From the NCBI RefSeq assembly GCF_019168305.1, contig NZ_JAHTBI010000001.1, positions 62,001 through 126,000 of the forward strand: a stretch of DNA of 64,000 bases. The letters are read 5' to 3'. The notes below the pieces were generated by a model. It worked only from the letters and a program-made list of their open reading frames with translations, was not told where the DNA came from and did not search any database. This document shows, piece by piece, positions 1 to 64,000 of this stretch (within the stretch, counting starts at the first letter, position 1; each line of letters starts with the position of its first letter). A program made the position numbers and the translations under genes. Origin of the DNA: Pseudomonas aegrilactucae. GTDB taxonomy: Bacteria > Pseudomonadota > Gammaproteobacteria > Pseudomonadales > Pseudomonadaceae.

Positions 1-215
1 CGCTGGGGCTGTGGAGCGACCGCCTGGAAAGCCAGCTCGACAAGGCGGCGGCGCTGGTGCCAGAGCGTGCATTGCGCATCTGGCGGCTGTACCTGGCCGG
101 TTGCTCGTACGCTTTCACCAAGGGCTGGATCAACCTGCACCAGATCCTGGCGGTCAAACCCTATGCCGATGGCCACCATGACCTGCCGTTGACCCGTGAC
201 GACCTGTACCGCTAG
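1..215 (+). CDS. Cyclopropane-fatty-acyl-phospholipid synthase family, C-terminal fragment
   Basis: Only the last 70 codons are inside the window; the reading frame runs from base 3 to the TAG at 213-215. The fragment includes YLAGCSYAFTKGWINLHQIL, which resembles the C-terminus of Cfa-type SAM-dependent methyltransferases that convert membrane phospholipid double bonds to cyclopropanes. The next gene, convergent and only 5 bp away, is a cardiolipin synthase, a phospholipid context that fits. The SAM-binding part lies upstream of the window, so the assignment rests on this tail and on synteny I recall from P. putida. Confidence 0.75.
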   Translation, partial: LGLWSDRLESQLDKAAALVPERALRIWRLYLAGCSYAFTKGWINLHQILAVKPYADGHHDLPLTRDDLYR

Positions 216-220
216 GCGGT

Positions 221-1660
221 TCAGAGAATCGGCGAAATCAGGCGGGCGATACGCATCCCCAGCTGTTGCAGGCGATGGGTATCGAGGGTGTCGTCGGCGG
301 TGATTTCCCGCGACTGTTCAAAGTCCTGGTTGAGCATGTGCTCGACCTGGTCGGCAAAGCCGCGGTCGACGGTCAGCAGCATGATCTCGAAATTGAGGCG
401 GAACGAACGGTTGTCCAGGTTGGCGCTGCCGATGGCGCTGACCTCGTTGTCGATCAGCACCACCTTCTGGTGCAGGAACCCGGGCCCGTAGCGAAACATG
501 CGGATGCCGGCGCGCACCGCGTCGAAGGCGAACAGGCTGGAGGCGGCGTAGACGATGCGATGGTCGGGGCGCGAGGGGATCAGGATGCGCACGTCCACAC
601 CACGCAACACGGCCAGGCGCAGTGCGGCGAAAACGGCTTCGTCGGGAATGAAATACGGGCTGGTGATCCATACCCGTTCGCGTGCCGCGTGGATGGCCTC
701 GACGAAAAACAGCGAGCAGGTTTCCTGCGGATCGGCCGGGCCGCTGGCCAGCACCTGGCAGAGCACGCCATCGTCGGGGTAGGTGTCGGGCAGGATCAAG
801 GGTGGCAACTGACGCGCGGCCCAGAACCAGTCTTCGGCGAACGACTCCTGCAGGCACGCCAGCACCGGGCCGCTGACCTGCACATGGGTGTCGCGCCAGG
901 GTGACAGGCGCGGGTTGCCGCCCAGGTACTCGTCGCCCACGTTGTGCCCGCCGAGAAACCCCAGCAGGCCGTCGACTACCACGATCTTGCGGTGGTTGCG
1001 AAAGTTGACCTGAAAGCGGTTGAACCAGCCGCGGCGCGTGGCGAAGGCACGGATGTTCACGCCACCATCGCGCAGGGCCTGAACGTAGGCTGAGGGCAGG
1101 GCGTGGCTGCCGACGCTGTCGAACAGCACGTAGATCTTCACCCCGGCGGCAGCCTTGCGCAGCAGCAGGTGCTTGAGTTCACGCCCGAGGCCATCGTCAT
1201 GGATGATGAAAAACTGGATCAGCACGGTATCGGTGGCACCCTCGATGGCCTTGAAGATCGCATCGAAGGTGGCCTGGCCATCGATCAGCAGGCTGACCTG
1301 GTTGTTGGCCAGGCACGGCATGCGACCCAACCTGGGCATGGCACGCAGCGCGGCATAGGATTCGGAGTTGCGTGCTGCCAGTGCTTCCTCGACCCACGGC
1401 CGCCAGTTGAGGTCGGCCATGGCCACGTGCATTTCGCGATTGGCCTGGCGACGTGCCTTGATATAGGCGTCGAAGGTGCGACTGCCAAACACCAGGTACG
1501 GGATCAGTGTGAAGTAGGGGATGAACAGCAAGGACATGGCCCAGGCGATCGCGCCTTGAGCGGTGCGCACGGTGAACACGGCATGCAAGGCCGCGATGAT
1601 GCCCAGCAGGTGAATCACGCCGATCAGGTAACCGAAGAAGTAGGGGCTGTGATAATCCAT
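221..1660 (-). CDS. clsA: Cardiolipin synthase (ClsA type)
   Basis: Membrane phospholipase-D superfamily enzyme that condenses two phosphatidylglycerols into cardiolipin and glycerol. The 479-residue protein starts with two hydrophobic membrane segments (about residues 5-55), followed by two HKD catalytic motifs: [10 protein letters not shown] near residues 222-231 and HQKVVLIDN near 397-405. The second is followed by the typical GSANLDNRS stretch. Start chosen at the ATG ending at 1660 (MDYHSPYFF), which has AGGA five bases upstream; an in-frame ATG eight codons earlier has a poorer ribosome site. It is convergent with the Cfa-like gene. Confidence 0.95.
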
Positions 1661-1788
1661 ACACGTCCTGCTGTCCGAGGGCATTGCCTGCTAACAGAGC
1701 ATGTTCGTGACTGCCCTTGCAACCGAAAGCGTAAAAACGCGTCTAACCTGTGTTCCGGCTTGGGGCCGGATTTTGGAGGAATCACTAC

Positions 1789-2316
1789 ATGACTATTCGT
1801 CTGCCGATGCTGGCACTGGTGCTGGGCCTGTCGAGCCCCCTGGTGCAGGCGCAGATGCTGCAACCCGGGCTGTGGGAGCTGACCACCAGCGACATGCAGG
1901 TCGATGGCAAGCCGCTGCCGGACATGGCGTTCATGCTTGGCCAGTTGAAGAACCTGCCGCCCGAGCAGCGCGCGATGATCGAAGGTGGCCTGGCCAAGCA
2001 AGGCATCAGTGTGGCGGGCAAGGGGGTGCGCTCGTGTCTGACCCCGCAACAGGTACAGACTGATGATATTCCGTTGCAGGACCCGCAATCGGGGTGCACG
2101 CAAAAGATCACCGAGCGCAATGGCAATGTGTGGAAGTTTACCTTCAGTTGCCCCAAGGCGCAGGGCAACGGCGAGGCAACCTTCCTCAGTGACCGCGAGT
2201 TCAGCACCAAGGTCAACGGCACGTTCAATGCGTCGGGCGTTCAACAGCAGGGCAGCATGAGCACCCGCGCGGTGTGGTTGGGCAACGACTGCGGTATCGT
2301 CAAGCCACGAACCTAG
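1789..2316 (+). CDS. DUF3617-type secreted protein
   Basis: A 175-residue protein with a signal peptide (MTIRLPMLALVLGLSSPLVQA) followed by QPGLWELTT, the hallmark opening of DUF3617 proteins. It has two cysteines that could form a disulphide (SCLTPQQ and SGCTQK) and a third in FSCPKAQ. Probably periplasmic; function unknown. The ATG at 1789 follows GGAGGA at 1775-1780; an upstream in-frame GTG at 1750 has no good ribosome site and would precede the signal peptide. It ends 14 bp before the convergent end of folE2. Confidence 0.85.
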   Translation: MTIRLPMLALVLGLSSPLVQAQMLQPGLWELTTSDMQVDGKPLPDMAFMLGQLKNLPPEQRAMIEGGLAKQGISVAGKGVRSCLTPQQVQTDDIPLQDPQSGCTQKITERNGNVWKFTFSCPKAQGNGEATFLSDREFSTKVNGTFNASGVQQQGSMSTRAVWLGNDCGIVKPRT

Positions 2317-2329
2317 ACCTTGCGTCCGC

Positions 2330-3220
2330 TTACCAGTGCCATTGGCTATGGGCGACGGCATCGTGGGCATGCAGGCTTTCTGCATGTTCCACACGCAGGG
2401 CAAAGCCTGTGAGCCAGGGCAGTTGCCTCAAGGCCAGATTGAGTCGCCGTGCCGCATCCTCGCAGAACATCAGGTTCTGCCCGTTGGCCAAGGCAAACGC
2501 CTGTTCGTCTGCCCGCTTCACGGCGGTCTGTACCGCCGTCCCTAACGCTTGTTCGCAATGATCGATCAGTTCGCGAATGGGCAACTCAGCCTGCTCCGAG
2601 TCCAGACGTACCTGCAGGAACGCAGTACTGCGCTGGCTGTGCGGTGTAGCGACAATGCCTTGCGCGCTGGCCAGCCACCGGGCTATGCCCTCGTGATGAA
2701 GGCTGTGGCCGGTAAAGTCGGCGAGAAATTGTTGCTGGATCAGCTGGCGAGCAAGCGCGGCCGAACAGGGGCAGGTGGAGGAGTAGTCAAGTTGCGCATT
2801 TAGTTCCACGTGGAACATTTGGTTTTTCAGCTGTGCTTTCACACTGATGGGATAGGCCTTCCAACCCGCCAGCGGGCTGATGAGTGCCGGGCGTTTGAGC
2901 AATGCCTCAAAACGCAGGTTCAGGTATGCCGTGTCGGACAAGCCCTGGTGACTGTCGAGAAACTGCTGGAGCACGCTGCGTAGCAACGGCACCGAAAACG
3001 GCGCCTGCTCCAGCGCTTCCAGGGCCAGGTACAGGCGCGACATGTGGATGCCCCGCGATGTTCCATCATCCAGGCTCACCCCCGCATCGGCCCGGGCAGT
3101 GACACGTGTGCCCTCGACATCGAGCGGCAGGGCAATGCCGCACATTCCCACCCAGTCCAGCGGCAGGGATTGCTGAGTGGGTTGCGCGGCGATATCGGGC
3201 AGGGTGGTCATGGCGGTCAT
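2330..3220 (-). CDS. folE2: GTP cyclohydrolase FolE2 (type IB, zinc-independent isozyme)
   Basis: Catalyses the first step of folate synthesis, GTP to 7,8-dihydroneopterin triphosphate, with a metal requirement that lets it replace the zinc enzyme FolE under zinc starvation (family knowledge). The sequence shows the family landmarks SRGIHMSR, the conserved cysteine region STCPCSAAL and the C-terminal FCEDAARRL. Start chosen at 3220 (MTAMTTLPDI) or, equally possible, 3211; an upstream in-frame start at 3277 would translate through the Zur-like box at 3252-3264 and is rejected. The gene stands next to COG0523 GTPases, the usual Zur-regulon company. Confidence 0.93.
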   Translation of the reverse strand: MTAMTTLPDIAAQPTQQSLPLDWVGMCGIALPLDVEGTRVTARADAGVSLDDGTSRGIHMSRLYLALEALEQAPFSVPLLRSVLQQFLDSHQGLSDTAYLNLRFEALLKRPALISPLAGWKAYPISVKAQLKNQMFHVELNAQLDYSSTCPCSAALARQLIQQQFLADFTGHSLHHEGIARWLASAQGIVATPHSQRSTAFLQVRLDSEQAELPIRELIDHCEQALGTAVQTAVKRADEQAFALANGQNLMFCEDAARRLNLALRQLPWLTGFALRVEHAESLHAHDAVAHSQWHW

Positions 3221-3251
3221 GGGTAAACCATCGTCAGATAAAAATGATACG

Positions 3252-3264
3252 TTACAACATAACA
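3252..3264. promoter_or_regulatory. Zur-box-like palindrome upstream of folE2
   Basis: GTTACAACATAAC is an interrupted palindrome (GTTA-N5-TAAC) 31 bp upstream of the chosen folE2 start. It is related to the perfect site at 3699-3711 and to the proteobacterial Zur consensus GTTATA-TATAAC. It implies zinc-responsive repression of folE2; binding is inferred. Confidence 0.7.
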
Positions 3265-3293
3265 AAACCGATGCCACTGCTTTTTTTGGCCCG

Positions 3294-3671
3294 TCACTGG
3301 CAACCCCCCAGTCGGTTGCAGCGCAGGTTGAAGCGCTGGCCGCTGGAGCTGGATACCCGGTTCTGGGTAGTCCAACCTACGCGCCGGCTGTAGCCCACCC
3401 AGGCTTCCCCGTCACTGGCCAGGCCCGTGAAGAAGGTCAATGGACCATAACGGCTGTTGGTCTGCGTCCAGCGCCGTTGCCCCTGTACTTCGAAGCCGCG
3501 CATGAACTGGGTGCTGCCCTGGCTGTGCACGCTATAGGCATTGCCGGCGCGGTCTGTGCAGGCCAGCAGGTTGGCGCTGCGGGTGCACTGCGCCGGCTCG
3601 CTGCGCGGCAACGCGGCGTGGGCGAGGTTCAGCGGGGTGAACAGCAGCGCGAGCAAGACGACAGGTTTCAT
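3294..3671 (-). CDS. Small secreted protein of unknown function in the zinc-starvation cluster
   Basis: A 125-residue protein with a clear signal peptide (MKPVVLLALLFTPLNLAHA). The mature part of about 106 residues has four cysteines (QCTRS, LACTD, LRCNR, GGCQ at the very end) that could form two disulphides, and it is rich in Tyr, Trp and Arg. I do not recognise a named family. The ATG at 3671 has GGAG seven bases upstream; an earlier TTG adds one residue. The Zur-like palindrome at 3699-3711 lies 28 bp upstream of its start, shared with the divergent COG0523 gene, so it is probably induced by zinc limitation. Confidence 0.8.
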   Translation of the reverse strand: MKPVVLLALLFTPLNLAHAALPRSEPAQCTRSANLLACTDRAGNAYSVHSQGSTQFMRGFEVQGQRRWTQTNSRYGPLTFFTGLASDGEAWVGYSRRVGWTTQNRVSSSSGQRFNLRCNRLGGCQ

Positions 3672-3693
3672 CAAGACTCCGATTGGCTAATTT

Positions 3694-3716
3694 GCAAAGT
3701 TATAATATAACATTGC
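3694..3716. promoter_or_regulatory. Zur box between divergent zinc-regulon genes
   Basis: The core GTTATAATATAAC (3699-3711) is a near-perfect palindrome, flanked by GCAAA and ATTGC so that the dyad extends over 23 bp. It closely matches the gammaproteobacterial Zur operator. It lies between the start of the secreted protein (3671, minus) and the COG0523 gene (3766, plus) and could repress both when zinc is replete. Confidence 0.85.
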
Positions 3717-3765
3717 GAGCAGCATCGTTCGAATGCACTCGCCGCCCTGATGAGGTACCTGCGTC

Positions 3766-4974
3766 ATGACCCACCGTCTTCCTGTCACCGTGCTGTCCGG
3801 CTTTCTGGGTGCCGGCAAAAGCACCCTGCTCAACCATGTGCTGCGCAACCGCGAGAACCTGCGGGTGGCGGTGATCGTCAACGACATGAGCGAGATCAAT
3901 ATCGACGCCAGCGAGGTGCAGCGCAACGTCAGCCTCAACCGTGCCGACGAAAAACTGGTGCAGATGAGCAACGGCTGTATCTGCTGCACCCTGCGCGAAG
4001 ACCTGCTCGAAGAGGTAGCGCGCCTAGCCCGCGAAGGGCGTTTCGACTACCTGCTGATCGAGTCCACGGGGATTTCCGAACCCTTGCCCGTGGCCGAGAC
4101 CTTCACCTTTCGCGACGAGCAGGGCCGCAGCCTGGCCGACCAGGCGCGCCTGGATACCATGGTCACTGTGGTCGACGGCTTGAATTTCCTGCGTGACTAC
4201 CAGGCCGCCGACAGCCTGGCCTCGCGAGGCGAGACCCTGGGCGAGGACGATGTGCGTTCGATCAGTGACCTGCTGATCGAGCAGGTCGAGTTTGCCGATG
4301 TGATCCTGCTCAGCAAGATCGACCTTATCAGCAGTCATGAGCGTGAGGAACTGACCGCCATCCTGCGTTCGCTCAATGCCCAGGCGCGCATCCTGCCGAT
4401 GGTGATGGGGCAGGTGGCGCTGGCGCAGATCCTCAACACCGGGCTGTTCGACTTCGACCGTGCAGCGCAGGCGCCAGGCTGGCTGCGGGAACTGCGCGGT
4501 ACACATGTACCGGAAACCGAGGAGTACGGCATCAAGGCCAGCACCTGGCAGGCGCGCCGGCCACTGCACCCGCAGCGTTTCCATGACTTTATCCACAGGC
4601 CGTGGGTGAATGGGCGATTGCTGCGTTCGAAAGGTTTTTTCTGGTTGGCCAGCAAGTACCGCGACGCTGGAAGCTGGTCCCAGGCCGGCGGCATGATGCG
4701 GCATGGTTTCGCCGGACGCTGGTGGCGCTTCGTGCCGCGCGGGCAATGGCCGCAGGATGAGCAGAGCACGGCGCAAATCCTCGAGCACTGGACTGCCGAG
4801 TGTGGTGACTGTCGCCAGGAGCTGGTGTTCATTGGTCAGCACCTCGACGTCACGCGGCTGGACGCCGAGTTGAGTGCCTGCCTGCTGACCGATGCCGAGA
4901 TGGCACTGGGCGCCGAGCAATGGAGCAGGCTGCCTGACCCGTTCGGCGACTGGCACGACGAGGAGGCGGCCTGA
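3766..4974 (+). CDS. COG0523 G3E-family GTPase, zinc-starvation type (ZigA/YciC-like)
   Basis: Cytoplasmic GTPase of the CobW/COG0523 metallochaperone family, thought to deliver zinc to client enzymes under deficiency. The 402-residue protein has Walker [10 protein letters not shown] (12-20), the metal-binding CxCC motif CICC (71-74), ESTGISEP (99-106) and a C-terminal CobW domain ending in an acidic tail. The ATG at 3766 follows GAGGT. Its stop overlaps the start of the next gene (TGATG), so it leads a translationally coupled operon. The Zur-box-like site 50 bp upstream supports zinc repression. The exact client is not visible from the sequence. Confidence 0.9.
4589..4597 (+). other. Exact DnaA-box 9-mer inside the first COG0523 gene
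   Basis: TTATCCACA, the strong DnaA-box sequence, occurs in the coding frame of the GTPase. Listed because further exact copies cluster 1.5-1.9 kb downstream (6115-6526). DnaA binding is not shown. Confidence 0.4.
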
Positions 4975-5573
4975 TGCTGGCGCTCAAACGTCGAGGCCTG
5001 GCCCGTCAGGTGCTAGGGGAATCGCCTCAGGTACTGACCGAGGTGTTGCAGGACGGCGTGAACATGGCCGTATGGCAGCGCCGTCTGCCTGCACACATCG
5101 AGGACTTCGCCCGCGTCTTGCTGTCACTGGGGCAGCCCCTGGGCGAGTCGCTCACATTGGCGCTGCAGGCCGAGGGTGAGGTGCCGCCACTGCGCGGCCT
5201 GGCCGCCGGCTACGCCGACCTGCAGGGTCATGCCGGCTTTGTCGCCGACGTGACCTGGCTGATTGGCGCCTATGCCTGCCTGCTCGATGCGCGGCGGGTG
5301 GGGCTGCGCCTGCAGGTGCTGGATGGCGCGATGTGCCCGCGGTTTCATGTCGACCATGTACCGTTGCGCTTGATCACCACCTACGCCGGGCCTGCCAGCG
5401 AGTGGCTGGCCATGCCGGATGCCCGCGAGGTGCAGCAGTTGGCGAGCGGTGATGTGGCGCTGCTCAAGGGTGAGAAATGGCTGGGCAACGAAGGCGCGGG
5501 GCTGGTACATCGTTCGCCGCAACTGGCTGATGGACAGCGCCGGTTGATCCTGACGCTTGACTGGATGGCCTGA
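4974..5573 (+). CDS. DUF1826 domain protein
   Basis: A 199-residue protein without signal peptide or membrane segment, recognised as DUF1826, a family repeatedly found beside Zur-regulated COG0523 genes. Conserved-looking features include CPRFHVDHVPLRLITTYAGP (about residues 121-140) and the C-terminal HRSPQLADGQRRLILTLDW. These histidines, a cysteine and acidic residues resemble a metal-dependent oxygenase-like fold, but that is only a suggestion. It starts at the ATG overlapping the upstream stop and is followed 42 bp later by a second COG0523 GTPase, so all three probably form one zinc-responsive operon. Function unknown. Confidence 0.85.
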   Translation: MLALKRRGLARQVLGESPQVLTEVLQDGVNMAVWQRRLPAHIEDFARVLLSLGQPLGESLTLALQAEGEVPPLRGLAAGYADLQGHAGFVADVTWLIGAYACLLDARRVGLRLQVLDGAMCPRFHVDHVPLRLITTYAGPASEWLAMPDAREVQQLASGDVALLKGEKWLGNEGAGLVHRSPQLADGQRRLILTLDWMA

Positions 5574-5615
5574 GCGCGCAGGATAGTGCGCAACCTTCCA
5601 GATGAAATGCCGAAC

Positions 5616-6581
5616 ATGCTGCAGAACATCCCTACCCATGTCATTGCCGGCCCCTTGGGCGCCGGCAAGACCAGCCTGCTGCGTCACCTGCTGGCCCAGC
5701 GCCCGGCTGGCGAGCGCTGGGCCGTGCTGATCAACGAGTTTGGCCAGATCGGCCTGGATGCCGCACTGCTGGCGACGGACGCGGACGGCGTGGCCATGGG
5801 CGAAGTGGCGGGCGGGTGCCTGTGTTGCGTGAACGGTGCGCCGTTCCAGGTTGGGTTGGCCCGGTTGCTGCGCAAGGCGCGGCCTCATCGTTTGTTTATC
5901 GAGCCTTCGGGGTTGGGGCACCCGGCACAGCTGCTGGCTCAGTTGCGTCAGGCGCCGTGGCAAGGCGTGCTGGTGGTACAGCCAGCGGTACTGGTGCTGG
6001 ATGCCCAGGCCCTCGCGGCGGGGCAGGTGTTGCCCCAGGCCCAGGCCCAGGCGCTGGGCAGTGCGGGGCTGCTGGTGCTCAACAAGGCGGAGGGGCTGGA
6101 TGCACAGCAGCGCCTGTGGATAACAGAGCAGCTCCCAGCGCTGCCAATGCTGTGGGTCGATCACGGAAAAATGGCATTCGAGCAGCTGCCTGCGGTGACG
6201 GATGCTGCCGTGACTGTGGATAACCCCTGTGCATTACCCGATGGCGCTGCGCCATCGGCGCTGCTGTGGACAGATCCGACCCAGCCGATCTGCGTTTATC
6301 AACAGGCGGAACAGGCATGGAGTATTGGCTGGCGTTGGCATCCGAGCCAGCAGTTGGACCTGAGGCGCCTGAAGCACTGGTTGGCAGGGCTTGGCTGGCG
6401 CAGGGCCAAGATGGTTATCCACAGCCCGCACGGGTGGCGATCGGCGAATGCGCTGGAAGGGCAGGCGCTGGAGTGGCAGGCCAGTGAATGGCGAAGGGAT
6501 TCGCGTATCGAGCTGATTTATCCACAGGTGCAGGGGGTTGACGCGCTAGAGCAGGGGATGCGGGCCTGCAGAATTCTCTAG
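5616..6581 (+). CDS. Second COG0523 G3E-family GTPase
   Basis: A shorter paralogue (about 321 residues) of the GTPase at 3766. It shows Walker A GPLGAGKTS (12-20), the CxCC motif CLCC (68-71), IEPSGLGHP and NKAEG, but its C-terminal CobW domain is short. Start uncertain: ATG 5616 (MLQNIPTHVIAG) puts the P-loop at the family position, while ATG 5607 or GTG 5586 would add a few residues; no strong ribosome site decides. It is third in the Zur-linked operon. Its 3' half contains four exact DnaA-box 9-mers (see separate entry). Confidence 0.87.
   Translation: MLQNIPTHVIAGPLGAGKTSLLRHLLAQRPAGERWAVLINEFGQIGLDAALLATDADGVAMGEVAGGCLCCVNGAPFQVGLARLLRKARPHRLFIEPSGLGHPAQLLAQLRQAPWQGVLVVQPAVLVLDAQALAAGQVLPQAQAQALGSAGLLVLNKAEGLDAQQRLWITEQLPALPMLWVDHGKMAFEQLPAVTDAAVTVDNPCALPDGAAPSALLWTDPTQPICVYQQAEQAWSIGWRWHPSQQLDLRRLKHWLAGLGWRRAKMVIHSPHGWRSANALEGQALEWQASEWRRDSRIELIYPQVQGVDALEQGMRACRIL
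6115..6526. repeat. Cluster of four exact DnaA-box 9-mers in the second COG0523 gene
   Basis: TTATCCACA or its complement TGTGGATAA occurs at 6115-6123 and 6215-6223 (reverse) and at 6415-6423 and 6518-6526 (forward). A degenerate copy, TGTGGACAG, lies at 6265-6273. The two exact pairs face in opposite orientations. A consensus variant TTATACACA lies at 6779-6787 in the next gene. All are inside coding sequence. Confidence 0.5.
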
Positions 6582-6600
6582 TGCCAGCGAGAAGGGGTTG

Positions 6601-6993
6601 TCATTGGCGCCAGCGGTTGTGCTCCTGGCGCCACTGGTTCATCTCGATCACGTTGCCACCCTGCACCGGCGGCTTGATCTCGAACGGGTAGGGTGCCAGC
6701 TCGATTTGCATCGTGTGCGCGCCAAACTGGGTCACCGTGCCAGGGTGACGATGCTCGCCGGTGACCGTGAACTCGAAGTTATACACACGTGCCAGGCGTT
6801 TGCGGCCATTGGCGTCACGTACAAAGCCGATGCGCTTGAGCGCCACGTTGCCGTCCAGCAGCTCAAGGTCGAGCTTGGCGCAATGCTGCTTGACCCGCTC
6901 CAGTGCCTTTTCACGCAATCCATGGTTATGCCACAGCCAGGCGCCCAGGGTAGCCAGCAGCATCAGCACCAGAAGGTTTTCGAGGGTTAACAT
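6601..6993 (-). CDS. DUF3301 membrane-anchored protein
   Basis: A 130-residue protein with one N-terminal transmembrane segment (residues 3-22, LTLENLLVLMLLATLGAWLW) and a basic soluble domain of about 105 residues containing LARVYNFEFT and a C-terminus with MNQWRQ. This matches the DUF3301 family of gammaproteobacterial inner-membrane proteins. Function unknown. It is monocistronic, convergent with the COG0523 operon and divergent from pdxY 116 bp away. Confidence 0.85.
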   Translation of the reverse strand: MLTLENLLVLMLLATLGAWLWHNHGLREKALERVKQHCAKLDLELLDGNVALKRIGFVRDANGRKRLARVYNFEFTVTGEHRHPGTVTQFGAHTMQIELAPYPFEIKPPVQGGNVIEMNQWRQEHNRWRQ

Positions 6994-7109
6994 CTACGTT
7001 TGCTCCAACCAGATAGCCCAGCTTAACTGCCACCCCGGTCTGTCGTACAGGTGGCATTTGGCGCCATACTGCGCCCCTTGTTTTTCATTCGAACGTTTGG
7101 AAGTCCTGC

Positions 7110-7982
7110 ATGAAACGTACACCGCATCTGCTCGCCATCCAGTCACACGTGGTATTCGGCCACGCCGGCAACAGTGCCGCGGTGTTTCCGATGCAACGGG
7201 TAGGGGTCAATGTCTGGCCGCTGAACACCGTTCAGTTCTCCAACCATACTCAGTATGGCCAGTGGACCGGCGAAGTGCTTGCGCCCGCGCAAATTCCTGC
7301 ACTGGTGGACGGGATTGCGACGATCGGCGAGTTGGGCAATTGCGATGCGGTACTGTCCGGTTACCTGGGCAGCGCGGCGCAAGGGCGTGCGATTCTGAGC
7401 GGTGTCGCGCGCATCAAGGCGGCCAACCCCAAGGCGCTGTACCTGTGCGACCCGGTCATGGGCCACCCGGAAAAGGGCTGCAGCGTACCGGCAGAAGTCA
7501 GTGATTTCCTGCTCGACGAAGCGCTGGCGGTGGCTGATGTACTGTGCCCCAACCAGCTGGAGCTGGACAGCTTCTGTGGGCGTCGCGCCGAATCGCTGGA
7601 TGACTGCGTGAGCATGGCGCGCAGCTTGCTGGCGCGCGGGCCGAAGGCGGTGCTGGTCAAGCACCTGGCGTATCCGGGGCGGCGCGCCGAAGACTTCGAA
7701 ATGCTGCTGGTGACTGCCGAGGGCAACTGGCACCTGCGCCGCCCGCTGCTGGCGTTCCCGCGCCAGCCGGTGGGGGTCGGCGACCTGACCTCCGGCCTGT
7801 TCCTGGCGCGCGTGCTGCTGGGCGACAGCTGGCTGGCGGCGTTTGAGTTCACGGCGGCGGCGGTCCACGAAGTGCTCCTCGAGACCCAGGCCTGCACCAG
7901 CTATGAACTGGAACTGGTGCGTGCCCAGGACCGTATCGTGCACCCGCGGGTGCGCTTCGAGGCGCAGCGCCTGGCGCGTTAG
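7110..7982 (+). CDS. pdxY: Pyridoxal kinase PdxY
   Basis: Ribokinase-superfamily enzyme that phosphorylates pyridoxal to pyridoxal 5'-phosphate in the B6 salvage pathway. At 290 residues it has the typical length. It shows the N-terminal [13 protein letters not shown] substrate loop, [20 protein letters not shown] and the anion-hole region [15 protein letters not shown] near the C-terminus with its catalytic Asp. Its TAG overlaps the stop codon of the convergent thioesterase gene by four bases. Confidence 0.95.
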
Positions 7983-8464
7983 AACCCGTCGCCCTTGAGC
8001 TCCTGGTAGCGCTTTTCCAGTTCCTGACGGATCAGGCGGCGCTGCTTGCCTTGCACGAAGCGGCGCTTCTCTTCGCTGGTTTCTGGCTGGCGCGGGGGCA
8101 CGGCGACCGGCTTGCGGTCGTCATCCACGGCCACCATGGTGAAGAAGCAGCTGTTGCTGTGGCGCACCGAGCGCTCGCGAATGTTCTCGGTGACCACCTT
8201 GATGCCGACCTCCATCGAGGTGTTGCCGGTGTAGTTCACCGACGCCAGGAAGGTCACCAGCTCGCCCACATGCACCGGCTCACGGAACACCACCTGGTCG
8301 ACCGACAGGGTCACCACATAGCGCCCCGCATAACGGCTGGCGCAGGCATAGGCGACCTCATCGAGGTATTTGAGCAGGGTGCCGCCGTGTACGTTGCCAG
8401 AAAAGTTGGCCATGTCCGGGGTCATCAGGACGGTCATCGACAGCTGGGCGTTTCCAGGTTCCAT
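7979..8464 (-). CDS. Acyl-CoA thioesterase, YciA-like hotdog family
   Basis: A 161-residue single-hotdog thioesterase. It shows the family pattern [20 protein letters not shown] with the catalytic Asp-containing helix, [14 protein letters not shown], and a positively charged C-terminal tail. It probably hydrolyses acyl-CoA esters in the cytoplasm. Start chosen at 8464 ([12 protein letters not shown]), the family's usual position; upstream in-frame codons encode an unrelated extension. A second, shorter YciA-like gene lies at 41777. Substrate cannot be read from the sequence. Confidence 0.9.
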
Positions 8465-8784
8465 AGTGTGCTCACGGTAAGGTTGCGCTGAGGCGGGGTG
8501 GCGAGTGGTCGTCACGCTTCTTTCCCCCAATTTCGAATCCCATCAGAAACGGGACGCTGACAGCACCTTTGCCGTCACGCCGTTCGTGCCATCTTTGGCG
8601 CGGGAACGGTCGATCTGTTTCTTGATATTACACTGCCTTTTCGATGCCAGCGCCGGTGTTAACCTGACGGAGCCTATGCAACATGGGCCATACGCCATCC
8701 CAAAGACTAATTCCCCAGTGTTCAACGACACGATGTCGTTGAGTGAGGGTCTGTTCTTCGATTCGAAGTAAGGAGCTCCACACC
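8465..8784. other. 320-bp divergent intergenic region
   Basis: The region lies between the thioesterase (minus) and the CPA2 antiporter (plus). An 88-codon open frame at 8505-8771 has no ribosome site or recognisable features and is not believed. AT-richer stretches such as CTTGATATTACACTG near 8618-8632 could hold a promoter. The last 15 bases carry AAGGAG for the antiporter. Nothing else is recognised. Confidence 0.5.
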
Positions 8785-10545
8785 ATGCATGCCATCAGCT
8801 TTATTCAGGATCTGGCGGTGATCATGCTGGTTGCCGGTGTGGTCACCATCCTGTTTCATCGCTTCAAGCAACCGGTGGTGCTGGGCTATATCGTCGCCGG
8901 CTTCATCATCGGCCCGCACACGCCACCGTTCGGCCTGATCCACGACGAGGATACGATCAAGACGCTGGCCGAGCTCGGGGTGATCTTCCTGATGTTCTGC
9001 CTGGGACTGGAGTTCAGCCTGCGCAAGCTGTTCAAGGTCGGGGCCACGGCCTTCATCGCCGCGTTCCTGGAAATCGTGCTGATGATCTGGATCGGCTTCG
9101 AGATCGGCCGCTGGTTCGAGTGGAGCACCATGGACTCACTGTTCCTGGGCGCGATCCTGGCCATTTCCTCCACCACCATCATCGTCAAGGCGCTCAATGA
9201 CCTGAAGATGAAGAACGAGCGCTTTGCCCAGCTGATCTTCGGCGTGCTGATCGTCGAGGACATCCTGGGCATCGGCATCATCGCCTTGCTCTCGGGCATC
9301 GCGGTGAGCGGCTCGGTCAGCTCCGGCGAAGTGTTCTCCACGGTCGGCAAGCTGTCGCTGTTCATGATCGTCGCGCTGGTGGTCGGCATCTTGCTGGTGC
9401 CGCGTCTGCTGGCCTACGTGGCCAAGTTCGAAAGCAACGAGATGCTGCTGATCACCGTGCTGGGCCTGTGTTTCGGCTTCTGCCTGCTGGTGGTCAAGCT
9501 GGAATACAGCATGGTGCTGGGTGCGTTCCTGATCGGTGCGATCATGGCCGAGTCGCGCCAGTTGCTGAAGATCGAGCAGCTGATCGAACCGGTTCGCGAC
9601 CTGTTCAGCGCGATCTTCTTCGTGGCCATCGGCCTGATGATCGATCCCAACGTGCTCATCGAGTACATCTGGCCGATCGTGGTCATCACCATTGCCGTGG
9701 TGCTGGGCAAGATGCTCTCGTGCGGCATGGGCGCGTTCATCGCCGGCAACGACGGCCGTACCTCGCTGCGAGTCGGCATGGGGCTGTCGCAGATCGGCGA
9801 ATTCTCGTTCATCATCGCGGCGCTGGGCATGACCCTGCAGGTCACCAGCGACTTTCTGTACCCGGTGGCGGTGGCGGTGTCGGCCATTACCACCTTGCTC
9901 ACCCCGTACCTGATCCGTGCGGCCGACCCGCTGTCGCTCAAGCTGGCCAATGTGGTGCCGCGGCGCCTGTCGCGGGTGCTGTCGTTGTATGGCGAGTGGC
10001 TGCGCAGCATCCAGCCGCAAGGCGAGGGCGCGATGCTCGCGGCGATGATCCGACGCATCCTGCTGCAGGTCGGGGTCAACCTGGCGCTGGTGGTGGCGAT
10101 CTTCTTCAGTGGTGGCTACTTTGCCGCGCGCATTGGCGACTACCTGAGCCAATGGCTACCTGACGTAGCCCAGCAGAAGGCGGTGATCTGGGGGGCGGCG
10201 CTGCTGCTGTCGCTGCCGTTCCTGATCGCCGCCTACCGCAAGCTCAAGGCGCTGTCGATGCTGCTGGCGGAAATGGGGGTCAAGCCGGAGATGGCCGGGC
10301 GGCATACCCAGCGGGTACGCCGAGTGATCGCCGAGGTAATTCCGTTGCTGTCGCTGCTGGTGATCTTCCTGCTGCTGTCGGCGCTGTCGGCAAGCATCCT
10401 GCCGACCAGCGAATTGCTGCTACTGATCGCGGTGGTGGCGGCCGGCGTGGTGGCGCTGCTGTGGCGCTGGTTCATCCGCGTGCACACGCGCATGCAGATC
10501 GCCCTGCTGGAAACCCTCGACAACCAGAAGGAACATCACCACTAG
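8785..10545 (+). CDS. CPA2-family cation:proton antiporter (Kef-type membrane domain)
   Basis: A 586-residue polytopic inner-membrane protein of the monovalent cation:proton antiporter-2 family. The first 390 residues form the Na+/H+ exchanger core, with GYIVAGFIIGPHTPPFG, CLGLEFSLRKL, VEDILGIGI and LSQIGEFSFIIAALG. The C-terminal part holds further hydrophobic segments and a His-rich end. Unlike KefB/KefC or YbaL I see no TrkA-N nucleotide-binding domain, so nucleotide gating is unlikely through a fused domain. AAGGAG at 8770-8775 supports the ATG at 8785. Its stop overlaps that of the convergent lipoprotein gene. Confidence 0.9.
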   Translation: MHAISFIQDLAVIMLVAGVVTILFHRFKQPVVLGYIVAGFIIGPHTPPFGLIHDEDTIKTLAELGVIFLMFCLGLEFSLRKLFKVGATAFIAAFLEIVLMIWIGFEIGRWFEWSTMDSLFLGAILAISSTTIIVKALNDLKMKNERFAQLIFGVLIVEDILGIGIIALLSGIAVSGSVSSGEVFSTVGKLSLFMIVALVVGILLVPRLLAYVAKFESNEMLLITVLGLCFGFCLLVVKLEYSMVLGAFLIGAIMAESRQLLKIEQLIEPVRDLFSAIFFVAIGLMIDPNVLIEYIWPIVVITIAVVLGKMLSCGMGAFIAGNDGRTSLRVGMGLSQIGEFSFIIAALGMTLQVTSDFLYPVAVAVSAITTLLTPYLIRAADPLSLKLANVVPRRLSRVLSLYGEWLRSIQPQGEGAMLAAMIRRILLQVGVNLALVVAIFFSGGYFAARIGDYLSQWLPDVAQQKAVIWGAALLLSLPFLIAAYRKLKALSMLLAEMGVKPEMAGRHTQRVRRVIAEVIPLLSLLVIFLLLSALSASILPTSELLLLIAVVAAGVVALLWRWFIRVHTRMQIALLETLDNQKEHHH

Positions 10546-11360
10546 GGCGCGCAGTTCAGGGGCTGGTCGCGCCATTGGGCCCAGGCCTGCACCCAGCCTT
10601 CGGCGTGGGTGACGCCGGGCAGGCGCACCACCTCCAGGCAGGGCGTGGGGCCCAGTTGCGTGCGATAGTGCTCGAACAGCGAAGCCGGCACGCTGCGATC
10701 TGCCAGGCCAAGCAGGTGGCGTTGCGGCACGTTGCGCAGTTGCTGGCGATAGTCCAGCGGCTCCAGGGAGCCGGCCAGCGGCGTCAGTTGCAGTTCACGT
10801 GCCCATTGCCGCGGGCTGAGGTTGCCGGCCAGGGTCTGTACCTGTGCAATGTCATCGCGCCGCGCGGCCAGCAGCAGGGCCAGCGCGCCCCCACCGGAAT
10901 AACCGATCAGTTCGAACTCCTGGTTGCCATAGCGCTGGCGAATACGGTTCAGGGCCTGGTCGAGGCTGTCCAGTACTGCTTTGCCGAAACGTTGATCGGT
11001 CCACACCGCGGCGCGGCAGCCGGGGGCCGTGATGAACTGGCACGGACGCGCCAGGTACAGGCTGGGTTGTGGGTCGTCCAGCGCCAGGCGCGCGATCAGC
11101 AGGTTGCGCGGGCTCGGGTCGAGGCTGGGTTGCGAGGCGGTGGCCCAGGCACGGCCATCGCCTTCCAGGTACACGCGCAGACGCTTGCCCGTGGGTGCAC
11201 GCGACGGCACGCTCAAGGCCAGAGGAAAGGGCTGGGAAGGCTGGATCTCGACGCGATGGCCGTGGGCCTGGCTGAGCGTCTGCAACTGCGTCAGCGGTGC
11301 CTGGCAACCTGCGGCAAGGCCAAGGCCGAGCAGTAACAGCAATCTGGAAAAAATCGACAT
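10542..11360 (-). CDS. Alpha/beta-hydrolase lipoprotein
   Basis: A 272-residue predicted lipoprotein: signal MSIFSRLLLLLGLGLAAGC with a good lipobox (LAAGC). The hydrolase nucleophile motif is GYSGGGA; a late Asp in GLADRSVPA and a late His in GVTHAEGW complete a plausible Ser-Asp-His triad. YLEGDGRAW supplies the oxyanion region. It is probably anchored in the periplasm or outer membrane and acts on an unknown ester. Start 11360 is chosen because it places the signal peptide first; the frame stays open upstream to 11504 without a better start. Convergent with the antiporter. Confidence 0.85.
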   Translation of the reverse strand: MSIFSRLLLLLGLGLAAGCQAPLTQLQTLSQAHGHRVEIQPSQPFPLALSVPSRAPTGKRLRVYLEGDGRAWATASQPSLDPSPRNLLIARLALDDPQPSLYLARPCQFITAPGCRAAVWTDQRFGKAVLDSLDQALNRIRQRYGNQEFELIGYSGGGALALLLAARRDDIAQVQTLAGNLSPRQWARELQLTPLAGSLEPLDYRQQLRNVPQRHLLGLADRSVPASLFEHYRTQLGPTPCLEVVRLPGVTHAEGWVQAWAQWRDQPLNCAP

Positions 11361-11513
11361 CGGGCCCCGACATGAGTAATTGCATTCCTGCGCGGGCGGG
11401 TCGTATGTCCGAGGGGATGGAGCGGTAGCGACGTCGCCACGCACAGGAAGGCGTGGCGATTCTACGAAGATTGATGGCATAGAGCCATCAATTTTGTCCG
11501 ACAAGCAACGTGA

Positions 11514-11921
11514 TCAGCTTTCCAGCCATACGTCACGGGCCCAGTGCCACACTGACTCCCAGGTTTCTTCCGTGACCAGCTCTTCTTCGGCTGACCACAG
11601 CACCACGGTGCCGTCCTCTTCCACGCAGTAGTAGTCGTCACCGTCCTGGCAGATCGGGATCATCGAACGGTCCACGCCAGCATCCCAGGCATTGGCCGCG
11701 ACGTCAGGCAGGTAGGTGTGCGATTGTGGGTCGGTGACGGTCACCGGTTCCAGGCTGCCGTACACCACATCGCTGACGGTCAGCAAAAACTCTCTGAAGA
11801 CGAACGGGATATCGATGAACAGCTGTTCTTCAATCTCGACCAGCAGGTCTTCGTCGGGCAACTCAAGCGGTACGGGTACCGGTTCGTTGGCTTCACGCAG
11901 TTGCTCGATGATTTCTTCCAC
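11514..11921 (-). CDS. SMI1/KNR4 (SUKH) domain protein
   Basis: A 135-residue acidic cytoplasmic protein matching the SMI1/KNR4 (SUKH) fold: IDIPFVFREFLLTVSDV near the N-terminus, TYLPDVAANAWDAG, IPICQDGDDYYCV and LWSAEEE. The superfamily includes many immunity proteins of polymorphic toxins, but this one stands alone without a toxin neighbour and looks like the conserved housekeeping version found across pseudomonads (my recollection). AGAGGAAAG precedes the ATG. Function unknown. Confidence 0.85.
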   Translation of the reverse strand: MEEIIEQLREANEPVPVPLELPDEDLLVEIEEQLFIDIPFVFREFLLTVSDVVYGSLEPVTVTDPQSHTYLPDVAANAWDAGVDRSMIPICQDGDDYYCVEEDGTVVLWSAEEELVTEETWESVWHWARDVWLES

Positions 11922-11986
11922 GGGTTCTTTCCTCTTACCTTGACGACACGCTGCGCGTTATACCCTAGTAGGACGCTGCGCTAAAA

Positions 11987-12017
11987 GCAAAACCCCGGGC
12001 AAGCCCGGGGTTTTTTT
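11987..12017 (-). terminator. Intrinsic terminator after the Tim44-like gene
   Basis: CCCCGGGC-AA-GCCCGGGG (11993-12010) is a perfect 8-bp stem, flanked by T7 on the plus side (12011-12017) and A-rich sequence on the other. It lies 17 bp past the end of the minus-strand Tim44-like gene; the flanking runs would also let it work on the plus strand. Confidence 0.85.
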
Positions 12018-12033
12018 GTGCAGCGCCTCAAGA

Positions 12034-12888
12034 TCAGCCGTTCTGGCGGATCCCTGCGACCAGCCAAGGCTGGTTCTCGCCCTGGGCACGTTCCATGTTC
12101 CAGCTTTCGCTGAACACTTCGCCCTGGTCGAAGCGCGAGGTCTTCGACACACCGCTGAAGGTCAGGGTGGCGATGGTGCGGTCGGCACGGTCGTCCACGC
12201 CTTCCAGTTGCACGTTCAGGTCGTCGATGTAGGTGGACTGGAAGCCTTCACCCAGCTCGGCACGTTCCTTTTTCAGGAACTGCAGCATCTGCGGGGTGAC
12301 GAACTCGGCGATCTTGTCGACTTCGTTGGCGTCCCAGTGCTGCTGCAGGGTCTGGAAGTGGCTGCGGGCCGCGGCCAGGAAGCTCTGCTCGTTGAACCAG
12401 GCCGGTGCGTTGATCACCGGGCGGGCTGCACCGGCAGGGGCGGCGGAACCACCGAAGATCGACGGCTGGGCCGGTTGCTCGTGCACTTCACGCTGGAACG
12501 GCGCGTGGCCGGCAGCGGCCATTTGCGGCTGTTGCTTGCGACGACGGGCGGCGATGAAGCGGAAGATCAGGAAGGCGATGACCGCCATGATCAGCATGTC
12601 GAGGATCTGCATGCCCTGGAAGCCGTCGCCCATGAACATGGACGCCAGCAGACCACCGGCGGCGAGGCCGGCCAGTGGGCCGAGCCAGCGCGAAGCACCG
12701 CTGGCGGCTGCCGGAGGACGGCCGGCTGCGTTTGGCGTGGCGGCCGGTGTGGCCGGGGCGGCCTGGCGAGTCTGGTGGGTCGGCGCGGCGCCCGAACTCT
12801 TGCCGCCGCCGAAGCGCTTGGCATTGGCGTCGAGGCTCAGCGTAAGGCCGATGCACAGCGCCAAGGCGATGCTAAGAAAACGTTGCAT
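12034..12888 (-). CDS. Tim44-like domain membrane protein
   Basis: A 284-residue protein with an N-terminal signal peptide (MQRFLSIALALCIGLTLSLDANA), a Gly/Ala/Pro-rich low-complexity stretch, a short transmembrane pair around LAGLAAGGLLASMF and MLIMAVIAFLIFRFI followed by basic residues, and a C-terminal Tim44-like domain of about 150 residues (AWFNEQSFLAAARSHFQTLQ to the end). Bacterial members are inner-membrane proteins of unclear role. The start at 12888 is chosen because upstream in-frame codons precede the signal peptide. A strong terminator follows. Confidence 0.87.
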   Translation of the reverse strand: MQRFLSIALALCIGLTLSLDANAKRFGGGKSSGAAPTHQTRQAAPATPAATPNAAGRPPAAASGASRWLGPLAGLAAGGLLASMFMGDGFQGMQILDMLIMAVIAFLIFRFIAARRRKQQPQMAAAGHAPFQREVHEQPAQPSIFGGSAAPAGAARPVINAPAWFNEQSFLAAARSHFQTLQQHWDANEVDKIAEFVTPQMLQFLKKERAELGEGFQSTYIDDLNVQLEGVDDRADRTIATLTFSGVSKTSRFDQGEVFSESWNMERAQGENQPWLVAGIRQNG

Positions 12889-13034
12889 AGAAGGGTATTC
12901 CCGTTTTGTGGAGTGCACGCGCGCCATGGTGCACAGGTTGTAGGACACATGACTAGCACCATAATGTTTCTATCTTTTGCTTGGCGCTGTGGGATGTCTA
13001 TCGAGAGTGTGTAGGAATTGGCGAGCCTGTTCGT

Positions 13035-13070
13035 CGGCAAGGCCGGCTCCTGCAGAAGCCGGCCTTGCCG
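13035..13070. repeat. Perfect 14-bp inverted repeat, terminator or REP-like
   Basis: CGGCAAGGCCGGCT, 8-base loop, AGCCGGCCTTGCCG. It lies 12 bp beyond the uvrD stop (minus strand) without a T run. It could stop uvrD transcription or be a GC-rich member of the P. putida repeat families; it differs from the four REPIN-like elements elsewhere. Confidence 0.6.
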
Positions 13071-13081
13071 GTGACGGGCTG

Positions 13082-15265
13082 TTACAACGGCTCCAGCTTG
13101 GCGTAGCCCAGCATCAGCCACTTGCTGCCTTCGGCAAAATTCACCTGCACCCGGGCCTGGGCACCGGCGCCTTCGAAATTGAGGATCACGCCCTCGCCAA
13201 ATACCGCATGCTGCACGTGCTGGCCCAGGTTGAACGCGGTTTCGGGGATGTTCGCCGCGCCGAACAGGCTGCTCGAATTCTGTTTCTGCCCCGAACCGAA
13301 TGGCCGGCTGACGCTGTTGGACAGGCGCACTTCCTGCACCAGCCCCGCCGGGATCTCGCGCACGAAGCGCGACACCTTGTTGTAGGTCTCGCTGCCGTAC
13401 AGGCGGCGGGTCTCGGCGTAAGTCATCACCAGTTGCTGCATGGCGCGGGTAATCCCCACGTAGGCCAGGCGACGTTCCTCTGCCAGGCGGCCTGGCTCTT
13501 CCAGGCTCATCTTGTGCGGGAACAGGCCTTCTTCCATGCCCACCAGGAACACATGGGGGAACTCCAGGCCCTTGGCGCTGTGCAGGGTCATCAACTGCAC
13601 GCTGTCCTCGTGCTCGTCTGCCTGGGCATCGCCGGCCTCGAGCGAGGCATGGCCGAGGAAGGCCGCCAGCGGCGAAAGCTCGGCATCCTCCTCGGCGTTT
13701 TCGAAGTTGCGCGCGGCGCTGACCAGTTCCTCGAGGTTTTCTACCCGTGCCTGGCCCTTTTCACCCTTTTCTTCCTGGTGATAGACGATCAGCCCGGACT
13801 GCTCGATGACCGTCTGGGTCATCAAATGCAGGGGCATGTCCAGGACCTTGGCGGCGAGGTTCTCGATCAGCTCGATGAACGCGCCCAAGGCACTGGCCGC
13901 GCGGCCCTTGAGGGCCTTGTTGGCAAGCAGCAGGCGCATCGATTCCCACATCGATACCTGGGCGTGGCGGGCATGCTCGCGGATCGCCTCGACGGTTTTC
14001 TCGCCGATGCCGCGCGGCGGCACGTTGATCACCCGCTCCAGTGCGGCGTCGTTGCCGCGGCCCTCGAGCAGGCGCAGGTAGGCCATGGCGTTCTTGATCT
14101 CGGCGCGCTCGAAGAAGCGCTGGCCGCCATAGATGCGGTACGGGATGCGTTCGCGCAGCAAGGCCTCTTCAAGCACCCGCGACTGGGCATTGGAGCGGTA
14201 CAGGATGGCGATGTCGCTGCGCGCCAGGCCGGTCTTGAGCGCGCTTTCGATGGTCTCGACCACGTAGCGCGCTTCATCGTGTTCGTTGAACGCGGCGTAC
14301 AGGCTCAGCGGCTCGCCATCGCCACCGTCGGTCCACAGCTCCTTGCCCAGGCGGTCGCTGTTGTTGGCGATCAGGGCGTTGGCGGCCTTGAGGATGCCGG
14401 CAGTGGAGCGGTAGTTCTGCTCCAGGCGGATCATCTGCGCATCGGGGAAGTCGGCACTGTACTGATGGATGTTCTCGATCTTGGCACCGCGCCAGCCATA
14501 GATGGACTGGTCGTCGTCGCCTACTACCATCAGGCTGTCACCCCCCTGGGCCAGCAGGCGCAACCAGGCGTACTGCACGGCGTTGGTGTCCTGGAACTCG
14601 TCCACCAGCAGGTGGCGAAAGCGCCGCTGGTAATGCTGCAGCAGGCCGGGGTTGTCGCGCCACAGGTCCAGGGCGCGCAGCAGCAGTTCGGAGAAGTCGA
14701 TCACGCCGGCGCGCTGGCAGGCGGCCTCATAGGCTTCATAGATGCTGCGCATGGTGCCCAGGAACAGGTCGCCACTGGTCTGGATGTGCTGCGGGCGCAG
14801 ACCTTCGTCCTTTTGCCCGTTGATGAACCACTGTGCCTGGCGTACCGGCCAGCGTTGCTCGTCCAGCCCCAGCTCGCGGATCACCCGCTTGACCAGGCGC
14901 TGCTGGTCGTCGCTGTCGAGGATCTGGAAGTTCTGGTTCAGCCCGGCTTCCTGCCAGTGCGCCCGCAGCAGGCGGTGGGCCAGGCCGTGGAAGGTGCCGA
15001 CCCACATGCCGGCCGGGTTGATGCCCATCAGCTGCTCGATGCGCTGGCGCATCTCGGCGGCGGCCTTGTTGGTGAAGGTCACCGACAGCACCGAATGGGG
15101 TGAGGCCTGCTCGACCTGGATCAACCAGGCGATACGGTGCACCAGCACTCGGGTTTTACCGGAGCCGGCACCGGCCAGAACCAACTGACGTCCAAGCGGG
15201 GCCGCTACGGCCTGGCGTTGGGCGTCGTTGAGGGAGTTCAACAGGAGGGAGAGGTCATCGCGCAT
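13082..15265 (-). CDS. uvrD: DNA helicase II UvrD
   Basis: Superfamily 1A 3'-5' helicase for nucleotide excision and mismatch repair. At 727 residues it has the family length. Visible helicase motifs: Q-motif LNDAQRQAV, Walker A AGAGSGKT (31-38), VTFTNKAAAEMR, GTFHGLAHRLLR, DEFQDTN, GDDDQSIYGWRGA, LEQNYRST, TLHSAKGLEFPHVFLVGMEE and YVGITRA, with a C-terminal Tudor-like tail (VQHAVFGEGVILNFEG). No LexA-box-like sequence was noticed in the 100 bp upstream. Divergent from the GGDEF/EAL gene. Confidence 0.97.
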   Translation of the reverse strand: MRDDLSLLLNSLNDAQRQAVAAPLGRQLVLAGAGSGKTRVLVHRIAWLIQVEQASPHSVLSVTFTNKAAAEMRQRIEQLMGINPAGMWVGTFHGLAHRLLRAHWQEAGLNQNFQILDSDDQQRLVKRVIRELGLDEQRWPVRQAQWFINGQKDEGLRPQHIQTSGDLFLGTMRSIYEAYEAACQRAGVIDFSELLLRALDLWRDNPGLLQHYQRRFRHLLVDEFQDTNAVQYAWLRLLAQGGDSLMVVGDDDQSIYGWRGAKIENIHQYSADFPDAQMIRLEQNYRSTAGILKAANALIANNSDRLGKELWTDGGDGEPLSLYAAFNEHDEARYVVETIESALKTGLARSDIAILYRSNAQSRVLEEALLRERIPYRIYGGQRFFERAEIKNAMAYLRLLEGRGNDAALERVINVPPRGIGEKTVEAIREHARHAQVSMWESMRLLLANKALKGRAASALGAFIELIENLAAKVLDMPLHLMTQTVIEQSGLIVYHQEEKGEKGQARVENLEELVSAARNFENAEEDAELSPLAAFLGHASLEAGDAQADEHEDSVQLMTLHSAKGLEFPHVFLVGMEEGLFPHKMSLEEPGRLAEERRLAYVGITRAMQQLVMTYAETRRLYGSETYNKVSRFVREIPAGLVQEVRLSNSVSRPFGSGQKQNSSSLFGAANIPETAFNLGQHVQHAVFGEGVILNFEGAGAQARVQVNFAEGSKWLMLGYAKLEPL

Positions 15266-15331
15266 CCGGCCATTTTAGGGGCGCAAGGGAGCCGGGGGCA
15301 AACCCGCTGTGGAAAAACATCCAACCGACGA

Positions 15332-15363
15332 ATGACCGGTCATCGGGCCAAGGCCTTGGCCCG
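15332..15363. repeat. Two adjacent perfect palindromes between uvrD and the GGDEF/EAL gene
   Basis: ATGACCGGTCAT (15332-15343, 12 bp) is directly followed by CGGGCCAAGGCCTTGGCCCG (15344-15363, 20 bp); both are perfect. They lie 67 bp upstream of uvrD and 138 bp upstream of the divergent gene. They could be regulator-binding sites or a cruciform/hairpin; no T run follows. Confidence 0.6.
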
Positions 15364-15500
15364 GGTGATTGAGCACTCGCCAGCGACACCGCAGCGCGCG
15401 CCGGGCGCGCAGAAATTATGACCCAGAGCAGTTTGGCCCACGCGTTTGCTTGTGTATGCTCCGTGCTCGCTCAAGGCTCATCATTACAAGAACACTGCCT

Positions 15501-18371
15501 ATGACATTCGCCTCTGCTTCCGTGAGTGTGCCCCCCGACGCGCGCCGCAATATTCGCAAACAGTACGCCACGCAACTGGCCGTCGAACGCACGCGCCTGC
15601 TGTATCAAGGTTCGCTGCTGCCGACGTTGCTCATGCTGCTCAACGGCCTGGTGTGTGCCTGGCTGCTGTGGAGCCCGCAGCGTTACCTGCTGGTGAGCGT
15701 GTGGATCGTCTGGCTGATGGCGCTGGTGGCGCTGCGCGTGATCCAGGTCGCGGCCTTCGACGCGGCCATGCCCGACCGGCAGGCCCAGCCGAGCTGGTGG
15801 CACATGTTCCTGCTGGGCTCGGCGTTCAGCGGCCTGACCCTGGCCAGCGCAGCCATTGCCCTGGTGCCTGTGGATAACTTCGTGCAGCAGGCCTGGGTAT
15901 TCGGCTTGCTGGGGGCCGCGACACTCTCTGCGAGTGTCGCGTATGCCGTCAGCCTGCCGGCGTTCCTGAGCTTTACCTTGCCGTGCCTGGCGCCGCCGAT
16001 CGTGTTCCTGTTCTGGAGCGGTGATGCCCAGCAGCAGGGCTGGGGCTGGCTTGGGTTGATCCTGCTGGGCTCGTTGCTGGTGGTGGCCTGGCAGGTCAAC
16101 CGGCTGATCGAGGGTGGGTTGTTGCGCCGCTTCCAGAACCAGGCGCTGATCGAGCACCTGCAGGCGGCGCATACGCGCAGCGAGCGGCTCAACCAGGCGC
16201 TGGCGGCCGAGGTCGACCAGCGCCGCCTGGTCGAAGAACAACTGCGCGAGGCTCAGGCCGGCCTGGAGTCGCGGGTCGTGCAGCGCAGTCAGCAGCTGGA
16301 CCAGGCCAACCAGGCCCTGAGCAAGAGCGAGCAGCGTCTGGCGCTGGCGCTGGAGGCCAGCGAGCTTGGGCTGTGGGACTGGAACCTGGACACCGACGAG
16401 GTGCACCACACCCAGTTGCGCGAGCTGTTCGGTCTCAGCCCGGATCAGGTCCGGGCGATGCTGACCGACCTCAAGCCGCGCCTGCACCCGCAAGACCTGC
16501 CGTTGCTCAAGCGCACCCTGGTCGAGCACCTCAAGGGCCGCACCGAGGACTACTGTATCGAGTACCGCGTACGTCACAGCAGCGGCCACTGGTGCTGGAT
16601 CGAGGACCGTGGCCGTGCGGTGGAACGTGACGCCAGCGGGCGCGTGCGGCGCATGCTGGGTACCCGGCGTGACGTGAGTGCGCGCAAGGCCCAGGAAGAG
16701 CAGCAGCGCCTGGCCGCTACCGTATTGGAGGCGGCCAGCGAAGGCATCGCGATTCTGGGCCCCGACCATGAGCTGCTGGCGGTCAACCAGGCGTTCTGCC
16801 GGATCACTGGCTACCCGCGTGACGAACTGCTGGGCCGCAATGTGCTGGCATTGCCCTGCAGTCGCGATGCGTGTCGTCACTCGCCGGCCATCGACCAGGC
16901 GCTGGCGCAGCATGGCCACTGGCAGGGTGAACTGGTGGAGGCACGCAAGGACGGCGAGCTTTACCCGCAATGGCTGCAACTGACCGCGGTGGGTGATGCA
17001 CGGGGCAACGTCAGCAACATCGTCGGCTTTTTCACCGACCTGTCCGCACGGCGTGAGTCCGAAGAGCGCCTGCGCTACCTGGCCCATTACGATGAACTGA
17101 CCGGCCTGGCCAATCGTGCGTTGTTTCGCCTGCGCCTGCACGAGGCCGGCCAGCGCCTGCGCAGCAGTGGCCGCAGCCTGGCGCTGCTGCACATCGACCT
17201 GGACCGCTTCAAGCTGCTCAATGACAGCCTCGGGCATGAGGTGGCCGACCAGTTGCTCAAGAAAATGGCGCAACGCATCGCCCACGCAGTGCCCGAGGCC
17301 GATACCGTGGCGCGCCTGTCTGGCGATGAGTTCGCGGTACTGTTCGATGGTTATTCCAACCTGTCCAGCCTGGTGCGGGTCGCCTCGCGGCTGCTCGACA
17401 AGTTGCGTGTGCCGTTGCGTGTCGAAGGGCATGAACTGGTGATCAGCGCCTCGATCGGCGTCAGCCTGATGCCGGACGCGACCCTGGACGTCAGCACGCT
17501 GGTCAGCCAGGCCAACATGGCCATGCAGCATGCCAAGCACCTGGGCGGCGATGGTTTCCAGTTCTACACCGAGAGCCTGCAGGCCAGCACCCTGGAGCGC
17601 CTGCAGCTGGAAAACCAGCTGCGCAAGGCCATCGAAGAGCATCAACTGGAGGTCTACTACCAGCCCAAGCTGTGCCTGCGCAGCGGGCGCCTGCATGCCG
17701 CCGAAGCCTTGGTCCGCTGGCATCATCCGCAGTGGGGCATGGTGCCGCCGGGGGATTTCATCGGCCTGGCCGAGGAAACCGGGTTGATCGCGCCCATGGG
17801 CGAATTCGTGTTGCGCCAGGCCTGCTGGCAGGCTTGCGAATGGCAACGGCAGGGGCTGGCGCCGATTCGGGTGTCGGTGAACCTGTCGGTGTATCAGTTG
17901 CGTCAGGGCAAACTGGTCAGCCTGGTGCGCCAGGTACTGGACGAGTGCGGGCTGGCGCCGCACCTGCTGGAACTGGAACTGACCGAAAGCCAGTTGCTCG
18001 ACAGCGTCGAACACATCATCGCGACCTTCCACCAGTTGCACGCATTGGGCGTCAAGCTGGCGATAGACGATTTTGGTACCGGCTATTCGTCGCTCAGCTA
18101 CCTCAAGCGCTTCCCGGTGAATTACGTGAAGATCGACCAGACCTTCATTCGTGGCCTCAGCGAAGGCAGCGAGGACGCCGCCATCACCCGCGCGATCATC
18201 GTCATGGCCCACAGCCTGGACCTGCAAGTCGTGGCCGAGGGGGTCGAGAGCATCGAGCAGTTGGCGTTCCTGCGTGAGCAGGGCTGTGACGAAGTGCAGG
18301 GCTACCTGATCAGCCGGCCGGTCGAAGCCGACACGCTGGCCGGCCTGCTGCGCGAAGACCGGCGCTGGTAG
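15501..18371 (+). CDS. Membrane-bound PAS-GGDEF-EAL c-di-GMP protein
   Basis: A 956-residue cyclic-di-GMP turnover protein. Order: about six N-terminal transmembrane segments (about residues 30-205), a coiled coil (about 215-285), two PAS domains (about 290-410 and 415-535), GGDEF (about 540-700) and EAL (about 710-950). The GGDEF site reads RLSGDEF and the I-site Arg is missing, so cyclase activity is uncertain. The EAL side is intact: EALVRW, NLSVYQL, ELTES, DDFGTGYSS, KIDQTF, VAEGVES and QGYLISRP, indicating phosphodiesterase activity. Start 15501 follows the first hydrophobic region correctly; its ribosome site is weak. Confidence 0.92.
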   Translation: MTFASASVSVPPDARRNIRKQYATQLAVERTRLLYQGSLLPTLLMLLNGLVCAWLLWSPQRYLLVSVWIVWLMALVALRVIQVAAFDAAMPDRQAQPSWWHMFLLGSAFSGLTLASAAIALVPVDNFVQQAWVFGLLGAATLSASVAYAVSLPAFLSFTLPCLAPPIVFLFWSGDAQQQGWGWLGLILLGSLLVVAWQVNRLIEGGLLRRFQNQALIEHLQAAHTRSERLNQALAAEVDQRRLVEEQLREAQAGLESRVVQRSQQLDQANQALSKSEQRLALALEASELGLWDWNLDTDEVHHTQLRELFGLSPDQVRAMLTDLKPRLHPQDLPLLKRTLVEHLKGRTEDYCIEYRVRHSSGHWCWIEDRGRAVERDASGRVRRMLGTRRDVSARKAQEEQQRLAATVLEAASEGIAILGPDHELLAVNQAFCRITGYPRDELLGRNVLALPCSRDACRHSPAIDQALAQHGHWQGELVEARKDGELYPQWLQLTAVGDARGNVSNIVGFFTDLSARRESEERLRYLAHYDELTGLANRALFRLRLHEAGQRLRSSGRSLALLHIDLDRFKLLNDSLGHEVADQLLKKMAQRIAHAVPEADTVARLSGDEFAVLFDGYSNLSSLVRVASRLLDKLRVPLRVEGHELVISASIGVSLMPDATLDVSTLVSQANMAMQHAKHLGGDGFQFYTESLQASTLERLQLENQLRKAIEEHQLEVYYQPKLCLRSGRLHAAEALVRWHHPQWGMVPPGDFIGLAEETGLIAPMGEFVLRQACWQACEWQRQGLAPIRVSVNLSVYQLRQGKLVSLVRQVLDECGLAPHLLELELTESQLLDSVEHIIATFHQLHALGVKLAIDDFGTGYSSLSYLKRFPVNYVKIDQTFIRGLSEGSEDAAITRAIIVMAHSLDLQVVAEGVESIEQLAFLREQGCDEVQGYLISRPVEADTLAGLLREDRRW
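15869..15877 (-). other. Exact DnaA-box 9-mer in the GGDEF/EAL gene
   Basis: TGTGGATAA, complement of TTATCCACA, lies in the part encoding the periplasmic or transmembrane region. Part of the window-wide excess of this 9-mer. Confidence 0.35.
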
Positions 18372-18379
18372 CGCCAGGG

Positions 18380-18406
18380 CCATGGCCCCGTTCAGCGGGG
18401 CCATGG
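18380..18406 (+). terminator. Hairpin after the GGDEF/EAL gene
   Basis: CCATGGCCCCG-TTCAG-CGGGGCCATGG, an 11-bp perfect stem with a short GTTT tail, lies 8 bp beyond the stop. Likely an intrinsic terminator, possibly serving the convergent minus-strand gene too. Confidence 0.65.
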
Positions 18407-18432
18407 GTTTACTGCAGGGCGACGCTCACCGG

Positions 18433-18750
18433 TCAGTGGGTAAGCACAATCTCGTCCAGGCTCACCAGCAGCTTGCCGTCGTGGAAGATATCCACTTTCG
18501 GAATGTTGCTGTGGTCGCCGGCCATTTCGAAACTGACGGCGCGTTCGGTGATGACCTGCGCAGCCAGTGCATCCACGTTTTCCAGCTTCAACTCAAGCGC
18601 CAGGGCATGCGACTTGTCCTGATGTTCACGCTTGACCAGTACCGGCACGATGGCCGACGTGGCGACCGTCACGGTGCCATGGACGCGAAACCTGACATTG
18701 CCTGGCATCTGGTCGTTCTGGGCGGTCAAGCGGTGTGCTTTTACGTACAT
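18433..18750 (-). CDS. Conserved small protein of unknown function
   Basis: A 105-residue soluble protein (MYVKAHRLTAQNDQ...), with no signal peptide or membrane segment. The composition suggests a beta-rich domain with alternating hydrophobics (FRVHGTVTVATSAIVPVLVK, ELKLENVDAL, VDIFHDGKLLVSLDEIVL). I do not recognise the family. Ribosome site GAGG nine bases before the ATG supports translation. It lies 89 bp downstream of zwf on the same strand, so it could be co-transcribed with it or independent. Confidence 0.65.
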   Translation of the reverse strand: MYVKAHRLTAQNDQMPGNVRFRVHGTVTVATSAIVPVLVKREHQDKSHALALELKLENVDALAAQVITERAVSFEMAGDHSNIPKVDIFHDGKLLVSLDEIVLTH

Positions 18751-18839
18751 TCCTTTGTACCTCGTTCAATAGTGATGGGGCTGTCGTGTTGCGTGCCCAC
18801 TATCGAACAGCGCCGCCGTGCAGGGCAGCCGGAAAGGTT

Positions 18840-20282
18840 TCAACCGTGCCAGGCGCGTCCCTGGTGCGCGAGCAGGCTGTGGGCCTGGTCCGGGCCATTG
18901 GAGCCGGCCGGGTAAGGGCGCGGTGCCTGAAAATGTTCCTGCCAGCCGGTCAGTATCGGATCCACCCAGGCCCACGCGGCCTCGACCTCGTCGCGGCGCA
19001 TGAACAACGTCGAGTCGCCCTCCAGCACATCCAGCAGAAGGCGTTCGTAAGCGTCCCAGCGCCGCGTCTGGCCGAACACCTGGGCCAGGTTCAGGTTCAG
19101 TTCCACAGGCTCCAGGCGCATGCCCTTGCCGGGCGCCTTGGTCATCATCTGCAGGCTGATGCGCTCGTCCGGTTGCAGCTGGATGAGCAACTGGTTGGCC
19201 TGGTCGCCGTCGAACAGCCGATGCGGCACCGGCTTGAACTGGATGACGATCTGCGAGGAGCGCTTGGCCAGGCGTTTGCCCGTGCGCAGGTAGAACGGGA
19301 CACCGGCCCAGCGCCAGTTGTCGATGTGGGCTTCAACCGCGACGAACGTTTCGGTATCGCTGTCATTGTCGACATCTTTCTCGAAGTAGTACGCCGGCAC
19401 CTCCTGCCCGCCGATCTTGCCGGCGCTGTACTGCCCGCGCACCGTCTTGTCCTGCACATCCTGGCCGGTGATGGGTTTGAGCGCCTTGAGGATCTTCACT
19501 TTCTCGTCACGCACCGCCTCGGCCTCGAACTGTGCCGGCGGTTCCATGGCCACCAGGCAGAGCAGTTGCAGCAGGTGGTTCTGCAGCATGTCGCGGGTGG
19601 CGCCGGCGCGGTCGTAATAGCTGCCGCGGTTTTCTACGCCCAGGGTCTCGCATACGCTGATCTGTACATGATCGACCTGGTTGCTGCGCCACACCGGTTC
19701 CAGCAGCGCATTGGCGAACCGCAGCGCCATGAGGTTCTGCACGGTTTCCTTGCCTAGGTAGTGGTCGATACGGAACACCTGGGGCTCGGCAAACACCGCG
19801 CCGATGGCGCTGTTGATCGCGGTGGCCGACTCGTGGGAGTGGCCGATGGGCTTTTCGAGCACGATGCGCGCTTCGCTGTCGACCAGGCCGGCGACTTGCA
19901 GGTGGGTGGCGATCGGCACGAACAGGTTGGGGGCGGTGGCCAGGTAGTACACCCGCGTCAGCCCGCCCGGTTCACCGAGATAGCGTGCCAGGCGCCCGAA
20001 GTCGGCGCTTTGCGAGGCGTCCATGGAAAAGTAGTCCAGACGCGTGGAGAAGCGGTGCCAGACCTCGTCGCTGAAGTCCTGGGGGGCAATCTGCGCGCGG
20101 CAACGGCGCTCGACCAACGTGAGGAATGCGGCGCGCGGCAGGGCGCGTCGGGCCAGTGCAATGATCCGTACGGCGTTGTGCAGGCGACCTTCGCGCAGCA
20201 GGTGGTAGAGCGCCGGAAGCAGTTTGTTCAGGGCCAGATCGCCGGTGCCGCCGAACACCAGAATGTCGCACGGGATAGTCAA
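18840..20282 (-). CDS. zwf: Glucose-6-phosphate 1-dehydrogenase
   Basis: Oxidises glucose-6-phosphate to 6-phosphogluconolactone, feeding the Entner-Doudoroff and pentose phosphate routes. The protein (480 residues from the TTG at 20282) has the dinucleotide motif GGTGDLA (11-17), EKPIGH and the catalytic RIDHYLGKE (171-179). The TTG start is preferred because it yields MTIPCDILVFGG and has GGAGA nine bases upstream; a GTG at 20291 overlaps that ribosome site. Pseudomonads carry several Zwf isozymes; this is the copy outside the edd-glk locus. It is divergent from a HexR-type regulator with a palindromic operator between. Confidence 0.95.
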   Translation of the reverse strand: MTIPCDILVFGGTGDLALNKLLPALYHLLREGRLHNAVRIIALARRALPRAAFLTLVERRCRAQIAPQDFSDEVWHRFSTRLDYFSMDASQSADFGRLARYLGEPGGLTRVYYLATAPNLFVPIATHLQVAGLVDSEARIVLEKPIGHSHESATAINSAIGAVFAEPQVFRIDHYLGKETVQNLMALRFANALLEPVWRSNQVDHVQISVCETLGVENRGSYYDRAGATRDMLQNHLLQLLCLVAMEPPAQFEAEAVRDEKVKILKALKPITGQDVQDKTVRGQYSAGKIGGQEVPAYYFEKDVDNDSDTETFVAVEAHIDNWRWAGVPFYLRTGKRLAKRSSQIVIQFKPVPHRLFDGDQANQLLIQLQPDERISLQMMTKAPGKGMRLEPVELNLNLAQVFGQTRRWDAYERLLLDVLEGDSTLFMRRDEVEAAWAWVDPILTGWQEHFQAPRPYPAGSNGPDQAHSLLAHQGRAWHG

Positions 20283-20327
20283 TACAACCACTCTCCAAGA
20301 TCGTTTAGCTGGGCGGGTCGCCGGTCA

Positions 20328-20342
20328 TGTAGTATAACTACA
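20328..20342. promoter_or_regulatory. HexR-type operator between zwf and the RpiR/HexR regulator
   Basis: TGTAGTATAACTACA is a 15-bp palindrome with perfect 6-bp arms and a 3-bp centre. It resembles the HexR operator (TGTAATTAAATTACA type). It is 46 bp upstream of zwf and 48 bp upstream of the regulator start, well placed to control both. Effector response (KDPG in HexR) is family knowledge. Confidence 0.75.
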
Positions 20343-20389
20343 AGAAAGCTACAACACCCCGGTCAGCCGATCATAACCGAGTCCTGCCC

Positions 20390-21256
20390 TTGAATCTGTT
20401 GCAACACATCGCCCAGTCACGCCATCTGCTGCGCAAATCGGAACTGAAGGTTGCCGATCACGTATTGCTGGATCCGGCGGCTGTCATGCATAGCTCCATG
20501 GCCGACCTGGCGCACAACGTCGGGATCAGCGAGCCGACCATCGTGCGTTTTTGCCGGGCGATCGGTTGCACCGGCTTTCAGGACCTCAAGCTCAAGCTGG
20601 CGCAAAGCCTGGCGGCGGGTGCGAGTTTCGGCCAGTTCGCGATTCATGAAGACGACTCGGTGGCTGACTACAGCCTGAAGATCTTCGACACCACCCTGCA
20701 CACCCTGATGGAAGTGCGCGAGCACCTCGATGCCCAGGCCTTGCAGCGTGCCGTGACCGCCATGGCCCAGGCCCAGCGTGTGGAATTCTATGGCTTTGGT
20801 GCGTCCGGCGCGGTGGCGGCCGATGCGCAGCACAAGTTCTTTCGTCTGCTGCTGACCGCCGCCGCGTATTCCGACCCGCACATGCAGGCGATGTCGGCAG
20901 TGACGCTCAAGCCCGGCGATGTGGCCATCTGCATCTCCCAGTCGGGGCGCTCCAAAGACCTGCTGATCACCGCCAACCTTGTGCGAGAGAGCGGCGCCAC
21001 GCTGATTACCCTGTGCCCCAGCCAGACCCCGCTGGCCGAGCTGTCGACGGTCAACCTGGCCATCGACGTGCATGAGGACACCGAGATCTACACCCCGCTG
21101 ACCTCGCGTATCGCCCACCTGGTAGTGATCGACGTGCTGGCGATGGGCGTGGCCATGGCGCGCGGGCCGAGCCTGGTCAACCACCTCAAGAGCGTCAAGC
21201 GCAGCTTGCGCAGCCTGCGGCTCTCGCCCAAGTCGATCAAGGCGCTGGACGACTGA
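20390..21256 (+). CDS. RpiR/HexR-family transcriptional regulator with SIS domain
   Basis: A 288-residue regulator: N-terminal HTH of the RpiR family (about residues 1-75, with VADHVLLDP, SMADLAHNVGISEPTIVRFC and GFQDLKLKLAQSLA) and a C-terminal phosphosugar-binding SIS domain (about 125-250, FYGFGASGAVAADAQHKF, CISQSGRSKDLL). It closely resembles HexR, the repressor of central glucose catabolism, but is a paralogue beside the third zwf locus. No ATG precedes the HTH, so the TTG at 20390 is used. It probably represses the divergent zwf and itself through the palindrome at 20328. Confidence 0.9.
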   Translation: MNLLQHIAQSRHLLRKSELKVADHVLLDPAAVMHSSMADLAHNVGISEPTIVRFCRAIGCTGFQDLKLKLAQSLAAGASFGQFAIHEDDSVADYSLKIFDTTLHTLMEVREHLDAQALQRAVTAMAQAQRVEFYGFGASGAVAADAQHKFFRLLLTAAAYSDPHMQAMSAVTLKPGDVAICISQSGRSKDLLITANLVRESGATLITLCPSQTPLAELSTVNLAIDVHEDTEIYTPLTSRIAHLVVIDVLAMGVAMARGPSLVNHLKSVKRSLRSLRLSPKSIKALDD

Positions 21257-21283
21257 TCGTGCTTCACTGCCCGGGCTGACGCC

Positions 21284-21365
21284 TTCGCTGGCAAGCCAGC
21301 TCCCACAAAGTATTCAGCGCTCTCAAGGCATGGACTGTTCCTGTGGGAGCTGGCTTGCCAGCGAA
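21284..21365. repeat. REPIN-like inverted repeat pair, copy 1
   Basis: TTCGCTGGCAAGCCAGCTCC... (arm 21284-21307) and its inverted copy ending TTGCCAGCGAA (arm 21342-21365) enclose a 34-bp spacer. Almost the same 24-bp arms recur at 40720, 51947 and 60589. Each arm contains its own short palindrome (GCTGGCAAGCCAGC). This is the typical P. putida intergenic REP element. Confidence 0.9.
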
Positions 21366-21477
21366 TGGCTGCGCCGCCGATTGCGATTGTTCACGATTCT
21401 GTCACCGCTGCGCCGCTAAAACGTAACGCCTCCCGGGCACGCTGAAACTCCCCGCACTCGACCAGGGAGACGCGCAC

Positions 21478-21696
21478 ATGACCCGTGAATTCGATGGCTC
21501 GCACCAACCCAACGCCAAGTCCCGCAAGCAGCAGGAAAAGGATCAGCGCCGCATGGAATTCCGCCGCGCGATCGAAAGCTACTCCGAACAGCGCCAGCTG
21601 TTGCAGCAAATCGCCGACTACCCCGAACTGCAAGCTGTCACGGTGTGGCAGGTGTCGGCGGCAACTTCCCCGAGAAACGCTCAACCAGCGCGCTGA
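21478..21696 (+). CDS. Small hydrophilic protein, unknown function
   Basis: A 72-residue, highly charged protein (many Arg, Gln, Glu, Lys) likely to be helical in its middle (RRMEFRRAIESYSEQRQLLQQI). AGGGAG precedes the ATG at good spacing, which supports translation. The last 59 bp overlap, antisense, the 3' end of pycR (stop at 21638), an unusual arrangement. No family recognised. The frame after residue 60 (SAATSPRNAQPAR) looks like read-through of the pycR complement, so the natural protein may once have ended earlier. Confidence 0.55.
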   Translation: MTREFDGSHQPNAKSRKQQEKDQRRMEFRRAIESYSEQRQLLQQIADYPELQAVTVWQVSAATSPRNAQPAR

Positions 21697-22600
21697 TCTG
21701 CACACGTTCGCTGCGGATGAACGCAGCGAAGGCCAGGGCCACCGGCGACTGCCGCTTGGCCTTGGCCTGCACCACGCACCAGCTGCGGTACAGCGGCAAC
21801 TCTTCCACCGGCAGTTCGCGCAGCACCCCGGCAGCCAGTTCCATGTTCAGTGCATGACGGGTCAACAGGGCAATCCCCAGGCCGGCAATCACGCACTCGC
21901 GCTGGGCATCGGCCGAGGCCACCTCGAGCGTCTGGGTGAAATGCACGCGCTTTTCCTTGAAGTATTCCTCGCATGCCTTGCGCGTGCCCGAGCCCTGCTC
22001 GCGCACCAGCAGTGTATGCGGCTCCAGATCTTGCAGGCGCAGGCTGTCGAGCTTGCACAGCGCATGGTCCGGCGGCGCCACGGCTACAATCGGGTTGTTC
22101 AGAAAGGGCAGGAACTCCAGGCCCATGTCCTGCGGCACCATCGACATGATGATCAGGTCGTCGCGGTTGTCTGACAGGCGCCGGATGGCCTGGGCCCGGT
22201 TGACCACGGTGAGGGTCAGGTTGACTTCCGGGTGCAGGCGCTTGAACGCGGCGAACAGGTGCGGCACGAAGTATTTGGCGCTCGATTCCACCGCCAGCTT
22301 GAGCTGGCCCTGCAGCGAACCCTGCATGTCCGACAGTTGCATGTCGAGGCTTTCCAGGCGCCCGAAAATATCGCGGCTGGCACGTTGCAGCGCCTCGGCG
22401 GCCTCGGTGAGGTAGAGCTTCTTGCCCACGTACTCGAACAGCGGCTGGCCCACCAGTTCTTCGAGCTGACGGATCTGTAGACTAACGGCGGGTTGCGTCA
22501 GCGACATCTCCTCGGCGGCCCGGCTGTACGAACGTAAATCACACACCTCATTGAAGATCTGCAATTGACGCAATGTCATACGCATCAATGACTTACGCAT
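21638..22600 (-). CDS. pycR: LysR-type regulator of pyruvate carboxylase (PycR)
   Basis: A 320-residue LysR regulator: N-terminal winged HTH (about residues 8-66, LRQLQIFNEVCDLRSYSRAA, SLTQPAVSLQIRQLEELVG) and a LysR substrate-binding domain. Its position, divergent from the two pyruvate carboxylase genes, matches pycR of P. aeruginosa (recalled synteny). The ATG at 22600 or the methionines six or eight codons later could start translation. A palindrome AGCAATTGCT at 22641-22650 in the divergent promoter is a candidate operator. Confidence 0.88.
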   Translation of the reverse strand: MRKSLMRMTLRQLQIFNEVCDLRSYSRAAEEMSLTQPAVSLQIRQLEELVGQPLFEYVGKKLYLTEAAEALQRASRDIFGRLESLDMQLSDMQGSLQGQLKLAVESSAKYFVPHLFAAFKRLHPEVNLTLTVVNRAQAIRRLSDNRDDLIIMSMVPQDMGLEFLPFLNNPIVAVAPPDHALCKLDSLRLQDLEPHTLLVREQGSGTRKACEEYFKEKRVHFTQTLEVASADAQRECVIAGLGIALLTRHALNMELAAGVLRELPVEELPLYRSWCVVQAKAKRQSPVALAFAAFIRSERVQISALVERFSGKLPPTPATP

Positions 22601-22638
22601 CTTTCCCGTTGCCTCGGCAAAACCCTGTTACGGCACTA

Positions 22639-22652
22639 TAAGCAATTGCTAA
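22639..22652. promoter_or_regulatory. Candidate PycR operator
   Basis: TAAGCAATTGCTAA contains the perfect 10-bp palindrome AGCAATTGCT and lies 40 bp upstream of pycR, 140 bp upstream of pycA. LysR regulators bind dyads in such divergent promoters. Assignment is by position only. Confidence 0.45.
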
Positions 22653-22790
22653 TGCTGCCCCCAACAAATATTGATTTTTGTTTATTCACGTTCGGCGCTA
22701 GGGTGATTACACGACTGGCCAGCAACGTCTGGTCACGCGCCGACCGGTGTTGCCGGTTCGTTTGTTACCAACGGCTTTGGGAAGACTCCA

Positions 22791-24206
22791 GTGATAAAAA
22801 AAATCCTGATCGCCAACCGGGGTGAAATCGCAGTACGGATCGTGCGTGCCTGCGCCGAGATGGGTATCCGTTCGGTGGCGATCTATTCCGACGCCGACCG
22901 CCATGCCTTGCACGTCAAGCGTGCCGATGAGGCCCACAGCATCGGTGCCGAACCGCTGGCCGGTTACCTGAACCCGCGCAAGCTGGTGAACCTGGCGGTG
23001 GAAACCGGCTGTGATGCGTTGCACCCAGGTTATGGTTTCCTTTCGGAAAACGCGGAGCTGGCGGATATCTGCGCCGAGCGCGGGATCAAGTTCATCGGCC
23101 CCTCGGCTGAAGTCATTCGCCGCATGGGCGACAAGACCGAAGCGCGGCGCAGCATGATCAAGGCCGGCGTACCGGTCACGCCGGGCACCGAAGGCAACGT
23201 GGCCGATATCCACGAGGCGCTGGAAGAGGGCGACCGCATCGGTTACCCGGTCATGCTCAAGGCCACCTCGGGTGGTGGCGGTCGCGGCATTCGCCGCTGC
23301 AACAGCCGTGAAGAACTGGAGCAGGCCTTCCCGCGGGTGATCTCCGAAGCCACCAAGGCGTTCGGCTCGGCCGAAGTCTTCCTGGAAAAATGCATCGTCA
23401 ACCCCAAGCACATCGAGGCGCAGATCCTCGGTGACAGCTTTGGCAACGTGGTGCACCTGTTCGAGCGTGACTGCTCGATCCAGCGGCGCAACCAGAAGCT
23501 CATCGAGATCGCCCCCAGCCCGCAGCTGACTCCCGAACAGCGTGCCTACATCGGTGACCTGTCGGTGCGTGCGGCCAAGGCCGTTGGCTATGAGAACGCC
23601 GGTACCGTGGAGTTCCTGCTCGCCGATGGCGAGGTGTACTTCATGGAAATGAACACCCGGGTGCAGGTGGAGCACACCATCACCGAGGAAATCACCGGCA
23701 TCGACATCGTGCGCGAGCAGATCCGCATTGCCTCGGGCCTGCCATTGTCGGTCAAGCAGGAGGACATCCAGCACCGCGGCTTCGCCCTGCAGTTCCGGAT
23801 CAACGCCGAAGACCCGAAAAACAACTTCCTGCCCAGCTTCGGCAAGATCACCCGCTACTACGCCCCCGGCGGCCCGGGCGTACGCACCGACACGGCAATC
23901 TACACCGGCTACACCATTCCACCGTTCTACGATTCGATGTGCCTGAAACTGGTGGTCTGGGCACTGACCTGGGACGAAGCCATGGACCGCGGCCTGCGGG
24001 CCCTGGACGACATGCGTCTGCAGGGGGTCAAGACCACTGCGGCGTATTACCAGGAAATCCTGCGCAACCCGGAATTTCGTAGCGGCCAGTTCAATACCAG
24101 CTTTGTTGAAAGCCACCCTGAACTGACCAACTACTCGATCAAGCGCAAACCCGAAGAGCTGGCCCTGGCCATCGCCGCCGCCATTGCCGCCCACGCAGGC
24201 CTGTGA
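22791..24206 (+). CDS. pycA: Pyruvate carboxylase subunit A (biotin carboxylase)
   Basis: ATP-dependent biotin carboxylase half of the two-subunit anaplerotic pyruvate carboxylase; it carboxylates the biotin on subunit B. The 471-residue protein has KKILIANRGEIAVRIVRA at the N-terminus, the ATP-grasp glycine loop KATSGGGGRGIRRC, ERDCSIQRRNQKLIEIAPSP, and the catalytic EMNTRVQVEHTITEEITGID. Start is the GTG at 22791 (GTG ATA AAA AAA), with GGGAAG upstream. It resembles AccC but is followed by a carboxyltransferase gene 11 bp away, which fixes the role. Confidence 0.95.
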   Translation: MIKKILIANRGEIAVRIVRACAEMGIRSVAIYSDADRHALHVKRADEAHSIGAEPLAGYLNPRKLVNLAVETGCDALHPGYGFLSENAELADICAERGIKFIGPSAEVIRRMGDKTEARRSMIKAGVPVTPGTEGNVADIHEALEEGDRIGYPVMLKATSGGGGRGIRRCNSREELEQAFPRVISEATKAFGSAEVFLEKCIVNPKHIEAQILGDSFGNVVHLFERDCSIQRRNQKLIEIAPSPQLTPEQRAYIGDLSVRAAKAVGYENAGTVEFLLADGEVYFMEMNTRVQVEHTITEEITGIDIVREQIRIASGLPLSVKQEDIQHRGFALQFRINAEDPKNNFLPSFGKITRYYAPGGPGVRTDTAIYTGYTIPPFYDSMCLKLVVWALTWDEAMDRGLRALDDMRLQGVKTTAAYYQEILRNPEFRSGQFNTSFVESHPELTNYSIKRKPEELALAIAAAIAAHAGL

Positions 24207-24217
24207 GGAACCCTACA

Positions 24218-26026
24218 ATGTCCAAGAAAATTTTCGTAACCGACACGATTCTGCGCGACGCTCACCAGTCCCTGCTGGCCACCCGCATGCGTACCGACGA
24301 CATGCTGCCGATCTGCGACAAGCTCGACAAGGTCGGCTACTGGTCGCTGGAAGTCTGGGGCGGCGCGACCTTCGACGCCTGCGTACGCTTCCTCAAGGAA
24401 GACCCATGGGAGCGCCTGCGCAAGCTGCGCGCCGCGCTGCCCAACACCCGCCTGCAAATGCTGCTGCGCGGCCAGAACCTGCTCGGCTACCGTCATTACA
24501 GCGATGACGTGGTCAAGGCGTTCGTGGCCAAGGCGGCGGTCAACGGCATCGACGTGTTCCGCATTTTCGACGCCATGAACGACGTGCGTAACCTGCGCGT
24601 GGCCATCGAGGCTGTGAAAGCGGCCGGCAAGCATGCCCAGGGCACCATCGCCTACACCACAAGCCCCGTGCACACCACCGAGGCCTTTGTGGCCCAGGCC
24701 AAGCAGATGGAAGCCATGGGCTGCGACTCCATCGCGATCAAGGACATGGCCGGCTTGCTGACCCCGTTTGCTACCGGCGAACTGGTCAAGGCGCTCAAGG
24801 CCGAACAGTCGCTGCCGGTATTTATCCACAGCCATGACACTGCCGGCCTGGCCGCCATGTGTCAGCTCAAGGCCATCGAGAACGGCGCCGACCATATCGA
24901 CACCGCCATCTCCAGCTTCGCCTGGGGCACCAGCCATCCGGGCACCGAGTCGATGGTGGCGGCGCTCAAGGGCAGCGAGTTCGACACCGGCCTGGACCTG
25001 CAACTGCTGCAGGAAATCGGTCTGTACTTCTATGCCGTGCGCAAGAAGTACCACCAGTTCGAAAGCGAGTTCACCGCCGTCGACACCCGTGTGCAGGTCA
25101 ATCAGGTGCCGGGCGGCATGATTTCCAACCTGGCCAACCAGCTCAAGGAGCAGGGCGCGCTCAACCGCATGAACGAAGTACTGGCCGAGATCCCGCGGGT
25201 GCGTGAAGACCTTGGCTTCCCGCCGCTGGTCACGCCCACTTCGCAGATCGTCGGCACCCAGGCGTTCTTCAACGTGCTGGCCGGCGAGCGCTACAAGACC
25301 ATCACCAACGAGGTGAAGCTGTACCTGCAGGGTGGCTACGGCAAGGCGCCGGGGGTGGTCGACGAGACGCTGCGCCGCCAGGCCATCGGCAGCGAAGACG
25401 TGATCGACGTGCGCCCCGCCGACCTGCTCAAGCCGGAAATGACCAAGCTGCGGGCCGACATCGGCAGCCTGGCCAAGTCCGAAGAGGACGTGCTGACTTT
25501 CGCCATGTTCCCGGACATCGGGCGCAAGTTCCTCGAAGAGCGCGAAGCCGGCACGCTGACCCCTGAAGTACTGCTGCCGATTCCGGAAGCCGGCGCCGTG
25601 GCCTCGGCCGGGGGCGAGGGCGTGCCGACCGAGTTCGTCATCGACGTGCACGGCGAGACCTACCGCGTCGACATCACCGGTGTGGGCGTCAAGGCCGAAG
25701 GCAAGCGTCACTTCTACCTGTCCATCGACGGCATGCCCGAAGAAGTGGTGTTCGAGCCGCTCAACGAGTTCGTCGGCGGTGGCAGCAGCAAGCGCAAGCA
25801 GGCCAGCGCGCCGGGCCATGTCAGCACCACCATGCCGGGCAACATCGTCGATGTGCTGGTCAAGGAAGGCGACACGGTCAAGGCCGGCCAGGCGGTGCTG
25901 ATCACCGAGGCGATGAAGATGGAGACCGAAGTGCAATCGGCCATTGCCGGCAAGGTTACCGCCATCCATGTGGCCAAGGGCGACCGGGTCAACCCGGGTG
26001 AGATCCTGATCGAGATCGAAGGCTGA
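24218..26026 (+). CDS. pycB: Pyruvate carboxylase subunit B (carboxyltransferase and biotin carrier)
   Basis: Transfers CO2 from carboxybiotin to pyruvate to give oxaloacetate. The 602-residue protein resembles OadA: HMGL-like TIM barrel (TDTILRDAHQSLLATRMR, GGATFDACVRFL, IAIKDMAG, IHSHDTAGLA; metal-binding residues), a conserved carboxyltransferase domain (about 290-450), and a C-terminal biotinyl domain with EAMKME, biotinylated Lys about residue 567. Start ATG 24218 follows GAGGAA. No membrane oxaloacetate decarboxylase subunits are present, so it is carboxylase not decarboxylase. A clean terminator follows. Confidence 0.95.
   Translation: MSKKIFVTDTILRDAHQSLLATRMRTDDMLPICDKLDKVGYWSLEVWGGATFDACVRFLKEDPWERLRKLRAALPNTRLQMLLRGQNLLGYRHYSDDVVKAFVAKAAVNGIDVFRIFDAMNDVRNLRVAIEAVKAAGKHAQGTIAYTTSPVHTTEAFVAQAKQMEAMGCDSIAIKDMAGLLTPFATGELVKALKAEQSLPVFIHSHDTAGLAAMCQLKAIENGADHIDTAISSFAWGTSHPGTESMVAALKGSEFDTGLDLQLLQEIGLYFYAVRKKYHQFESEFTAVDTRVQVNQVPGGMISNLANQLKEQGALNRMNEVLAEIPRVREDLGFPPLVTPTSQIVGTQAFFNVLAGERYKTITNEVKLYLQGGYGKAPGVVDETLRRQAIGSEDVIDVRPADLLKPEMTKLRADIGSLAKSEEDVLTFAMFPDIGRKFLEEREAGTLTPEVLLPIPEAGAVASAGGEGVPTEFVIDVHGETYRVDITGVGVKAEGKRHFYLSIDGMPEEVVFEPLNEFVGGGSSKRKQASAPGHVSTTMPGNIVDVLVKEGDTVKAGQAVLITEAMKMETEVQSAIAGKVTAIHVAKGDRVNPGEILIEIEG
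24822..24830 (+). other. Exact DnaA-box 9-mer in pycB
   Basis: TTATCCACA encodes part of VFIHSHD, a conserved metal-ligand stretch, so here the amino-acid sequence may explain the 9-mer. Isolated copy. Confidence 0.3.
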
Positions 26027-26058
26027 ATAACGCCTTCATCTGCAAGCGGTTAACCTCT

Positions 26059-26083
26059 GGGGAGCAAATGCTCCCCTTTTTTT
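26059..26083 (+). terminator. Intrinsic terminator of pycAB
   Basis: GGGGAGC-AAAT-GCTCCCC stem (26059-26076) followed by seven T, 32 bp past the pycB stop. Confidence 0.92.
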
Positions 26084-26098
26084 GCCTTCATATCTGCG

Positions 26099-26234
26099 TT
26101 TTAATGCAGTTTTTGCTGCGGTTGTGATTTATCGAGTGTATTTTAATGCAGAGTAAACCGTTCTGATCACATAAAATTGCACTATATTGCAGAAGCGGCG
26201 CACGCCTCCTTATTGAACGTGCAGTAAATTGCAG
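26099..26234. promoter_or_regulatory. TGCAG repeat array in front of the hipA-hipB pair (candidate operator)
   Basis: TTTTAATGCAG occurs at 26099-26109 and identically at 26141-26151; related ATTGCAG copies end at 26192 and 26234. The final G positions (26109, 26151, 26192, 26234) are spaced 42, 41 and 42 bp, four helical turns. The last two belong to TGCA-N6-TGCA elements at 26178-26191 and 26220-26233. The AT-rich block ends 8 bp before the hipA start. It looks like a cooperative operator for the downstream HTH protein; that role is inferred. Confidence 0.6.
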
Positions 26235-26242
26235 GCTCCCTT

Positions 26243-27568
26243 ATGCACCTGATCACACTGCAGCTCCATGCCGACGGAAAATGGCAGGACGCAATGGTCC
26301 TCAACTTCGCCCGGCCAGAAAATGGTTTTCTGGGGTCGTGCGAGATGGCTTATACGTCGGACTACATCCGTGCCAACCTCGATGCCTACCAGAGCACCTT
26401 CTGCCATGCGGTAAGTGCCAGATTACCGGTGGATTTCGACTCTCACCGGATGCCACAGGCGCCTGCCTTTATCCATGACATTGCACCTTCGGGCGCGGCC
26501 AGGCGCTTTCTGCTCAAGCATATCGGCCACGACAAGCCGGCGGGCCTGAGCGATGACATGTTTCTGCTGGCGCGCAGCACCCCGGCGCCCATCGGCAACT
26601 TGCGCGTCAAGGAGTCAATGGCGCTGGTGGACACGACGGCGCCCATGGGGTTTACCCGTGAGGAAGTAGTGACCCGCGATCAGCGTTTTCTGGAGTACGC
26701 GTATGAGCAAGGCGCGGCGATTGGCGGCGCTACGGGTGCCGGTGGCGAAGCACCCAAGTTGCTGCTCACCGAGGGCTGGAATGGGCGCCTGTACCCGGAT
26801 GCGGTGCTTCCAGACAGCGAAGCCACCTGCCACTGGTTCGTGAAGTTTTCCCGCAACCAGGCGCTTAACAATGACCAGGACATCCTGCGGGCCGAGTACC
26901 TGTATTACAAGGCGCTGGACGCCGTAGGCATCGAGACGGTGGCCAGTTCAGAACTGGCGCTAGAGGAAGGCAGCAAGCCCAGCCTGTGGATGAAGCGCTT
27001 TGATCGTCGCGTAGATGAGCAGGGGGTAGAGCGCCTGGCGGTGGAGTCGATCTATTCGCTGGCTGGGATCACGGTACCAGGCAGCCGAATGGAGCATGTG
27101 CGCGTCATCGGCATGCTGGTGAAGCTGTGGCGCGACGCGGGGCAGAGCGCCGAAGTGCCCGACTTGATCGCCGACTACATGCGCCGCGACCTGATCAACA
27201 AAATACTGGGCAACTCGGATAATCATGGACGCAACACTGCAATCATTCGCACAGTCGACAGCCTTCGGCTGGCACCGATCTATGACCTCGCGCCCATGGT
27301 AATGGACGCCGAAGGCATCACTCGCACGACCAAATGGCCGTTGATGGTGGAGCGCGCTGGGGAGATCGATTGGCGCGCTGCCTGCGAAAGCCTGGCGCCG
27401 TTGATCGACCCCCAGCATGCCTTCGAGCGTTTGCGCAGCGATGCCCAGGCCTTGATGGGGTTGCCTGATTTGCTTAGCGAAAGCGGCTTGCCCGCGAGCG
27501 TGATGAATCACCCGGCCATTGCCCTGAAAAACCTCGAGCAACGCATGAAGGAATGGGCACTGATATGA
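26243..27568 (+). CDS. HipA-family serine/threonine kinase-like toxin
   Basis: A 441-residue HipA-like protein. The N-terminal about 105 residues form the HipA N1-like subdomain. Then come a glycine-rich loop (GGATGAGGEAPKL), HWFVKFSRN with the ATP-binding Lys, SLWMKRFDRR, the catalytic loop GNSDNHGRN (about 323-331) and YDLAPM (about 347-352). In HipA this fold phosphorylates glutamyl-tRNA synthetase; the target here is unknown. There is no Ser in the Gly-rich loop. It is followed, overlapping by four bases, by an HTH protein, the reverse of classical hipBA order. Confidence 0.85.
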   Translation: MHLITLQLHADGKWQDAMVLNFARPENGFLGSCEMAYTSDYIRANLDAYQSTFCHAVSARLPVDFDSHRMPQAPAFIHDIAPSGAARRFLLKHIGHDKPAGLSDDMFLLARSTPAPIGNLRVKESMALVDTTAPMGFTREEVVTRDQRFLEYAYEQGAAIGGATGAGGEAPKLLLTEGWNGRLYPDAVLPDSEATCHWFVKFSRNQALNNDQDILRAEYLYYKALDAVGIETVASSELALEEGSKPSLWMKRFDRRVDEQGVERLAVESIYSLAGITVPGSRMEHVRVIGMLVKLWRDAGQSAEVPDLIADYMRRDLINKILGNSDNHGRNTAIIRTVDSLRLAPIYDLAPMVMDAEGITRTTKWPLMVERAGEIDWRAACESLAPLIDPQHAFERLRSDAQALMGLPDLLSESGLPASVMNHPAIALKNLEQRMKEWALI

Positions 27569-27840
27569 CGGTCTCGATCGAAGTTCGCGGCCTGCTGATC
27601 GAAAGCGTGCGTGAAGGCATTGCCGATGGCACGCTGGAACTGGGGGCGGCGGTACGGCGTCTGCGCACAGAAGTGGCGAAGCTGCACCAGGCCCAGTTTG
27701 CGCGCATGTGCAAGATCTCGGTGCGCACCCTCATCCAGATCGAACAGGGTGAGGGCAACCCGACGCTGAAGTCATTGAATGCCGTGTTCCGGCCTTTCGG
27801 CTTGCAGATGGGCGTGGTCAAGCGGCCCCGTGCGCTGTAG
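27565..27840 (+). CDS. HipB-like XRE-family antitoxin/repressor
   Basis: A 91-residue protein with an XRE-type helix-turn-helix in its second half (LGAAVRRLRTEVAKLHQAQF, CKISVRTLIQIEQGEGNPTL), ending in LNAVFRPFGLQMGVV, as in HipB-like antitoxins. It probably neutralises the upstream HipA kinase and represses the operon through the repeat array at 26099-26234. The ATG at 27565 overlaps the hipA stop (ATGA), implying coupling; an in-frame ATG four codons earlier (27553) lies within hipA. Lowest translation order for the antitoxin is atypical. Confidence 0.85.
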   Translation: MTVSIEVRGLLIESVREGIADGTLELGAAVRRLRTEVAKLHQAQFARMCKISVRTLIQIEQGEGNPTLKSLNAVFRPFGLQMGVVKRPRAL

Positions 27841-27876
27841 AGGCGCGCCCCCTTGCCAGCGAAGGGTGCAGCGCAC

Positions 27877-28692
27877 CTAACGCTGGTATCCCCTGCCGTA
27901 ATACCGCTCCAGCCGCGCCTGCACCAGCTCCAGGCCGAACGACAGCAGCCAGTAGATCACCGCCGCCGTGGTCAGCATCTCCAGGTAGCGATAGCTGGAA
28001 CGGCCATAGGATTGCGCCAGGAACATCACTTCCCACACCCCCATCACCGAAATAAGTGATGAATCCTTGAGCATCGAGATGAACTGGTTGGCGGTCGGCG
28101 GAATGATCGTGCGCATCGCCTGGGGCAGGGTCACGCTCCAGAAGATCGTCGCCGGGCGCATGCCCAGCGCCAGTGCTGCCTGCCGCTGGCCTTGCGCCAC
28201 GCCGATGATGCCGGCGCGGAAGATCTCGCTCAGGTACGCCCCGTAGTTCAGCGACAGCGCCACGACCCCGGCGGTAATCGCCCCTGGCACTATCTGCAAC
28301 TGCGGCAGGCCCAGGTAGATCAGCATGATCTGGATCAGCAGCGGTGTGCCGCGAAAGAACGAGGTATAGAAGCTGGCCACGCCAAACAGCACTGCGCTGC
28401 TCGACAAGCGCGCCAGTGCCGCAGCAAACCCCAGCAGCACCGATACGACGATCGAGCACAGGCACACGAACAAGGTCAGCGCCGCACCCTGCAGAAAGCC
28501 GTTGGGCCCCAGCCTGAAACCGGCCAGGTTGGGGAACTTGTCGGCAATGATCGAGAACTTCAGGTCAAAGCTCAGGAAAAACGCGACAAACAGCAGAAAC
28601 AGCGCGAGCCAGGTCAGGTACAGGCGTGTGCGAAAGCCGAACAGGCGCCTGAACCCCGCGAGGGTGACCACTAAACGTTCGTAAGCACTCAT
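27877..28692 (-). CDS. Polar amino acid ABC transporter permease
   Basis: A 271-residue inner-membrane permease of the HisM/GlnP family: an N-terminal extension with one transmembrane segment, then the BPD domain (ALTLFVCLCSIVVSVLLG) with the ATPase-docking EAA loop (AYLSEIFRAGIIGVAQGQRQAALALGM compressed here to its core EIFRAGIIGVAQGQ). It is translationally coupled to the upstream binding-protein gene (overlap 28689-28692). No ATP-binding subunit gene is adjacent, so the ATPase must be encoded elsewhere or shared. Confidence 0.88.
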   Translation of the reverse strand: MSAYERLVVTLAGFRRLFGFRTRLYLTWLALFLLFVAFFLSFDLKFSIIADKFPNLAGFRLGPNGFLQGAALTLFVCLCSIVVSVLLGFAAALARLSSSAVLFGVASFYTSFFRGTPLLIQIMLIYLGLPQLQIVPGAITAGVVALSLNYGAYLSEIFRAGIIGVAQGQRQAALALGMRPATIFWSVTLPQAMRTIIPPTANQFISMLKDSSLISVMGVWEVMFLAQSYGRSSYRYLEMLTTAAVIYWLLSFGLELVQARLERYYGRGYQR

Positions 28693-29510
28693 TTACTGAT
28701 ATCGGCGCCGATCCACTTCTGCGACAGCTTGGTCAGGGTGCCGTCCTGCTTGAGCTCGGCAAACACCTGGCGAACCTTGGCATCCCACTGCGCGTCGCCT
28801 TTCTCGATGGCTACCGAGTTCGGCTCTTCGTACAGCGGCACGCCGGCCAGCTTGAAGCGCTTGTCCTGGTCCAGGCGCGGTTGCGCGGTAACCAGGTTGG
28901 TGAGGATGGCATCCAGGCGCACACCAGCGCCCAGGCCCAGGTCCTGGAAGGCGACATTGTCGGTGTCGTACGGGGCAATCTGCACGTTCTCGAACGGGTA
29001 CTGCAACTGCTGGTCTTCAGCCCCCTCGATCACCAGGTTCTTGTTCAGGTAGCTCTCGTAGCTGGAGGCGCTGGTCAGGCCGACCTTCAGGCCGCTCAGG
29101 TCCTTGGCCGAATGAATGCGTTCGTCCTTGGCGTTGACCACGATCACGGCAGGCGAGGCGTAGTATTGCACCGGGAAGTCAAAGACTTCGGCGCGTGCCT
29201 TGCTCGGGGTCATCGAGCAGATGCAGATGTCGTAGCGACCGCTCCAGCGACCGGCGGCGATCACGTCCCAGGATGGCGTCTCAAGACGCAGCTTCACACC
29301 CAGCTTCTCGGCCACGGCCTTGGCCACGTCGACGTCGAAGCCGTCCAGCTGGTTCTGGTCGTTCAGGAACGAAAACGGCGGGTAGCTTTCCATCAGCACC
29401 CCGACCACTTCCTTGCGCGACTCCACGCGGTCCAGGGTGGCACCGGCAAAAACCTGGGTAGAGGCGCTCAGGGCCAGCAGGCCGGCACCCAGCAAAGTGG
29501 AAAGTCGCAT
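28689..29510 (-). CDS. Amino-acid-type ABC transporter periplasmic binding protein
   Basis: A 273-residue solute-binding protein of family 3 (SBP_bac_3). Signal peptide MRLSTLLGAGLLALSASTQVFA, then VVGVLMESYPPFSFLND, GFDVDVAKAVAEKLG and WDVIAAGRWSGRYDICICSMTPSKAR, all family landmarks. The ATG at 29510 is preferred over a GTG three codons upstream because GGTGA lies at suitable spacing. It is divergent from a homocysteine S-methyltransferase gene, which hints at a methionine-related ligand; this is only a guess from context. Confidence 0.88.
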   Translation of the reverse strand: MRLSTLLGAGLLALSASTQVFAGATLDRVESRKEVVGVLMESYPPFSFLNDQNQLDGFDVDVAKAVAEKLGVKLRLETPSWDVIAAGRWSGRYDICICSMTPSKARAEVFDFPVQYYASPAVIVVNAKDERIHSAKDLSGLKVGLTSASSYESYLNKNLVIEGAEDQQLQYPFENVQIAPYDTDNVAFQDLGLGAGVRLDAILTNLVTAQPRLDQDKRFKLAGVPLYEEPNSVAIEKGDAQWDAKVRQVFAELKQDGTLTKLSQKWIGADISK

Positions 29511-29619
29511 GAAGTTCACCAGAAAAAAGAGTTGTTAAATAAATCGGGTCCTGCATTAAATAGTTATAATAATTAACCTACTAGTAAGTTTTATTCATAT
29601 ATATAGAAGCGGAAGTTAT

Positions 29620-30519
29620 ATGGCCGATAAGTCGTTGGTGATTCTCGATGGCGGTATGGGGCGGGAGCTGCAGCGCCGAGGCGCGCCGTTCCGTCAACCG
29701 GAATGGTCGGCACTGGCCCTGAGCGAGGCGCCAGAGGCCGTGGTTGCGGTGCATGCTGCGTACATCGCCAGCGGCGCCCGGGTCATCACCAGCAACAGTT
29801 ATGCCGTCGTTCCGTTCCATATCGGTGAGCAGCGCTTTGCCGATGAAGGCCGTGCGCTGGCCAGCACCGCCGGGCAGTTGGCCCGTACCGCCGCCGATGC
29901 CAGCGCGGCGCCGGTGCGCGTCGCGGGTTCGCTGCCGCCGCTGTTCGGTTCCTACCGTCCCGACCTCTACGATGCCGCGCGTGCCGGCGAAGTGCTCAAG
30001 CCACTGGTTGAAGGCCTGGCCGAGCACGTCGACCTGTGGCTGGCCGAAACCCAGAGCGCAATCATCGAAGTGCAGGCCATCCGTGCCGGCCTGCCCCAGG
30101 ATGGCAAGCCCTTCTGGGTGTCGTTCACGCTGCAGGACGAAGACGTGGATGACGTGCCACGCCTGCGCTCCGGCGAGCCGGTGGCCGAAGCCGCCGAGGC
30201 GGTGGCCGCATTGGGCGTGCAGGCGCTGCTGTTCAACTGCAGCCAGCCGGAAGTGATCGGCGCGGCGATCGACGCGGCCAAGGCCACCTTCGAGCGCCTG
30301 GGCGCGGACATTGCCATCGGCGCCTATGCCAATGCCTTCCCGCCGCAACCCAAGGATGCCAAGGCCAACGATGGCCTGGACGAACTGCGCGAAGACCTCG
30401 ACCCGCCGGGCTACCTGAAGTGGGCCGCCGACTGGCGCCAACGTGGCGCCAGCCACCTGGGCGGCTGCTGTGGTATCGGTCCGGAGCACATCGCGGTGCT
30501 GGCGCAGAACCTGCGCTGA
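29620..30519 (+). CDS. Homocysteine S-methyltransferase family protein (MmuM-like)
   Basis: A 299-residue zinc enzyme of the homocysteine S-methyltransferase family, using S-methylmethionine or a related methyl donor to make methionine. It shows ILDGGMGRELQRRG at the start, ITSNSYAV, the first zinc Cys in LLFNCSQPEV, and the paired zinc cysteines in HLGGCCGIGPEH near the C-terminus. GGAAG precedes the ATG. It is divergent from an amino-acid ABC transporter across a 109-bp AT-rich promoter region, suggesting shared regulation. The donor substrate is not determined. Confidence 0.88.
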   Translation: MADKSLVILDGGMGRELQRRGAPFRQPEWSALALSEAPEAVVAVHAAYIASGARVITSNSYAVVPFHIGEQRFADEGRALASTAGQLARTAADASAAPVRVAGSLPPLFGSYRPDLYDAARAGEVLKPLVEGLAEHVDLWLAETQSAIIEVQAIRAGLPQDGKPFWVSFTLQDEDVDDVPRLRSGEPVAEAAEAVAALGVQALLFNCSQPEVIGAAIDAAKATFERLGADIAIGAYANAFPPQPKDAKANDGLDELREDLDPPGYLKWAADWRQRGASHLGGCCGIGPEHIAVLAQNLR

Positions 30520-30523
30520 AGGC

Positions 30524-31198
30524 TCAGGCGCCGCTACGGCAGGCTTGCAGCGTTCTGAGTTGACCCTCGGGGCGCTGGTTCTGCTCGCTCAACCAGCGTT
30601 CGAAGCCGGCGGCAATCGCCGGCCACTCCTCATCAAGGATGGAGTACCAGGCCGTGTCGCGGTTCTGGTCCTTGATCACCATGTGCTTGCGAAACACCCC
30701 CTCGAACTGGAACCCGAAACGCTCGGCCGCACGCCTGGAGCGCGCATTGTCGTTGTTGCACTTCCATTCCAGGCGCCGATTGCCCAGCTCGAACGCCTGC
30801 TTGCCCAGCAGGTAGACCGCCTCGGTGCCCTTGGGCGTGCGCTGCATCGCGGCGCCGAAGGCAATGTGGCCGATTTCGATGCGCCCTTGCTCCGGCACGA
30901 TCGACATCAGGCTGAGAATGCCCTCGGCCTGCCCGCTGGCCAGGTCGATCACGCTGTAGAACAGCGGGTCGGCGCTGGCCGCATTGCTGTCCAGCCAATG
31001 GTCGAAGTCTTCGCGTTCGGTGAACGGGCCGTAGGCCAGGTACTTCCACAGCGTCTGGTCTGCACCAGGGCCCTGGAACACCTCCCACAGGGCCTCGCGG
31101 TCGCGCCGCGGGTCGAGTTTTTCCAGGCGGATGAAGCGCCCCGCAAGGGGCGTGGGCTGCGGCGCTCTGGCCGGGCGCCAGTTCAACGGTGTGCTCAT
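30524..31198 (-). CDS. GNAT-family N-acetyltransferase (RimJ/RimL-like)
   Basis: A 224-residue GNAT protein: FIRLEKLDPRRDREALWEVF (strand beta1), FYSVIDLASGQAEGILSLM, IEIGHIAFGAAMQRTPKGTEAVYLL, then RRLEWKCNNDNARSRRAAERFGFQFEG, whose core RRLEWKCNNDNARSRR is the typical acetyl-CoA-binding region of the RimJ/RimL group. Substrate unknown; relatives modify small amines or protein N-termini. ATG 31198 has GGAG upstream. It follows a second GNAT gene by 14 bp, so the two form an operon divergent from the MocR regulator. Confidence 0.88.
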   Translation of the reverse strand: MSTPLNWRPARAPQPTPLAGRFIRLEKLDPRRDREALWEVFQGPGADQTLWKYLAYGPFTEREDFDHWLDSNAASADPLFYSVIDLASGQAEGILSLMSIVPEQGRIEIGHIAFGAAMQRTPKGTEAVYLLGKQAFELGNRRLEWKCNNDNARSRRAAERFGFQFEGVFRKHMVIKDQNRDTAWYSILDEEWPAIAAGFERWLSEQNQRPEGQLRTLQACRSGA

Positions 31199-31212
31199 GG
31201 GGACTGCTCCGA

Positions 31213-31659
31213 TTACAGGGCTTTGCGAAACTGGATGAAGCCTGGGCGCTCGGCCACCTGTTCGTACAGCGAGATGCCGCTGGCGTTGGTTTCGTGGGTC
31301 AGCCAGTGCACCTTGGCGCAGCCGTCCTGGCGCGCCGCGTGGTACACATGTTCGATCAACTGGCGGCCCACACCGCCGCGCCGCTGGCTGGCGTCCACGT
31401 ACAGATCCTGCAGGTAGCAGCTGTTTTCCACCGTCCAGTTGGAGCGGTGGTAGATCCAGTGGACCATGCCCACCGCCTTGCCGTCGACCCAGGCCAGCGC
31501 GGCGTGGGTCGGCTCGTTCGGGTCCAGCAGGCGCTGCCAGGTCACGGCGCTGACCGCATCCTCGATACGGGTTTCGTAGAAGCGCTGGTACGCCTGCCAC
31601 AAGGGCAGCCAGGCAGCATGGTCATCGGCATTCACGGCACGCAGGGTAACGGTAGACAT
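31213..31659 (-). CDS. GNAT-family N-acetyltransferase
   Basis: A 148-residue GNAT protein: TLRAVNADDHAAWLPLWQAY at the start, GMVHWIYHRS, then LQDLYVDASQRRGGVGRQLIEH with the Q/RxxGxG/A acetyl-CoA motif (RRGGVG), and WLTHETNASGISLYEQVAE. Acceptor substrate unknown. Start 31659 (MSTVTLRAV) has AAGGA seven bases upstream; an in-frame ATG five codons earlier is less well placed. First gene of a two-GNAT operon and divergent from the MocR regulator at 31767, which may control it. Confidence 0.87.
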   Translation of the reverse strand: MSTVTLRAVNADDHAAWLPLWQAYQRFYETRIEDAVSAVTWQRLLDPNEPTHAALAWVDGKAVGMVHWIYHRSNWTVENSCYLQDLYVDASQRRGGVGRQLIEHVYHAARQDGCAKVHWLTHETNASGISLYEQVAERPGFIQFRKAL

Positions 31660-31711
31660 CACAGGATCCTTCACGGGTGACAGGGGTTGGCGAATGGCTC
31701 CATGCTAGGCA

Positions 31712-31750
31712 GGCTATTGGCTTATGGTAAGAGCCATTTCAGGCTTATTT
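31712..31750. promoter_or_regulatory. GGCTTAT direct repeats in the GNAT/MocR divergent promoter
   Basis: GGCTATT (31712), GGCTTAT (31719) and GGCTTAT (31742) are direct repeats; the middle copy also forms an imperfect dyad GGCTTATGGTAAGAGCC (31719-31735). MocR regulators bind direct repeats in such divergent promoters. Candidate only. Confidence 0.4.
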
Positions 31751-31766
31751 GACAGGTCCAATATCC

Positions 31767-33296
31767 ATGCGCAGAGAACCCCTGGCCTTGCCCTTCGACC
31801 CCACCGGCATCGTGCTCGACCGCCGGCTGGGGCTCAGCCGCCAGCTGTACCAGGCGCTGCGTGTGCGAGTACTCGACGGGCGGCTGGGCAGCGGCACGCG
31901 GTTGCCGGCCACGCGGGACCTGGCAACGCTGCTGGGGCTCTCACGTAACAGCGTAGTACGTGCCTACGACCAGTTGTACGCCGAAGGCTATATCGAAAGC
32001 CGGGTGGGCGATGGCACCTACGTCAGCCAGCTGCCAAAACTATCCACAAAACTGTCCACAGGGTTATCCCTGGGTTTATCAACAGGGTTATCCACAAAAT
32101 CGCTTGATTTCACTGAGGATTCATCCAGTAAAGTTATCCACAGTGACGTGTTGGATCGTCTGCGGGACAACCATTTGTCTGCCCCTGTACCGGGTGCTCC
32201 CCGTGCTTTTCAGGTGGGGCTGCCGGCCTTCGACCTGTTCCCGTTCGAGGTCTGGGCCAAGCTGCAGGCGGGTTTCTGGCGAAATCCCGACCCGGCCTCG
32301 CTCGGTTATGGTGACCCGGCCGGTGATCCGTTGCTGCGCGAGCTGATCGCCACCTATCTGCGCCGATCGCGCGGGCTTTCCTGTACGGCTGAACAAATTG
32401 TGATCACCAGTGGTGCGCAGCAGGCAATTAGCCTTTGTGCACAGCTGCTGTTGACGCCAGGGGACGGGGTGGCTGTGGAAAACCCCGGTTATCGCGCTGC
32501 CGGAAAAGCCTTCGCCATGGCGGGTGCGCGGGTACACGGCGTAGGCGTGGATCAGGACGGGCTGAAGTGCGCTGCGCTGGATGAGCTGACGAACTGTCGC
32601 CTCAGCTATGTGACGCCCGCGCACCAGTACCCCACGGGCGTCACCATGAGCCTGGCGCGCCGCCTGGAACTGCTGGCCTGGGCCACGCGCAACGACAGCT
32701 GGGTCATCGAGGACGATTACGACGGCGAGTACCGCTACAGCGGCGCGCCGTTGGCACCGCTGGCGGCGCTGGACCGCAGCGGGCGGGTGCTGTACGTGGG
32801 CACCTTCGGCAAGATCGCCTTCCCGGCGTTGCGTCTGGGTTATCTGGTATTGCCCGCGCCGCTGGTGCAGGCGTTCGCGCGCTTTCGGGCACTGGCGGTG
32901 CGCCATTCGGAGGTCGGCACCCAGGCGGTGATGGCGCAGTTCATGGCCAAGGGGCATTTCCAGCGTCACATCCGTCGCATGCGCCGGGCGGCGCTGAGTC
33001 GGCGCGATGCGCTGTTGGCGGGTTGGCCTGCGAACGTTGCCGGCATGGCGCCCCTGCCCGACGTCGCCGCCGGGCTGCACCTCAAGATCGATGTGGACAG
33101 CCGGGCGCGGGAACAGGACCTGATCGCCCGCGCGGGCGCGGTGGGCGTCGATATCAACGCCCTGAGCGACTATTGGCTGCCGGACACGCCGGCCCCTGAA
33201 GACTCGCGTGCCGGGCTGGTGCTCGGCTTCGCCGCCGTGCACGAGACGGCGATCGCCCAGGCCCTGGCGCGTCTGGCGCATGCCTGGGCCGCTTGA
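31767..33296 (+). CDS. MocR/GabR-type regulator (GntR HTH fused to aminotransferase fold)
   Basis: A 509-residue PLP-dependent regulator. N-terminal GntR winged helix (about residues 10-80, LSRQLYQALRVRVLDGRLG, LPATRDLATLLGLSRNSVVRAY), then a linker and an aminotransferase class I domain (about 135-505) with TSGAQQAISL, DDYDGEYRYSG and the PLP-lysine region YVGTFGKIAFPALRLGYLV. The linker is unusual: five four-residue units LSTK/LSTG/LSLG/LSTG/LSTK encoded by a 12-bp tandem repeat resembling DnaA boxes. ATG 31767 is preferred to a TTG six codons earlier. Likely targets: itself and the divergent GNAT pair. Confidence 0.9.
   Translation: MRREPLALPFDPTGIVLDRRLGLSRQLYQALRVRVLDGRLGSGTRLPATRDLATLLGLSRNSVVRAYDQLYAEGYIESRVGDGTYVSQLPKLSTKLSTGLSLGLSTGLSTKSLDFTEDSSSKVIHSDVLDRLRDNHLSAPVPGAPRAFQVGLPAFDLFPFEVWAKLQAGFWRNPDPASLGYGDPAGDPLLRELIATYLRRSRGLSCTAEQIVITSGAQQAISLCAQLLLTPGDGVAVENPGYRAAGKAFAMAGARVHGVGVDQDGLKCAALDELTNCRLSYVTPAHQYPTGVTMSLARRLELLAWATRNDSWVIEDDYDGEYRYSGAPLAPLAALDRSGRVLYVGTFGKIAFPALRLGYLVLPAPLVQAFARFRALAVRHSEVGTQAVMAQFMAKGHFQRHIRRMRRAALSRRDALLAGWPANVAGMAPLPDVAAGLHLKIDVDSRAREQDLIARAGAVGVDINALSDYWLPDTPAPEDSRAGLVLGFAAVHETAIAQALARLAHAWAA
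32040..32142 (+). repeat. 12-bp tandem array of DnaA-box-like sequences in the MocR linker
   Basis: Five 9-mers start exactly 12 bp apart: CTATCCACA (32040), CTGTCCACA (32052), TTATCCCTG (32064), TTATCAACA (32076) and the exact DnaA box TTATCCACA (32088). A further exact copy lies at 32134-32142, outside the 12-bp phase. All are on the plus strand, in frame, and encode LST(K/G) units. The array looks like iterons but sits within a coding region. Confidence 0.75.
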
Positions 33297-33303
33297 GCCC
33301 AGG

Positions 33304-34719
33304 TCAGCGCTTGAGCGGGTCTGCGTCGGCCCTGGCTGGCCAGGCGCGGGTATCCAGGTCCAGATCAGGGAACTGCGCCGAATCGAACACCGGCGTCTTC
33401 ACGCCCGCCGCCCGCTGCGCGTCATAGTCGCGCAGCACCCGCAGGGCGATCTTGAACAGCAGCGCCACCGCGATCAGGTTGACGAACGCCAACATCGTCA
33501 TGGTGATATCGGCGAAGGCGAACACCGTGGCCAGGTTCTGGATCGCGCCCCACAGGATCAGCACCAGCACCAGCACGCGGTAGCCGATCAGCGCCTTGCG
33601 GCTGTCGCCCACCAGAAAGCGCAGGTTGTTCTCGCCCAGGTAGTAGTTGTAGAGGATCGAGGTGAACACGAACAGCGCCAGCGCCACGCTGATGAACATG
33701 CGCCCCCAGTCGCCCACCACGGCGGCCAGCGAGTTCTGCGTCAGGGCAATGCCGTCGCCTTCGAAGCCCGGGGTGTAGAAGCCCGACAGCAGGATCAGCA
33801 AGGCGGTGCAGGTGCAGATCACGAAGGTGTCGAGGAACACGCTGAACGCCTGCACCACGCCCTGGGCCACCGGGTGCTCGACCTGGGCCACGGCGGCCAC
33901 GTTGGGCGCGCTGCCCAGGCCTGCTTCGTTGGCGAACACGCCGCGTTTCACACCCATGATGATCGCGCTGCCCACCAGCCCGCCGAACGCCTGGTCGAGG
34001 CCGAAGGCGCTGTTGACGATGGTCATCAGCATGGCCGGCACCTGGTCGAACTGCAGCACGATGACGTAGACGGTCACGCCGATGTACACCAGGGTCTTGA
34101 CCGGTACCAGCAGGTCGGCCACCGCGGCGATGCGCTTGATCCCGCCGATGAACACCAGGCCCAGCGCCACGGCCAGGCCGATGCCGGCGTAGGTGGTGTC
34201 GAGGTTGAAGGCATCATGCAGTGAGTGGGTCACGGCATGGGACTGCAGGCCGTTGAAGGCGAAGCCGAAGGTCACCAGCAGCAGGAATGCCATGACCCTG
34301 CCCAGCCAGCGCTTGCCCAGGCCGTGCTGAATGTAGAACGAAGGGCCGCCGCGGTACTGGCCGTCGGCGTCGCAACGCTTGTACAGCTGGCCCAGGGTGC
34401 ATTCCATGAAGCTGCTGGACATGCCCACCAGTGCGGTGACCCACATCCAGAACACCGCGCCAGGCCCGCCCAGGGTCACGGCGATGCCGACGCCGGCGAT
34501 GTTGCCGGCGCCGACCCGGCCGGCCAGGCTGAGCATCAGTGCCTGGAACGAGCTGAGCTGGTCGCTGCTGCTTTTCAGGCTGTCGCGGAACACCGCGAAC
34601 ATGTGGAAGAAGTGACGCAGTTGAACGAAACGCGAGCGGATCGTGAAGTAGCTGCCCAGACCGACAATCAGCACGATCAGTACCTTGCCCGAGAGGAAGT
34701 CGTTGATGACTTCAAGCAT
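33304..34719 (-). CDS. AGCS-family sodium:alanine/glycine symporter
   Basis: A 471-residue polytopic inner-membrane symporter with about 11 transmembrane segments. Family motifs: LSLAGRVGAGNIAGVGIAVT, GGPGAVFWMWVTALVGMSSS, YRGGPSFYIQHGLG and KRGVFANEAGLGSAPN. It imports alanine or glycine with sodium. ATG 34719 has GAGGAAA upstream; the frame is open further upstream but without the expected N-terminus (MLEVINDFLSGKVLIVLIVG). No glycine-riboswitch-like structure was noticed in the 260-bp leader. It ends 8 bp from the MocR gene (convergent). Confidence 0.93.
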   Translation of the reverse strand: MLEVINDFLSGKVLIVLIVGLGSYFTIRSRFVQLRHFFHMFAVFRDSLKSSSDQLSSFQALMLSLAGRVGAGNIAGVGIAVTLGGPGAVFWMWVTALVGMSSSFMECTLGQLYKRCDADGQYRGGPSFYIQHGLGKRWLGRVMAFLLLVTFGFAFNGLQSHAVTHSLHDAFNLDTTYAGIGLAVALGLVFIGGIKRIAAVADLLVPVKTLVYIGVTVYVIVLQFDQVPAMLMTIVNSAFGLDQAFGGLVGSAIIMGVKRGVFANEAGLGSAPNVAAVAQVEHPVAQGVVQAFSVFLDTFVICTCTALLILLSGFYTPGFEGDGIALTQNSLAAVVGDWGRMFISVALALFVFTSILYNYYLGENNLRFLVGDSRKALIGYRVLVLVLILWGAIQNLATVFAFADITMTMLAFVNLIAVALLFKIALRVLRDYDAQRAAGVKTPVFDSAQFPDLDLDTRAWPARADADPLKR

Positions 34720-34982
34720 GGAATTTCCTCGCTTTAACCGGTGGCGAATCAACGGCAACGCCAAGCCCCGGGATGCTGACCCGTGCGGTGGGACAAGAGG
34801 AGGGGAGGCGTGACGCGATGATTCGCGAAGTGTGTTCAGGTGTTGTGTTGCGCGCTCGGCCACAGGCCAGAGGGCGCGCACTATACCGGTGCAGGGCCTG
34901 CGCGTCTGCAAAATATGGGCAGCTGGTCCGCCAGCCGTTACCATCGCGGCCATCTTTGGATCGCTGGGCAACGGACCTGCAC

Positions 34983-35381
34983 ATGCAAAAATACCTTTCG
35001 GCGCAAGAACGCCTGTGCGCGGCGGTGGACCTGAACTGCGCGGCGTGCGCGCACCTCTGGGTGCCTGATGAGCAACAACTCGAAACCCTCATGGGCAGGC
35101 AGCCGATTACCTGCCAGGCCTGCGATCAGGGGCTGATGCTGGGCGATGCCGACTACCAGGCGATGACGCGTCGGCTTACCCGTGCGAAGTTGACCGAAGG
35201 GGTGGTCATCGCCGCGACCCTGGGGTGGACCCTCAGTGTGCTCGGTGCCTACTACTACCTGGGCAACGTGGCGAGCGTGATCGTGGGCGCCGGGCTCAGC
35301 TTTGTCGGCTGGTCGATGAAGGAAGTCTTCAGCAGCGCGTCATTCCTGAACGTCGAGCTGCAGCCTTATCGGCAGGCATAA
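34983..35381 (+). CDS. Small membrane protein with N-terminal zinc-ribbon-like motif
   Basis: A 132-residue protein. Residues about 10-50 hold two Cys pairs, CAACAHLW and CQACDQG, arranged like a zinc ribbon, followed by two transmembrane segments (about 72-91 and 95-112: VVIAATLGWTLSVLGAYYYL, VASVIVGAGLSFVGW). I do not recognise a named family. Start is the ATG at 34983; the frame is open further upstream without a better start. It sits between AGCS (divergent) and aspA (convergent), both amino-acid genes, and ends 7 bp before the aspA terminator hairpin. Confidence 0.65.
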   Translation: MQKYLSAQERLCAAVDLNCAACAHLWVPDEQQLETLMGRQPITCQACDQGLMLGDADYQAMTRRLTRAKLTEGVVIAATLGWTLSVLGAYYYLGNVASVIVGAGLSFVGWSMKEVFSSASFLNVELQPYRQA

Positions 35382-35414
35382 AAAAAAGGGCCCTGGAACA
35401 ATGTTCCAGGGCCC
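35380..35414 (-). terminator. Intrinsic terminator of aspA
   Basis: GGGCCCTGGAAC-AAT-GTTCCAGGGCCC (35388-35414), a perfect 12-bp stem, with an eight-base A run on its left that reads as T8 on the minus strand, 57 bp past the aspA stop. It also ends transcription of the convergent small gene. Confidence 0.9.
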
Positions 35415-35470
35415 TCAAAAGGTGAGAGGTGTCTAGTCCCTCAACCTGGTGAGCGGCAGTACGGCGGTGG

Positions 35471-36895
<1,425 letters not shown>

Positions 36896-37073
36896 GATAG
36901 ATATCATCTCGAGTTAGGCCCGGCACATGCCGGAATGGCGCCAATCCTAGGCCTGCGCGGATTTTGCGGCCAATGCTGTTGCGCGCTAACCTATGCACAA
37001 ACGGCATAATGATCCATGTGACGCCAACCGACATTCGAGCGTGTGCCATTTTGGTGCGTGCCTGGAGAACGCG

Positions 37074-37985
37074 ATGAACCTCGAAAGCAAATGGCTGGAA
37101 GATTTCAGTGCCCTGGCCGCCACTCGCAGCTTCTCCCAGGCGGCAGAGCGGCGCTTCGTCACCCAGCCGGCGTTCAGCCGGCGCATTCGCAGCCTGGAGG
37201 CGGCGCTGGGGCTTACCCTGGTCAACCGCTCGCGCACCCCCATCGAGTTGACCGCCGCCGGCCAGCTGTTTCTGGTGACGGCGCGCACGGTGGTCGACCA
37301 GTTGGGCGAAGTGCTGCGCCACTTGCACCATCTGGAAGGCGGGCAGGGCGAGGTGATCCAGGTGGCGGCAGCGCACTCGCTGGCACTGGGGTTCTTCCCG
37401 CGCTGGATCGCGCAGCTGCGCAATGACGGCCTGAACATCGCCACGCGTCTGGTGGCGACCAACGTCGGTGATGCGGTGCACGCGCTGCGCGAAGGCGGCT
37501 GCGACCTGATGCTGGCGTTCTATGACCCGGATGCGGCATTGCAGATGGACGCCGAGATCTTCCCGTCGCTGCACCTGGGGCACACCGAGATGCTGCCGGT
37601 GTGCGCTGCGAATGCCGACGGCAAACCGCTGTTCGACCTGGAAAACGATGCCAGCGTGCCGTTGCTGGCCTACAGCGCCGGGGCTTTCCTGGGGCGCTCG
37701 GTCAACCTGCTGCTGCGCCAGCGCAACCTGCGCTTTACCACCCTCTACGAAACGGCCATGGCCGACAGCCTCAAGGGCATGGCGCTGGAGGGCCTGGGCA
37801 TTGCCTGGGTGCCGCGGCTGTCGGCACGCGCGGAGCTGGAGCGCGGCGAGCTGGTGATCTGTGGCGGTGCGCAATGGCATGTACCGCTGGAAATCCGCCT
37901 GTATCGCTGCGCCCTGGTGCGCAAGGCCAACGTGCGGCTACTGTGGCGCAAGCTGGAGGGCGGGTCGGCCACCGCGCCGGCCTGA
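37074..37985 (+). CDS. LysR-family transcriptional regulator
   Basis: A 303-residue LysR regulator: N-terminal HTH (about residues 5-63, [39 protein letters not shown]) and a substrate-binding domain starting about residue 90 ([20 protein letters not shown]). TGGAGAAC precedes the ATG. It is divergent from aspA, making aspartase a likely target. Its effector is unknown. In pseudomonads relatives sit beside aspA or hypertonic-stress genes; no firmer name can be given. Confidence 0.9.
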
Positions 37986-38073
37986 CTCCAGAGTCAGCCT
38001 GCATCGCGCAAAAAGCCCGAAAAATAAGGCCGACAGTTGGTCGCCGGGGTGCATTAAACGCACTGCTTTGCGA

Positions 38074-38159
38074 TATACTTCGCGGCCTTCGGTCGGTACA
38101 CCCGGCCCTAATTCGCATAACAAGCCACGCCGGTCGTCCTGCGTGGCTTGTTGTTTTTT
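38074..38159 (+). terminator. Strong terminator in the purE leader (possible attenuator or short RNA)
   Basis: AACAAGCCACGC, 10-base loop, GCGTGGCTTGTT (38119-38152) is a perfect 12-bp stem followed by GTTTTTT, 37 bp before the purE start. A possible -10 element TATACT lies at 38074-38079, so a transcript of about 65-75 nt would end here. A second short inverted repeat (GGCC at 38084-38087 with GGCC at 38104-38107) could pair before it. It may be the terminator of an attenuator or a small RNA; it is too far from the upstream LysR stop (37983) to look like a simple read-through stop. Confidence 0.65.
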
Positions 38160-38196
38160 GACGCGCCTGAAGGCGCCCAAGAGAAGAGGCTCGACG

Positions 38197-38688
38197 ATGA
38201 GTGCACTGGTTGGCGTGATCATGGGCTCCAAGTCCGATTGGTCCACCCTTAGCCACACCGCCGATATGCTGGAAAAACTCGGCATTCCCTACGAAGTGAA
38301 GGTGGTCTCCGCCCACCGCACCCCGGACCTGCTGTTCCAGTACGCCGAAGAGGCCGAAGGCCGTGGCATCGAGGTGATCATCGCCGGTGCCGGTGGCGCG
38401 GCCCACCTGCCGGGCATGTGCGCCGCCAAGACCCACCTGCCGGTGCTCGGTGTGCCGGTGCAGTCGGCCATGCTCTCGGGCGTCGATTCGCTGCTGTCGA
38501 TCGTGCAGATGCCGGCGGGCATCCCGGTTGCCACCCTGGCCATCGGCAAGGCCGGTGCGATCAACGCCGCCCTGCTGTCGGCGAGCATCCTGGGCGCCAG
38601 GCACCCGCAGTTCCATACCGTTCTGAAACAGTTCCGCGCTGAGCAGACAGACAACGTTCTGGACAATCCAGACCCGCGCCAGGCCTGA
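38197..38688 (+). CDS. purE: N5-carboxyaminoimidazole ribonucleotide mutase PurE
   Basis: Purine biosynthesis enzyme that isomerises N5-CAIR to CAIR. The 163-residue protein has the class I PurE landmarks GSKSDW near the start, [19 protein letters not shown] and the C-terminal part with [16 protein letters not shown] 38197 follows AGAGG; an open frame extending upstream to 37861 crosses the leader terminator and is rejected. It is 10 bp from purK, forming the standard purEK operon. Confidence 0.97.
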
Positions 38689-38698
38689 GGTCACACGC

Positions 38699-39781
38699 AT
38701 GAAAATCGGTGTAATCGGTGGCGGCCAACTGGGCCGCATGCTGGCCCTGGCGGGCACTCCGCTGGGCATGAACTTCGCTTTCCTCGACCCGGCCCCGGAC
38801 GCCTGCGCCGCTGCCCTGGGTGAACACCTGCGTGCCGACTACGGCGACCAGGACCACCTGCGCCAGCTGGCCGACGAAGTCGACCTGGTGACCTTCGAGT
38901 TCGAAAGCGTGCCGGCCGAGACCGTGGCCTTCCTGTCGCAGTTCGTGCCGGTGTACCCGAGCGCCGAGGCCTTGCGCATCGCGCGTGATCGCTGGTTCGA
39001 GAAGAGCATGTTCAAGGACCTGGGCATTCCGACCCCGGCCTTTGCCGATATCCAGTCGCAAGCCGACCTGGACACGGCAGTGGCCAGCATCGGCCTGCCC
39101 GCCGTGCTGAAAACCCGCACCCTGGGCTATGACGGCAAGGGTCAGAAGGTTCTGCGCACACAGGCCGACGTTGTCGACACGTTCGCCGAGCTTGGCAGCG
39201 TGCCGTGCCTGCTCGAAGGCTTCGTGCCGTTCACCGGTGAAGTGTCGTTGATCGCCGTGCGTGCCCGTGATGGCGAGACGCGTTTCTACCCGCTGGTGCA
39301 CAACACCCACGACAGCGGCATCCTGCGCCTGTCGGTGGCCAGCGAAGATCACCTGCTGCAAGGCCTGGCCGAAGACTACGCCGGCCGCGTGCTCAAGCAG
39401 CTCGACTATGTGGGCGTGCTGGCGTTCGAGTTCTTCGAGGTCGACGGTGGCCTGAAGGCCAACGAAATCGCCCCGCGCGTGCACAACTCCGGGCACTGGA
39501 CCATCGAAGGCGCCGAGTGCAGCCAGTTCGAGAACCACCTGCGCGCCGTGGCCGGCCTGCCGCTGGGCTCGACCGCCAAGGTCGGCGAAAGCGCCATGCT
39601 CAACTTCATCGGCGAAGTGCCGGCAGTGGACAAGGTCGTGGCCATCGACGACTGCCACCTGCACCACTACGGCAAGGCCTTCAAGGTCGGGCGCAAGGTC
39701 GGCCACGCCACGCTGCGTTGCGACGACATGGCCACGCTGGAGCAGAAGATCCAGCAGGTCGAAGCGCTGATCGCAGGCTGA
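38699..39781 (+). CDS. purK: N5-carboxyaminoimidazole ribonucleotide synthase PurK
   Basis: ATP-grasp enzyme making N5-CAIR from AIR, bicarbonate and ATP, the substrate of PurE. The 360-residue protein shows IGVIGGGQLGRMLALAG at the N-terminus, TRTLGYDGKGQ (ATP lid), GFVPFTGEVSLIAVR and KANEIAPRVHNSGHWTIEG with metal-binding residues. Its start is 10 bp after purE. Confidence 0.97.
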   Translation: MKIGVIGGGQLGRMLALAGTPLGMNFAFLDPAPDACAAALGEHLRADYGDQDHLRQLADEVDLVTFEFESVPAETVAFLSQFVPVYPSAEALRIARDRWFEKSMFKDLGIPTPAFADIQSQADLDTAVASIGLPAVLKTRTLGYDGKGQKVLRTQADVVDTFAELGSVPCLLEGFVPFTGEVSLIAVRARDGETRFYPLVHNTHDSGILRLSVASEDHLLQGLAEDYAGRVLKQLDYVGVLAFEFFEVDGGLKANEIAPRVHNSGHWTIEGAECSQFENHLRAVAGLPLGSTAKVGESAMLNFIGEVPAVDKVVAIDDCHLHHYGKAFKVGRKVGHATLRCDDMATLEQKIQQVEALIAG

Positions 39782-39873
39782 GTTGAACCATTTCACCGGT
39801 GCATCCCTCTGATGGCAGGATGCCAAAGCGCTGACTAGGCTTTGGCTCGTGCACTCAATTCAGAGGGAATGTC

Positions 39874-40122
39874 ATGGGTATCATTGGAACCATCTTCATC
39901 GGCCTGATCGTGGGCCTGCTGGCACGTTTCCTCAAGCCGGGCGACGACAGCATGGGTTGGATCATGACCATCCTGCTGGGCATCGCCGGTTCCCTGGCGG
40001 CTACCTACGGTGGCCAGGCGCTGGGCATCTACCATGCGGGCGAGGGGGCTGGTTTCCTGGGCGCGCTGGTGGGCGCGATCATCCTGCTGGTGATCTACGG
40101 CATGATCAAAAAGCGTTCATAG
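39874..40122 (+). CDS. GlsB/YeaQ/YmgE-family stress membrane protein
   Basis: An 82-residue inner-membrane protein of three transmembrane segments, Gly-rich (IFIGLIVGLLARFLKPG, GIAGSLAATYGGQALG, FLGALVGAIILLVIYGMIKK). It matches the transglycosylase-associated/GlsB family of stress-induced small proteins; precise function unknown. GAGGGAATG-type ribosome site precedes the ATG. A terminator hairpin (40134-40171) follows directly. Confidence 0.9.
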   Translation: MGIIGTIFIGLIVGLLARFLKPGDDSMGWIMTILLGIAGSLAATYGGQALGIYHAGEGAGFLGALVGAIILLVIYGMIKKRS

Positions 40123-40133
40123 GGCGCTAGAAT

Positions 40134-40171
40134 GCTCGGCAGTCGAACCTCTTTCGTTGCCGAGCCTTTTT
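40134..40171 (+). terminator. Terminator-like hairpin between GlsB-like and DUF3299 genes
   Basis: GCTCGGCA, 16-base loop, TGCCGAGC, then CTTTTT (40167-40171). It ends one base before the ATG of the DUF3299 gene and occupies the position where its ribosome site should be. Confidence 0.8.
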
Positions 40172-40172
40172 C

Positions 40173-40706
40173 ATGCGTCGAGTCCTGCTGCTTTCCTTGT
40201 TGCTGTGTAGTGCCGTGGCGCGGGCCGAGCTGCCCGAAACCGACTGGCTGGAGCTGATGCCTGCGTCCGACCAGAAGGCACTGGAACAGATGCCCGAGAT
40301 CGACCATGACTCCCCCGAGGCCATGGGCACCTTTACCGACAAGGGCGGCCTGAAGCAGAGCAAGGGCCTGCCGGCGGTGATGTATTCGAACAAGACGGTG
40401 GCGGCCATGAACGGCAAGCAGATCCGTCTGGGCGGGTATCCGGTGCCGCTGGAGACCGACGCCAAGGGCAACAGCACCTTGTTCTTCCTCGTGCCCTATC
40501 CGGGCGCCTGCATCCATGTCCCGCCACCACCGCCCAATCAACTGGTGCTGGTGCGCTATCCGCACGGGTTGAAGCTGGACGATATCTACACGCCGCTGTG
40601 GGTCAGCGGCACGCTGAAGGTGGAGAAGGTCAGCAATGATCTGGCCGATGCGGCGTATGCGCTGGAGGCGGGGAAGGTGCGGGTGGTGCAGGATTCCGAT
40701 CTGTAA
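40173..40706 (+). CDS. DUF3299 secreted protein
   Basis: A 177-residue protein with a signal peptide (MRRVLLLSLLLCSAVARA) and a DUF3299 domain: VAAMNGKQIRLGGYPVPLE, FFLVPYPGACIHVPPPPPNQ, and a C-terminal PLWVSGTLKVEK. The family is often found with ABC-type macrolide-exporter or lipoprotein genes; here it stands alone. Function unknown, likely periplasmic. No Shine-Dalgarno precedes the ATG because a terminator T run abuts it; no better in-frame start exists. Confidence 0.82.
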   Translation: MRRVLLLSLLLCSAVARAELPETDWLELMPASDQKALEQMPEIDHDSPEAMGTFTDKGGLKQSKGLPAVMYSNKTVAAMNGKQIRLGGYPVPLETDAKGNSTLFFLVPYPGACIHVPPPPPNQLVLVRYPHGLKLDDIYTPLWVSGTLKVEKVSNDLADAAYALEAGKVRVVQDSDL

Positions 40707-40719
40707 CCACGTCGCCTTA

Positions 40720-40801
40720 TTCGCTGGCAAGCCAGCTCCCACAGGCTCACCGCAAGCCTCAGGGCTGGCGCCATACCTGTGGCAGCTGGCTTGCCAGCGA
40801 A
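40720..40801. repeat. REPIN-like inverted repeat pair, copy 2
   Basis: Arms 40720-40743 and 40778-40801 are inverted copies of the element at 21284, with one change (GTGGCAGC for GTGGGAGC) in the right arm and a 34-bp spacer. It lies between the convergent ends of the DUF3299 and mutarotase genes. Confidence 0.88.
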
Positions 40802-40807
40802 AGCGGT

Positions 40808-41704
40808 CTAGAGCGGCTCGCTCCCTATACTGACACTAAGCGAATGCGTCGCCCCGGGCTTCAAGGTCACCACGTCATCCCACACGTTCGCCGTCTCGAT
40901 GCACAGCATGCGCTGCCAGCCGTCATCGGCCATGTCCGGCAACTCGGCGGCGCGGTCCACCCATGGGTTCCAGATCACTGCCGAGCGCGAGCCCTGGCAG
41001 CTCAAGGTAATGCGCCGGTTCCACGCCGGGTCGACGATGCTCAATCGATCGGGCGCCTGCAGGTAGATGCGGTCGGTTTCCCCGGCAAACCCCAGGTCAC
41101 CTTGCTGGGTGCGTTGTGCCCAGTCGGCCAGGGTCTCGATATACCCCAACCCGTCCACGCCTTGCACCCGCGCCCCGCGCACATCGCTGACGGCAAAGTA
41201 GCTGTGCAGGGCCTGGCTCAGGGTGAGCGTGTCATTGCCCAGATTGTAGCTGCTGAGGGTGAGCGTCAGTTGCTCGCCCAGCACGATGCTCAGCTTCAGC
41301 TCGACCGTGTGCGGCCAGCCAGGCAGGTCGCCCAGCGCCTGGGGCAGGGTGAAGTCGACGCGTACCCCCTCACCCTGGCTGTCGATGCCGAGCAATTGCC
41401 AGTCACGCCCGCGCACCAGGCCATGCGCCGGCGCTTCGGCACCGTGGTACATGGCCTGCACGGCTTGCGGATTGCGTTGAAGGTTGCCGAACCAGGGCCA
41501 GCACACCGGTACGCCGGCGCGCACCGATTTGCCCTGCCTGAAGATGGCCTGGTCACTGAGCCACAGCAACGGCGGCTCGCCCACGCGCTGGTAACTCAGT
41601 ACCTGTGCGCCCTGCTGGGCTATCAGCAGCTCGGCGTGAGACGTGCTGATACGCCAGCAGCTGAGTTCACCGTGCTGTTCGACTTCTACCTTGGGTGTGG
41701 ACAT
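40808..41704 (-). CDS. D-hexose-6-phosphate mutarotase (YeaD-like aldose 1-epimerase)
   Basis: A 298-residue cytoplasmic mutarotase of the YeaD group of the aldose 1-epimerase superfamily; it interconverts alpha and beta anomers of hexose-6-phosphates. Motifs: GVPVCWPWFG, HGLVRGRDW with the catalytic His, LHSYFAVSDV, and GSRSAVIWNPW. The ribosome site is weak, but the start (MSTPKVEVEQ) matches the usual N-terminus. It forms a minus-strand unit downstream of the thioesterase at 41777. Confidence 0.9.
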   Translation of the reverse strand: MSTPKVEVEQHGELSCWRISTSHAELLIAQQGAQVLSYQRVGEPPLLWLSDQAIFRQGKSVRAGVPVCWPWFGNLQRNPQAVQAMYHGAEAPAHGLVRGRDWQLLGIDSQGEGVRVDFTLPQALGDLPGWPHTVELKLSIVLGEQLTLTLSSYNLGNDTLTLSQALHSYFAVSDVRGARVQGVDGLGYIETLADWAQRTQQGDLGFAGETDRIYLQAPDRLSIVDPAWNRRITLSCQGSRSAVIWNPWVDRAAELPDMADDGWQRMLCIETANVWDDVVTLKPGATHSLSVSIGSEPL

Positions 41705-41776
41705 GCGTTGTACTCGATGGGTGGCCTACAAGGTCTTGGACCTCTCGCAGACCCCCGAGTTTAACGCGCCCCCGGC

Positions 41777-42178
41777 TCAGCGACGAGGCGGTACCGAACG
41801 GGTGCGCCCGCTGCCGTCGATGGCAACGAACACGAACACCGCTTCGGTGACCTTGCGCCATTCGCTGCTCAGCGGGTCGTCGCTCCACACTTCGACCATC
41901 ATCTGGATCGAGCTGCGGCCGATTTCCAGGGTCTGGGTATAGAAGGACAGCTGCGCGCCCACGGCTACGGGTACCAGGAAGGCCATGCGATCGATCGCCA
42001 CGGTGGCCACGCGACCACCGGCGACACGGCTGGCCATGGCGGTACCGGCCAGGTCCATCTGGGCGACCAGCCAGCCGCCGAAGATATCGCCGAAACCGTT
42101 GGTTTCACGGGGTAATGCAGTGATCTGCAAGGCCAGGTCGCCTTGCGGGATAGGATCTTCTTGTTCGAGTTCAATCAT
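41777..42178 (-). CDS. YciA-type acyl-CoA thioesterase
   Basis: A 133-residue hotdog thioesterase: TNGFGDIFGGWLVAQMDLAG carries the catalytic Asp helix, then DRMAFLVPVAVGAQLSFYTQ and EAVFVFVAIDGSGRTR. This is the compact YciA form, distinct from the 161-residue paralogue at 7979. It likely hydrolyses short-to-long acyl-CoA esters. It is 72 bp upstream of the mutarotase on the same strand. Confidence 0.92.
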   Translation of the reverse strand: MIELEQEDPIPQGDLALQITALPRETNGFGDIFGGWLVAQMDLAGTAMASRVAGGRVATVAIDRMAFLVPVAVGAQLSFYTQTLEIGRSSIQMMVEVWSDDPLSSEWRKVTEAVFVFVAIDGSGRTRSVPPRR

Positions 42179-42538
42179 GCCGGGGGTGCCTCTGACCCGT
42201 AACGCTTCGTTGGTGGCGCTGGTGCGGACGCCGCGAAAAACGATTCAGCACGAAACATACTACGCTGCTTTCGCTTTGCCGGGCGGCGAAGGGAAACTCT
42301 GCGAAACCGACTAAGCATACCTAGCGGCGTTTTCGCACAACATCCCACACAAGGCGTAACCTTTTAATACGAGCGGCCAGTATATAGAGCCTCGCGCAGA
42401 GCGACGACCATGCGGTCACGATTATCTGTGCTGTTTATGTAGATCTGTGTGCTTTTTCAAGCAATTTGCTATCGTTCGACCTCCTGACAGGCCGGGCCAG
42501 CGCTGCTGCGGCTTGATTTGCCCACAAGAGACACTTCG
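42179..42538. other. 360-bp divergent intergenic region
   Basis: The region separates the thioesterase (minus) from the MFS transporter (plus). No credible gene is seen. AT-richer stretches (TTTTAATACG near 42361, TATATAG near 42379, GATTATCTG near 42420, TTTATGTAGATC near 42434) could contain promoters and regulator sites. A repeated TCTGTGCTGT/TCTGTGTGCT pair lies at 42425-42434 and 42444-42453. Nothing more can be named. Confidence 0.5.
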
Positions 42539-43828
42539 ATGACCTCCGTGCCCACCTCTATCGAGCAGCCTTCGCGCCCGCTCACCCGCAGTGACTACAA
42601 GACCCTGTCGCTCTCCGCCCTGGGCGGCGCGCTGGAGTTCTACGACTTCATCATCTTCGTGTTTTTCGCCGCGGTGGTGGGCAAGCTGTTCTTCCCGGTC
42701 GACATGCCCGAGTGGCTGCGCATGATGCAGACCTTCGGCATCTTCGCCGCCGGCTACCTGGCGCGCCCGCTGGGCGGCATCGTCATGGCCCACTTCGGCG
42801 ACCTGCTGGGGCGCAAGAAGATGTTCACCCTGAGCATCTTCATGATGGCCGTGCCGACCCTGATCATGGGCCTGCTGCCCACCTACGCGCAGATCGGCAT
42901 CTGGGCGCCGATCCTGCTGCTGGTGATGCGGGTGATCCAGGGTGCGGCCATCGGCGGTGAAGTACCCGGCGCCTGGGTGTTCGTGTCCGAGCACGTGCCG
43001 GGCCGCAACGTCGGCTATGCCTGCGGCACCCTGACCGCAGGCCTGACCTCGGGCATCCTGCTCGGCTCGCTGGTCGCCACCTTGATCAATACCGTCTACA
43101 CCCCGCAAGAGCTGTCTGACTACGCCTGGCGTATCCCGTTCCTGATGGGCGGGGTGTTCGGCCTGTTCTCGGTGTACCTGCGCCGCTGGCTGCACGAAAC
43201 CCCGGTGTTCGCCGAGATGCAGCAACGCAAGGCGCTGGCCGAGGAAGTGCCGCTGCGCGCTGTGCTGCGCGACCACCGCGGGGCCATCGTGCTGTCGATG
43301 CTGCTGACCTGGCTGCTGTCGGCCGGCGTCATCGTGGTGATCCTGATGACCCCGACAGTGCTGCAGAGCGTGTACGGCTTCAGCGCGACCACGGCCTTGC
43401 AGGCCAACAGCCTGGCCATCGTGCTGCTCAGCATCGGCTGCATCGGTGCCGGCGCACTGGCCGACCGTTTCGGTGCCGGTCGCGTGTTCGTCATCGGCAG
43501 CCTGGCGTTGCTGGCCAGCTCCTGGACCTTCTACCACAGCATCGCGGCCCATCCGGACTGGCTGTTCCCGCTGTATGCGCTGACCGGCCTGTGCGTCGGC
43601 GTGATCGGTGCGGTGCCGTACGTGATGGTACGTGCCTTCCCGCCGGTGGTGCGCTTCAGCGGCCTGTCGTTCTCCTACAACCTGGCCTATGCGATCTTCG
43701 GCGGCCTGACCCCGATCATGGTCACCTCGCTGATGAAGTTCAGCCCGCTCGGCCCGGCCTACTACGTGGCCGGTATCTGCATCCTCGGCCTGTTGGTGGG
43801 CCTCTATCTGCTCGCGACCAAACGCTGA
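42539..43828 (+). CDS. MFS transporter, metabolite:H+ symporter (MHS) subfamily
   Basis: A 429-residue twelve-helix transporter of the MHS group (relatives: ProP, KgtP, citrate and shikimate carriers). Landmarks: LGGALEFYDFIIFVFFA (TM1), YLARPLGGIVMAHFGDLLGRKKMF (loop 2-3 signature), VMRVIQGAAIGGEVPGAWVFVSEH, and in the second half LADRFGAGRVFV. Substrate cannot be assigned; candidates are small organic acids or osmolytes. ATG 42539 is used; an in-frame ATG seven codons earlier lacks a ribosome site. Downstream lies an 11-base C run and a hairpin. Confidence 0.9.
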   Translation: MTSVPTSIEQPSRPLTRSDYKTLSLSALGGALEFYDFIIFVFFAAVVGKLFFPVDMPEWLRMMQTFGIFAAGYLARPLGGIVMAHFGDLLGRKKMFTLSIFMMAVPTLIMGLLPTYAQIGIWAPILLLVMRVIQGAAIGGEVPGAWVFVSEHVPGRNVGYACGTLTAGLTSGILLGSLVATLINTVYTPQELSDYAWRIPFLMGGVFGLFSVYLRRWLHETPVFAEMQQRKALAEEVPLRAVLRDHRGAIVLSMLLTWLLSAGVIVVILMTPTVLQSVYGFSATTALQANSLAIVLLSIGCIGAGALADRFGAGRVFVIGSLALLASSWTFYHSIAAHPDWLFPLYALTGLCVGVIGAVPYVMVRAFPPVVRFSGLSFSYNLAYAIFGGLTPIMVTSLMKFSPLGPAYYVAGICILGLLVGLYLLATKR

Positions 43829-43838
43829 AACCCCACTG

Positions 43839-43849
43839 CCCCCCCCCCC
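43839..43849. other. Homopolymer run of 11 C
   Basis: Eleven consecutive C residues directly after the MFS gene and before its hairpin. Intergenic; no coding phase effect visible. Confidence 0.6.
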
Positions 43850-43864
43850 GCCGCAACATTTTGA

Positions 43865-43897
43865 AAAGGCCATCCCTCCAACGAGGTGATGGCCTTT
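43865..43897 (+). terminator. Hairpin after the MFS gene
   Basis: AAAGGCCATC (43865-43874) and GATGGCCTTT (43888-43897) form a 10-bp stem with a 13-base loop. It ends 7 bp before the Pho-box-like site of pstS, insulating it from the upstream gene. Confidence 0.8.
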
Positions 43898-43904
43898 CAT
43901 CTAA

Positions 43905-43922
43905 TTGTCACATTCAGTTCAT
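43905..43922 (+). promoter_or_regulatory. Degenerate Pho box upstream of pstS
   Basis: TTGTCAC-ATTC-AGTTCAT fits the layout of two CTGTCAT-like 7-mers separated by 4 bp. It is 69 bp before the pstS start. The second half matches poorly (four of seven). Supported mainly by the location. Confidence 0.6.
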
Positions 43923-43991
43923 AGAGTAGTCATACGGCCTGCAGATACTTGGGCCCGATCCATCTACCCCACTTCCTGCTAGGAGTAAGGC

Positions 43992-44993
43992 ATGAAACTG
44001 AAGCGTTTGATGGCGGCCCTGACCTTTGCCGCCGCTGGCGTTGCGACTGCCAACGCAGTTGCCGCTGTTGATCCTGCTATTCCGACCTACGTCAAGACCA
44101 CTGGCGTCTCGGGCAACCTCTCCAGCGTCGGTTCCGATACCCTGGCCAACCTGATGACCCTGTGGGCCGAGGCCTACAAGAAGGAATACCCGAACGTAAA
44201 CATCCAGATTCAGGCCGCCGGCTCCTCCACCGCGCCACCCGCGCTGACCGAAGGCACCGCCAACCTGGGCCCGATGAGCCGCAAGATGAAAGACGTCGAG
44301 CTGCAGGCCTTCGAACAGAAGTACGGCTACAAGCCGACCGCCATCCCGGTGGCGGTCGATGCCTTGGCCGTGTTCGTGCACAAGGACAACCCGATCAAGG
44401 GCCTGACCATGGCTCAGGTCGATGCGATCTTCTCGTCGACCCGCCTGTGCGGTGCCAAGGCCGACGTGAAAACCTGGGGTGACCTGGGCGTGACCGGCGA
44501 CCTGGCCAACAAGCCAGTGCAGCTGTTCGGTCGCAACTCGGTATCCGGCACCTACGGCTACTTCAAGGAAGAAGCCCTGTGCAAAGGCGACTTCAAGCCT
44601 AACGTCAACGAACAACCGGGTTCGGCTTCGGTCGTGCAGTCGATCAGCAGCTCGCTGAACGGCATCGGTTACTCGGGCATCGGCTACAAGACCGCCAGCG
44701 TGAAGACCGTGCCTCTGGCCAAGAAAGAAGGCGGCGCATTCGTCGAAGACAACGAATCCAACGCCCTCAACGGTACCTACCCGCTGTCGCGCTTCCTCTA
44801 CGTCTACGTCAACAAGGCGCCGAACAAGCCGCTGGCTCCGCTGGAAGCCGAGTTCGTCAAGCTGGTGCTGTCGCAGGCCGGTCAGCAGGTCGTGGTCAAA
44901 GACGGTTACATCCCGCTGCCCGCCAAAGTGGCTGAGAAAGCACTGGCCGACCTGGGCCTGAACCACGCCGCCAAAGGCGTCGCTGCAAACTGA
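43992..44993 (+). CDS. pstS: Phosphate ABC transporter periplasmic binding protein PstS
   Basis: High-affinity phosphate-binding protein of the Pst system. The 333-residue protein has a signal peptide ending near ANAVAAVDP, the phosphate-loop regions [31 protein letters not shown] (T/SGxSSxG-like), GPMSRKMKD, and [26 protein letters not shown] precedes the ATG. It is separated from pstC by a terminator and its own Pho box, so PstS can be made in excess of the membrane components. Confidence 0.97.
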
Positions 44994-45045
44994 GTGTGAA
45001 CCGGCGTGGCCTGGAAACCTCCAGGCTGCGCTGCAAATTGCGAGT

Positions 45046-45080
45046 CCGCTGCCAGGGATGTCTGGGCGGCGGGCTTTTTT
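45046..45080 (+). terminator. Terminator between pstS and pstC
   Basis: CCGCTGCC and GGCGGCGG pair with one T-G wobble over an 11-base loop, followed by a T6 run (45075-45080). A small additional hairpin (CCTGG-AAAC-CTCCAGG) lies at 45010-45025. Confidence 0.8.
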
Positions 45081-45091
45081 GCGTCACTGCA

Positions 45092-45109
45092 CTGTCATGT
45101 TTTTGTCAT
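45092..45109 (+). promoter_or_regulatory. Strong Pho box upstream of pstC
   Basis: CTGTCAT-GTTT-TTGTCAT: first 7-mer exact, second 6/7 to the PhoB consensus, with the canonical 4-bp spacer. A -10-like TAGGGT lies at 45120-45125, 10 bp downstream, the expected geometry for a PhoB class promoter. Predicted start of transcription about 45132, on or next to the annotated pstC ATG. Confidence 0.88.
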
Positions 45110-45131
45110 ACGGGACCGCTAGGGTGAGCGC

Positions 45132-47420
45132 ATGAATGATCTGGCCAACTCCACCATGACCCAAAATTCCCCCCCCGTGCGGATTGATTTCAATACGCCC
45201 GAGCTGCAACGCAAGCGTCGCCTGCGTGCATTCAAGGATCGTCTGACCCGCTGGTATGTACTGGTGGGCGGGCTCGCCGTGCTGGCGGCGATCACCTTGA
45301 TCTTCTTCTACCTGGCCTATGTGGTCGTGCCGCTGTTCCAGGGCGCCGAACTGACCACCAAGAAAGCCATCACCCCGACCTGGCTGACCCAGGACGCCGG
45401 CAAGCCGCTGATGATTGCGCTCGAAGAGCAGAATCTGGTGGGCATGCGCGTGTCCGACAACGGCCAGGCGCTGTTCTTCGACACCAAGACCGGTGCCGAG
45501 CTCAGCCGCGTGGCGCTGCCGGTGCCTGCCGGTACCCAGGTGACCTCGATCGGTGCCGACCAGCCGGGCAACCCGCTGATCGTGCTGGGCCTGTCCAACG
45601 GCCAGGCGCTGGTGTTCAGCCACAGCTACAAGATCACCTACCCGGACAACAAGAAGACCATCACCCCGGCCATCGACTACCCGTATGGCCAGGAACCGTT
45701 CGCCCTCGGTGAAGCCGGCCGCGCGCTCGAGCACGTCAGCCTCAACGTGAATGGCGAGACGCTGGTGGTCGCCGGCTCCAGCGGCGCCCAGTTGCAGGTG
45801 CTGCAACTGAGCCGCGAAGAAAACATGATGACCGGCGAAGTCACCAGCGAGCAGAACCGCATCGAGCTGCCGCAGATGACCGAGACGGTCAAGGCGATCT
45901 TCATCGACCCGCGCCAGCAATGGCTGTACGTGATCAACGGGCGCGCCCAGGCCGATGTGTTCAGCCTGCGCGACAAGAGCCTCAACGGTCGCTACAAGCT
46001 GCTGGATGACGCCAATACCGACGTCACGGCCAGTACCCAGCTGGTGGGCGGCATCTCGCTGATCATCGGTGACTCCAAGGGTGGCCTGGCGCAGTGGTTC
46101 ATGGCCCGCGATCCAGACGGCGAACAGCGCTTCAAGAAGATCCGTACCTTCCAGATGGGCAGCGCGCCGATCGTGCAGATCGATGCCGAGGAGCGTCGCA
46201 AGGGCTTCGTGGCGCTGGACGCCAGCGGCAAGCTCGGCGTGTTCCACAGCACCGCGCACCGTACCCTGCTGGTCGAACCGATGGCTGAAGGCGCCGGCGT
46301 GCTGGCGCTGTCGCCACGGGCCAACCGCATCATCGTCGAGGAAGGCGGCAAGCTGATCCCGGCCAGCCTGCGCAACCCGCACCCGGAAGTGTCCTGGAGC
46401 GCGCTGTGGAGCAAGGTCTGGTACGAGAACTACGACGAGCCCAAGTATGTCTGGCAGTCGACCGCCTCCAACACCGACTTCGAGCCCAAGCTGAGCCTCT
46501 CGCCGCTGACCTTCGGTACGCTCAAGGCCGCGTTCTACGCGATGATCCTGGCCGCACCGCTGGCGATTGCCGCCGCGATCTACACCGCCTACTTCATGGC
46601 CCCGGGCATGCGCCGCAAGGTCAAGCCGGTGATCGAGCTGATGGAGGCGATGCCGACGGTGATCCTCGGTTTCTTCGCCGGCCTGTTCCTGGCGCCGTAC
46701 CTCGAAGGCCACCTGCCGGGTGTGTTCAGCCTGTTCCTGCTGATGCCGTTCGGCATCCTGCTGGCCGGCTTTGCCTGGAGCCGCCTGCCGGAGTCGTTGC
46801 GCCTGCGCGTTCCGGATGGCTGGGAAGCGGCGATCCTGATTCCGGTGATCCTGTTTACCGGCTGGGGCGCGCTGACCATGAGCCCGTTCCTGGAGGCCTG
46901 GTTCTTCGGCGGCGACATGCGCCTGTGGATCACCAATGACCTGGGCATCACCTACGACCAGCGCAACGCCCTGGTAGTCGGTATCGCCATGGGCTTTGCG
47001 GTCATCCCGAACATCTACTCGATTGCCGAAGACGCCGTCTTCAGCGTGCCGCGCAGCCTGACCCTGGGCTCGCTGGCACTGGGCGCCACGCCGTGGCAGA
47101 CCCTGACCCGCGTGGTCATCCTGACCGCCAGCCCGGGTATCTTCTCGGCGCTGATGATCGGCATGGGCCGTGCGGTGGGTGAAACCATGATCGTGCTGAT
47201 GGCCACGGGCAACACCCCGGTCATGGAAATGAACCTGTTCGAAGGTATGCGCACCCTGGCGGCCAACGTCGCGGTGGAGATGCCCGAATCGGAAGTCGGT
47301 GGCAGTCATTACCGCGTGCTGTTCCTCGCCGCGCTGGTGCTGCTGATGTTCACCTTCGTGATGAACACCTTGGCCGAGCTGATTCGCCAGCGTCTGCGCA
47401 AGAAATACTCGTCGCTTTGA
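45132..47420 (+). CDS. pstC: Phosphate ABC transporter permease PstC (large form)
   Basis: Inner-membrane subunit of the phosphate transporter. At 762 residues it is more than twice the E. coli length: one N-terminal transmembrane segment (about 40-65), a large, beta-rich, probably periplasmic domain (about 70-440), then the BPD permease domain (about 455-760) with MPTVILGFFAGLFLAP, LTLGSLALGATPWQTLTRVV (EAA loop core) and GRAVGETMIVLMATG. Large PstC proteins are typical of Pseudomonas. The start could also be the ATG at 45156 (MTQNSPPVRID), given the promoter position. First gene of pstCAB-phoU. Confidence 0.93.
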   Translation: MNDLANSTMTQNSPPVRIDFNTPELQRKRRLRAFKDRLTRWYVLVGGLAVLAAITLIFFYLAYVVVPLFQGAELTTKKAITPTWLTQDAGKPLMIALEEQNLVGMRVSDNGQALFFDTKTGAELSRVALPVPAGTQVTSIGADQPGNPLIVLGLSNGQALVFSHSYKITYPDNKKTITPAIDYPYGQEPFALGEAGRALEHVSLNVNGETLVVAGSSGAQLQVLQLSREENMMTGEVTSEQNRIELPQMTETVKAIFIDPRQQWLYVINGRAQADVFSLRDKSLNGRYKLLDDANTDVTASTQLVGGISLIIGDSKGGLAQWFMARDPDGEQRFKKIRTFQMGSAPIVQIDAEERRKGFVALDASGKLGVFHSTAHRTLLVEPMAEGAGVLALSPRANRIIVEEGGKLIPASLRNPHPEVSWSALWSKVWYENYDEPKYVWQSTASNTDFEPKLSLSPLTFGTLKAAFYAMILAAPLAIAAAIYTAYFMAPGMRRKVKPVIELMEAMPTVILGFFAGLFLAPYLEGHLPGVFSLFLLMPFGILLAGFAWSRLPESLRLRVPDGWEAAILIPVILFTGWGALTMSPFLEAWFFGGDMRLWITNDLGITYDQRNALVVGIAMGFAVIPNIYSIAEDAVFSVPRSLTLGSLALGATPWQTLTRVVILTASPGIFSALMIGMGRAVGETMIVLMATGNTPVMEMNLFEGMRTLAANVAVEMPESEVGGSHYRVLFLAALVLLMFTFVMNTLAELIRQRLRKKYSSL

Positions 47421-47437
47421 TAGAAAGGTAGAGATCC

Positions 47438-49108
47438 GTGAAAAAGGATTCCCTCAAGAGCTGGTTCAAGAGCGGCGCCCCCGGCGTCTGGATAAGCGGT
47501 GGCGCGGTGGCCATTGCGGTGATCATGACCATCGGTCTGCTCTCCGTGATCGCCGTGCGCGGCCTGGCGCACTTCTGGCCGGCCGACCTGATCCAGGCCA
47601 GCTACAACGTGCCGGGCCAGGCCAGCCACGTCGTGGTCGGTGAAGTCGTACAGAAGGAAGAGGTGCCGCTGGCGCGTCTGAAGGGCGCCGGCCTGCCGGT
47701 GCCCGACAACGGCCCGGAGTTCATGACCCGCGAGCTGATCAAGGTCGGTAACCGCGACCTCAACGGCAGCGACTTCTCCTGGGTGGTCGGCGACTGGCTG
47801 GTCGACCAGCAGAAACCGGTCGACCTGATTGCCCTGGAGCGCCGCGAGTGGGGCAACTTCTACGGCTACCTGGTCAGCGTCAAGGAAAACGGCAAGGTGG
47901 TCGCCGAAGGGCAGGCCGCCTGGAACGAGCTGCAGGCACGCCTCAAGCGCGCCGACGGCCTGGCCGGCGAGCTGCAGAAGCTCGAGAAGAAAGACATCGG
48001 CGCCATCAACCATGGCCTGGAGCGCCTGCGCCTGCAAGCGCGCAAGCTGGAGCTGGAAGGCAAGCTGGACGCCACCGCGCAAGCCGACATGGACGCCGAA
48101 CGCGCCGAGCTGAACAACCGCTACAAGGCCATCGAGGAGCGCCTGGGCAGCCTGCACCAGGACTTCAGCCGCGACAGCCTGGTGGCGCGTGACGGCAACG
48201 GCCGCGAAGTCGAGATCAACCTCGACAAGGTGGTCCACGCCTACCAGCCCAACGGCATGAGCTACTTCACCAAGCTGGGCACCTACTTTGCCAAGGTCTG
48301 GGAGTTCCTCAGCGACGACCCGCGTGAAGCCAACACCGAAGGCGGGATTTTCCCGGCCATCTTCGGCACCGTGATGATGACCTTGATCATGGCCGTGATC
48401 GTCACCCCGTTCGGCGTGCTGGCGGCGGTTTACCTGCGTGAGTATGCACGTCAGGGCCCGGTGACCCGGCTGATCCGCATCGCGGTGAACAACCTGGCGG
48501 GTGTACCGGCGATCGTCTACGGCGTGTTCGGCCTGGGCTTCTTCGTGTACGTGCTGGGCGGCTCGCTCGACCGGCTGTTCTTCCCTGAAGCCCTGCCGGC
48601 GCCGACCCTGGGTACACCGGGGCTGCTGTGGGCCTCGCTGACCCTGGCGCTGCTGGCGGTGCCGGTGGTGATCGTGGCCACCGAAGAAGGCCTGGCGCGG
48701 ATCCCGCGCACGGTGCGCGAGGGCTCGCTGGCCCTGGGCGCCACCAAGGCCGAGACGCTGTGGAAGATCGTGCTGCCGATGGCCAGCCCGGCAATGATGA
48801 CCGGCATGATCCTGGCCGTGGCCCGCGCTGCGGGTGAAGTGGCACCGCTGATGCTGGTGGGTGTGGTGAAACTGGCGCCGTCGCTGCCAGTGGACGGCAA
48901 CTACCCATACCTGCACCTGGACCAGAAGATCATGCACCTGGGCTTCCACATCTACGACGTCGGCTTCCAGAGCCCCAACGTCGAGGCTGCGCGGCCGCTG
49001 GTATACGCCACCGCGTTGCTGCTGGTGATGGTGATCGCCACCCTCAACCTTTCGGCGGTGTGGATCCGTAACCACCTGCGCGAGAAGTACAAGGCGCTGG
49101 ACGCCTGA
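47438..49108 (+). CDS. pstA: Phosphate ABC transporter permease PstA (large form)
   Basis: Second Pst permease, 556 residues versus about 300 in E. coli. An N-terminal transmembrane segment (about 25-45) precedes an approximately 220-residue extra domain with a coiled-coil-like stretch (ELQARLKRADGLAGELQKLE), then the BPD domain (about 290-545) with GGIFPAIFGTVMMTLIMAV, NNLAGVPAIVYGVFGLGFF, SLALGATKAETLWKIVLP and ARAAGEVAPLMLVG. Start is the GTG at 47438, 17 bp after pstC, with GAAAGG upstream. Confidence 0.93.
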   Translation: MKKDSLKSWFKSGAPGVWISGGAVAIAVIMTIGLLSVIAVRGLAHFWPADLIQASYNVPGQASHVVVGEVVQKEEVPLARLKGAGLPVPDNGPEFMTRELIKVGNRDLNGSDFSWVVGDWLVDQQKPVDLIALERREWGNFYGYLVSVKENGKVVAEGQAAWNELQARLKRADGLAGELQKLEKKDIGAINHGLERLRLQARKLELEGKLDATAQADMDAERAELNNRYKAIEERLGSLHQDFSRDSLVARDGNGREVEINLDKVVHAYQPNGMSYFTKLGTYFAKVWEFLSDDPREANTEGGIFPAIFGTVMMTLIMAVIVTPFGVLAAVYLREYARQGPVTRLIRIAVNNLAGVPAIVYGVFGLGFFVYVLGGSLDRLFFPEALPAPTLGTPGLLWASLTLALLAVPVVIVATEEGLARIPRTVREGSLALGATKAETLWKIVLPMASPAMMTGMILAVARAAGEVAPLMLVGVVKLAPSLPVDGNYPYLHLDQKIMHLGFHIYDVGFQSPNVEAARPLVYATALLLVMVIATLNLSAVWIRNHLREKYKALDA

Positions 49109-49191
49109 CACACCCTTATTGCCGCTGCCGCCTGTGCGCCGAGCGCCGGGCGGCTCGATGAAACGAAATTGATAGCGTATGGAGTCTGACC

Positions 49192-50025
49192 ATGCAGCAT
49201 GAATCCCACGCCCACGGCATCGACATGTCGGCCCTGGGTCGTACCAAGCAGAGCCTGCAGCTGGCCAACGAGACCGTGGCCATCGAAGTGCCCGGCCTGA
49301 GCCTGTACTACGGCGAGAAGCAGGCGCTGTTCGACGTCAGCCTGAACATTCCCAAGCAGCGCGTGACCGCCTTCATCGGCCCGTCGGGCTGCGGCAAGTC
49401 GACCCTGCTGCGCACCTTCAACCGCATGAACGACCTGGTGGACGGTTGCCGGGTGGAAGGCGCGATCAACCTCGACGGCAACAACATCTACCGCAAGGGC
49501 GAGGACGTGGCCGAGCTGCGCCGTCGCGTCGGCATGGTGTTCCAGAAGCCCAACCCGTTCCCCAAGACCATCTACGAGAACGTGGTGTACGGCCTGCGCA
49601 TCCAGGGCATCAACAAGAAACGTGTACTGGATGAGGCCGTGGAATGGGCACTCAAGGGCGCGGCGCTGTGGGAGGAGGTCAAGGACCGCCTGCACGAGTC
49701 GGCGCTGGGGCTGTCCGGTGGTCAGCAGCAGCGTCTGGTGATTGCCCGTACCATCGCGGTCGAACCTGAAGTGCTGCTGCTCGACGAGCCGTGCTCGGCG
49801 CTCGACCCGATCTCGACGCTGAAGGTCGAAGAGCTGATCTACGAGCTCAAGTCCAAGTACACCATCGTCATCGTGACCCACAACATGCAGCAGGCGGCAC
49901 GGGTCTCGGACTACACCGCGTTCATGTACATGGGCACGCTGGTGGAATACGGTGACACCGACACCCTGTTCACCAACCCGGCGAAGAAGCAGACCGAAGA
50001 CTACATTACCGGTCGCTACGGCTAG
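49192..50025 (+). CDS. pstB: Phosphate ABC transporter ATPase PstB
   Basis: ATP-hydrolysing subunit of Pst on the cytoplasmic face, also part of the PhoR signalling complex. The 277-residue protein has Walker [10 protein letters not shown] (about 63-71), the PstB-typical [20 protein letters not shown], the signature LSGGQQQRL, Walker [14 protein letters not shown] and the H-loop [16 protein letters not shown]. Start ATG 49192 with GGAG upstream. Third gene of the operon. Confidence 0.97.
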
Positions 50026-50092
50026 GCCCGGTTGCAGCAACGACTGATCACTGCGCTCGAGCGCACCTCACCGGACGCTCCAAGGATTCTTC

Positions 50093-50851
50093 ATGATCGA
50101 CAAAGACAGCCTTACCCATCACATCTCCCAGCAATTCAACGCCGAGCTCGAGGAAGTGCGCAGCCACCTCCTGGCCATGGGCGGGCTGGTCGAGAAGCAG
50201 GTCAACGACGCGGTCACCGCGCTGATCGAGGCCGATTCGGGCCTGGCCCAGCAGGTGCGCGAGGTCGATGAGCAGATCAACCAGATGGAGCGCAACATCG
50301 ACGAGGAGTGCGTACGCATCCTGGCCCGGCGTCAGCCGGCAGCGTCCGACCTGCGCCTGATCATCAGCATTTCCAAGTCGGTGATCGACCTGGAGCGCAT
50401 CGGCGACGAGTCCACCAAGATCGCCCGCCGCGCCATCCAGCTGTGCGAGGAGGGCGAGTCGCCGCGCGGCTACGTCGAGGTGCGCCACATCGGCGACCAG
50501 GTGCGCAACATGGTGCGTGATGCGCTCGATGCATTTGCCCGTTTCGACGCCGACCTGGCGCTGTCGGTGGCGCAGTACGACAAGACCATCGACCGCGAGT
50601 ACAAGACCGCCCTGCGCGAGCTGGTGACCTACATGATGGAAGACCCGCGTTCGATTTCGCGGGTACTGAGCGTGATCTGGGCCCTGCGTTCGCTGGAGCG
50701 TATCGGCGACCACGCGCGCAACATCGCGGAGCTGGTGATCTACCTGGTGCGCGGCACCGACGTGCGTCACCTGGGCCTGGCGCGCATGAAGCAAGAGGTC
50801 GAGGGCACGGGCGAAAAGGCTAATGTTCCGGGCAAATCTGACGATAAGTAA
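50093..50851 (+). CDS. phoU: Phosphate signalling regulator PhoU
   Basis: Peripheral regulator that links Pst to PhoR and holds PhoB inactive when phosphate is plentiful. The 252-residue protein contains the two PhoU helical repeats with metal-binding E/DxxxD signatures (VDEQINQMERNIDEECVRIL, DLERIGDESTKIARRA, SLERIGDHARNIAELVIYLV). It closes the pst operon 67 bp after pstB and is followed by a terminator. Confidence 0.96.
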   Translation: MIDKDSLTHHISQQFNAELEEVRSHLLAMGGLVEKQVNDAVTALIEADSGLAQQVREVDEQINQMERNIDEECVRILARRQPAASDLRLIISISKSVIDLERIGDESTKIARRAIQLCEEGESPRGYVEVRHIGDQVRNMVRDALDAFARFDADLALSVAQYDKTIDREYKTALRELVTYMMEDPRSISRVLSVIWALRSLERIGDHARNIAELVIYLVRGTDVRHLGLARMKQEVEGTGEKANVPGKSDDK

Positions 50852-50867
50852 GACTGCCCCGAGAATG

Positions 50868-50893
50868 AACGCCCGGCCTTGGCCGGGCGTTTT
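50868..50893 (+). terminator. Terminator of the pst-phoU operon
   Basis: AACGCCCGGCC-TT-GGCCGGGCGTT (50868-50891), a perfect 11-bp stem with TT tail then CGTTT, 16 bp after phoU. Confidence 0.85.
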
Positions 50894-51013
50894 CGTTTGC
50901 GGCAGCGCAACAGCAGGCACCCGCGAACGAATAATCTGAGTCCCGGCGTGACCGAAGTTTTGGCAAATGGCCATCAGTCAACGTTATGCTAGCCGGGTCT
51001 TGAAGGAGTGGCG

Positions 51014-51919
51014 ATGAGTAAAGTCAGTGTTCTGGTCGTGGATGACGCGCCGTTTATCCGTGACCTGGTTAAAAAGTGTCTGCGCAATTATTTCCCCGGC
51101 ATCGTCATCGAGGACGCGGTCAACGGCCGCAAGGCCCAGGTGTTGCTGGAGCGTGAACGTTTCGACCTGGTGCTGTGCGACTGGGAAATGCCCGAGATGT
51201 CGGGCCTGGAACTGCTGACCTGGTGCCGTCAGCAGGAAGCGCTCAAGGCCATGCCGTTCATCATGGTGACCAGCCGTGGCGACAAGGAAAACGTGGTGCA
51301 GGCGATCCAGGCCGGCGTTTCGGACTTTGTCGGCAAGCCGTTCACCAACGAACAGTTGCTGACCAAGGTGAAGAAGGCGCTGACCAAGTCGGGCAAGCTC
51401 GATACCTTGCTGGCCAGCGCGCCGACCCGTGCCACCTCGGCGTTCGCCAACGACTCGTTGTCGGCGTTGACCGGCGGCAAGGCCGAGACCGTGCGCCCGG
51501 CAACCGCTGCAGCGCCGGTAGCGGCGGCCAAGCCGTTGATCAATGCACCGCAGCCGGGGACCGCCAAGGCCGCACCGTCGTCGGGCCGTGGGCAAGGTCA
51601 ACTGCGCCTGTCGAGCGGTAACCAGGCGTGCATGATCAAGGCCTTGAGCCTGAAGGAAGCCTTGCTGGTGGTGCGCCGTGGCGACGTGCTGCCGCAGATC
51701 CTGGAAGGCGCGGTACTGGACCTGGAACAGGGCGACAACGCCGAGATCGCGCGCCTCAACGGCTACCTGCATGCGGTCGTGGCGGTGGAGTCCAAGCCTG
51801 ACAGCGACTGGCTGCAGCTGACGTTCCGCTTTGTCGACCAGGACGCGCAGAAGCTCGACTACCTGTCGCGCCTGATTGCCCGCGGTACGGCGCAGAAGCA
51901 CTTCGTGCCGGGGGCCTGA
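51014..51919 (+). CDS. Response regulator with PilZ-like C-terminal domain
   Basis: A 301-residue protein. CheY-like receiver domain (1-125): acidic pair DD at 10-11, phosphoacceptor Asp about 56 in LCDWEMP, Thr/Ser at VTSRGD and the conserved Lys in GKPF. Then an Ala/Pro/Thr-rich linker (about 130-195) and a C-terminal domain of about 105 residues (LRLSSGNQACMIKALSLKEALLVV, then LEGAVLDLEQGDNAEIARLNGYLH) that resembles a degenerate PilZ domain but lacks the RxxxR c-di-GMP motif. No kinase gene is adjacent. AAGGAG five bases before the ATG. Confidence 0.85.
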   Translation: MSKVSVLVVDDAPFIRDLVKKCLRNYFPGIVIEDAVNGRKAQVLLERERFDLVLCDWEMPEMSGLELLTWCRQQEALKAMPFIMVTSRGDKENVVQAIQAGVSDFVGKPFTNEQLLTKVKKALTKSGKLDTLLASAPTRATSAFANDSLSALTGGKAETVRPATAAAPVAAAKPLINAPQPGTAKAAPSSGRGQGQLRLSSGNQACMIKALSLKEALLVVRRGDVLPQILEGAVLDLEQGDNAEIARLNGYLHAVVAVESKPDSDWLQLTFRFVDQDAQKLDYLSRLIARGTAQKHFVPGA

Positions 51920-51946
51920 CAGGCCTTTGTTGCCTGTGCTGGCCTC

Positions 51947-52019
51947 TTCGCTGGCAAGCCAGCTCCCACAGGGTTTTGCGGTGTACACCCAGCCCTGTGG
52001 GAGCTGGCTTGCCAGCGAA
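51947..52019. repeat. REPIN-like inverted repeat pair, copy 3
   Basis: Arms 51947-51970 and 51996-52019 carry the same 24-bp inverted sequence as copy 1, with a shorter, 25-bp spacer. Located between the response regulator and the M23 peptidase. Confidence 0.9.
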
Positions 52020-52127
52020 GGGCACACCGTTGATCGTGCGACATGCGCTGTAACCCGCCCAGCCACACCCTCGCCACGTTCACCTGCTAGGCTTGCCCAG
52101 AGCTAACCTGTCAGATGGCCACTACTC

Positions 52128-53024
52128 ATGCCGCCACACCTGCTGCTGTTCTGCGCCTTGCTGTTGGTTGCCGGCCAATCCTGGGCCATGACCATCTACA
52201 AGAACACCGACGCCTCGGGCGTGGTGTCCTACTCCGACCGCCCCAGCCCCGGCGCCCGGGCACTGGTGTTTCGTGATCGCATGGTCGAGCAGCTGGGCCA
52301 GCAGGTGCAGTTGCAGGTCAGCAAATACCCCAATGGCGTGCGCTTCAGTGCGCGCAACCAGCTGTATGCCCCGGTCGAGGTAGAGCTGCGCCTGGAGCGA
52401 CTGGACAATGTGCAGAACCTGGCGCCGCGCATCGTCAGGCGGGTCGTGCCGGCACGCTCCACGCTGCTGCTCACGGCCCTCACCGCGCGCCAGGGCGGCA
52501 AGCCGGTGGGGTATCGTGAACAGTTCAACTACGCCCTGGGCAACCCGCAGCAGCGCAGCCTGGCCTATCGCTACCCGTTCCCCTGGCGCGGCGGCCCGTT
52601 TCGTCTGACCCAGGGCCCCAATGGCAAGTACAGCCACTTCGGCCCCAAGGGCCGCTACGCAATGGACATCGCCATGCCTGAAGGCACGCCGATCATCGCG
52701 GCGCGGGCAGGGGTGGTGATCAGGACCGAGAACAGCCAGAGCGGGCGCGGCACCAACCCGGCCGGCAACTTCGTGAGGATCCTGCATGCCGACGGCACCA
52801 TGGGCGTGTACCTGCACCTGATGCGCGGGTCGGTGGTGGTCAGCGAGGGGCAGCGGGTGGCCTATGGCACGCCACTGGCCAAGTCCGGCAATACCGGCAA
52901 CAGCAGCGGGCCGCACCTGCATTTCGTGGTGCAGCGCAACGTGGGGCTGGCACTGGAGTCGATCCCGTACCAGTTCAACCAGCCCATCGGCGGGCTGCCG
53001 AGCTTTACCGCCGGCAACCCGTGA
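52128..53024 (+). CDS. M23-family peptidase with DUF4124 domain
   Basis: A 298-residue secreted LytM-type metallopeptidase. Signal peptide (to about QSWAM), a DUF4124-like N-terminal region (IYKNTDASGVVSYSDRP), a beta-rich middle, then the M23 domain (about 165-285): SHFGPKGRYAMDIAMPEGTP with zinc ligands His and Asp and the C-terminal SGPHLHFVVQR with the HxH motif. Likely a periplasmic peptidoglycan endopeptidase. No strong ribosome site; the ATG at 52128 starts the signal peptide. Confidence 0.88.
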   Translation: MPPHLLLFCALLLVAGQSWAMTIYKNTDASGVVSYSDRPSPGARALVFRDRMVEQLGQQVQLQVSKYPNGVRFSARNQLYAPVEVELRLERLDNVQNLAPRIVRRVVPARSTLLLTALTARQGGKPVGYREQFNYALGNPQQRSLAYRYPFPWRGGPFRLTQGPNGKYSHFGPKGRYAMDIAMPEGTPIIAARAGVVIRTENSQSGRGTNPAGNFVRILHADGTMGVYLHLMRGSVVVSEGQRVAYGTPLAKSGNTGNSSGPHLHFVVQRNVGLALESIPYQFNQPIGGLPSFTAGNP

Positions 53025-53030
53025 GGCGAC

Positions 53031-54371
53031 TCAATCGAGCTTGAGCACCTTGGCCAGCACGATCTTGGGCCCTTTCATCTTCTTGATGATGATGCGCAGG
53101 CCGTCGACTTCCAGCACTTCTTCCTCTTCCGGCACGCGCTTGAGCGTCTCGTAGACCAGGCCCGCGAGGGTTTCGGCCTCGATATGGTCCAGGTCCACGC
53201 CGAGCAGGCGTTCGACCTTGAACAGCGGTGTATCACCGCGCACCAGCAGCTTGCCAGGCTGGTAGGCGAGAATGCCGCGTTCGGTCTTGCGGTGTTCGTC
53301 CTGGATGTCGCCCACCAGTACTTCGAGCACGTCTTCCATGGTCAGGTAGCCGATCACCTTGCCGTCAGCCTCTTCGACCAGGGCGAAGTGCGCGCCACCT
53401 TTACGGAACTGTTCCAGCAACTGCGACAGCGGCATGTGCCGCGACACCCGCTCCAGCGGGCGGGTCAGCTCGGCCAGGTTGAACGACTCGGGCAGGTGGT
53501 CCAGCGCGGCCAGCTCCAGCAGCAGGTCCTTGATGTGCAGCAGGCCGACGAATTCGCCGCTTTGGGCGTCGAGCACCGGGTAGCGGCTGAACTTGTGGCG
53601 GCGGAACATCGCGAGGATTTCCTTGAGCGGCGCGTTGGCATCCAGGCTGACCATGTCTTCGCGCGAGTTGGCCCAGTCGACCACTTCCAGTTCGCCCATC
53701 TCCACGGCCGAGGCCAAGACGCGCATGCCCTGGTCGCTGGGGTCCTGGCCACGGCTGGAGTGCAGGATCAGCTTGAGCTCTTCGCGGCTGTAGTGGTGCT
53801 CGTGGTGCGGGCCGGGCTCACCCTGGCCGGCAATGCGCAGGATGGTGTTGGCGCTGGCGTTGAGCAGGTAGATGGCCGGGTACATCATCCAGTAGAACAG
53901 GTACAGCGGCACCGCCGTCCACAGCGACAGCAGCTCGGGCTTGCGGATCGCCCAGGACTTGGGCGCCAGCTCGCCGACCACGATGTGCAGGTAGGAAATC
54001 ACGAAGAAGGCGCTGAAGAACGACACACCCTTGATGACTTCGGGTGATTGCACGCCCACCGCCGCCAGCAGCGGCTCGAGCAGGTGCGCAAAGGCCGGCT
54101 CGCCAACCCAGCCCAGGCCCAGCGAGGCCAGCGTGATGCCCAGCTGGCAGGCCGACAGGTAGGCGTCGAGCTGGCTGTGCACGGTGCGCAGGATGTGCCC
54201 GCGCCAGCCGTTCTTCTCGGCAATCGATTCCACCCGGGTCGAGCGCAGCTTGACCATGGCGAACTCGGCCGCAACGAAGAATCCGTTGAGCAGAACCAGC
54301 AGCAGAGCAAAAAGAATCATGCCGAAATCGGCGAACAGTGACGCGAGGGTGATACCAGGGGAAGGGTCCAT
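53031..54371 (-). CDS. CNNM/CorC-family hemolysin-like transporter protein
   Basis: A 446-residue inner-membrane protein: CNNM (DUF21) transmembrane domain (about 1-200, four segments, LLVLLNGFFVAAEFAMVKLR), an acidic/His linker, paired CBS domains (about 215-345, MVSLDANAPLKEILAMFRRH, HIKDLLLEL, GYLTMEDVLEVLVGDIQDEH), and a C-terminal CorC_HlyC domain. Relatives are implicated in magnesium/cobalt efflux or resistance. It lies between the M23 peptidase (convergent) and phoR. Confidence 0.93.
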   Translation of the reverse strand: MDPSPGITLASLFADFGMILFALLLVLLNGFFVAAEFAMVKLRSTRVESIAEKNGWRGHILRTVHSQLDAYLSACQLGITLASLGLGWVGEPAFAHLLEPLLAAVGVQSPEVIKGVSFFSAFFVISYLHIVVGELAPKSWAIRKPELLSLWTAVPLYLFYWMMYPAIYLLNASANTILRIAGQGEPGPHHEHHYSREELKLILHSSRGQDPSDQGMRVLASAVEMGELEVVDWANSREDMVSLDANAPLKEILAMFRRHKFSRYPVLDAQSGEFVGLLHIKDLLLELAALDHLPESFNLAELTRPLERVSRHMPLSQLLEQFRKGGAHFALVEEADGKVIGYLTMEDVLEVLVGDIQDEHRKTERGILAYQPGKLLVRGDTPLFKVERLLGVDLDHIEAETLAGLVYETLKRVPEEEEVLEVDGLRIIIKKMKGPKIVLAKVLKLD

Positions 54372-54485
54372 GATGGGGTTTTACGGGGTCCGTCTTCTGA
54401 GCAAAGGGAATGCAGCAATGCCAGCAGGGGCTGGCGCGAGTCAGCCAATGTAGCGGCTGACCGCACAAATTTAAAGGGCTGCAGC

Positions 54486-55796
54486 TCAGGCGGTCGCGCG
54501 CGGCGCTACCTGGATAGGTGCGAAATGGCAGGTGAAGGTGCTGCCGTGGCCCGGCACGCTGCTGATTTCCAGGCGCGCACGATGGCGCAACAGCACGTGC
54601 TTGACGATCGCCAGGCCCAGGCCGGTGCCGCCGGTGGTGGAGTTGCGGCTGGAGTCCACGCGGTAGAAACGCTCGGTCAGGCGGGGCAGGTGCTTGGGGT
54701 CGATGCCGATGCCCGAGTCCTGCACGCTCAGGTGCGCGCCCTGTTCGTCGGCCCACCAGCGGATGCGGATCTGGCCTTCGTCCTGGGTGTACTTGACCGC
54801 GTTGAACACCAGGTTGGAGAACGCGCTGCGCAGCTCCGCCTCGCTGCCCTTGAGGCGGATGCCCGGCTCGGCCTCCAGGCTGATGCGCTGGTTGCGCTGG
54901 CCGGAAAGCGCCTGGGCGTCGCTTTTGATCGACTGCAGCAGCGCATCGATGGGCACCGGCTGGTTGTCGGAGGGGTAGTCGGTGGCTTCCAGCTTGGCCA
55001 GCAGCAGCAGGTCGTTGAGCAGGGTCTGCATGCGCACGCCCTGCTGCTGCATCTGGGTCAGGGCGCGGACCCAGCGCGGGTTGACCTCTTCGACGTTGTC
55101 GAGCAGGGTTTCCAGGTAGCCGGCAATCACGGTCAGCGGGGTACGCAGCTCGTGGGACACGTTGGCGACGAAGTCCTTGCGCATCTGCTCGAGCTGGTGA
55201 ATGCGGGTGACATCGCGCACCAGCATCAGGTGTTCGTTGTTGCCGTAGCGGGTGATGTGCAACTGCACGCGCAGGCGGTCATTGATGGGCGAGGGGATTT
55301 CCAGCGGCTCGAGGTAGTTCTCCTGCTCGAAGTACTCCTTGAAGCGTGGGTGGCGCACCAGGTTGGTCACTGGCTGGCCGCTGTCCTGCGGGGTCTTGAG
55401 GCCCAGCAGGGTTTCGGCGGCGCGGTTCCACCACTCCAGGTTGCCGTCGCTGTCGAGCATGATCACCGCATCCTTGAGCGCGGCGGTGGATTCCTGCACA
55501 CGGTCGATCACCGCCTGCAAGCGGCCGCGCACGCGCTGGTCGCGACGTTGCAGGTGGTAGATGCTGTCGAACACTTCGCCCCACAGGCCGTAGCCATCGG
55601 GAGGGGCTTCGTCGGGCTTGTGCTGGCGCAGCCATTCGTGCAGGCGCAGCAGTTGCTTGAGGGTCCAGCCCAGGTAGGCCGCAAGGCCGATGGCCAGGCT
55701 CCAGCCGTAGTAGCCGCTGACCAGCCCGGCCAGCAGGCAGACGGTGGTCAGCAGCAGCATGTGGCGAATCAGGGTGCCATGCCAGTTCTGGTTCAA
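54486..55796 (-). CDS. phoR: Phosphate regulon sensor histidine kinase PhoR
   Basis: Membrane sensor kinase controlling PhoB. The 436-residue protein has two N-terminal transmembrane segments (about 10-50) with a DUF3329-type region, a PAS domain (about 100-200, ALKDAVIMLDSDGNLEWWN), a HisKA dimerisation domain with the phosphorylated His about residue 215 (FVANVSHELRTPL) and an HATPase_c domain (NLVFNAVKYT, DSGIGIDPKHLPRLTERFYR, GGTGLGLAIVKHVL). It follows phoB by 43 bp on the same strand. Confidence 0.97.
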   Translation of the reverse strand: MNQNWHGTLIRHMLLLTTVCLLAGLVSGYYGWSLAIGLAAYLGWTLKQLLRLHEWLRQHKPDEAPPDGYGLWGEVFDSIYHLQRRDQRVRGRLQAVIDRVQESTAALKDAVIMLDSDGNLEWWNRAAETLLGLKTPQDSGQPVTNLVRHPRFKEYFEQENYLEPLEIPSPINDRLRVQLHITRYGNNEHLMLVRDVTRIHQLEQMRKDFVANVSHELRTPLTVIAGYLETLLDNVEEVNPRWVRALTQMQQQGVRMQTLLNDLLLLAKLEATDYPSDNQPVPIDALLQSIKSDAQALSGQRNQRISLEAEPGIRLKGSEAELRSAFSNLVFNAVKYTQDEGQIRIRWWADEQGAHLSVQDSGIGIDPKHLPRLTERFYRVDSSRNSTTGGTGLGLAIVKHVLLRHRARLEISSVPGHGSTFTCHFAPIQVAPRATA

Positions 55797-55839
55797 TTAA
55801 CGACGCGTCCTTTCAATTGCCTTGGCGATATGCAGCGGT

Positions 55840-56529
55840 TCAGCTCTTGGTCGAGAACCGGTAGCCCGTACCGCGCACGGTTTGTACCAGATTTTCGTAG
55901 GCTTCACCCAACGCCTTGCGCAGGCGGCGGATATGCACGTCGACCGTGCGCTCCTCCACATACACATTGCCGCCCCACACCTGGTCGAGCAGTTGGCCAC
56001 GGGTGTAGGCGCGCTCCTGGTGGGTCATGAAGAACTGCAGCAGGCGGTATTCGGTAGGGCCCATTTCGGCCGGCTTGCCGTCGATGGTCACGCGGTGGCT
56101 GATCGGGTCGAGCAGCAGGCCGCCGACTTCGATCGGCGCCTCGCTGTCGCCGGGGCCTGCGCGGCGCAGTACGGCCTTGAGCCGGGCCACCAGTTCGCGC
56201 GGCGAGAACGGCTTGGTGATGTAGTCGTCGGCGCCGACTTCCAGGCCCTGGATCTTGTTGTCTTCCTCACCCTTGGCGGTGAGCATGATGATCGGGATGT
56301 CACCGGTCAGTTCGTCGCGCTTGAGGCGTCGCGCCAGCTCGATGCCCGAGGTGCCGGGCAGCATCCAGTCGAGCAGGATCAGGTCGGGCTTGCGGTCGAC
56401 GATGATGGCATGGGCCTGCTGCGAGTTCTCCGCCTCCAGGCAGTCATAGCCGGCCATTTCCAATGCAACGGCGATCATCTCGCGAATCGGCGCTTCGTCG
56501 TCAACGATCAGAATGTTCCTGCCAACCAT
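55840..56529 (-). CDS. phoB: Phosphate regulon response regulator PhoB
   Basis: OmpR-class transcription factor that binds Pho boxes under phosphate limitation. The 229-residue protein has a receiver domain with acidic pair Asp10-Asp11, phosphoacceptor Asp54 (LLDWMLPG) and Lys in TKPFS, and a C-terminal winged helix ([16 protein letters not shown]). ATG 56529 has GAAGAGG upstream; an in-frame start six codons earlier lies beyond it. A Pho-box-like site at 56582-56599 suggests autoregulation. Confidence 0.97.
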
Positions 56530-56581
56530 GCTCAAACCTCTTCCCATTCAGGTGTCTTGGCCCGCATTAGATAACGGAATT

Positions 56582-56599
56582 ATTGCAGTCGTGTGACAG
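56582..56599 (-). promoter_or_regulatory. Pho box upstream of phoBR
   Basis: Read on the minus strand: CTGTCAC-ACGA-CTGCAAT, two 7-mers (6/7 and 5/7 to CTGTCAT) with 4-bp spacing. A -10-like TTATCT follows after 7 bp. It lies 53 bp upstream of the phoB start. Confidence 0.7.
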
Positions 56600-56676
56600 G
56601 TCGTGTGGGTGGGCGGCAACATTCCTTGGCTGAGCTAGGCTTTAGCTCCCACCCATCACCAAAAACGGTGAGTCCA

Positions 56677-57045
56677 ATGACACGACATACGCTGAACTGG
56701 ATGGCCCTCGTGACTGCCCTGGCGCTACCGGGCCTGGCCCTGGCCGATCATGCCATGGAGAAGGGCGGCATGCTGGTGGATCATGCCGGCATGACGCTCT
56801 ACACCTTTGACAAGGATGCCGGTGGCAAGTCCATGTGCAATGGCGAGTGCGCGAAGAACTGGCCGCCGTTGATGGCCAAGAGCGGCGAAAAAGCTGACGG
56901 CAAGTGGACGCAGATCACGCGTGATGACGGCTCGATGCAGTGGGCCTACGACGGCAAGCCGCTCTACACCTTCGTCAAGGACAAGCAAGGTGGCGACATG
57001 ACCGGCGACGGCATGAAAGACGTGTGGCACGTCGCCAAGCCTTGA
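56677..57045 (+). CDS. COG4315-type secreted repeat protein
   Basis: A 122-residue protein with a signal peptide (MTRHTLNWMALVTALALPGLALA) and two copies of the COG4315 secreted-repeat motif: LVDHAGMTLYTFDKDAGGKSMC-type first copy (core GMTLYTFDKD) and second copy AYDGKPLYTFVKD, with a Cys pair in SMCNGECAKNWPPL. It probably resides in the periplasm. Function unknown. ATG 56677 is preceded by GGTGAG; divergent from phoB. Confidence 0.88.
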   Translation: MTRHTLNWMALVTALALPGLALADHAMEKGGMLVDHAGMTLYTFDKDAGGKSMCNGECAKNWPPLMAKSGEKADGKWTQITRDDGSMQWAYDGKPLYTFVKDKQGGDMTGDGMKDVWHVAKP

Positions 57046-57078
57046 CCCCGTGAGGTTGCGCTGGCTGCCGCACGGTGG

Positions 57079-57969
57079 TCAGCGCAGGGCGTAATCGAGC
57101 ACCACGCCGATGAACACCAGCAGGCCGGCCCAGTGGTTGTGCAGGAAGGCCTTGAAGCAGGCGTCGCGCTCCAGGCTGCGGGTCGACCAGTATTCCCAGG
57201 CAAAGCACAGCGCCGCGCCCACCAGCCCGAGGTGGAACCCGCCGCCCAGCTCGAAACGGTTGCCGGCCATCAGCAGGCAGCCCAGCGACAGCAACTGCAA
57301 GGTCAGGATGATGGTGCGGTCGGCCTCGCCGAACAGGATCGCGGTGGACTTGACCCCGATCTTCAGGTCGTCGTCGCGGTCGACCATGGCGTAGTAGGTG
57401 TCGTAGCCCACGGTCCACAGCAGGTTGGCGATGTACAGCAGCCAGGCGATGGCCGGCAGCTCGCCGGTGGCCGCGGTAAAGGCCATGGGAATGCCCCATG
57501 AATACGCAGCGCCCAGCACCACCTGTGGATAGTAGGTATAGCGCTTCATGAACGGGTAGCAGGCCGCCAGCGCCACCGCGCCGAACGACAGCCACACGGT
57601 CTGTGCATTGGTGCACAGCACCAGGGCAAAACTCACGCCGAGCAGAATCGCGAACAGCACCAGCGCCTCGCGGCCGCTGATCCTGCCGGCGGCCAGCGGG
57701 CGTTCGGCGGTGCGTTTGACGTGGCCGTCGACCTTGCGGTCGGCGAAATCGTTGATGGCGCAGCCGGCAGCGCGCATCAGCACCACGCCCAGCACGAAAA
57801 TGAGCACGTTGGCCACGCTGGGCGAGCCCTTGGCGGCGATCCACACGGCTGTCAGGGTCGGCCACAGCAGCAGGTAGATGCCGATCGGTCTGTCCATGCG
57901 GCTCAGCTGGATGAAGTCCCAGGCCCTGGGGTGCAGGCGGTTCAGCGACTTGAGCAGGCTCAGGTACAT
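57079..57969 (-). CDS. ubiA: 4-hydroxybenzoate octaprenyltransferase UbiA
   Basis: Membrane prenyltransferase attaching the polyprenyl chain to 4-hydroxybenzoate in ubiquinone synthesis. The 296-residue protein has about eight transmembrane segments and the two Asp-rich motifs [12 protein letters not shown] and [17 protein letters not shown]. The ATG ending at 57969 shares bases with the ubiC stop (TGATG), so translation is coupled. A long upstream extension of the frame lies within ubiC and is rejected. Confidence 0.96.
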
Positions 57970-58535
57970 CAGCGGTCCTCCAGGCGGGTGTCGGTGGCCT
58001 GCCACAGGGCGGGCAGGAAGATCTCGGCCACCAGGATGCTCAGCGCGCCCTGATCGAAGCGCGAGCGGCGTGCCCACAGGCCGTCATGGCGCTGCTCGGC
58101 CGGCAGCCAGGCGGCCGGGTAATGGCACACCTCGATGGCCTGGCGTACAAAGCCTGGGCTGCAGAACAGCAGCTCGCCCAGTGAACGGCTGCCCAGCGCC
58201 TCCATGTCCAGGCCGCCCTGCTGCAAGGCGCTGCGCGCCGCCACACTGCGCGCGTACACCCACGCCTGGCCGTGCCCGCGCAGGTACACCTCGCGTACCC
58301 AGCCTTCGCTGCCCGGCGCCAGCCCAAGGCGCGTGCACTCGTCGGTGCGCAGCGGCTGCCAGCCTTCGTACAAGGGGGTCACACTGAAGTGATCGGCGGA
58401 CAATCGGGTCAGGCGGCGGGTCAGCGAGCCCTGGTCGAACAACCAGTCGCGGGTCAGCGGGTCGACGCTGTCGGCCAGCGGCGATTGCTGCTCGAGCCAT
58501 GTGAGGGCGGGCACTTGCGAGGTTTCGTACGGCAC
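57969..58535 (-). CDS. ubiC: Chorismate pyruvate-lyase UbiC
   Basis: Makes 4-hydroxybenzoate and pyruvate from chorismate, the first dedicated ubiquinone step. The protein (188 residues from the GTG at 58535) has [20 protein letters not shown] near the N-terminus, [17 protein letters not shown] and [20 protein letters not shown]. The GTG start gives [13 protein letters not shown], the usual UbiC length; the frame is open to an ATG at 58601, which would add 22 residues. First gene of ubiC-ubiA. Confidence 0.92.
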
Positions 58536-58703
58536 GGTCGGTATGCGGTTACAAGCCAGTGAGGCGCCGAGCTTAGCATGTTTGCAGGTTGCGACTTGCA
58601 TCGTGCCACCAGCCTCAGTACAAAGCCCCCTGACGATCCATGCAGCGCCAAGACTGTAATGATCACGACCGGTGTGCGTCTGATTTAAGCGAGGAGAACG
58701 ATC

Positions 58704-58871
58704 ATGAAAAAGTGGCAGTGTGTGGTGTGCGGGCTGATCTACAACGAAGCCGACGGCTGGCCGGATGACGGCATCGCGCCCGGTACCCTGTGGCAGGACG
58801 TGCCTGAAGACTGGCTGTGCCCGGATTGCGGCGTGGGCAAGATGGATTTCGAGATGATCGAGATCAACTGA
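58704..58871 (+). CDS. rubA: Rubredoxin
   Basis: A 55-residue iron-sulphur-free one-iron electron carrier: four Cys ligands, CVVC (6-9) and CPDC (39-42), with Trp/Tyr/Phe core residues characteristic of rubredoxins ([30 protein letters not shown]). GAGGAG precedes the ATG. It passes electrons from the reductase encoded 32 bp downstream to an acceptor such as an alkane hydroxylase or an oxidative-stress enzyme; no hydroxylase is in this window. Confidence 0.97.
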
Positions 58872-58903
58872 TCAATTTTTGTACTGGGTAGAGGAGGCAG
58901 GGC

Positions 58904-60052
58904 ATGACCGATCCGGTGGTGATAGTCGGGACAGGGCTGGCGGGCTACAACCTCGCCCGTGAATTTCGCAAGCTCGACGGCGACACGCCGTTGCTGCTGA
59001 TCAGCGCCGATGATGGCCGCTCGTACTCCAAGCCGATGCTGTCCACCGGCTTTGCCAAGCACAAGGACGCCGATGGCCTGAGCATGGCCGAGCCCGGCGC
59101 CATGGCCGAGCAGCTCAAGGCCCAGGTACACACCCATACCCGCATCAGCGGCATCGACCCCGGCCACCAGCGCCTGTGGGTCGGCGAGGAGCAGGTGCGC
59201 TACCGCGACCTGGTGCTGGCCTGGGGCGCCGAAACCGTGCGGGTACCGGTAGAGGGCGATGCGGGGGATGCGATCTTCCCCATCAACGACCTTGAGGACT
59301 ATGCGCGCTTTCGCAGCGCCGCCGCTGGCAAGCGCCGGGTACTGATCCTGGGGGCCGGGCTGATCGGCTGCGAGTTTGCCAACGACCTGCACCTGGGCGG
59401 TTTCGACATCGATGTGGTCGCGCCTTGCGAGCAGGTCATGCCGACCCTGCTGCACCCGGCTGCCGCCGCCGCTGTACAGGCCGGCCTGCAAGGGCTGGGC
59501 GTGCGTTTTCACCTGGGCCCGGTGCTGACCCGCCTGCAGCACATGGCCGATGGTCTGGAGGCGCACCTGTCCGACGGCAGCGTGATCGCCTGCGACCTGG
59601 TGGTGTCGGCCATCGGCCTGCGCCCGCGCATCGACCTCGCGGCGGCAGCGGGGCTGCAGGTCAACCGTGGGGTGATGGTCGACCGTCATTTGCGCACCTC
59701 CCACGCCAATATCCATGCGCTGGGCGACTGCGCCGAGGTCGATGGCCTCAACCTGCTGTACGTGATGCCACTGATGAACTGCGCCCGTGCACTGGCGCAA
59801 ACCCTGGTCGGCAACCCGACGGCGGTGAGCTACGGGCCGATGCCGATCACCGTGAAGACGCCGGTGTGCCCACTGGTGGTCTCGCCGCCACCGCGTGGTC
59901 GTGAAGGCCAGTGGCGGGTCGAAGGGCAGGGCGCCGACCTGAAAGTGCTGTGCCATGACGCCGATGGCAACCTGCTGGGCTATGCCCTGACCGGTGCGGC
60001 GGTAATGGAAAAGCTGGCGTTCAACCGTCAGCTTCCACCGTTGTTGGCGTAA
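58904..60052 (+). CDS. rubB: Rubredoxin-NAD(+) reductase
   Basis: A 382-residue FAD enzyme that reduces rubredoxin with NADH (also called AlkT/RubB). It shows the FAD-binding [20 protein letters not shown], the second dinucleotide motif [16 protein letters not shown] and the C-terminal FAD contact [20 protein letters not shown]. In an operon with rubA (gap 32 bp); GAGGAGG lies before the ATG. Confidence 0.95.
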
Positions 60053-60239
60053 ATAGCTGTCGTTCTGTCGGATATACCCTGCTTTTGCCCGCACAATGGC
60101 CGCCCAGAGACTGGCGCGGCCCTTGGCGGCGTGCCATTCTCACACCCGTCTGCCGCAGTTTAGAGCCTGCGGTGCCTTAGGCGCTGCCGCGAAGGCAGCA
60201 CGGCATAACAACAAAAAATTCCGTCAGAGGGGCTTCACC

Positions 60240-60515
60240 ATGCGTAAACCAGAACTCGCTGCAGCCATTGCCGAGAAGGCCGACCTTACCAAGGAGCAGG
60301 CCAACCGCGTGCTCAATGCGGTGCTAGAAGAAATCACCGCAGCTCTGCACAAGAAAGACAGCGTGACGCTGGTGGGTTTCGGCACGTTCCTGCAGCGTCA
60401 TCGTGGTGCGCGCACCGGCAAGAACCCGCAAACCGGTGAGCCGGTGAAGATCAAGGCCAGCAATACCGTTGCGTTCAAGCCAGGCAAGTTCCTCAAGGAC
60501 AGCGTCAATCCGTAA
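60240..60515 (+). CDS. hupA: HU-family DNA-binding protein
   Basis: A 91-residue nucleoid protein: MRKPELAAAIAEKADLTKEQ at the start, the family signature GFGTFLQRHRGARTGKNPQTGEP region (core GFGTF and RTGKNPQTGE) and a C-terminal KPGKFLKDSVN. HU bends and compacts DNA as a dimer. AGAGGGG lies before the ATG. It has its own long leader (187 bp after rubB) and a strong terminator. Confidence 0.96.
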   Translation: MRKPELAAAIAEKADLTKEQANRVLNAVLEEITAALHKKDSVTLVGFGTFLQRHRGARTGKNPQTGEPVKIKASNTVAFKPGKFLKDSVNP

Positions 60516-60544
60516 GGGCGCGGGCCACTGACTGTGTCGAAAAG

Positions 60545-60571
60545 CGGGCACCCCAAGCGGTGCCCGTTTTT
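60545..60571 (+). terminator. Terminator of hupA
   Basis: CGGGCACC-CCAAGC-GGTGCCCG perfect 8-bp stem followed by TTTTTG, 29 bp after the hupA stop. Confidence 0.92.
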
Positions 60572-60588
60572 GTTTGTGCGTCGGCCCC

Positions 60589-60670
60589 TTCGCTGGCAAG
60601 CCAGCTCCCACAGTTACATCGCTGCCCTCAAGAACAGTGGCGCACCGGTGGGAGCTGGCTTGCCAGCGAA
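60589..60670. repeat. REPIN-like inverted repeat pair, copy 4
   Basis: Arms 60589-60612 and 60647-60670, near-identical to copy 1 with a change at the inner end of the right arm (CGGTGGGAGC), enclose a spacer of about 34 bp. It lies between the hupA terminator and the unknown gene cassette. Confidence 0.88.
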
Positions 60671-60803
60671 GGGCGCGCCGCTTTCGGTTGCCGTCCCCTG
60701 CGCTTGTGACTAGCATACGCCGCCGCCGACACCGCGCGGCGGTGTTCCAGGGAGGGAGCGGCATGATCCACTCGTCACGTATCGAACCTGTCGGCTCGCG
60801 CCC

Positions 60804-61223
60804 GTGAGCTGTACGCCTCCCTATCGCATCTACCTGTGGCTGCCCTGGGTCTGCCTGGTCACGCTGCTGGGCCTGGAGGCCTACCAGTACGGTCTGCAGG
60901 TGACCCATTTCGAACAGTTTGTGCAGATCCACCTGCTTGGCTTCGGCCTGCTGGGCTACCCCTTGTTCGCGCTGTGGGCCAGTCGTCGATTGCACCTGGC
61001 ACCCAGCCGCCTGTGGTGGGCGCCTGTGTTGTGCATCCCGTTCTACGCATTGCCCTGGGTGCTGTATGGCCTGGTCTATCTGCTGATGGGGCGCATCGTC
61101 GGCCTGGGCATGATGCTGATGTGGCTGGCCTTTCTCCCGTACCTGCTGGGTGCAGGCTACTTTTTCGTCTTCCTCGTCGCGCTGCTGCTGGCCGCGCAAA
61201 GGCGCCTGTGCAATGGACCTTGA
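60804..61223 (+). CDS. Unknown four-helix membrane protein (first gene of the cassette)
   Basis: A 139-residue hydrophobic protein with about four transmembrane segments (about residues 10-29, 40-60, 70-94 and 97-130) and basic loop residues (WASRRLHLAPSRLWW). I recognise no family. It starts at a GTG (60804) with a weak ribosome site; the next gene starts inside its last 11 bp. It opens a run of seven overlapping genes, so probably a single operon, 134 bp after a REPIN-like element and behind the conserved hupA gene. Confidence 0.7.
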   Translation: MSCTPPYRIYLWLPWVCLVTLLGLEAYQYGLQVTHFEQFVQIHLLGFGLLGYPLFALWASRRLHLAPSRLWWAPVLCIPFYALPWVLYGLVYLLMGRIVGLGMMLMWLAFLPYLLGAGYFFVFLVALLLAAQRRLCNGP

Positions 61224-61425
61224 ACTGAAGAATTACCTGGCAGGCCTGGCCGACAGCAACCTGTTCGGCAGCCTGGCGATCCTTTGCCTGCTGGCGCTGC
61301 TGCTTAACCTCAGCGAACGTCGGCGCAACACCCTGTGGGTACGCGTGCTCACGCTCGCCTGCCTGCTTGGCGTGGTGTTGCTGCACGGGGTGGGTACGTA
61401 CTGCATGAATACCCAGGTGCCGTGA
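61213..61425 (+). CDS. Unknown small two-helix membrane protein
   Basis: A 70-residue protein: MDLELKNYLAGLADSN, then two transmembrane segments (about 18-34 LFGSLAILCLLALLLNL and 42-60 VRVLTLACLLGVVLLHG) separated by SERRRNTLW, predicting a basic cytoplasmic hairpin. The ATG at 61213 overlaps the previous gene by 11 bp, and its stop overlaps the next start (TGATG). No family recognised. Confidence 0.7.
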   Translation: MDLELKNYLAGLADSNLFGSLAILCLLALLLNLSERRRNTLWVRVLTLACLLGVVLLHGVGTYCMNTQVP

Positions 61426-61751
61426 TGAAGGTGTGCATCGGCTTGCTGGTGGTGGCCGCGCTGGCTATTGGGCTGACGACGCCTCTGCCTGGCAACCTGT
61501 TCATGCTGCTGATGGACCGTGACAACTTCATCCCGCCCCAGTCCTCGCTGTTCACCTTCGAGCCCTCTCAGGTTTCCCAGGGCTCCTCGAACTACTGGCT
61601 GTACGGCGAGGACGACCACTACTACTACCACTTCACCTACGAGCCGGCCCATCCCTACCGCTACATCGCCAAGGACAATCAGTGCCCGGCGTTCGACCGG
61701 GATGATGTGCGCAGCTGGTGCAATGCGCTACAAGGAACGCCGCTGCAATGA
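61425..61751 (+). CDS. Unknown membrane-anchored or secreted protein
   Basis: A 108-residue protein with an N-terminal hydrophobic segment (about 3-31, CIGLLVVAALAIGLTTPL) acting as signal or anchor. The remainder is acidic and aromatic (YWLYGEDDHYYYHFTYEPAH, AHPYRYIAKDNQCPAFDRDD), with two Cys (QCP and WCN) that may form a disulphide, as expected for a periplasmic domain. Unknown family. Its start overlaps the upstream stop and its stop overlaps the next start (ATGA). Confidence 0.7.
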   Translation: MKVCIGLLVVAALAIGLTTPLPGNLFMLLMDRDNFIPPQSSLFTFEPSQVSQGSSNYWLYGEDDHYYYHFTYEPAHPYRYIAKDNQCPAFDRDDVRSWCNALQGTPLQ

Positions 61752-62104
61752 AGCGACAATTGCTGATCAATATCCCCCTGCACCTGCTGGCGATCGTGCT
61801 GTATGGGGTGCTCAACGACATCGCGGTGGACTGGTACAAGGGCTACTACGGCGGCTTCACCGCCCGAGGCGTGGCCTCCGGCAGCATCGTGTTCCTGGTG
61901 ATGTGGGTGTTCGTGCCGCTCAATGGGGTGCTGCCCCTGTTGACCAACTGGAAGCTCAAGTACTGGCTGGTGGCGGCGCAGGTGGCGCTGATCCTGTGGT
62001 GGCTGCTGCCGGAGCACCCGGTGCGGGCGTACTTCTTCAGTTGCCTGGCAGGCGGCCTGAGCCTGGCGGCGGTGCTGGCCTCGCACGGGCTGAGGCGTAA
62101 ATGA
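61748..62104 (+). CDS. Unknown four-helix membrane protein
   Basis: A 118-residue hydrophobic protein with about four transmembrane segments (LLINIPLHLLAIVLYGVL, IVFLVMWVFVPLNGVLPLL, WLVAAQVALILWWLL, YFFSCLAGGLSLAAVLASHG). A short polar loop (NDIAVDWYKGYYGGFTARG) follows the first. It overlaps its neighbours by four bases at both ends (ATGA). Unknown function; the size and topology recall small immunity-type membrane proteins, which is only a suggestion. Confidence 0.7.
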   Translation: MKRQLLINIPLHLLAIVLYGVLNDIAVDWYKGYYGGFTARGVASGSIVFLVMWVFVPLNGVLPLLTNWKLKYWLVAAQVALILWWLLPEHPVRAYFFSCLAGGLSLAAVLASHGLRRK

Positions 62105-62652
62105 GCAGGCCGACGGTAAAGCAGCAACTGTGGCGCTGGCTGGTCGTGCTTGGCGTTGCGGCGTGGATCGGTCTGCAGATTCACGCGTTGCTCCAGGCCC
62201 CTGGTGGTACGTCGTTCGTCAGCGAGTCGGGTCGCTACCGCTTCCAGAACGTGCCAGCACGCAGTTGGCTGATACCGTTCGGCGGCATGGGCTACCTGCG
62301 CGTGACCGATCGCGAGCGCCCTGGCGAGGTATGGCGCACGCCGCTGTATGACCTGCAGTCACTGGATATGCGCGACTTCGAAGACGAAGGCAAAGTGGGG
62401 ATCTACTGGATCACCTTCTACAAGGCTGACCGCCATTTCGACATCGCCATGCCTCAATGGGAACCGCACTGGCTGAACAGCTTCATCGCCAATACCGATT
62501 ACGAGGTCGCCGAAGACCAGGCCCGCTGCCGCAAGCCCGAGCATCTGGTGCGCTATATCTGGGACTTGTGGCTGTGGCTGGTGTGGGTCAGCGACTACCC
62601 CTGCACGCAAACCGAGTACTACATCAATCCGCCGCCGGTGTACCGCCCATGA
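62101..62652 (+). CDS. Unknown single-anchor membrane protein
   Basis: A 183-residue protein: basic start, one transmembrane segment (about 10-30, LWRWLVVLGVAAWIGLQIHA), then a soluble domain of about 150 residues rich in Trp, Tyr, Arg and Asp (SGRYRFQNVPARSWLIPFGG, YWITFYKADRHFDIAMPQW), ending with WDLWLWLVWVSDYPCTQTE and a Cys pair (RCRK, YPCT). Probably periplasmic. Overlaps both neighbours by four bases. Unknown family. Confidence 0.7.
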   Translation: MSRPTVKQQLWRWLVVLGVAAWIGLQIHALLQAPGGTSFVSESGRYRFQNVPARSWLIPFGGMGYLRVTDRERPGEVWRTPLYDLQSLDMRDFEDEGKVGIYWITFYKADRHFDIAMPQWEPHWLNSFIANTDYEVAEDQARCRKPEHLVRYIWDLWLWLVWVSDYPCTQTEYYINPPPVYRP

Positions 62653-63611
62653 AATGGAATGTTCTGATGCTGATGGCCGGTTTGCTGGCGAGCGCGTGCG
62701 CGAAGGCCGCACCCGCTTGCCCTGAGGGTGACTTTCCCGCGTTTGTCGAGGCGTTTGCCGAGGACACAGCGGTTCAAACGGCATTTACTGCGCACACCCT
62801 GGTGCAACAGCGCGTGTATCGCGGCCCCAATGAGCCGCAACTGGCCGTGCGCAAACTGGAGCCGGCCCTGCATCCGGACCTCTCATGGCTGTCGGCCACC
62901 CAATTGGCCGCCAACCAGCTGGTAGTCGACATCCAGCTACCAGACCGCGTGTATGTGCGCGATCAGCTTGGGCTGACCCTCAAGGCGTTCATCTTCACCC
63001 GGGCCGATTGCTGGACCCTGACGCGTGTAGAAGACTGGTCGCCCGCTGCCGCGCTGCGCCTCGGCATCGCAGGGCCGGGCGCACAAGCCCAGCTGCGCGG
63101 GGACGCCTATGAGGCGATGGCCAACGGCGTGGATCCTGTCGATCCGCAGTTGCACGTCGCCGCGCTCAACAGCTACCTCGACGCAGCACAGCAGGGCTCG
63201 AGCACGGGAGCTTACAGGGCTGCGGCGCTCAGCCTCTCTGGCATGGCGCCGCGGCTGAGCAATGCGCGCATCGAGCAGCTGCTGGACGGCGCCGTGGATA
63301 CGTATCCCCCGGCAGGCTCGTTTCTTGCCACCTTCTATTGCGATGAGGGCGAGCCCCAACCCGAAGGTACCTGCCTGCACCCGCAAAAGGCGTTGCAAGC
63401 GCTGCGTCGGTGGGCGGCATCGGGCGGCGAGGCGGCGTTCAAGGAACTGGGTCTGGCCTATGAGCGAGGTGCCATCACGCCCGCTCAGCCTGCTCGGGCA
63501 CTGGCGTGTTATCAACAGGCAATCAGGCAGGGCGAGGACGCGGTGCAGGTCGACGCTCAGCGCCTGACCGACCGGGGTGTCGTCGTCGATGAGCGCCAGC
63601 CATGCCTGTGA
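62649..63611 (+). CDS. Secreted Sel1-repeat-like protein of unknown function
   Basis: A 320-residue exported protein: signal peptide ending near CAKAAPA (SPase I site AKA, or a weak lipobox at Cys17). The mature N-terminal region of about 120 residues (CPEGDFPAFVEAFAEDTAVQ, LPDRVYVRDQ, AFIF, CWTLTRVEDW) is shared with the next gene. The C-terminal part contains Sel1-like helical repeats (ALQALRRWAASGGEAAFKEL, GLAYERGAITPAQPARALAC). Overlaps upstream by 4 bp and downstream by 10 bp. Confidence 0.75.
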   Translation: MKWNVLMLMAGLLASACAKAAPACPEGDFPAFVEAFAEDTAVQTAFTAHTLVQQRVYRGPNEPQLAVRKLEPALHPDLSWLSATQLAANQLVVDIQLPDRVYVRDQLGLTLKAFIFTRADCWTLTRVEDWSPAAALRLGIAGPGAQAQLRGDAYEAMANGVDPVDPQLHVAALNSYLDAAQQGSSTGAYRAAALSLSGMAPRLSNARIEQLLDGAVDTYPPAGSFLATFYCDEGEPQPEGTCLHPQKALQALRRWAASGGEAAFKELGLAYERGAITPAQPARALACYQQAIRQGEDAVQVDAQRLTDRGVVVDERQPCL

Positions 63612-64000
63612 TCCTGCTGGCGCTGCTGCTGATGAGCGTGGGCGTTCAGGCTGCGCCCAGCTGTCCGAGTCAGGATTTCACCACGTTTTTCAATGCGTTT
63701 GCAGAAAGCACCGAGCTGCAGCACGCCTTTGCCGCGCCCACGCTGAGCGAGCAGGGCATGCCGTCGGACCTGACGCAGTTGTCCATGGCGCGGGTGGTGG
63801 CGAACGGGCGGGTACGTGAAATCGTGCTGCCTGACAGGGTGTACCTGCGCGACCAGCGCGGCGAAGTGCTGCAGGCGTTCATCTTCGAGCAGGCAGGGTG
63901 CTGGACCCTCGAGCGGTTCGAGGACTGGGCGCCGATGATTGCACTCACGTCTGTCGATACTGCTCAGCGGGGCCAGCGTGCGCTGCTGCGCGGCAAGGAA
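63602..64000 (+). CDS. Paralogue of the preceding secreted protein, truncated by the window end
   Basis: The open frame from the ATG at 63602 runs off the window after 133 codons without a stop. A signal peptide (MPVILLALLLMSVGVQA) precedes a domain homologous to the previous protein: CPSQDFTTFFNAFAESTELQ, LPDRVYLRDQ, AFIF, CWTLERFEDW and LLRGKE align with the partner residues. It is a tandem duplicate; whether it also ends in Sel1-like repeats lies beyond the window. Confidence 0.75.
   Translation, partial: MPVILLALLLMSVGVQAAPSCPSQDFTTFFNAFAESTELQHAFAAPTLSEQGMPSDLTQLSMARVVANGRVREIVLPDRVYLRDQRGEVLQAFIFEQAGCWTLERFEDWAPMIALTSVDTAQRGQRALLRGKE

Follow-up and report, generated by a model that had tools for sequence, protein, structure and literature searches.

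Introduction

What do the tightly overlapping genes behind hup in Pseudomonas aegrilactucae encode, and how did they come to lie there? The stretch of DNA that we analysed (64,000 nucleotides, hereafter the window) ends inside this run of genes, and none of their products is readily recognised. We therefore describe the complete cassette, the position of its homologs in other Pseudomonas and the chromosomal slot that holds it.

A cassette of nine overlapping genes

The conserved left border of the slot is a gene of 91 aa (60240..60515, + strand), which we take to be hup, encoding the HU DNA-binding protein. A REP-like inverted repeat pair (60578..60681) stands between hup and the cassette; its 47-nt arms (60578-60624 and 60635-60681) are 81% complementary. 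The initial annotation had described seven genes joined by six overlaps of 1-11 bp. All seven reading frames and the six overlaps (11, 1, 4, 4, 4 and 10 bp) are present in the window, but extension of the contig brings the total to nine genes downstream of hup (g1 to g9), two more than first seen. This extension completes g7 (63602-64510) and adds, past the window end, g8 (64501-65205), which overlaps g7 by 10 bp, and g9 (65202-66065), which overlaps g8 by 4 bp. After g9, a 72-bp gap precedes a conserved SCP2-like gene (66138-66515). The cassette thus runs beyond the window as anticipated, but the effector expected there was not found: g8 and g9 are the only additions, and the search of the cassette detected no effector fragment.

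All 8 internal junctions of the cassette overlap, versus 3 of the 26 same-strand junctions at positions 1-60600 of the window, this background being counted on called genes of at least 100 aa with a gene caller that slightly favours 1- and 4-bp overlaps. The nine genes are probably carried by one transcript. A search for a sigma-70-like promoter of the cassette found none, with 0.9 expected by chance. The GC3 of the cassette agrees with that of its host. No secretion or effector gene was found among the nine, which form an islet without apparatus, and the search for effector or tss remnants inside the cassettes returned nothing convincing (best E 0.31 in the window and 0.015 in the related cassette of genome G226).

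Predicted products

The seven genes of the window all lie on the + strand. g1 (60804..61223, 139 aa) is predicted to be a multi-helix inner-membrane protein, g2 (61213..61425, 70 aa) a two-helix membrane protein, and g3 (61425..61751, 108 aa) an N-terminal anchor followed by a small domain. g4 (61748..62104, 118 aa) would have 3-4 transmembrane segments, and shares 39% identity with the C-terminal part of g8. g5 (62101..62652, 183 aa) combines one N-terminal helix with a predicted beta domain. g6 (62649..63611, 320 aa), predicted to be secreted, is 50% identical to its paralog g7, of which the window holds the 5' part (63602..64000).

At a hydropathy threshold of 1.6, we counted four helices in g1, two in g2, three in g4, two in g8 and none in g9; g3 and g5 show one near the N-terminus, and g6 and g7 a signal-like N-terminus. 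Lowering the threshold to 1.3 gives five helices for g1, four each for g4 and g8, and a signal-like stretch for g9. In the proposed reading, g1, g2, g4 and g8 would be located in the inner membrane, g3 and g5 anchored to it, and g6, g7 and g9 secreted into the periplasm.

Scans of the cassette proteins against Pfam (all nine), NCBIfam (full-length g7, g8 and g9 included) and PADLOC yielded nothing above cut-off. The Sel1-like repeats announced for one of the secreted proteins come down to a single stretch of g6 (E 0.003, 18.5 bits), which is weak as it stays below the Pfam cut-off of 30.7; g7 has no Pfam match. Against PHROGs, g6 and g7 weakly match phrog_8741, whose function is not known, and no other cassette protein has a match. 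Searches of PDB sequences with g9, g7 and g5 (g9 and g5 also as profiles) found nothing beyond TPR/Sel1-like repeats, and the g4/g8 profile had no match there. The first five products had been reported as unrecognised; the searches matched no family of known function. When the predicted structure of g5 (pLDDT 77, pTM 0.67) was compared with solved structures, the top match had E 0.028 with Foldseek and Z 6.1 with VIA-align (72 residues aligned, rmsd 2.8); neither program showed a close known fold, which is not evidence for a new one.

Relative to the closest cassettes, the genes are under purifying selection. dN/dS ranges from 0.11 to 0.38 against the two closest cassettes found (G226 and G076) for g1 to g5, g7 and g8, and against G226 only for g9. 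In both, g6 has no separate counterpart, a single g6/g7-type gene replacing the pair. Values are higher against the more distant cassettes of G096 and G007 (0.53-0.91 for g2 and g4; 0.41-0.54 for g6). The gene order, proposed earlier as a check, holds in the two closest cassettes, except for the single g6/g7-type gene and for g9, whose reading frame is broken in G076 (a draft of 650 contigs). Nine reading frames conserved in related species, together with dN/dS of this order, indicate that the cassette genes are not chance ORFs.

Homologs inside T6SS clusters of other Pseudomonas

Homologs of every one of the nine genes occur in T6SS clusters of other Pseudomonas, several of them directly 3' of effector genes. 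The initial guess of T6SS immunity is thereby strengthened, whereas nothing was found in support of the envelope-stress module suggested beside it. Relatives of g1 to g5 and g8 occupy the tssE-tssF interval, and those of g6/g7 and g9 the vgrG end. Eight loci carry g1 homologs within tssE-tssF (L083, L084, L088, L090, L092, L096, L097 and L100), three of which (L084, L088 and L090) also hold g3 homologs there; the g3 homolog of L091 lies in a stretch without labelled T6SS gene. A g2 homolog is immediately 3' of a 268-aa PAAR partner in one case (L084), and is the first recognised gene 3' of PAAR-DUF6402, 435-868 bp away, in L189, L191 and L192; g2 can be called immunity-like. At the other end of the clusters, in L037 and L050, the g6 homolog overlaps the end of vgrG, its start lying 4 bp ahead of the vgrG stop; the vgrG parts of these two loci are 91% identical. 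Here the g6/g7 relatives have vgrG on one side and the effector on the other, a position that adaptors can take as well. For g1, g3, g6 and g7, it is only the neighbourhood of their homologs that suggests an immunity-like role.

Candidate toxin partners

Three of the families can be paired with likely toxin partners, as judged from gene adjacency: DUF6402 for g5, a 283-aa PAAR-linked protein for g4/g8, and TseP-related effectors for g9. DUF6402 is present in 34 of 298 genomes, in a search that was not chosen by g5. Among the best 30 of 40 places, PAAR is found upstream of DUF6402 in 23 loci, and in 17 of these 23 a g5 homolog is the first gene recognised after DUF6402, a count taken from loci picked independently of g5 because g5-selected loci are biased towards it. 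Relative to the stop of the effector gene, the g5 homolog starts at -4 to +80 bp, with an overlap of 1 or 4 bp in 12 of the 17 cases. None of the seven DUF6402 loci without PAAR has a g5 homolog within the 1.5-2.1 kb examined. A structure model of DUF6402 (pLDDT 45.7) was too poor to use.

The 283-aa protein was detected in 11 of 398 genomes, and all 11 copies abut a g4/g8 homolog, the g8-like places of this comparison being those of the 11 effector-bearing genomes. As for g9, 16 loci contain 32 g9-like ORFs, seven of which begin 4-8 bp upstream of the stop codon of an ORF of 466-1059 aa, and these seven overlapped ORFs are related to one another. In L051, the C-terminus of the effector matches TseP-C (PDB 8xcl, E 6.2e-61) and a g9 homolog follows directly 3'; the effectors of L042, L043, L049 and L050 align to the same C-terminal region of L051 (E 2e-34 or better). 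For the effectors of L040 and L047, the C-terminal part has no match to L051, so these two have only other parts in common with TseP-like effectors. The arrangement recalls TseP-TsiP of Aeromonas dhakensis (PMC11893102); the likeness between g9 relatives and TsiP is one of gene position behind a TseP-related effector.

The hup-SCP2 slot and the origin of the islet

Some other Pseudomonas carry a T6SS in the interval between hup and SCP2. hup is 96-98% identical among relatives where called, and what follows it extends from about 0.15 kb up to a whole T6SS cluster (G216: L039, L040, L083), which bears out the variable insertion site first proposed behind this gene. T6SS genes also come after hup in L132, L135, L137 and L141. 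From 20 genomes fetched, which were the top matches and not a random sample, 10 have an empty slot, with 132-239 bp from hup to SCP2. Where the slot is occupied, gene sets vary by species: g4 alone in G015, g9 and g6 in G089, and six genes in G096 and G007.

Such a distribution is compatible with an islet assembled piece by piece through horizontal transfer into a permissive site, in a manner resembling Bacteroidales AID systems, whose genes at no time belonged to a T6SS of this lineage. The immunity function would be the same as in our preferred explanation; only the origin differs. We regard this history as plausible without being probable: the slot has no T6SS remnant, is empty in half of the genomes fetched and differs in gene content between species, but the same site holds a T6SS in some other Pseudomonas and the cassette has a host-like GC3. 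In addition, cassette copies cluster together in the trees of g3 (100/99), g4 (92/91) and g8 (91/75; the revised tree holding the g8 rows leaves out L091), and weakly in that of g5 (55/51), which suits one old origin.

Effectors and T6SS of the own genome

An unlikely alternative is that the cassette guards against effectors encoded elsewhere in the same genome and sent by its own T6SSs, in which case it would not be orphan. This genome (a draft of 187 contigs, 99.96% complete) does carry T6SS sheath genes on contigs C46, C21 and C90 and vgrG genes on C23, C46 and C90; one vgrG is cut at the end of C46, and three ORFs with a lysozyme domain are present. On C46, tssF comes directly after tssE. 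We searched the draft for the three effector families paired above and found no match: the 283-aa PAAR-linked gene, DUF6402 (PF19940, and also one DUF6402 protein, the latter with positives in G148 and G105), and TseP-related effectors with their N-terminal part (L047 and L051 queries). The 283-aa, L047 and L051 searches likewise detected positive genomes. The L047 query alone would miss effectors having only a TseP-like C-terminus, which the L051 query covers. The latter returned three lysozyme-domain-only matches, 183-aa proteins on C53, C35 and C79. PHROGs assigns all three to endolysins, and those of their neighbours that were tested are Rz-like spanins or tail proteins, so we interpret the three as lysis genes of a phage or tailocin, with a small chance that one of them is a lysozyme-only effector.

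Least likely of all is a multi-subunit envelope complex with no role in antagonism, whose T6SS-linked homologs were recruited secondarily: the tight overlap and a gene order largely shared by three close genomes would suit it, but gene content varies by species, homologs lie directly 3' of effectors and the distribution is patchy, the g9 family having matches in 63 of 398 genomes, this one included.

Discussion

In our best reading, the cassette is a further example of an already known type of bacterial self-defence: its gene content and the position of its homologs make it, most likely, an orphan T6SS immunity islet like SAIDI-1 of Salmonella. The cassette proteins would intercept the toxic effectors that competing Pseudomonas inject with their T6SS, each binding or blocking its own effector as cognate immunity proteins do, and would so protect cells that do not make these toxins.

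SAIDI-1 is a T6SS/CDI immunity islet of Salmonella Typhi made mostly of orphan immunity genes, the effectors of which are absent from the genome (PMC7400221). As in that islet, a chromosomal run of small genes was recognised through homologs directly 3' of effectors; the host and the site are different, and the likeness is one of gene arrangement. Beside SAIDI-1, the present cassette stands out by T6SS-cluster homologs for all nine genes, by its tight overlaps and by a slot that holds a T6SS in some relatives. The T6SS immunity arrays of Vibrio cholerae (PMC5361080) are likewise orphan immunity genes that outlast displaced effectors; those arrays belong to the 3' part of T6SS clusters, whereas no T6SS gene was found at the site of our cassette. 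Bacteroidales AID systems (PMC10470768, PMC12247911) similarly oppose orphan immunity genes to the T6SS effectors of neighbours; beside these, g5 had no match in the plasmid collection searched, nor had g4 in phages. In the literature searched, we found no mention of DUF6402 and no paper joining four of the terms T6SS, Pseudomonas, hupB, recG and PAAR; the available part of the P. putida K1-T6SS paper contains nothing on the hup-SCP2 locus (PMC9993120).

How the orphan immunity islet arose is a more tentative matter. Its genes may have been left or collected at a site that bears a T6SS in some other Pseudomonas, the T6SS loci of the clade being now elsewhere. Synteny is the only ground for proposing that a T6SS was lost from the slot, since the cassette retains no detectable piece of an effector or of a T6SS. 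We give a little under an even chance to the fuller proposal that the slot is a memory of past T6SS warfare, in which the weapon was lost or moved while immunity genes of both the PAAR end and the vgrG end stayed and were condensed into a single operon; g1 to g5 and g8 would then be undescribed immunity families for the uncharacterised PAAR-linked DUF6402 and 283-aa effectors, giving protection without the toxins.

Several unannotated membrane and periplasmic families are now tied to T6SS antagonism. The locus offers a test case, in an environmental Pseudomonas, of immunity genes kept at a T6SS locus without the weapon, and it bears on why bacteria retain antidotes to toxins that are not their own.

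Gene content and borders of the cassette

Re-reading the window confirmed all seven genes and six overlaps that the initial annotation had described behind hup (g1-g7). The genome is a draft (5.70 Mb, 187 contigs), of which the window represents bases 62001-126000 of contig 1. Past the window (locus L004), g7 is completed and two further overlapping genes follow, g8 (234 aa) and g9 (287 aa), then an SCP2-like gene, an HDOD gene and recG. The nine genes are probably co-transcribed. The names hup, HDOD, recG, rubredoxin reductase and most tss labels are presumptive, being assigned from sequence and gene order; only VgrG, TssE and PAAR were confirmed by profiles, SCP2 lying at the edge of the cut-off (21.2 vs. 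21.3 bits).

Homology within the cassette links g6 with its paralog g7 (50% identity), and g4 with the membrane half of g8 (39% identity). As the soluble N-terminal half of g8 is also found without the membrane half, adjoining tssF (loci L095 and L097), g8 appears to combine two fused modules. In the two closest cassettes (genomes G226 and G076), a single g6/g7-type gene, nearer to g7, takes the place of the pair. In G076, g9 is broken into several frames (L036:3728-4478), which reflects either a pseudogene or a draft-assembly error.

Distribution of cassette homologs

Among 398 genomes of the genus, own genome (G000) included, g9 has matches in 63, with more than 50% identity only in G226 and G076, and g8/g4 in 70. 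The slot between rubredoxin reductase-hup and SCP2-HDOD-recG is occupied by a T6SS cluster in other Pseudomonas. This cluster spans the slot from end to end in G216 (L039, L040, L083). In L132, L135, L137 and L141, T6SS genes follow hup; in L041, L043 and L045-L050, effector-end genes adjoin SCP2. Homologs of g1, g2, g3, g4/g8 and g5 lie between tssE and tssF, behind the PAAR gene where present, and homologs of g6/g7 and g9 at the opposite end of the cluster, with vgrG and large effectors. Genes encoding g6-like secreted proteins are located between vgrG and the large effector in two loci (L037:4858-5886, L050:12321-13349), a position from which this family might have a role other than immunity. 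The effector-end genes of L039 (10461-14315) also include an 816-aa protein with PEP-synthase-like stretches and a TIGR01777 epimerase.

The slot was also examined in a non-random sample of 20 related genomes. The hup-SCP2 spacing is 132-239 bp in 10 of them, and one carries g9 and g6 between the two genes; in nine, hup lies outside the fetched stretch, one of these showing T6SS PppA and kinase genes. A g5 profile scan of named genomes returned 22 loci. Five of them, in P. brassicae (whose contig begins just before g1, leaving hup outside the stretch), P. palmensis, P. donghuensis, P. wadenswilerensis and P. rubra, carry a cassette on a stretch where no T6SS gene was labelled; in the remaining 17, the stretch also includes T6SS genes. 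Small relatives away from T6SS clusters were found in L091, L094, L098 and L099. In the L094 islet (7315-9627, G071), a pair of g4/g8-type genes is accompanied by an unknown gene and one of g6 type, no T6SS gene being labelled on the stretch examined.

Linkage to candidate effectors

We searched 298 genomes for DUF6402 (PF19940), so that loci were not picked by g5, and found it in 34. In the best 30 of 40 places, PAAR is directly upstream in 23; a g5 homolog is the next recognised gene in 17 of these 23, with an overlap of 1 or 4 bp in 12 of the 17 pairs, and no g5 occurs within the 1.5-2.1 kb examined in the seven loci without PAAR. DUF6402 is followed by g2, then g4/g8 or the g8 N-terminal type, in L189, L191 and L192, and by g4/g8 in L194; in L193 and L195, no cassette-type gene was recognised between DUF6402 and tssF. 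PAAR-linked DUF6402 proteins comprise two subtypes with ~24% mutual identity (L140:9033-9974, L095:3166-4140): g5 tends to come after one, and g2 with g4/g8 after the other. No mention of DUF6402 was found in the literature searched.

A second PAAR-linked protein (283 aa, no Pfam match) is present in 11 of 398 genomes and is abutted by a g4/g8 homolog in all 11, the match ends being -144 to +27 bp apart. Examples adjoining a multi-helix g4/g8-type gene are L087:7964-8815, L092:9536-10387, L093:8745-9605 and L101:6850-7698. This is likely an undescribed T6SS effector family.

Of 32 g9-like ORFs, seven overlap the end of a large ORF, beginning 4-8 bp ahead of its stop; the seven effectors concerned are all related. 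Five (L042, L043, L049, L050, L051) have their C-terminal region in common; in L040 and L047, the similarity is confined to other parts of the effector. At its C-terminus, the L051 effector matches PDB 8xcl (E 6.2e-61), identified as TseP-C in an eLife paper, which also reports that TsiP blocks both TseP activities (PMC11893102).

Search for the effectors in the own genome

The own genome carries T6SS loci elsewhere, on contigs C46 (TssC, 97% identity), C21 and C90. The C46 system (L112, G000:C46:1-19999) belongs to the class that occupies the hup slot in other Pseudomonas, and its vgrG is cut by the contig end; tssE is directly followed by tssF there, as in G226 and G015. Among 10 genomes searched, DUF6402 has no match in G000, G226, G076, G096, G007 and G015 (positives G148, G105), nor has the L047 effector in these six and G089 (10 genomes; positives G100, G148, G203). 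The L051 effector gave full or N-terminal matches only in G100, G148 and G203 among the same 10, and no match at all in G015; its lysozyme domain alone was found in six genomes including G000 (ORFs of 184-246 aa), G076 additionally showing a weak match, interrupted by two stops, to a middle part.

The three G000 genes sharing the lysozyme domain of TseP-type effectors (L198:5979-6530, L199:2287-2838, L200:5721-6272) encode 183-aa proteins called endolysins by PHROGs (E 1e-70 or better). An Rz-like spanin adjoins the two tested, with tail genes nearby. We therefore read them as phage or tailocin lysis genes. The 283-aa protein has no match in G000. The draft assembly, with one vgrG cut at a contig end, leaves some doubt on the absence of effectors.

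Selection and origin

Relative to G226 and G076, dN/dS is 0.11-0.38 for g1-g5, g7 and g8 (and g9, in G226 only), compared with 0.10-0.14 for SCP2; it is 0.16-0.31 between the G096 and G007 cassettes. Against these two more distant cassettes, the values are 0.53-0.91 (g2, g4), 0.41-0.54 (g6) and 0.20-0.33 (g3, g5). The GC3 of the cassette (0.75-0.92) lies either side of the window mean (0.831), and is lower in four T6SS-embedded homologs elsewhere (0.48-0.75, raw values not set against their own hosts). In trees, a single branch separates the cassette copies from all other sequences for g3 (100/99), g4 (92/91), g8 (91/75) and, weakly, g5 (55/51).

The immunity-type identity of the cassette genes is thus well supported; for g1, g3, g6 and g7 it is suggested by gene neighbourhood. 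The comparisons show the linkage of the genes to effectors, a lack of effector matches in G000 and selection on the cassette, from which binding, neutralisation and co-transcription are inferred. The cassette could be the residue of a departed T6SS or, with about equal weight, a piecemeal collection of immunity genes; nothing within it could be recognised as a tss or effector remnant.

As antidotes, its products would act against toxins that are borne on PAAR or VgrG and, once injected, reach the periplasm or inner membrane of the target cell. The predictions place these products in the inner membrane, on a membrane anchor or in the periplasm, where they could bind the toxin or shield its target, and so neutralise it: g9 would block TseP-like amidase-lysozymes and g5 DUF6402 effectors, and the multi-helix nature of g4 and g8 suggests that they counter membrane-acting toxins.

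The same logic was used to recognise SAIDI-1 of S. Typhi, an islet in which most genes encode orphan immunity proteins (PMC7400221), and effector displacement is the proposed origin of V. cholerae immunity arrays (PMC5361080). With these precedents, the cassette, whose families have no Pfam matches above cut-off, is of a kind already known.
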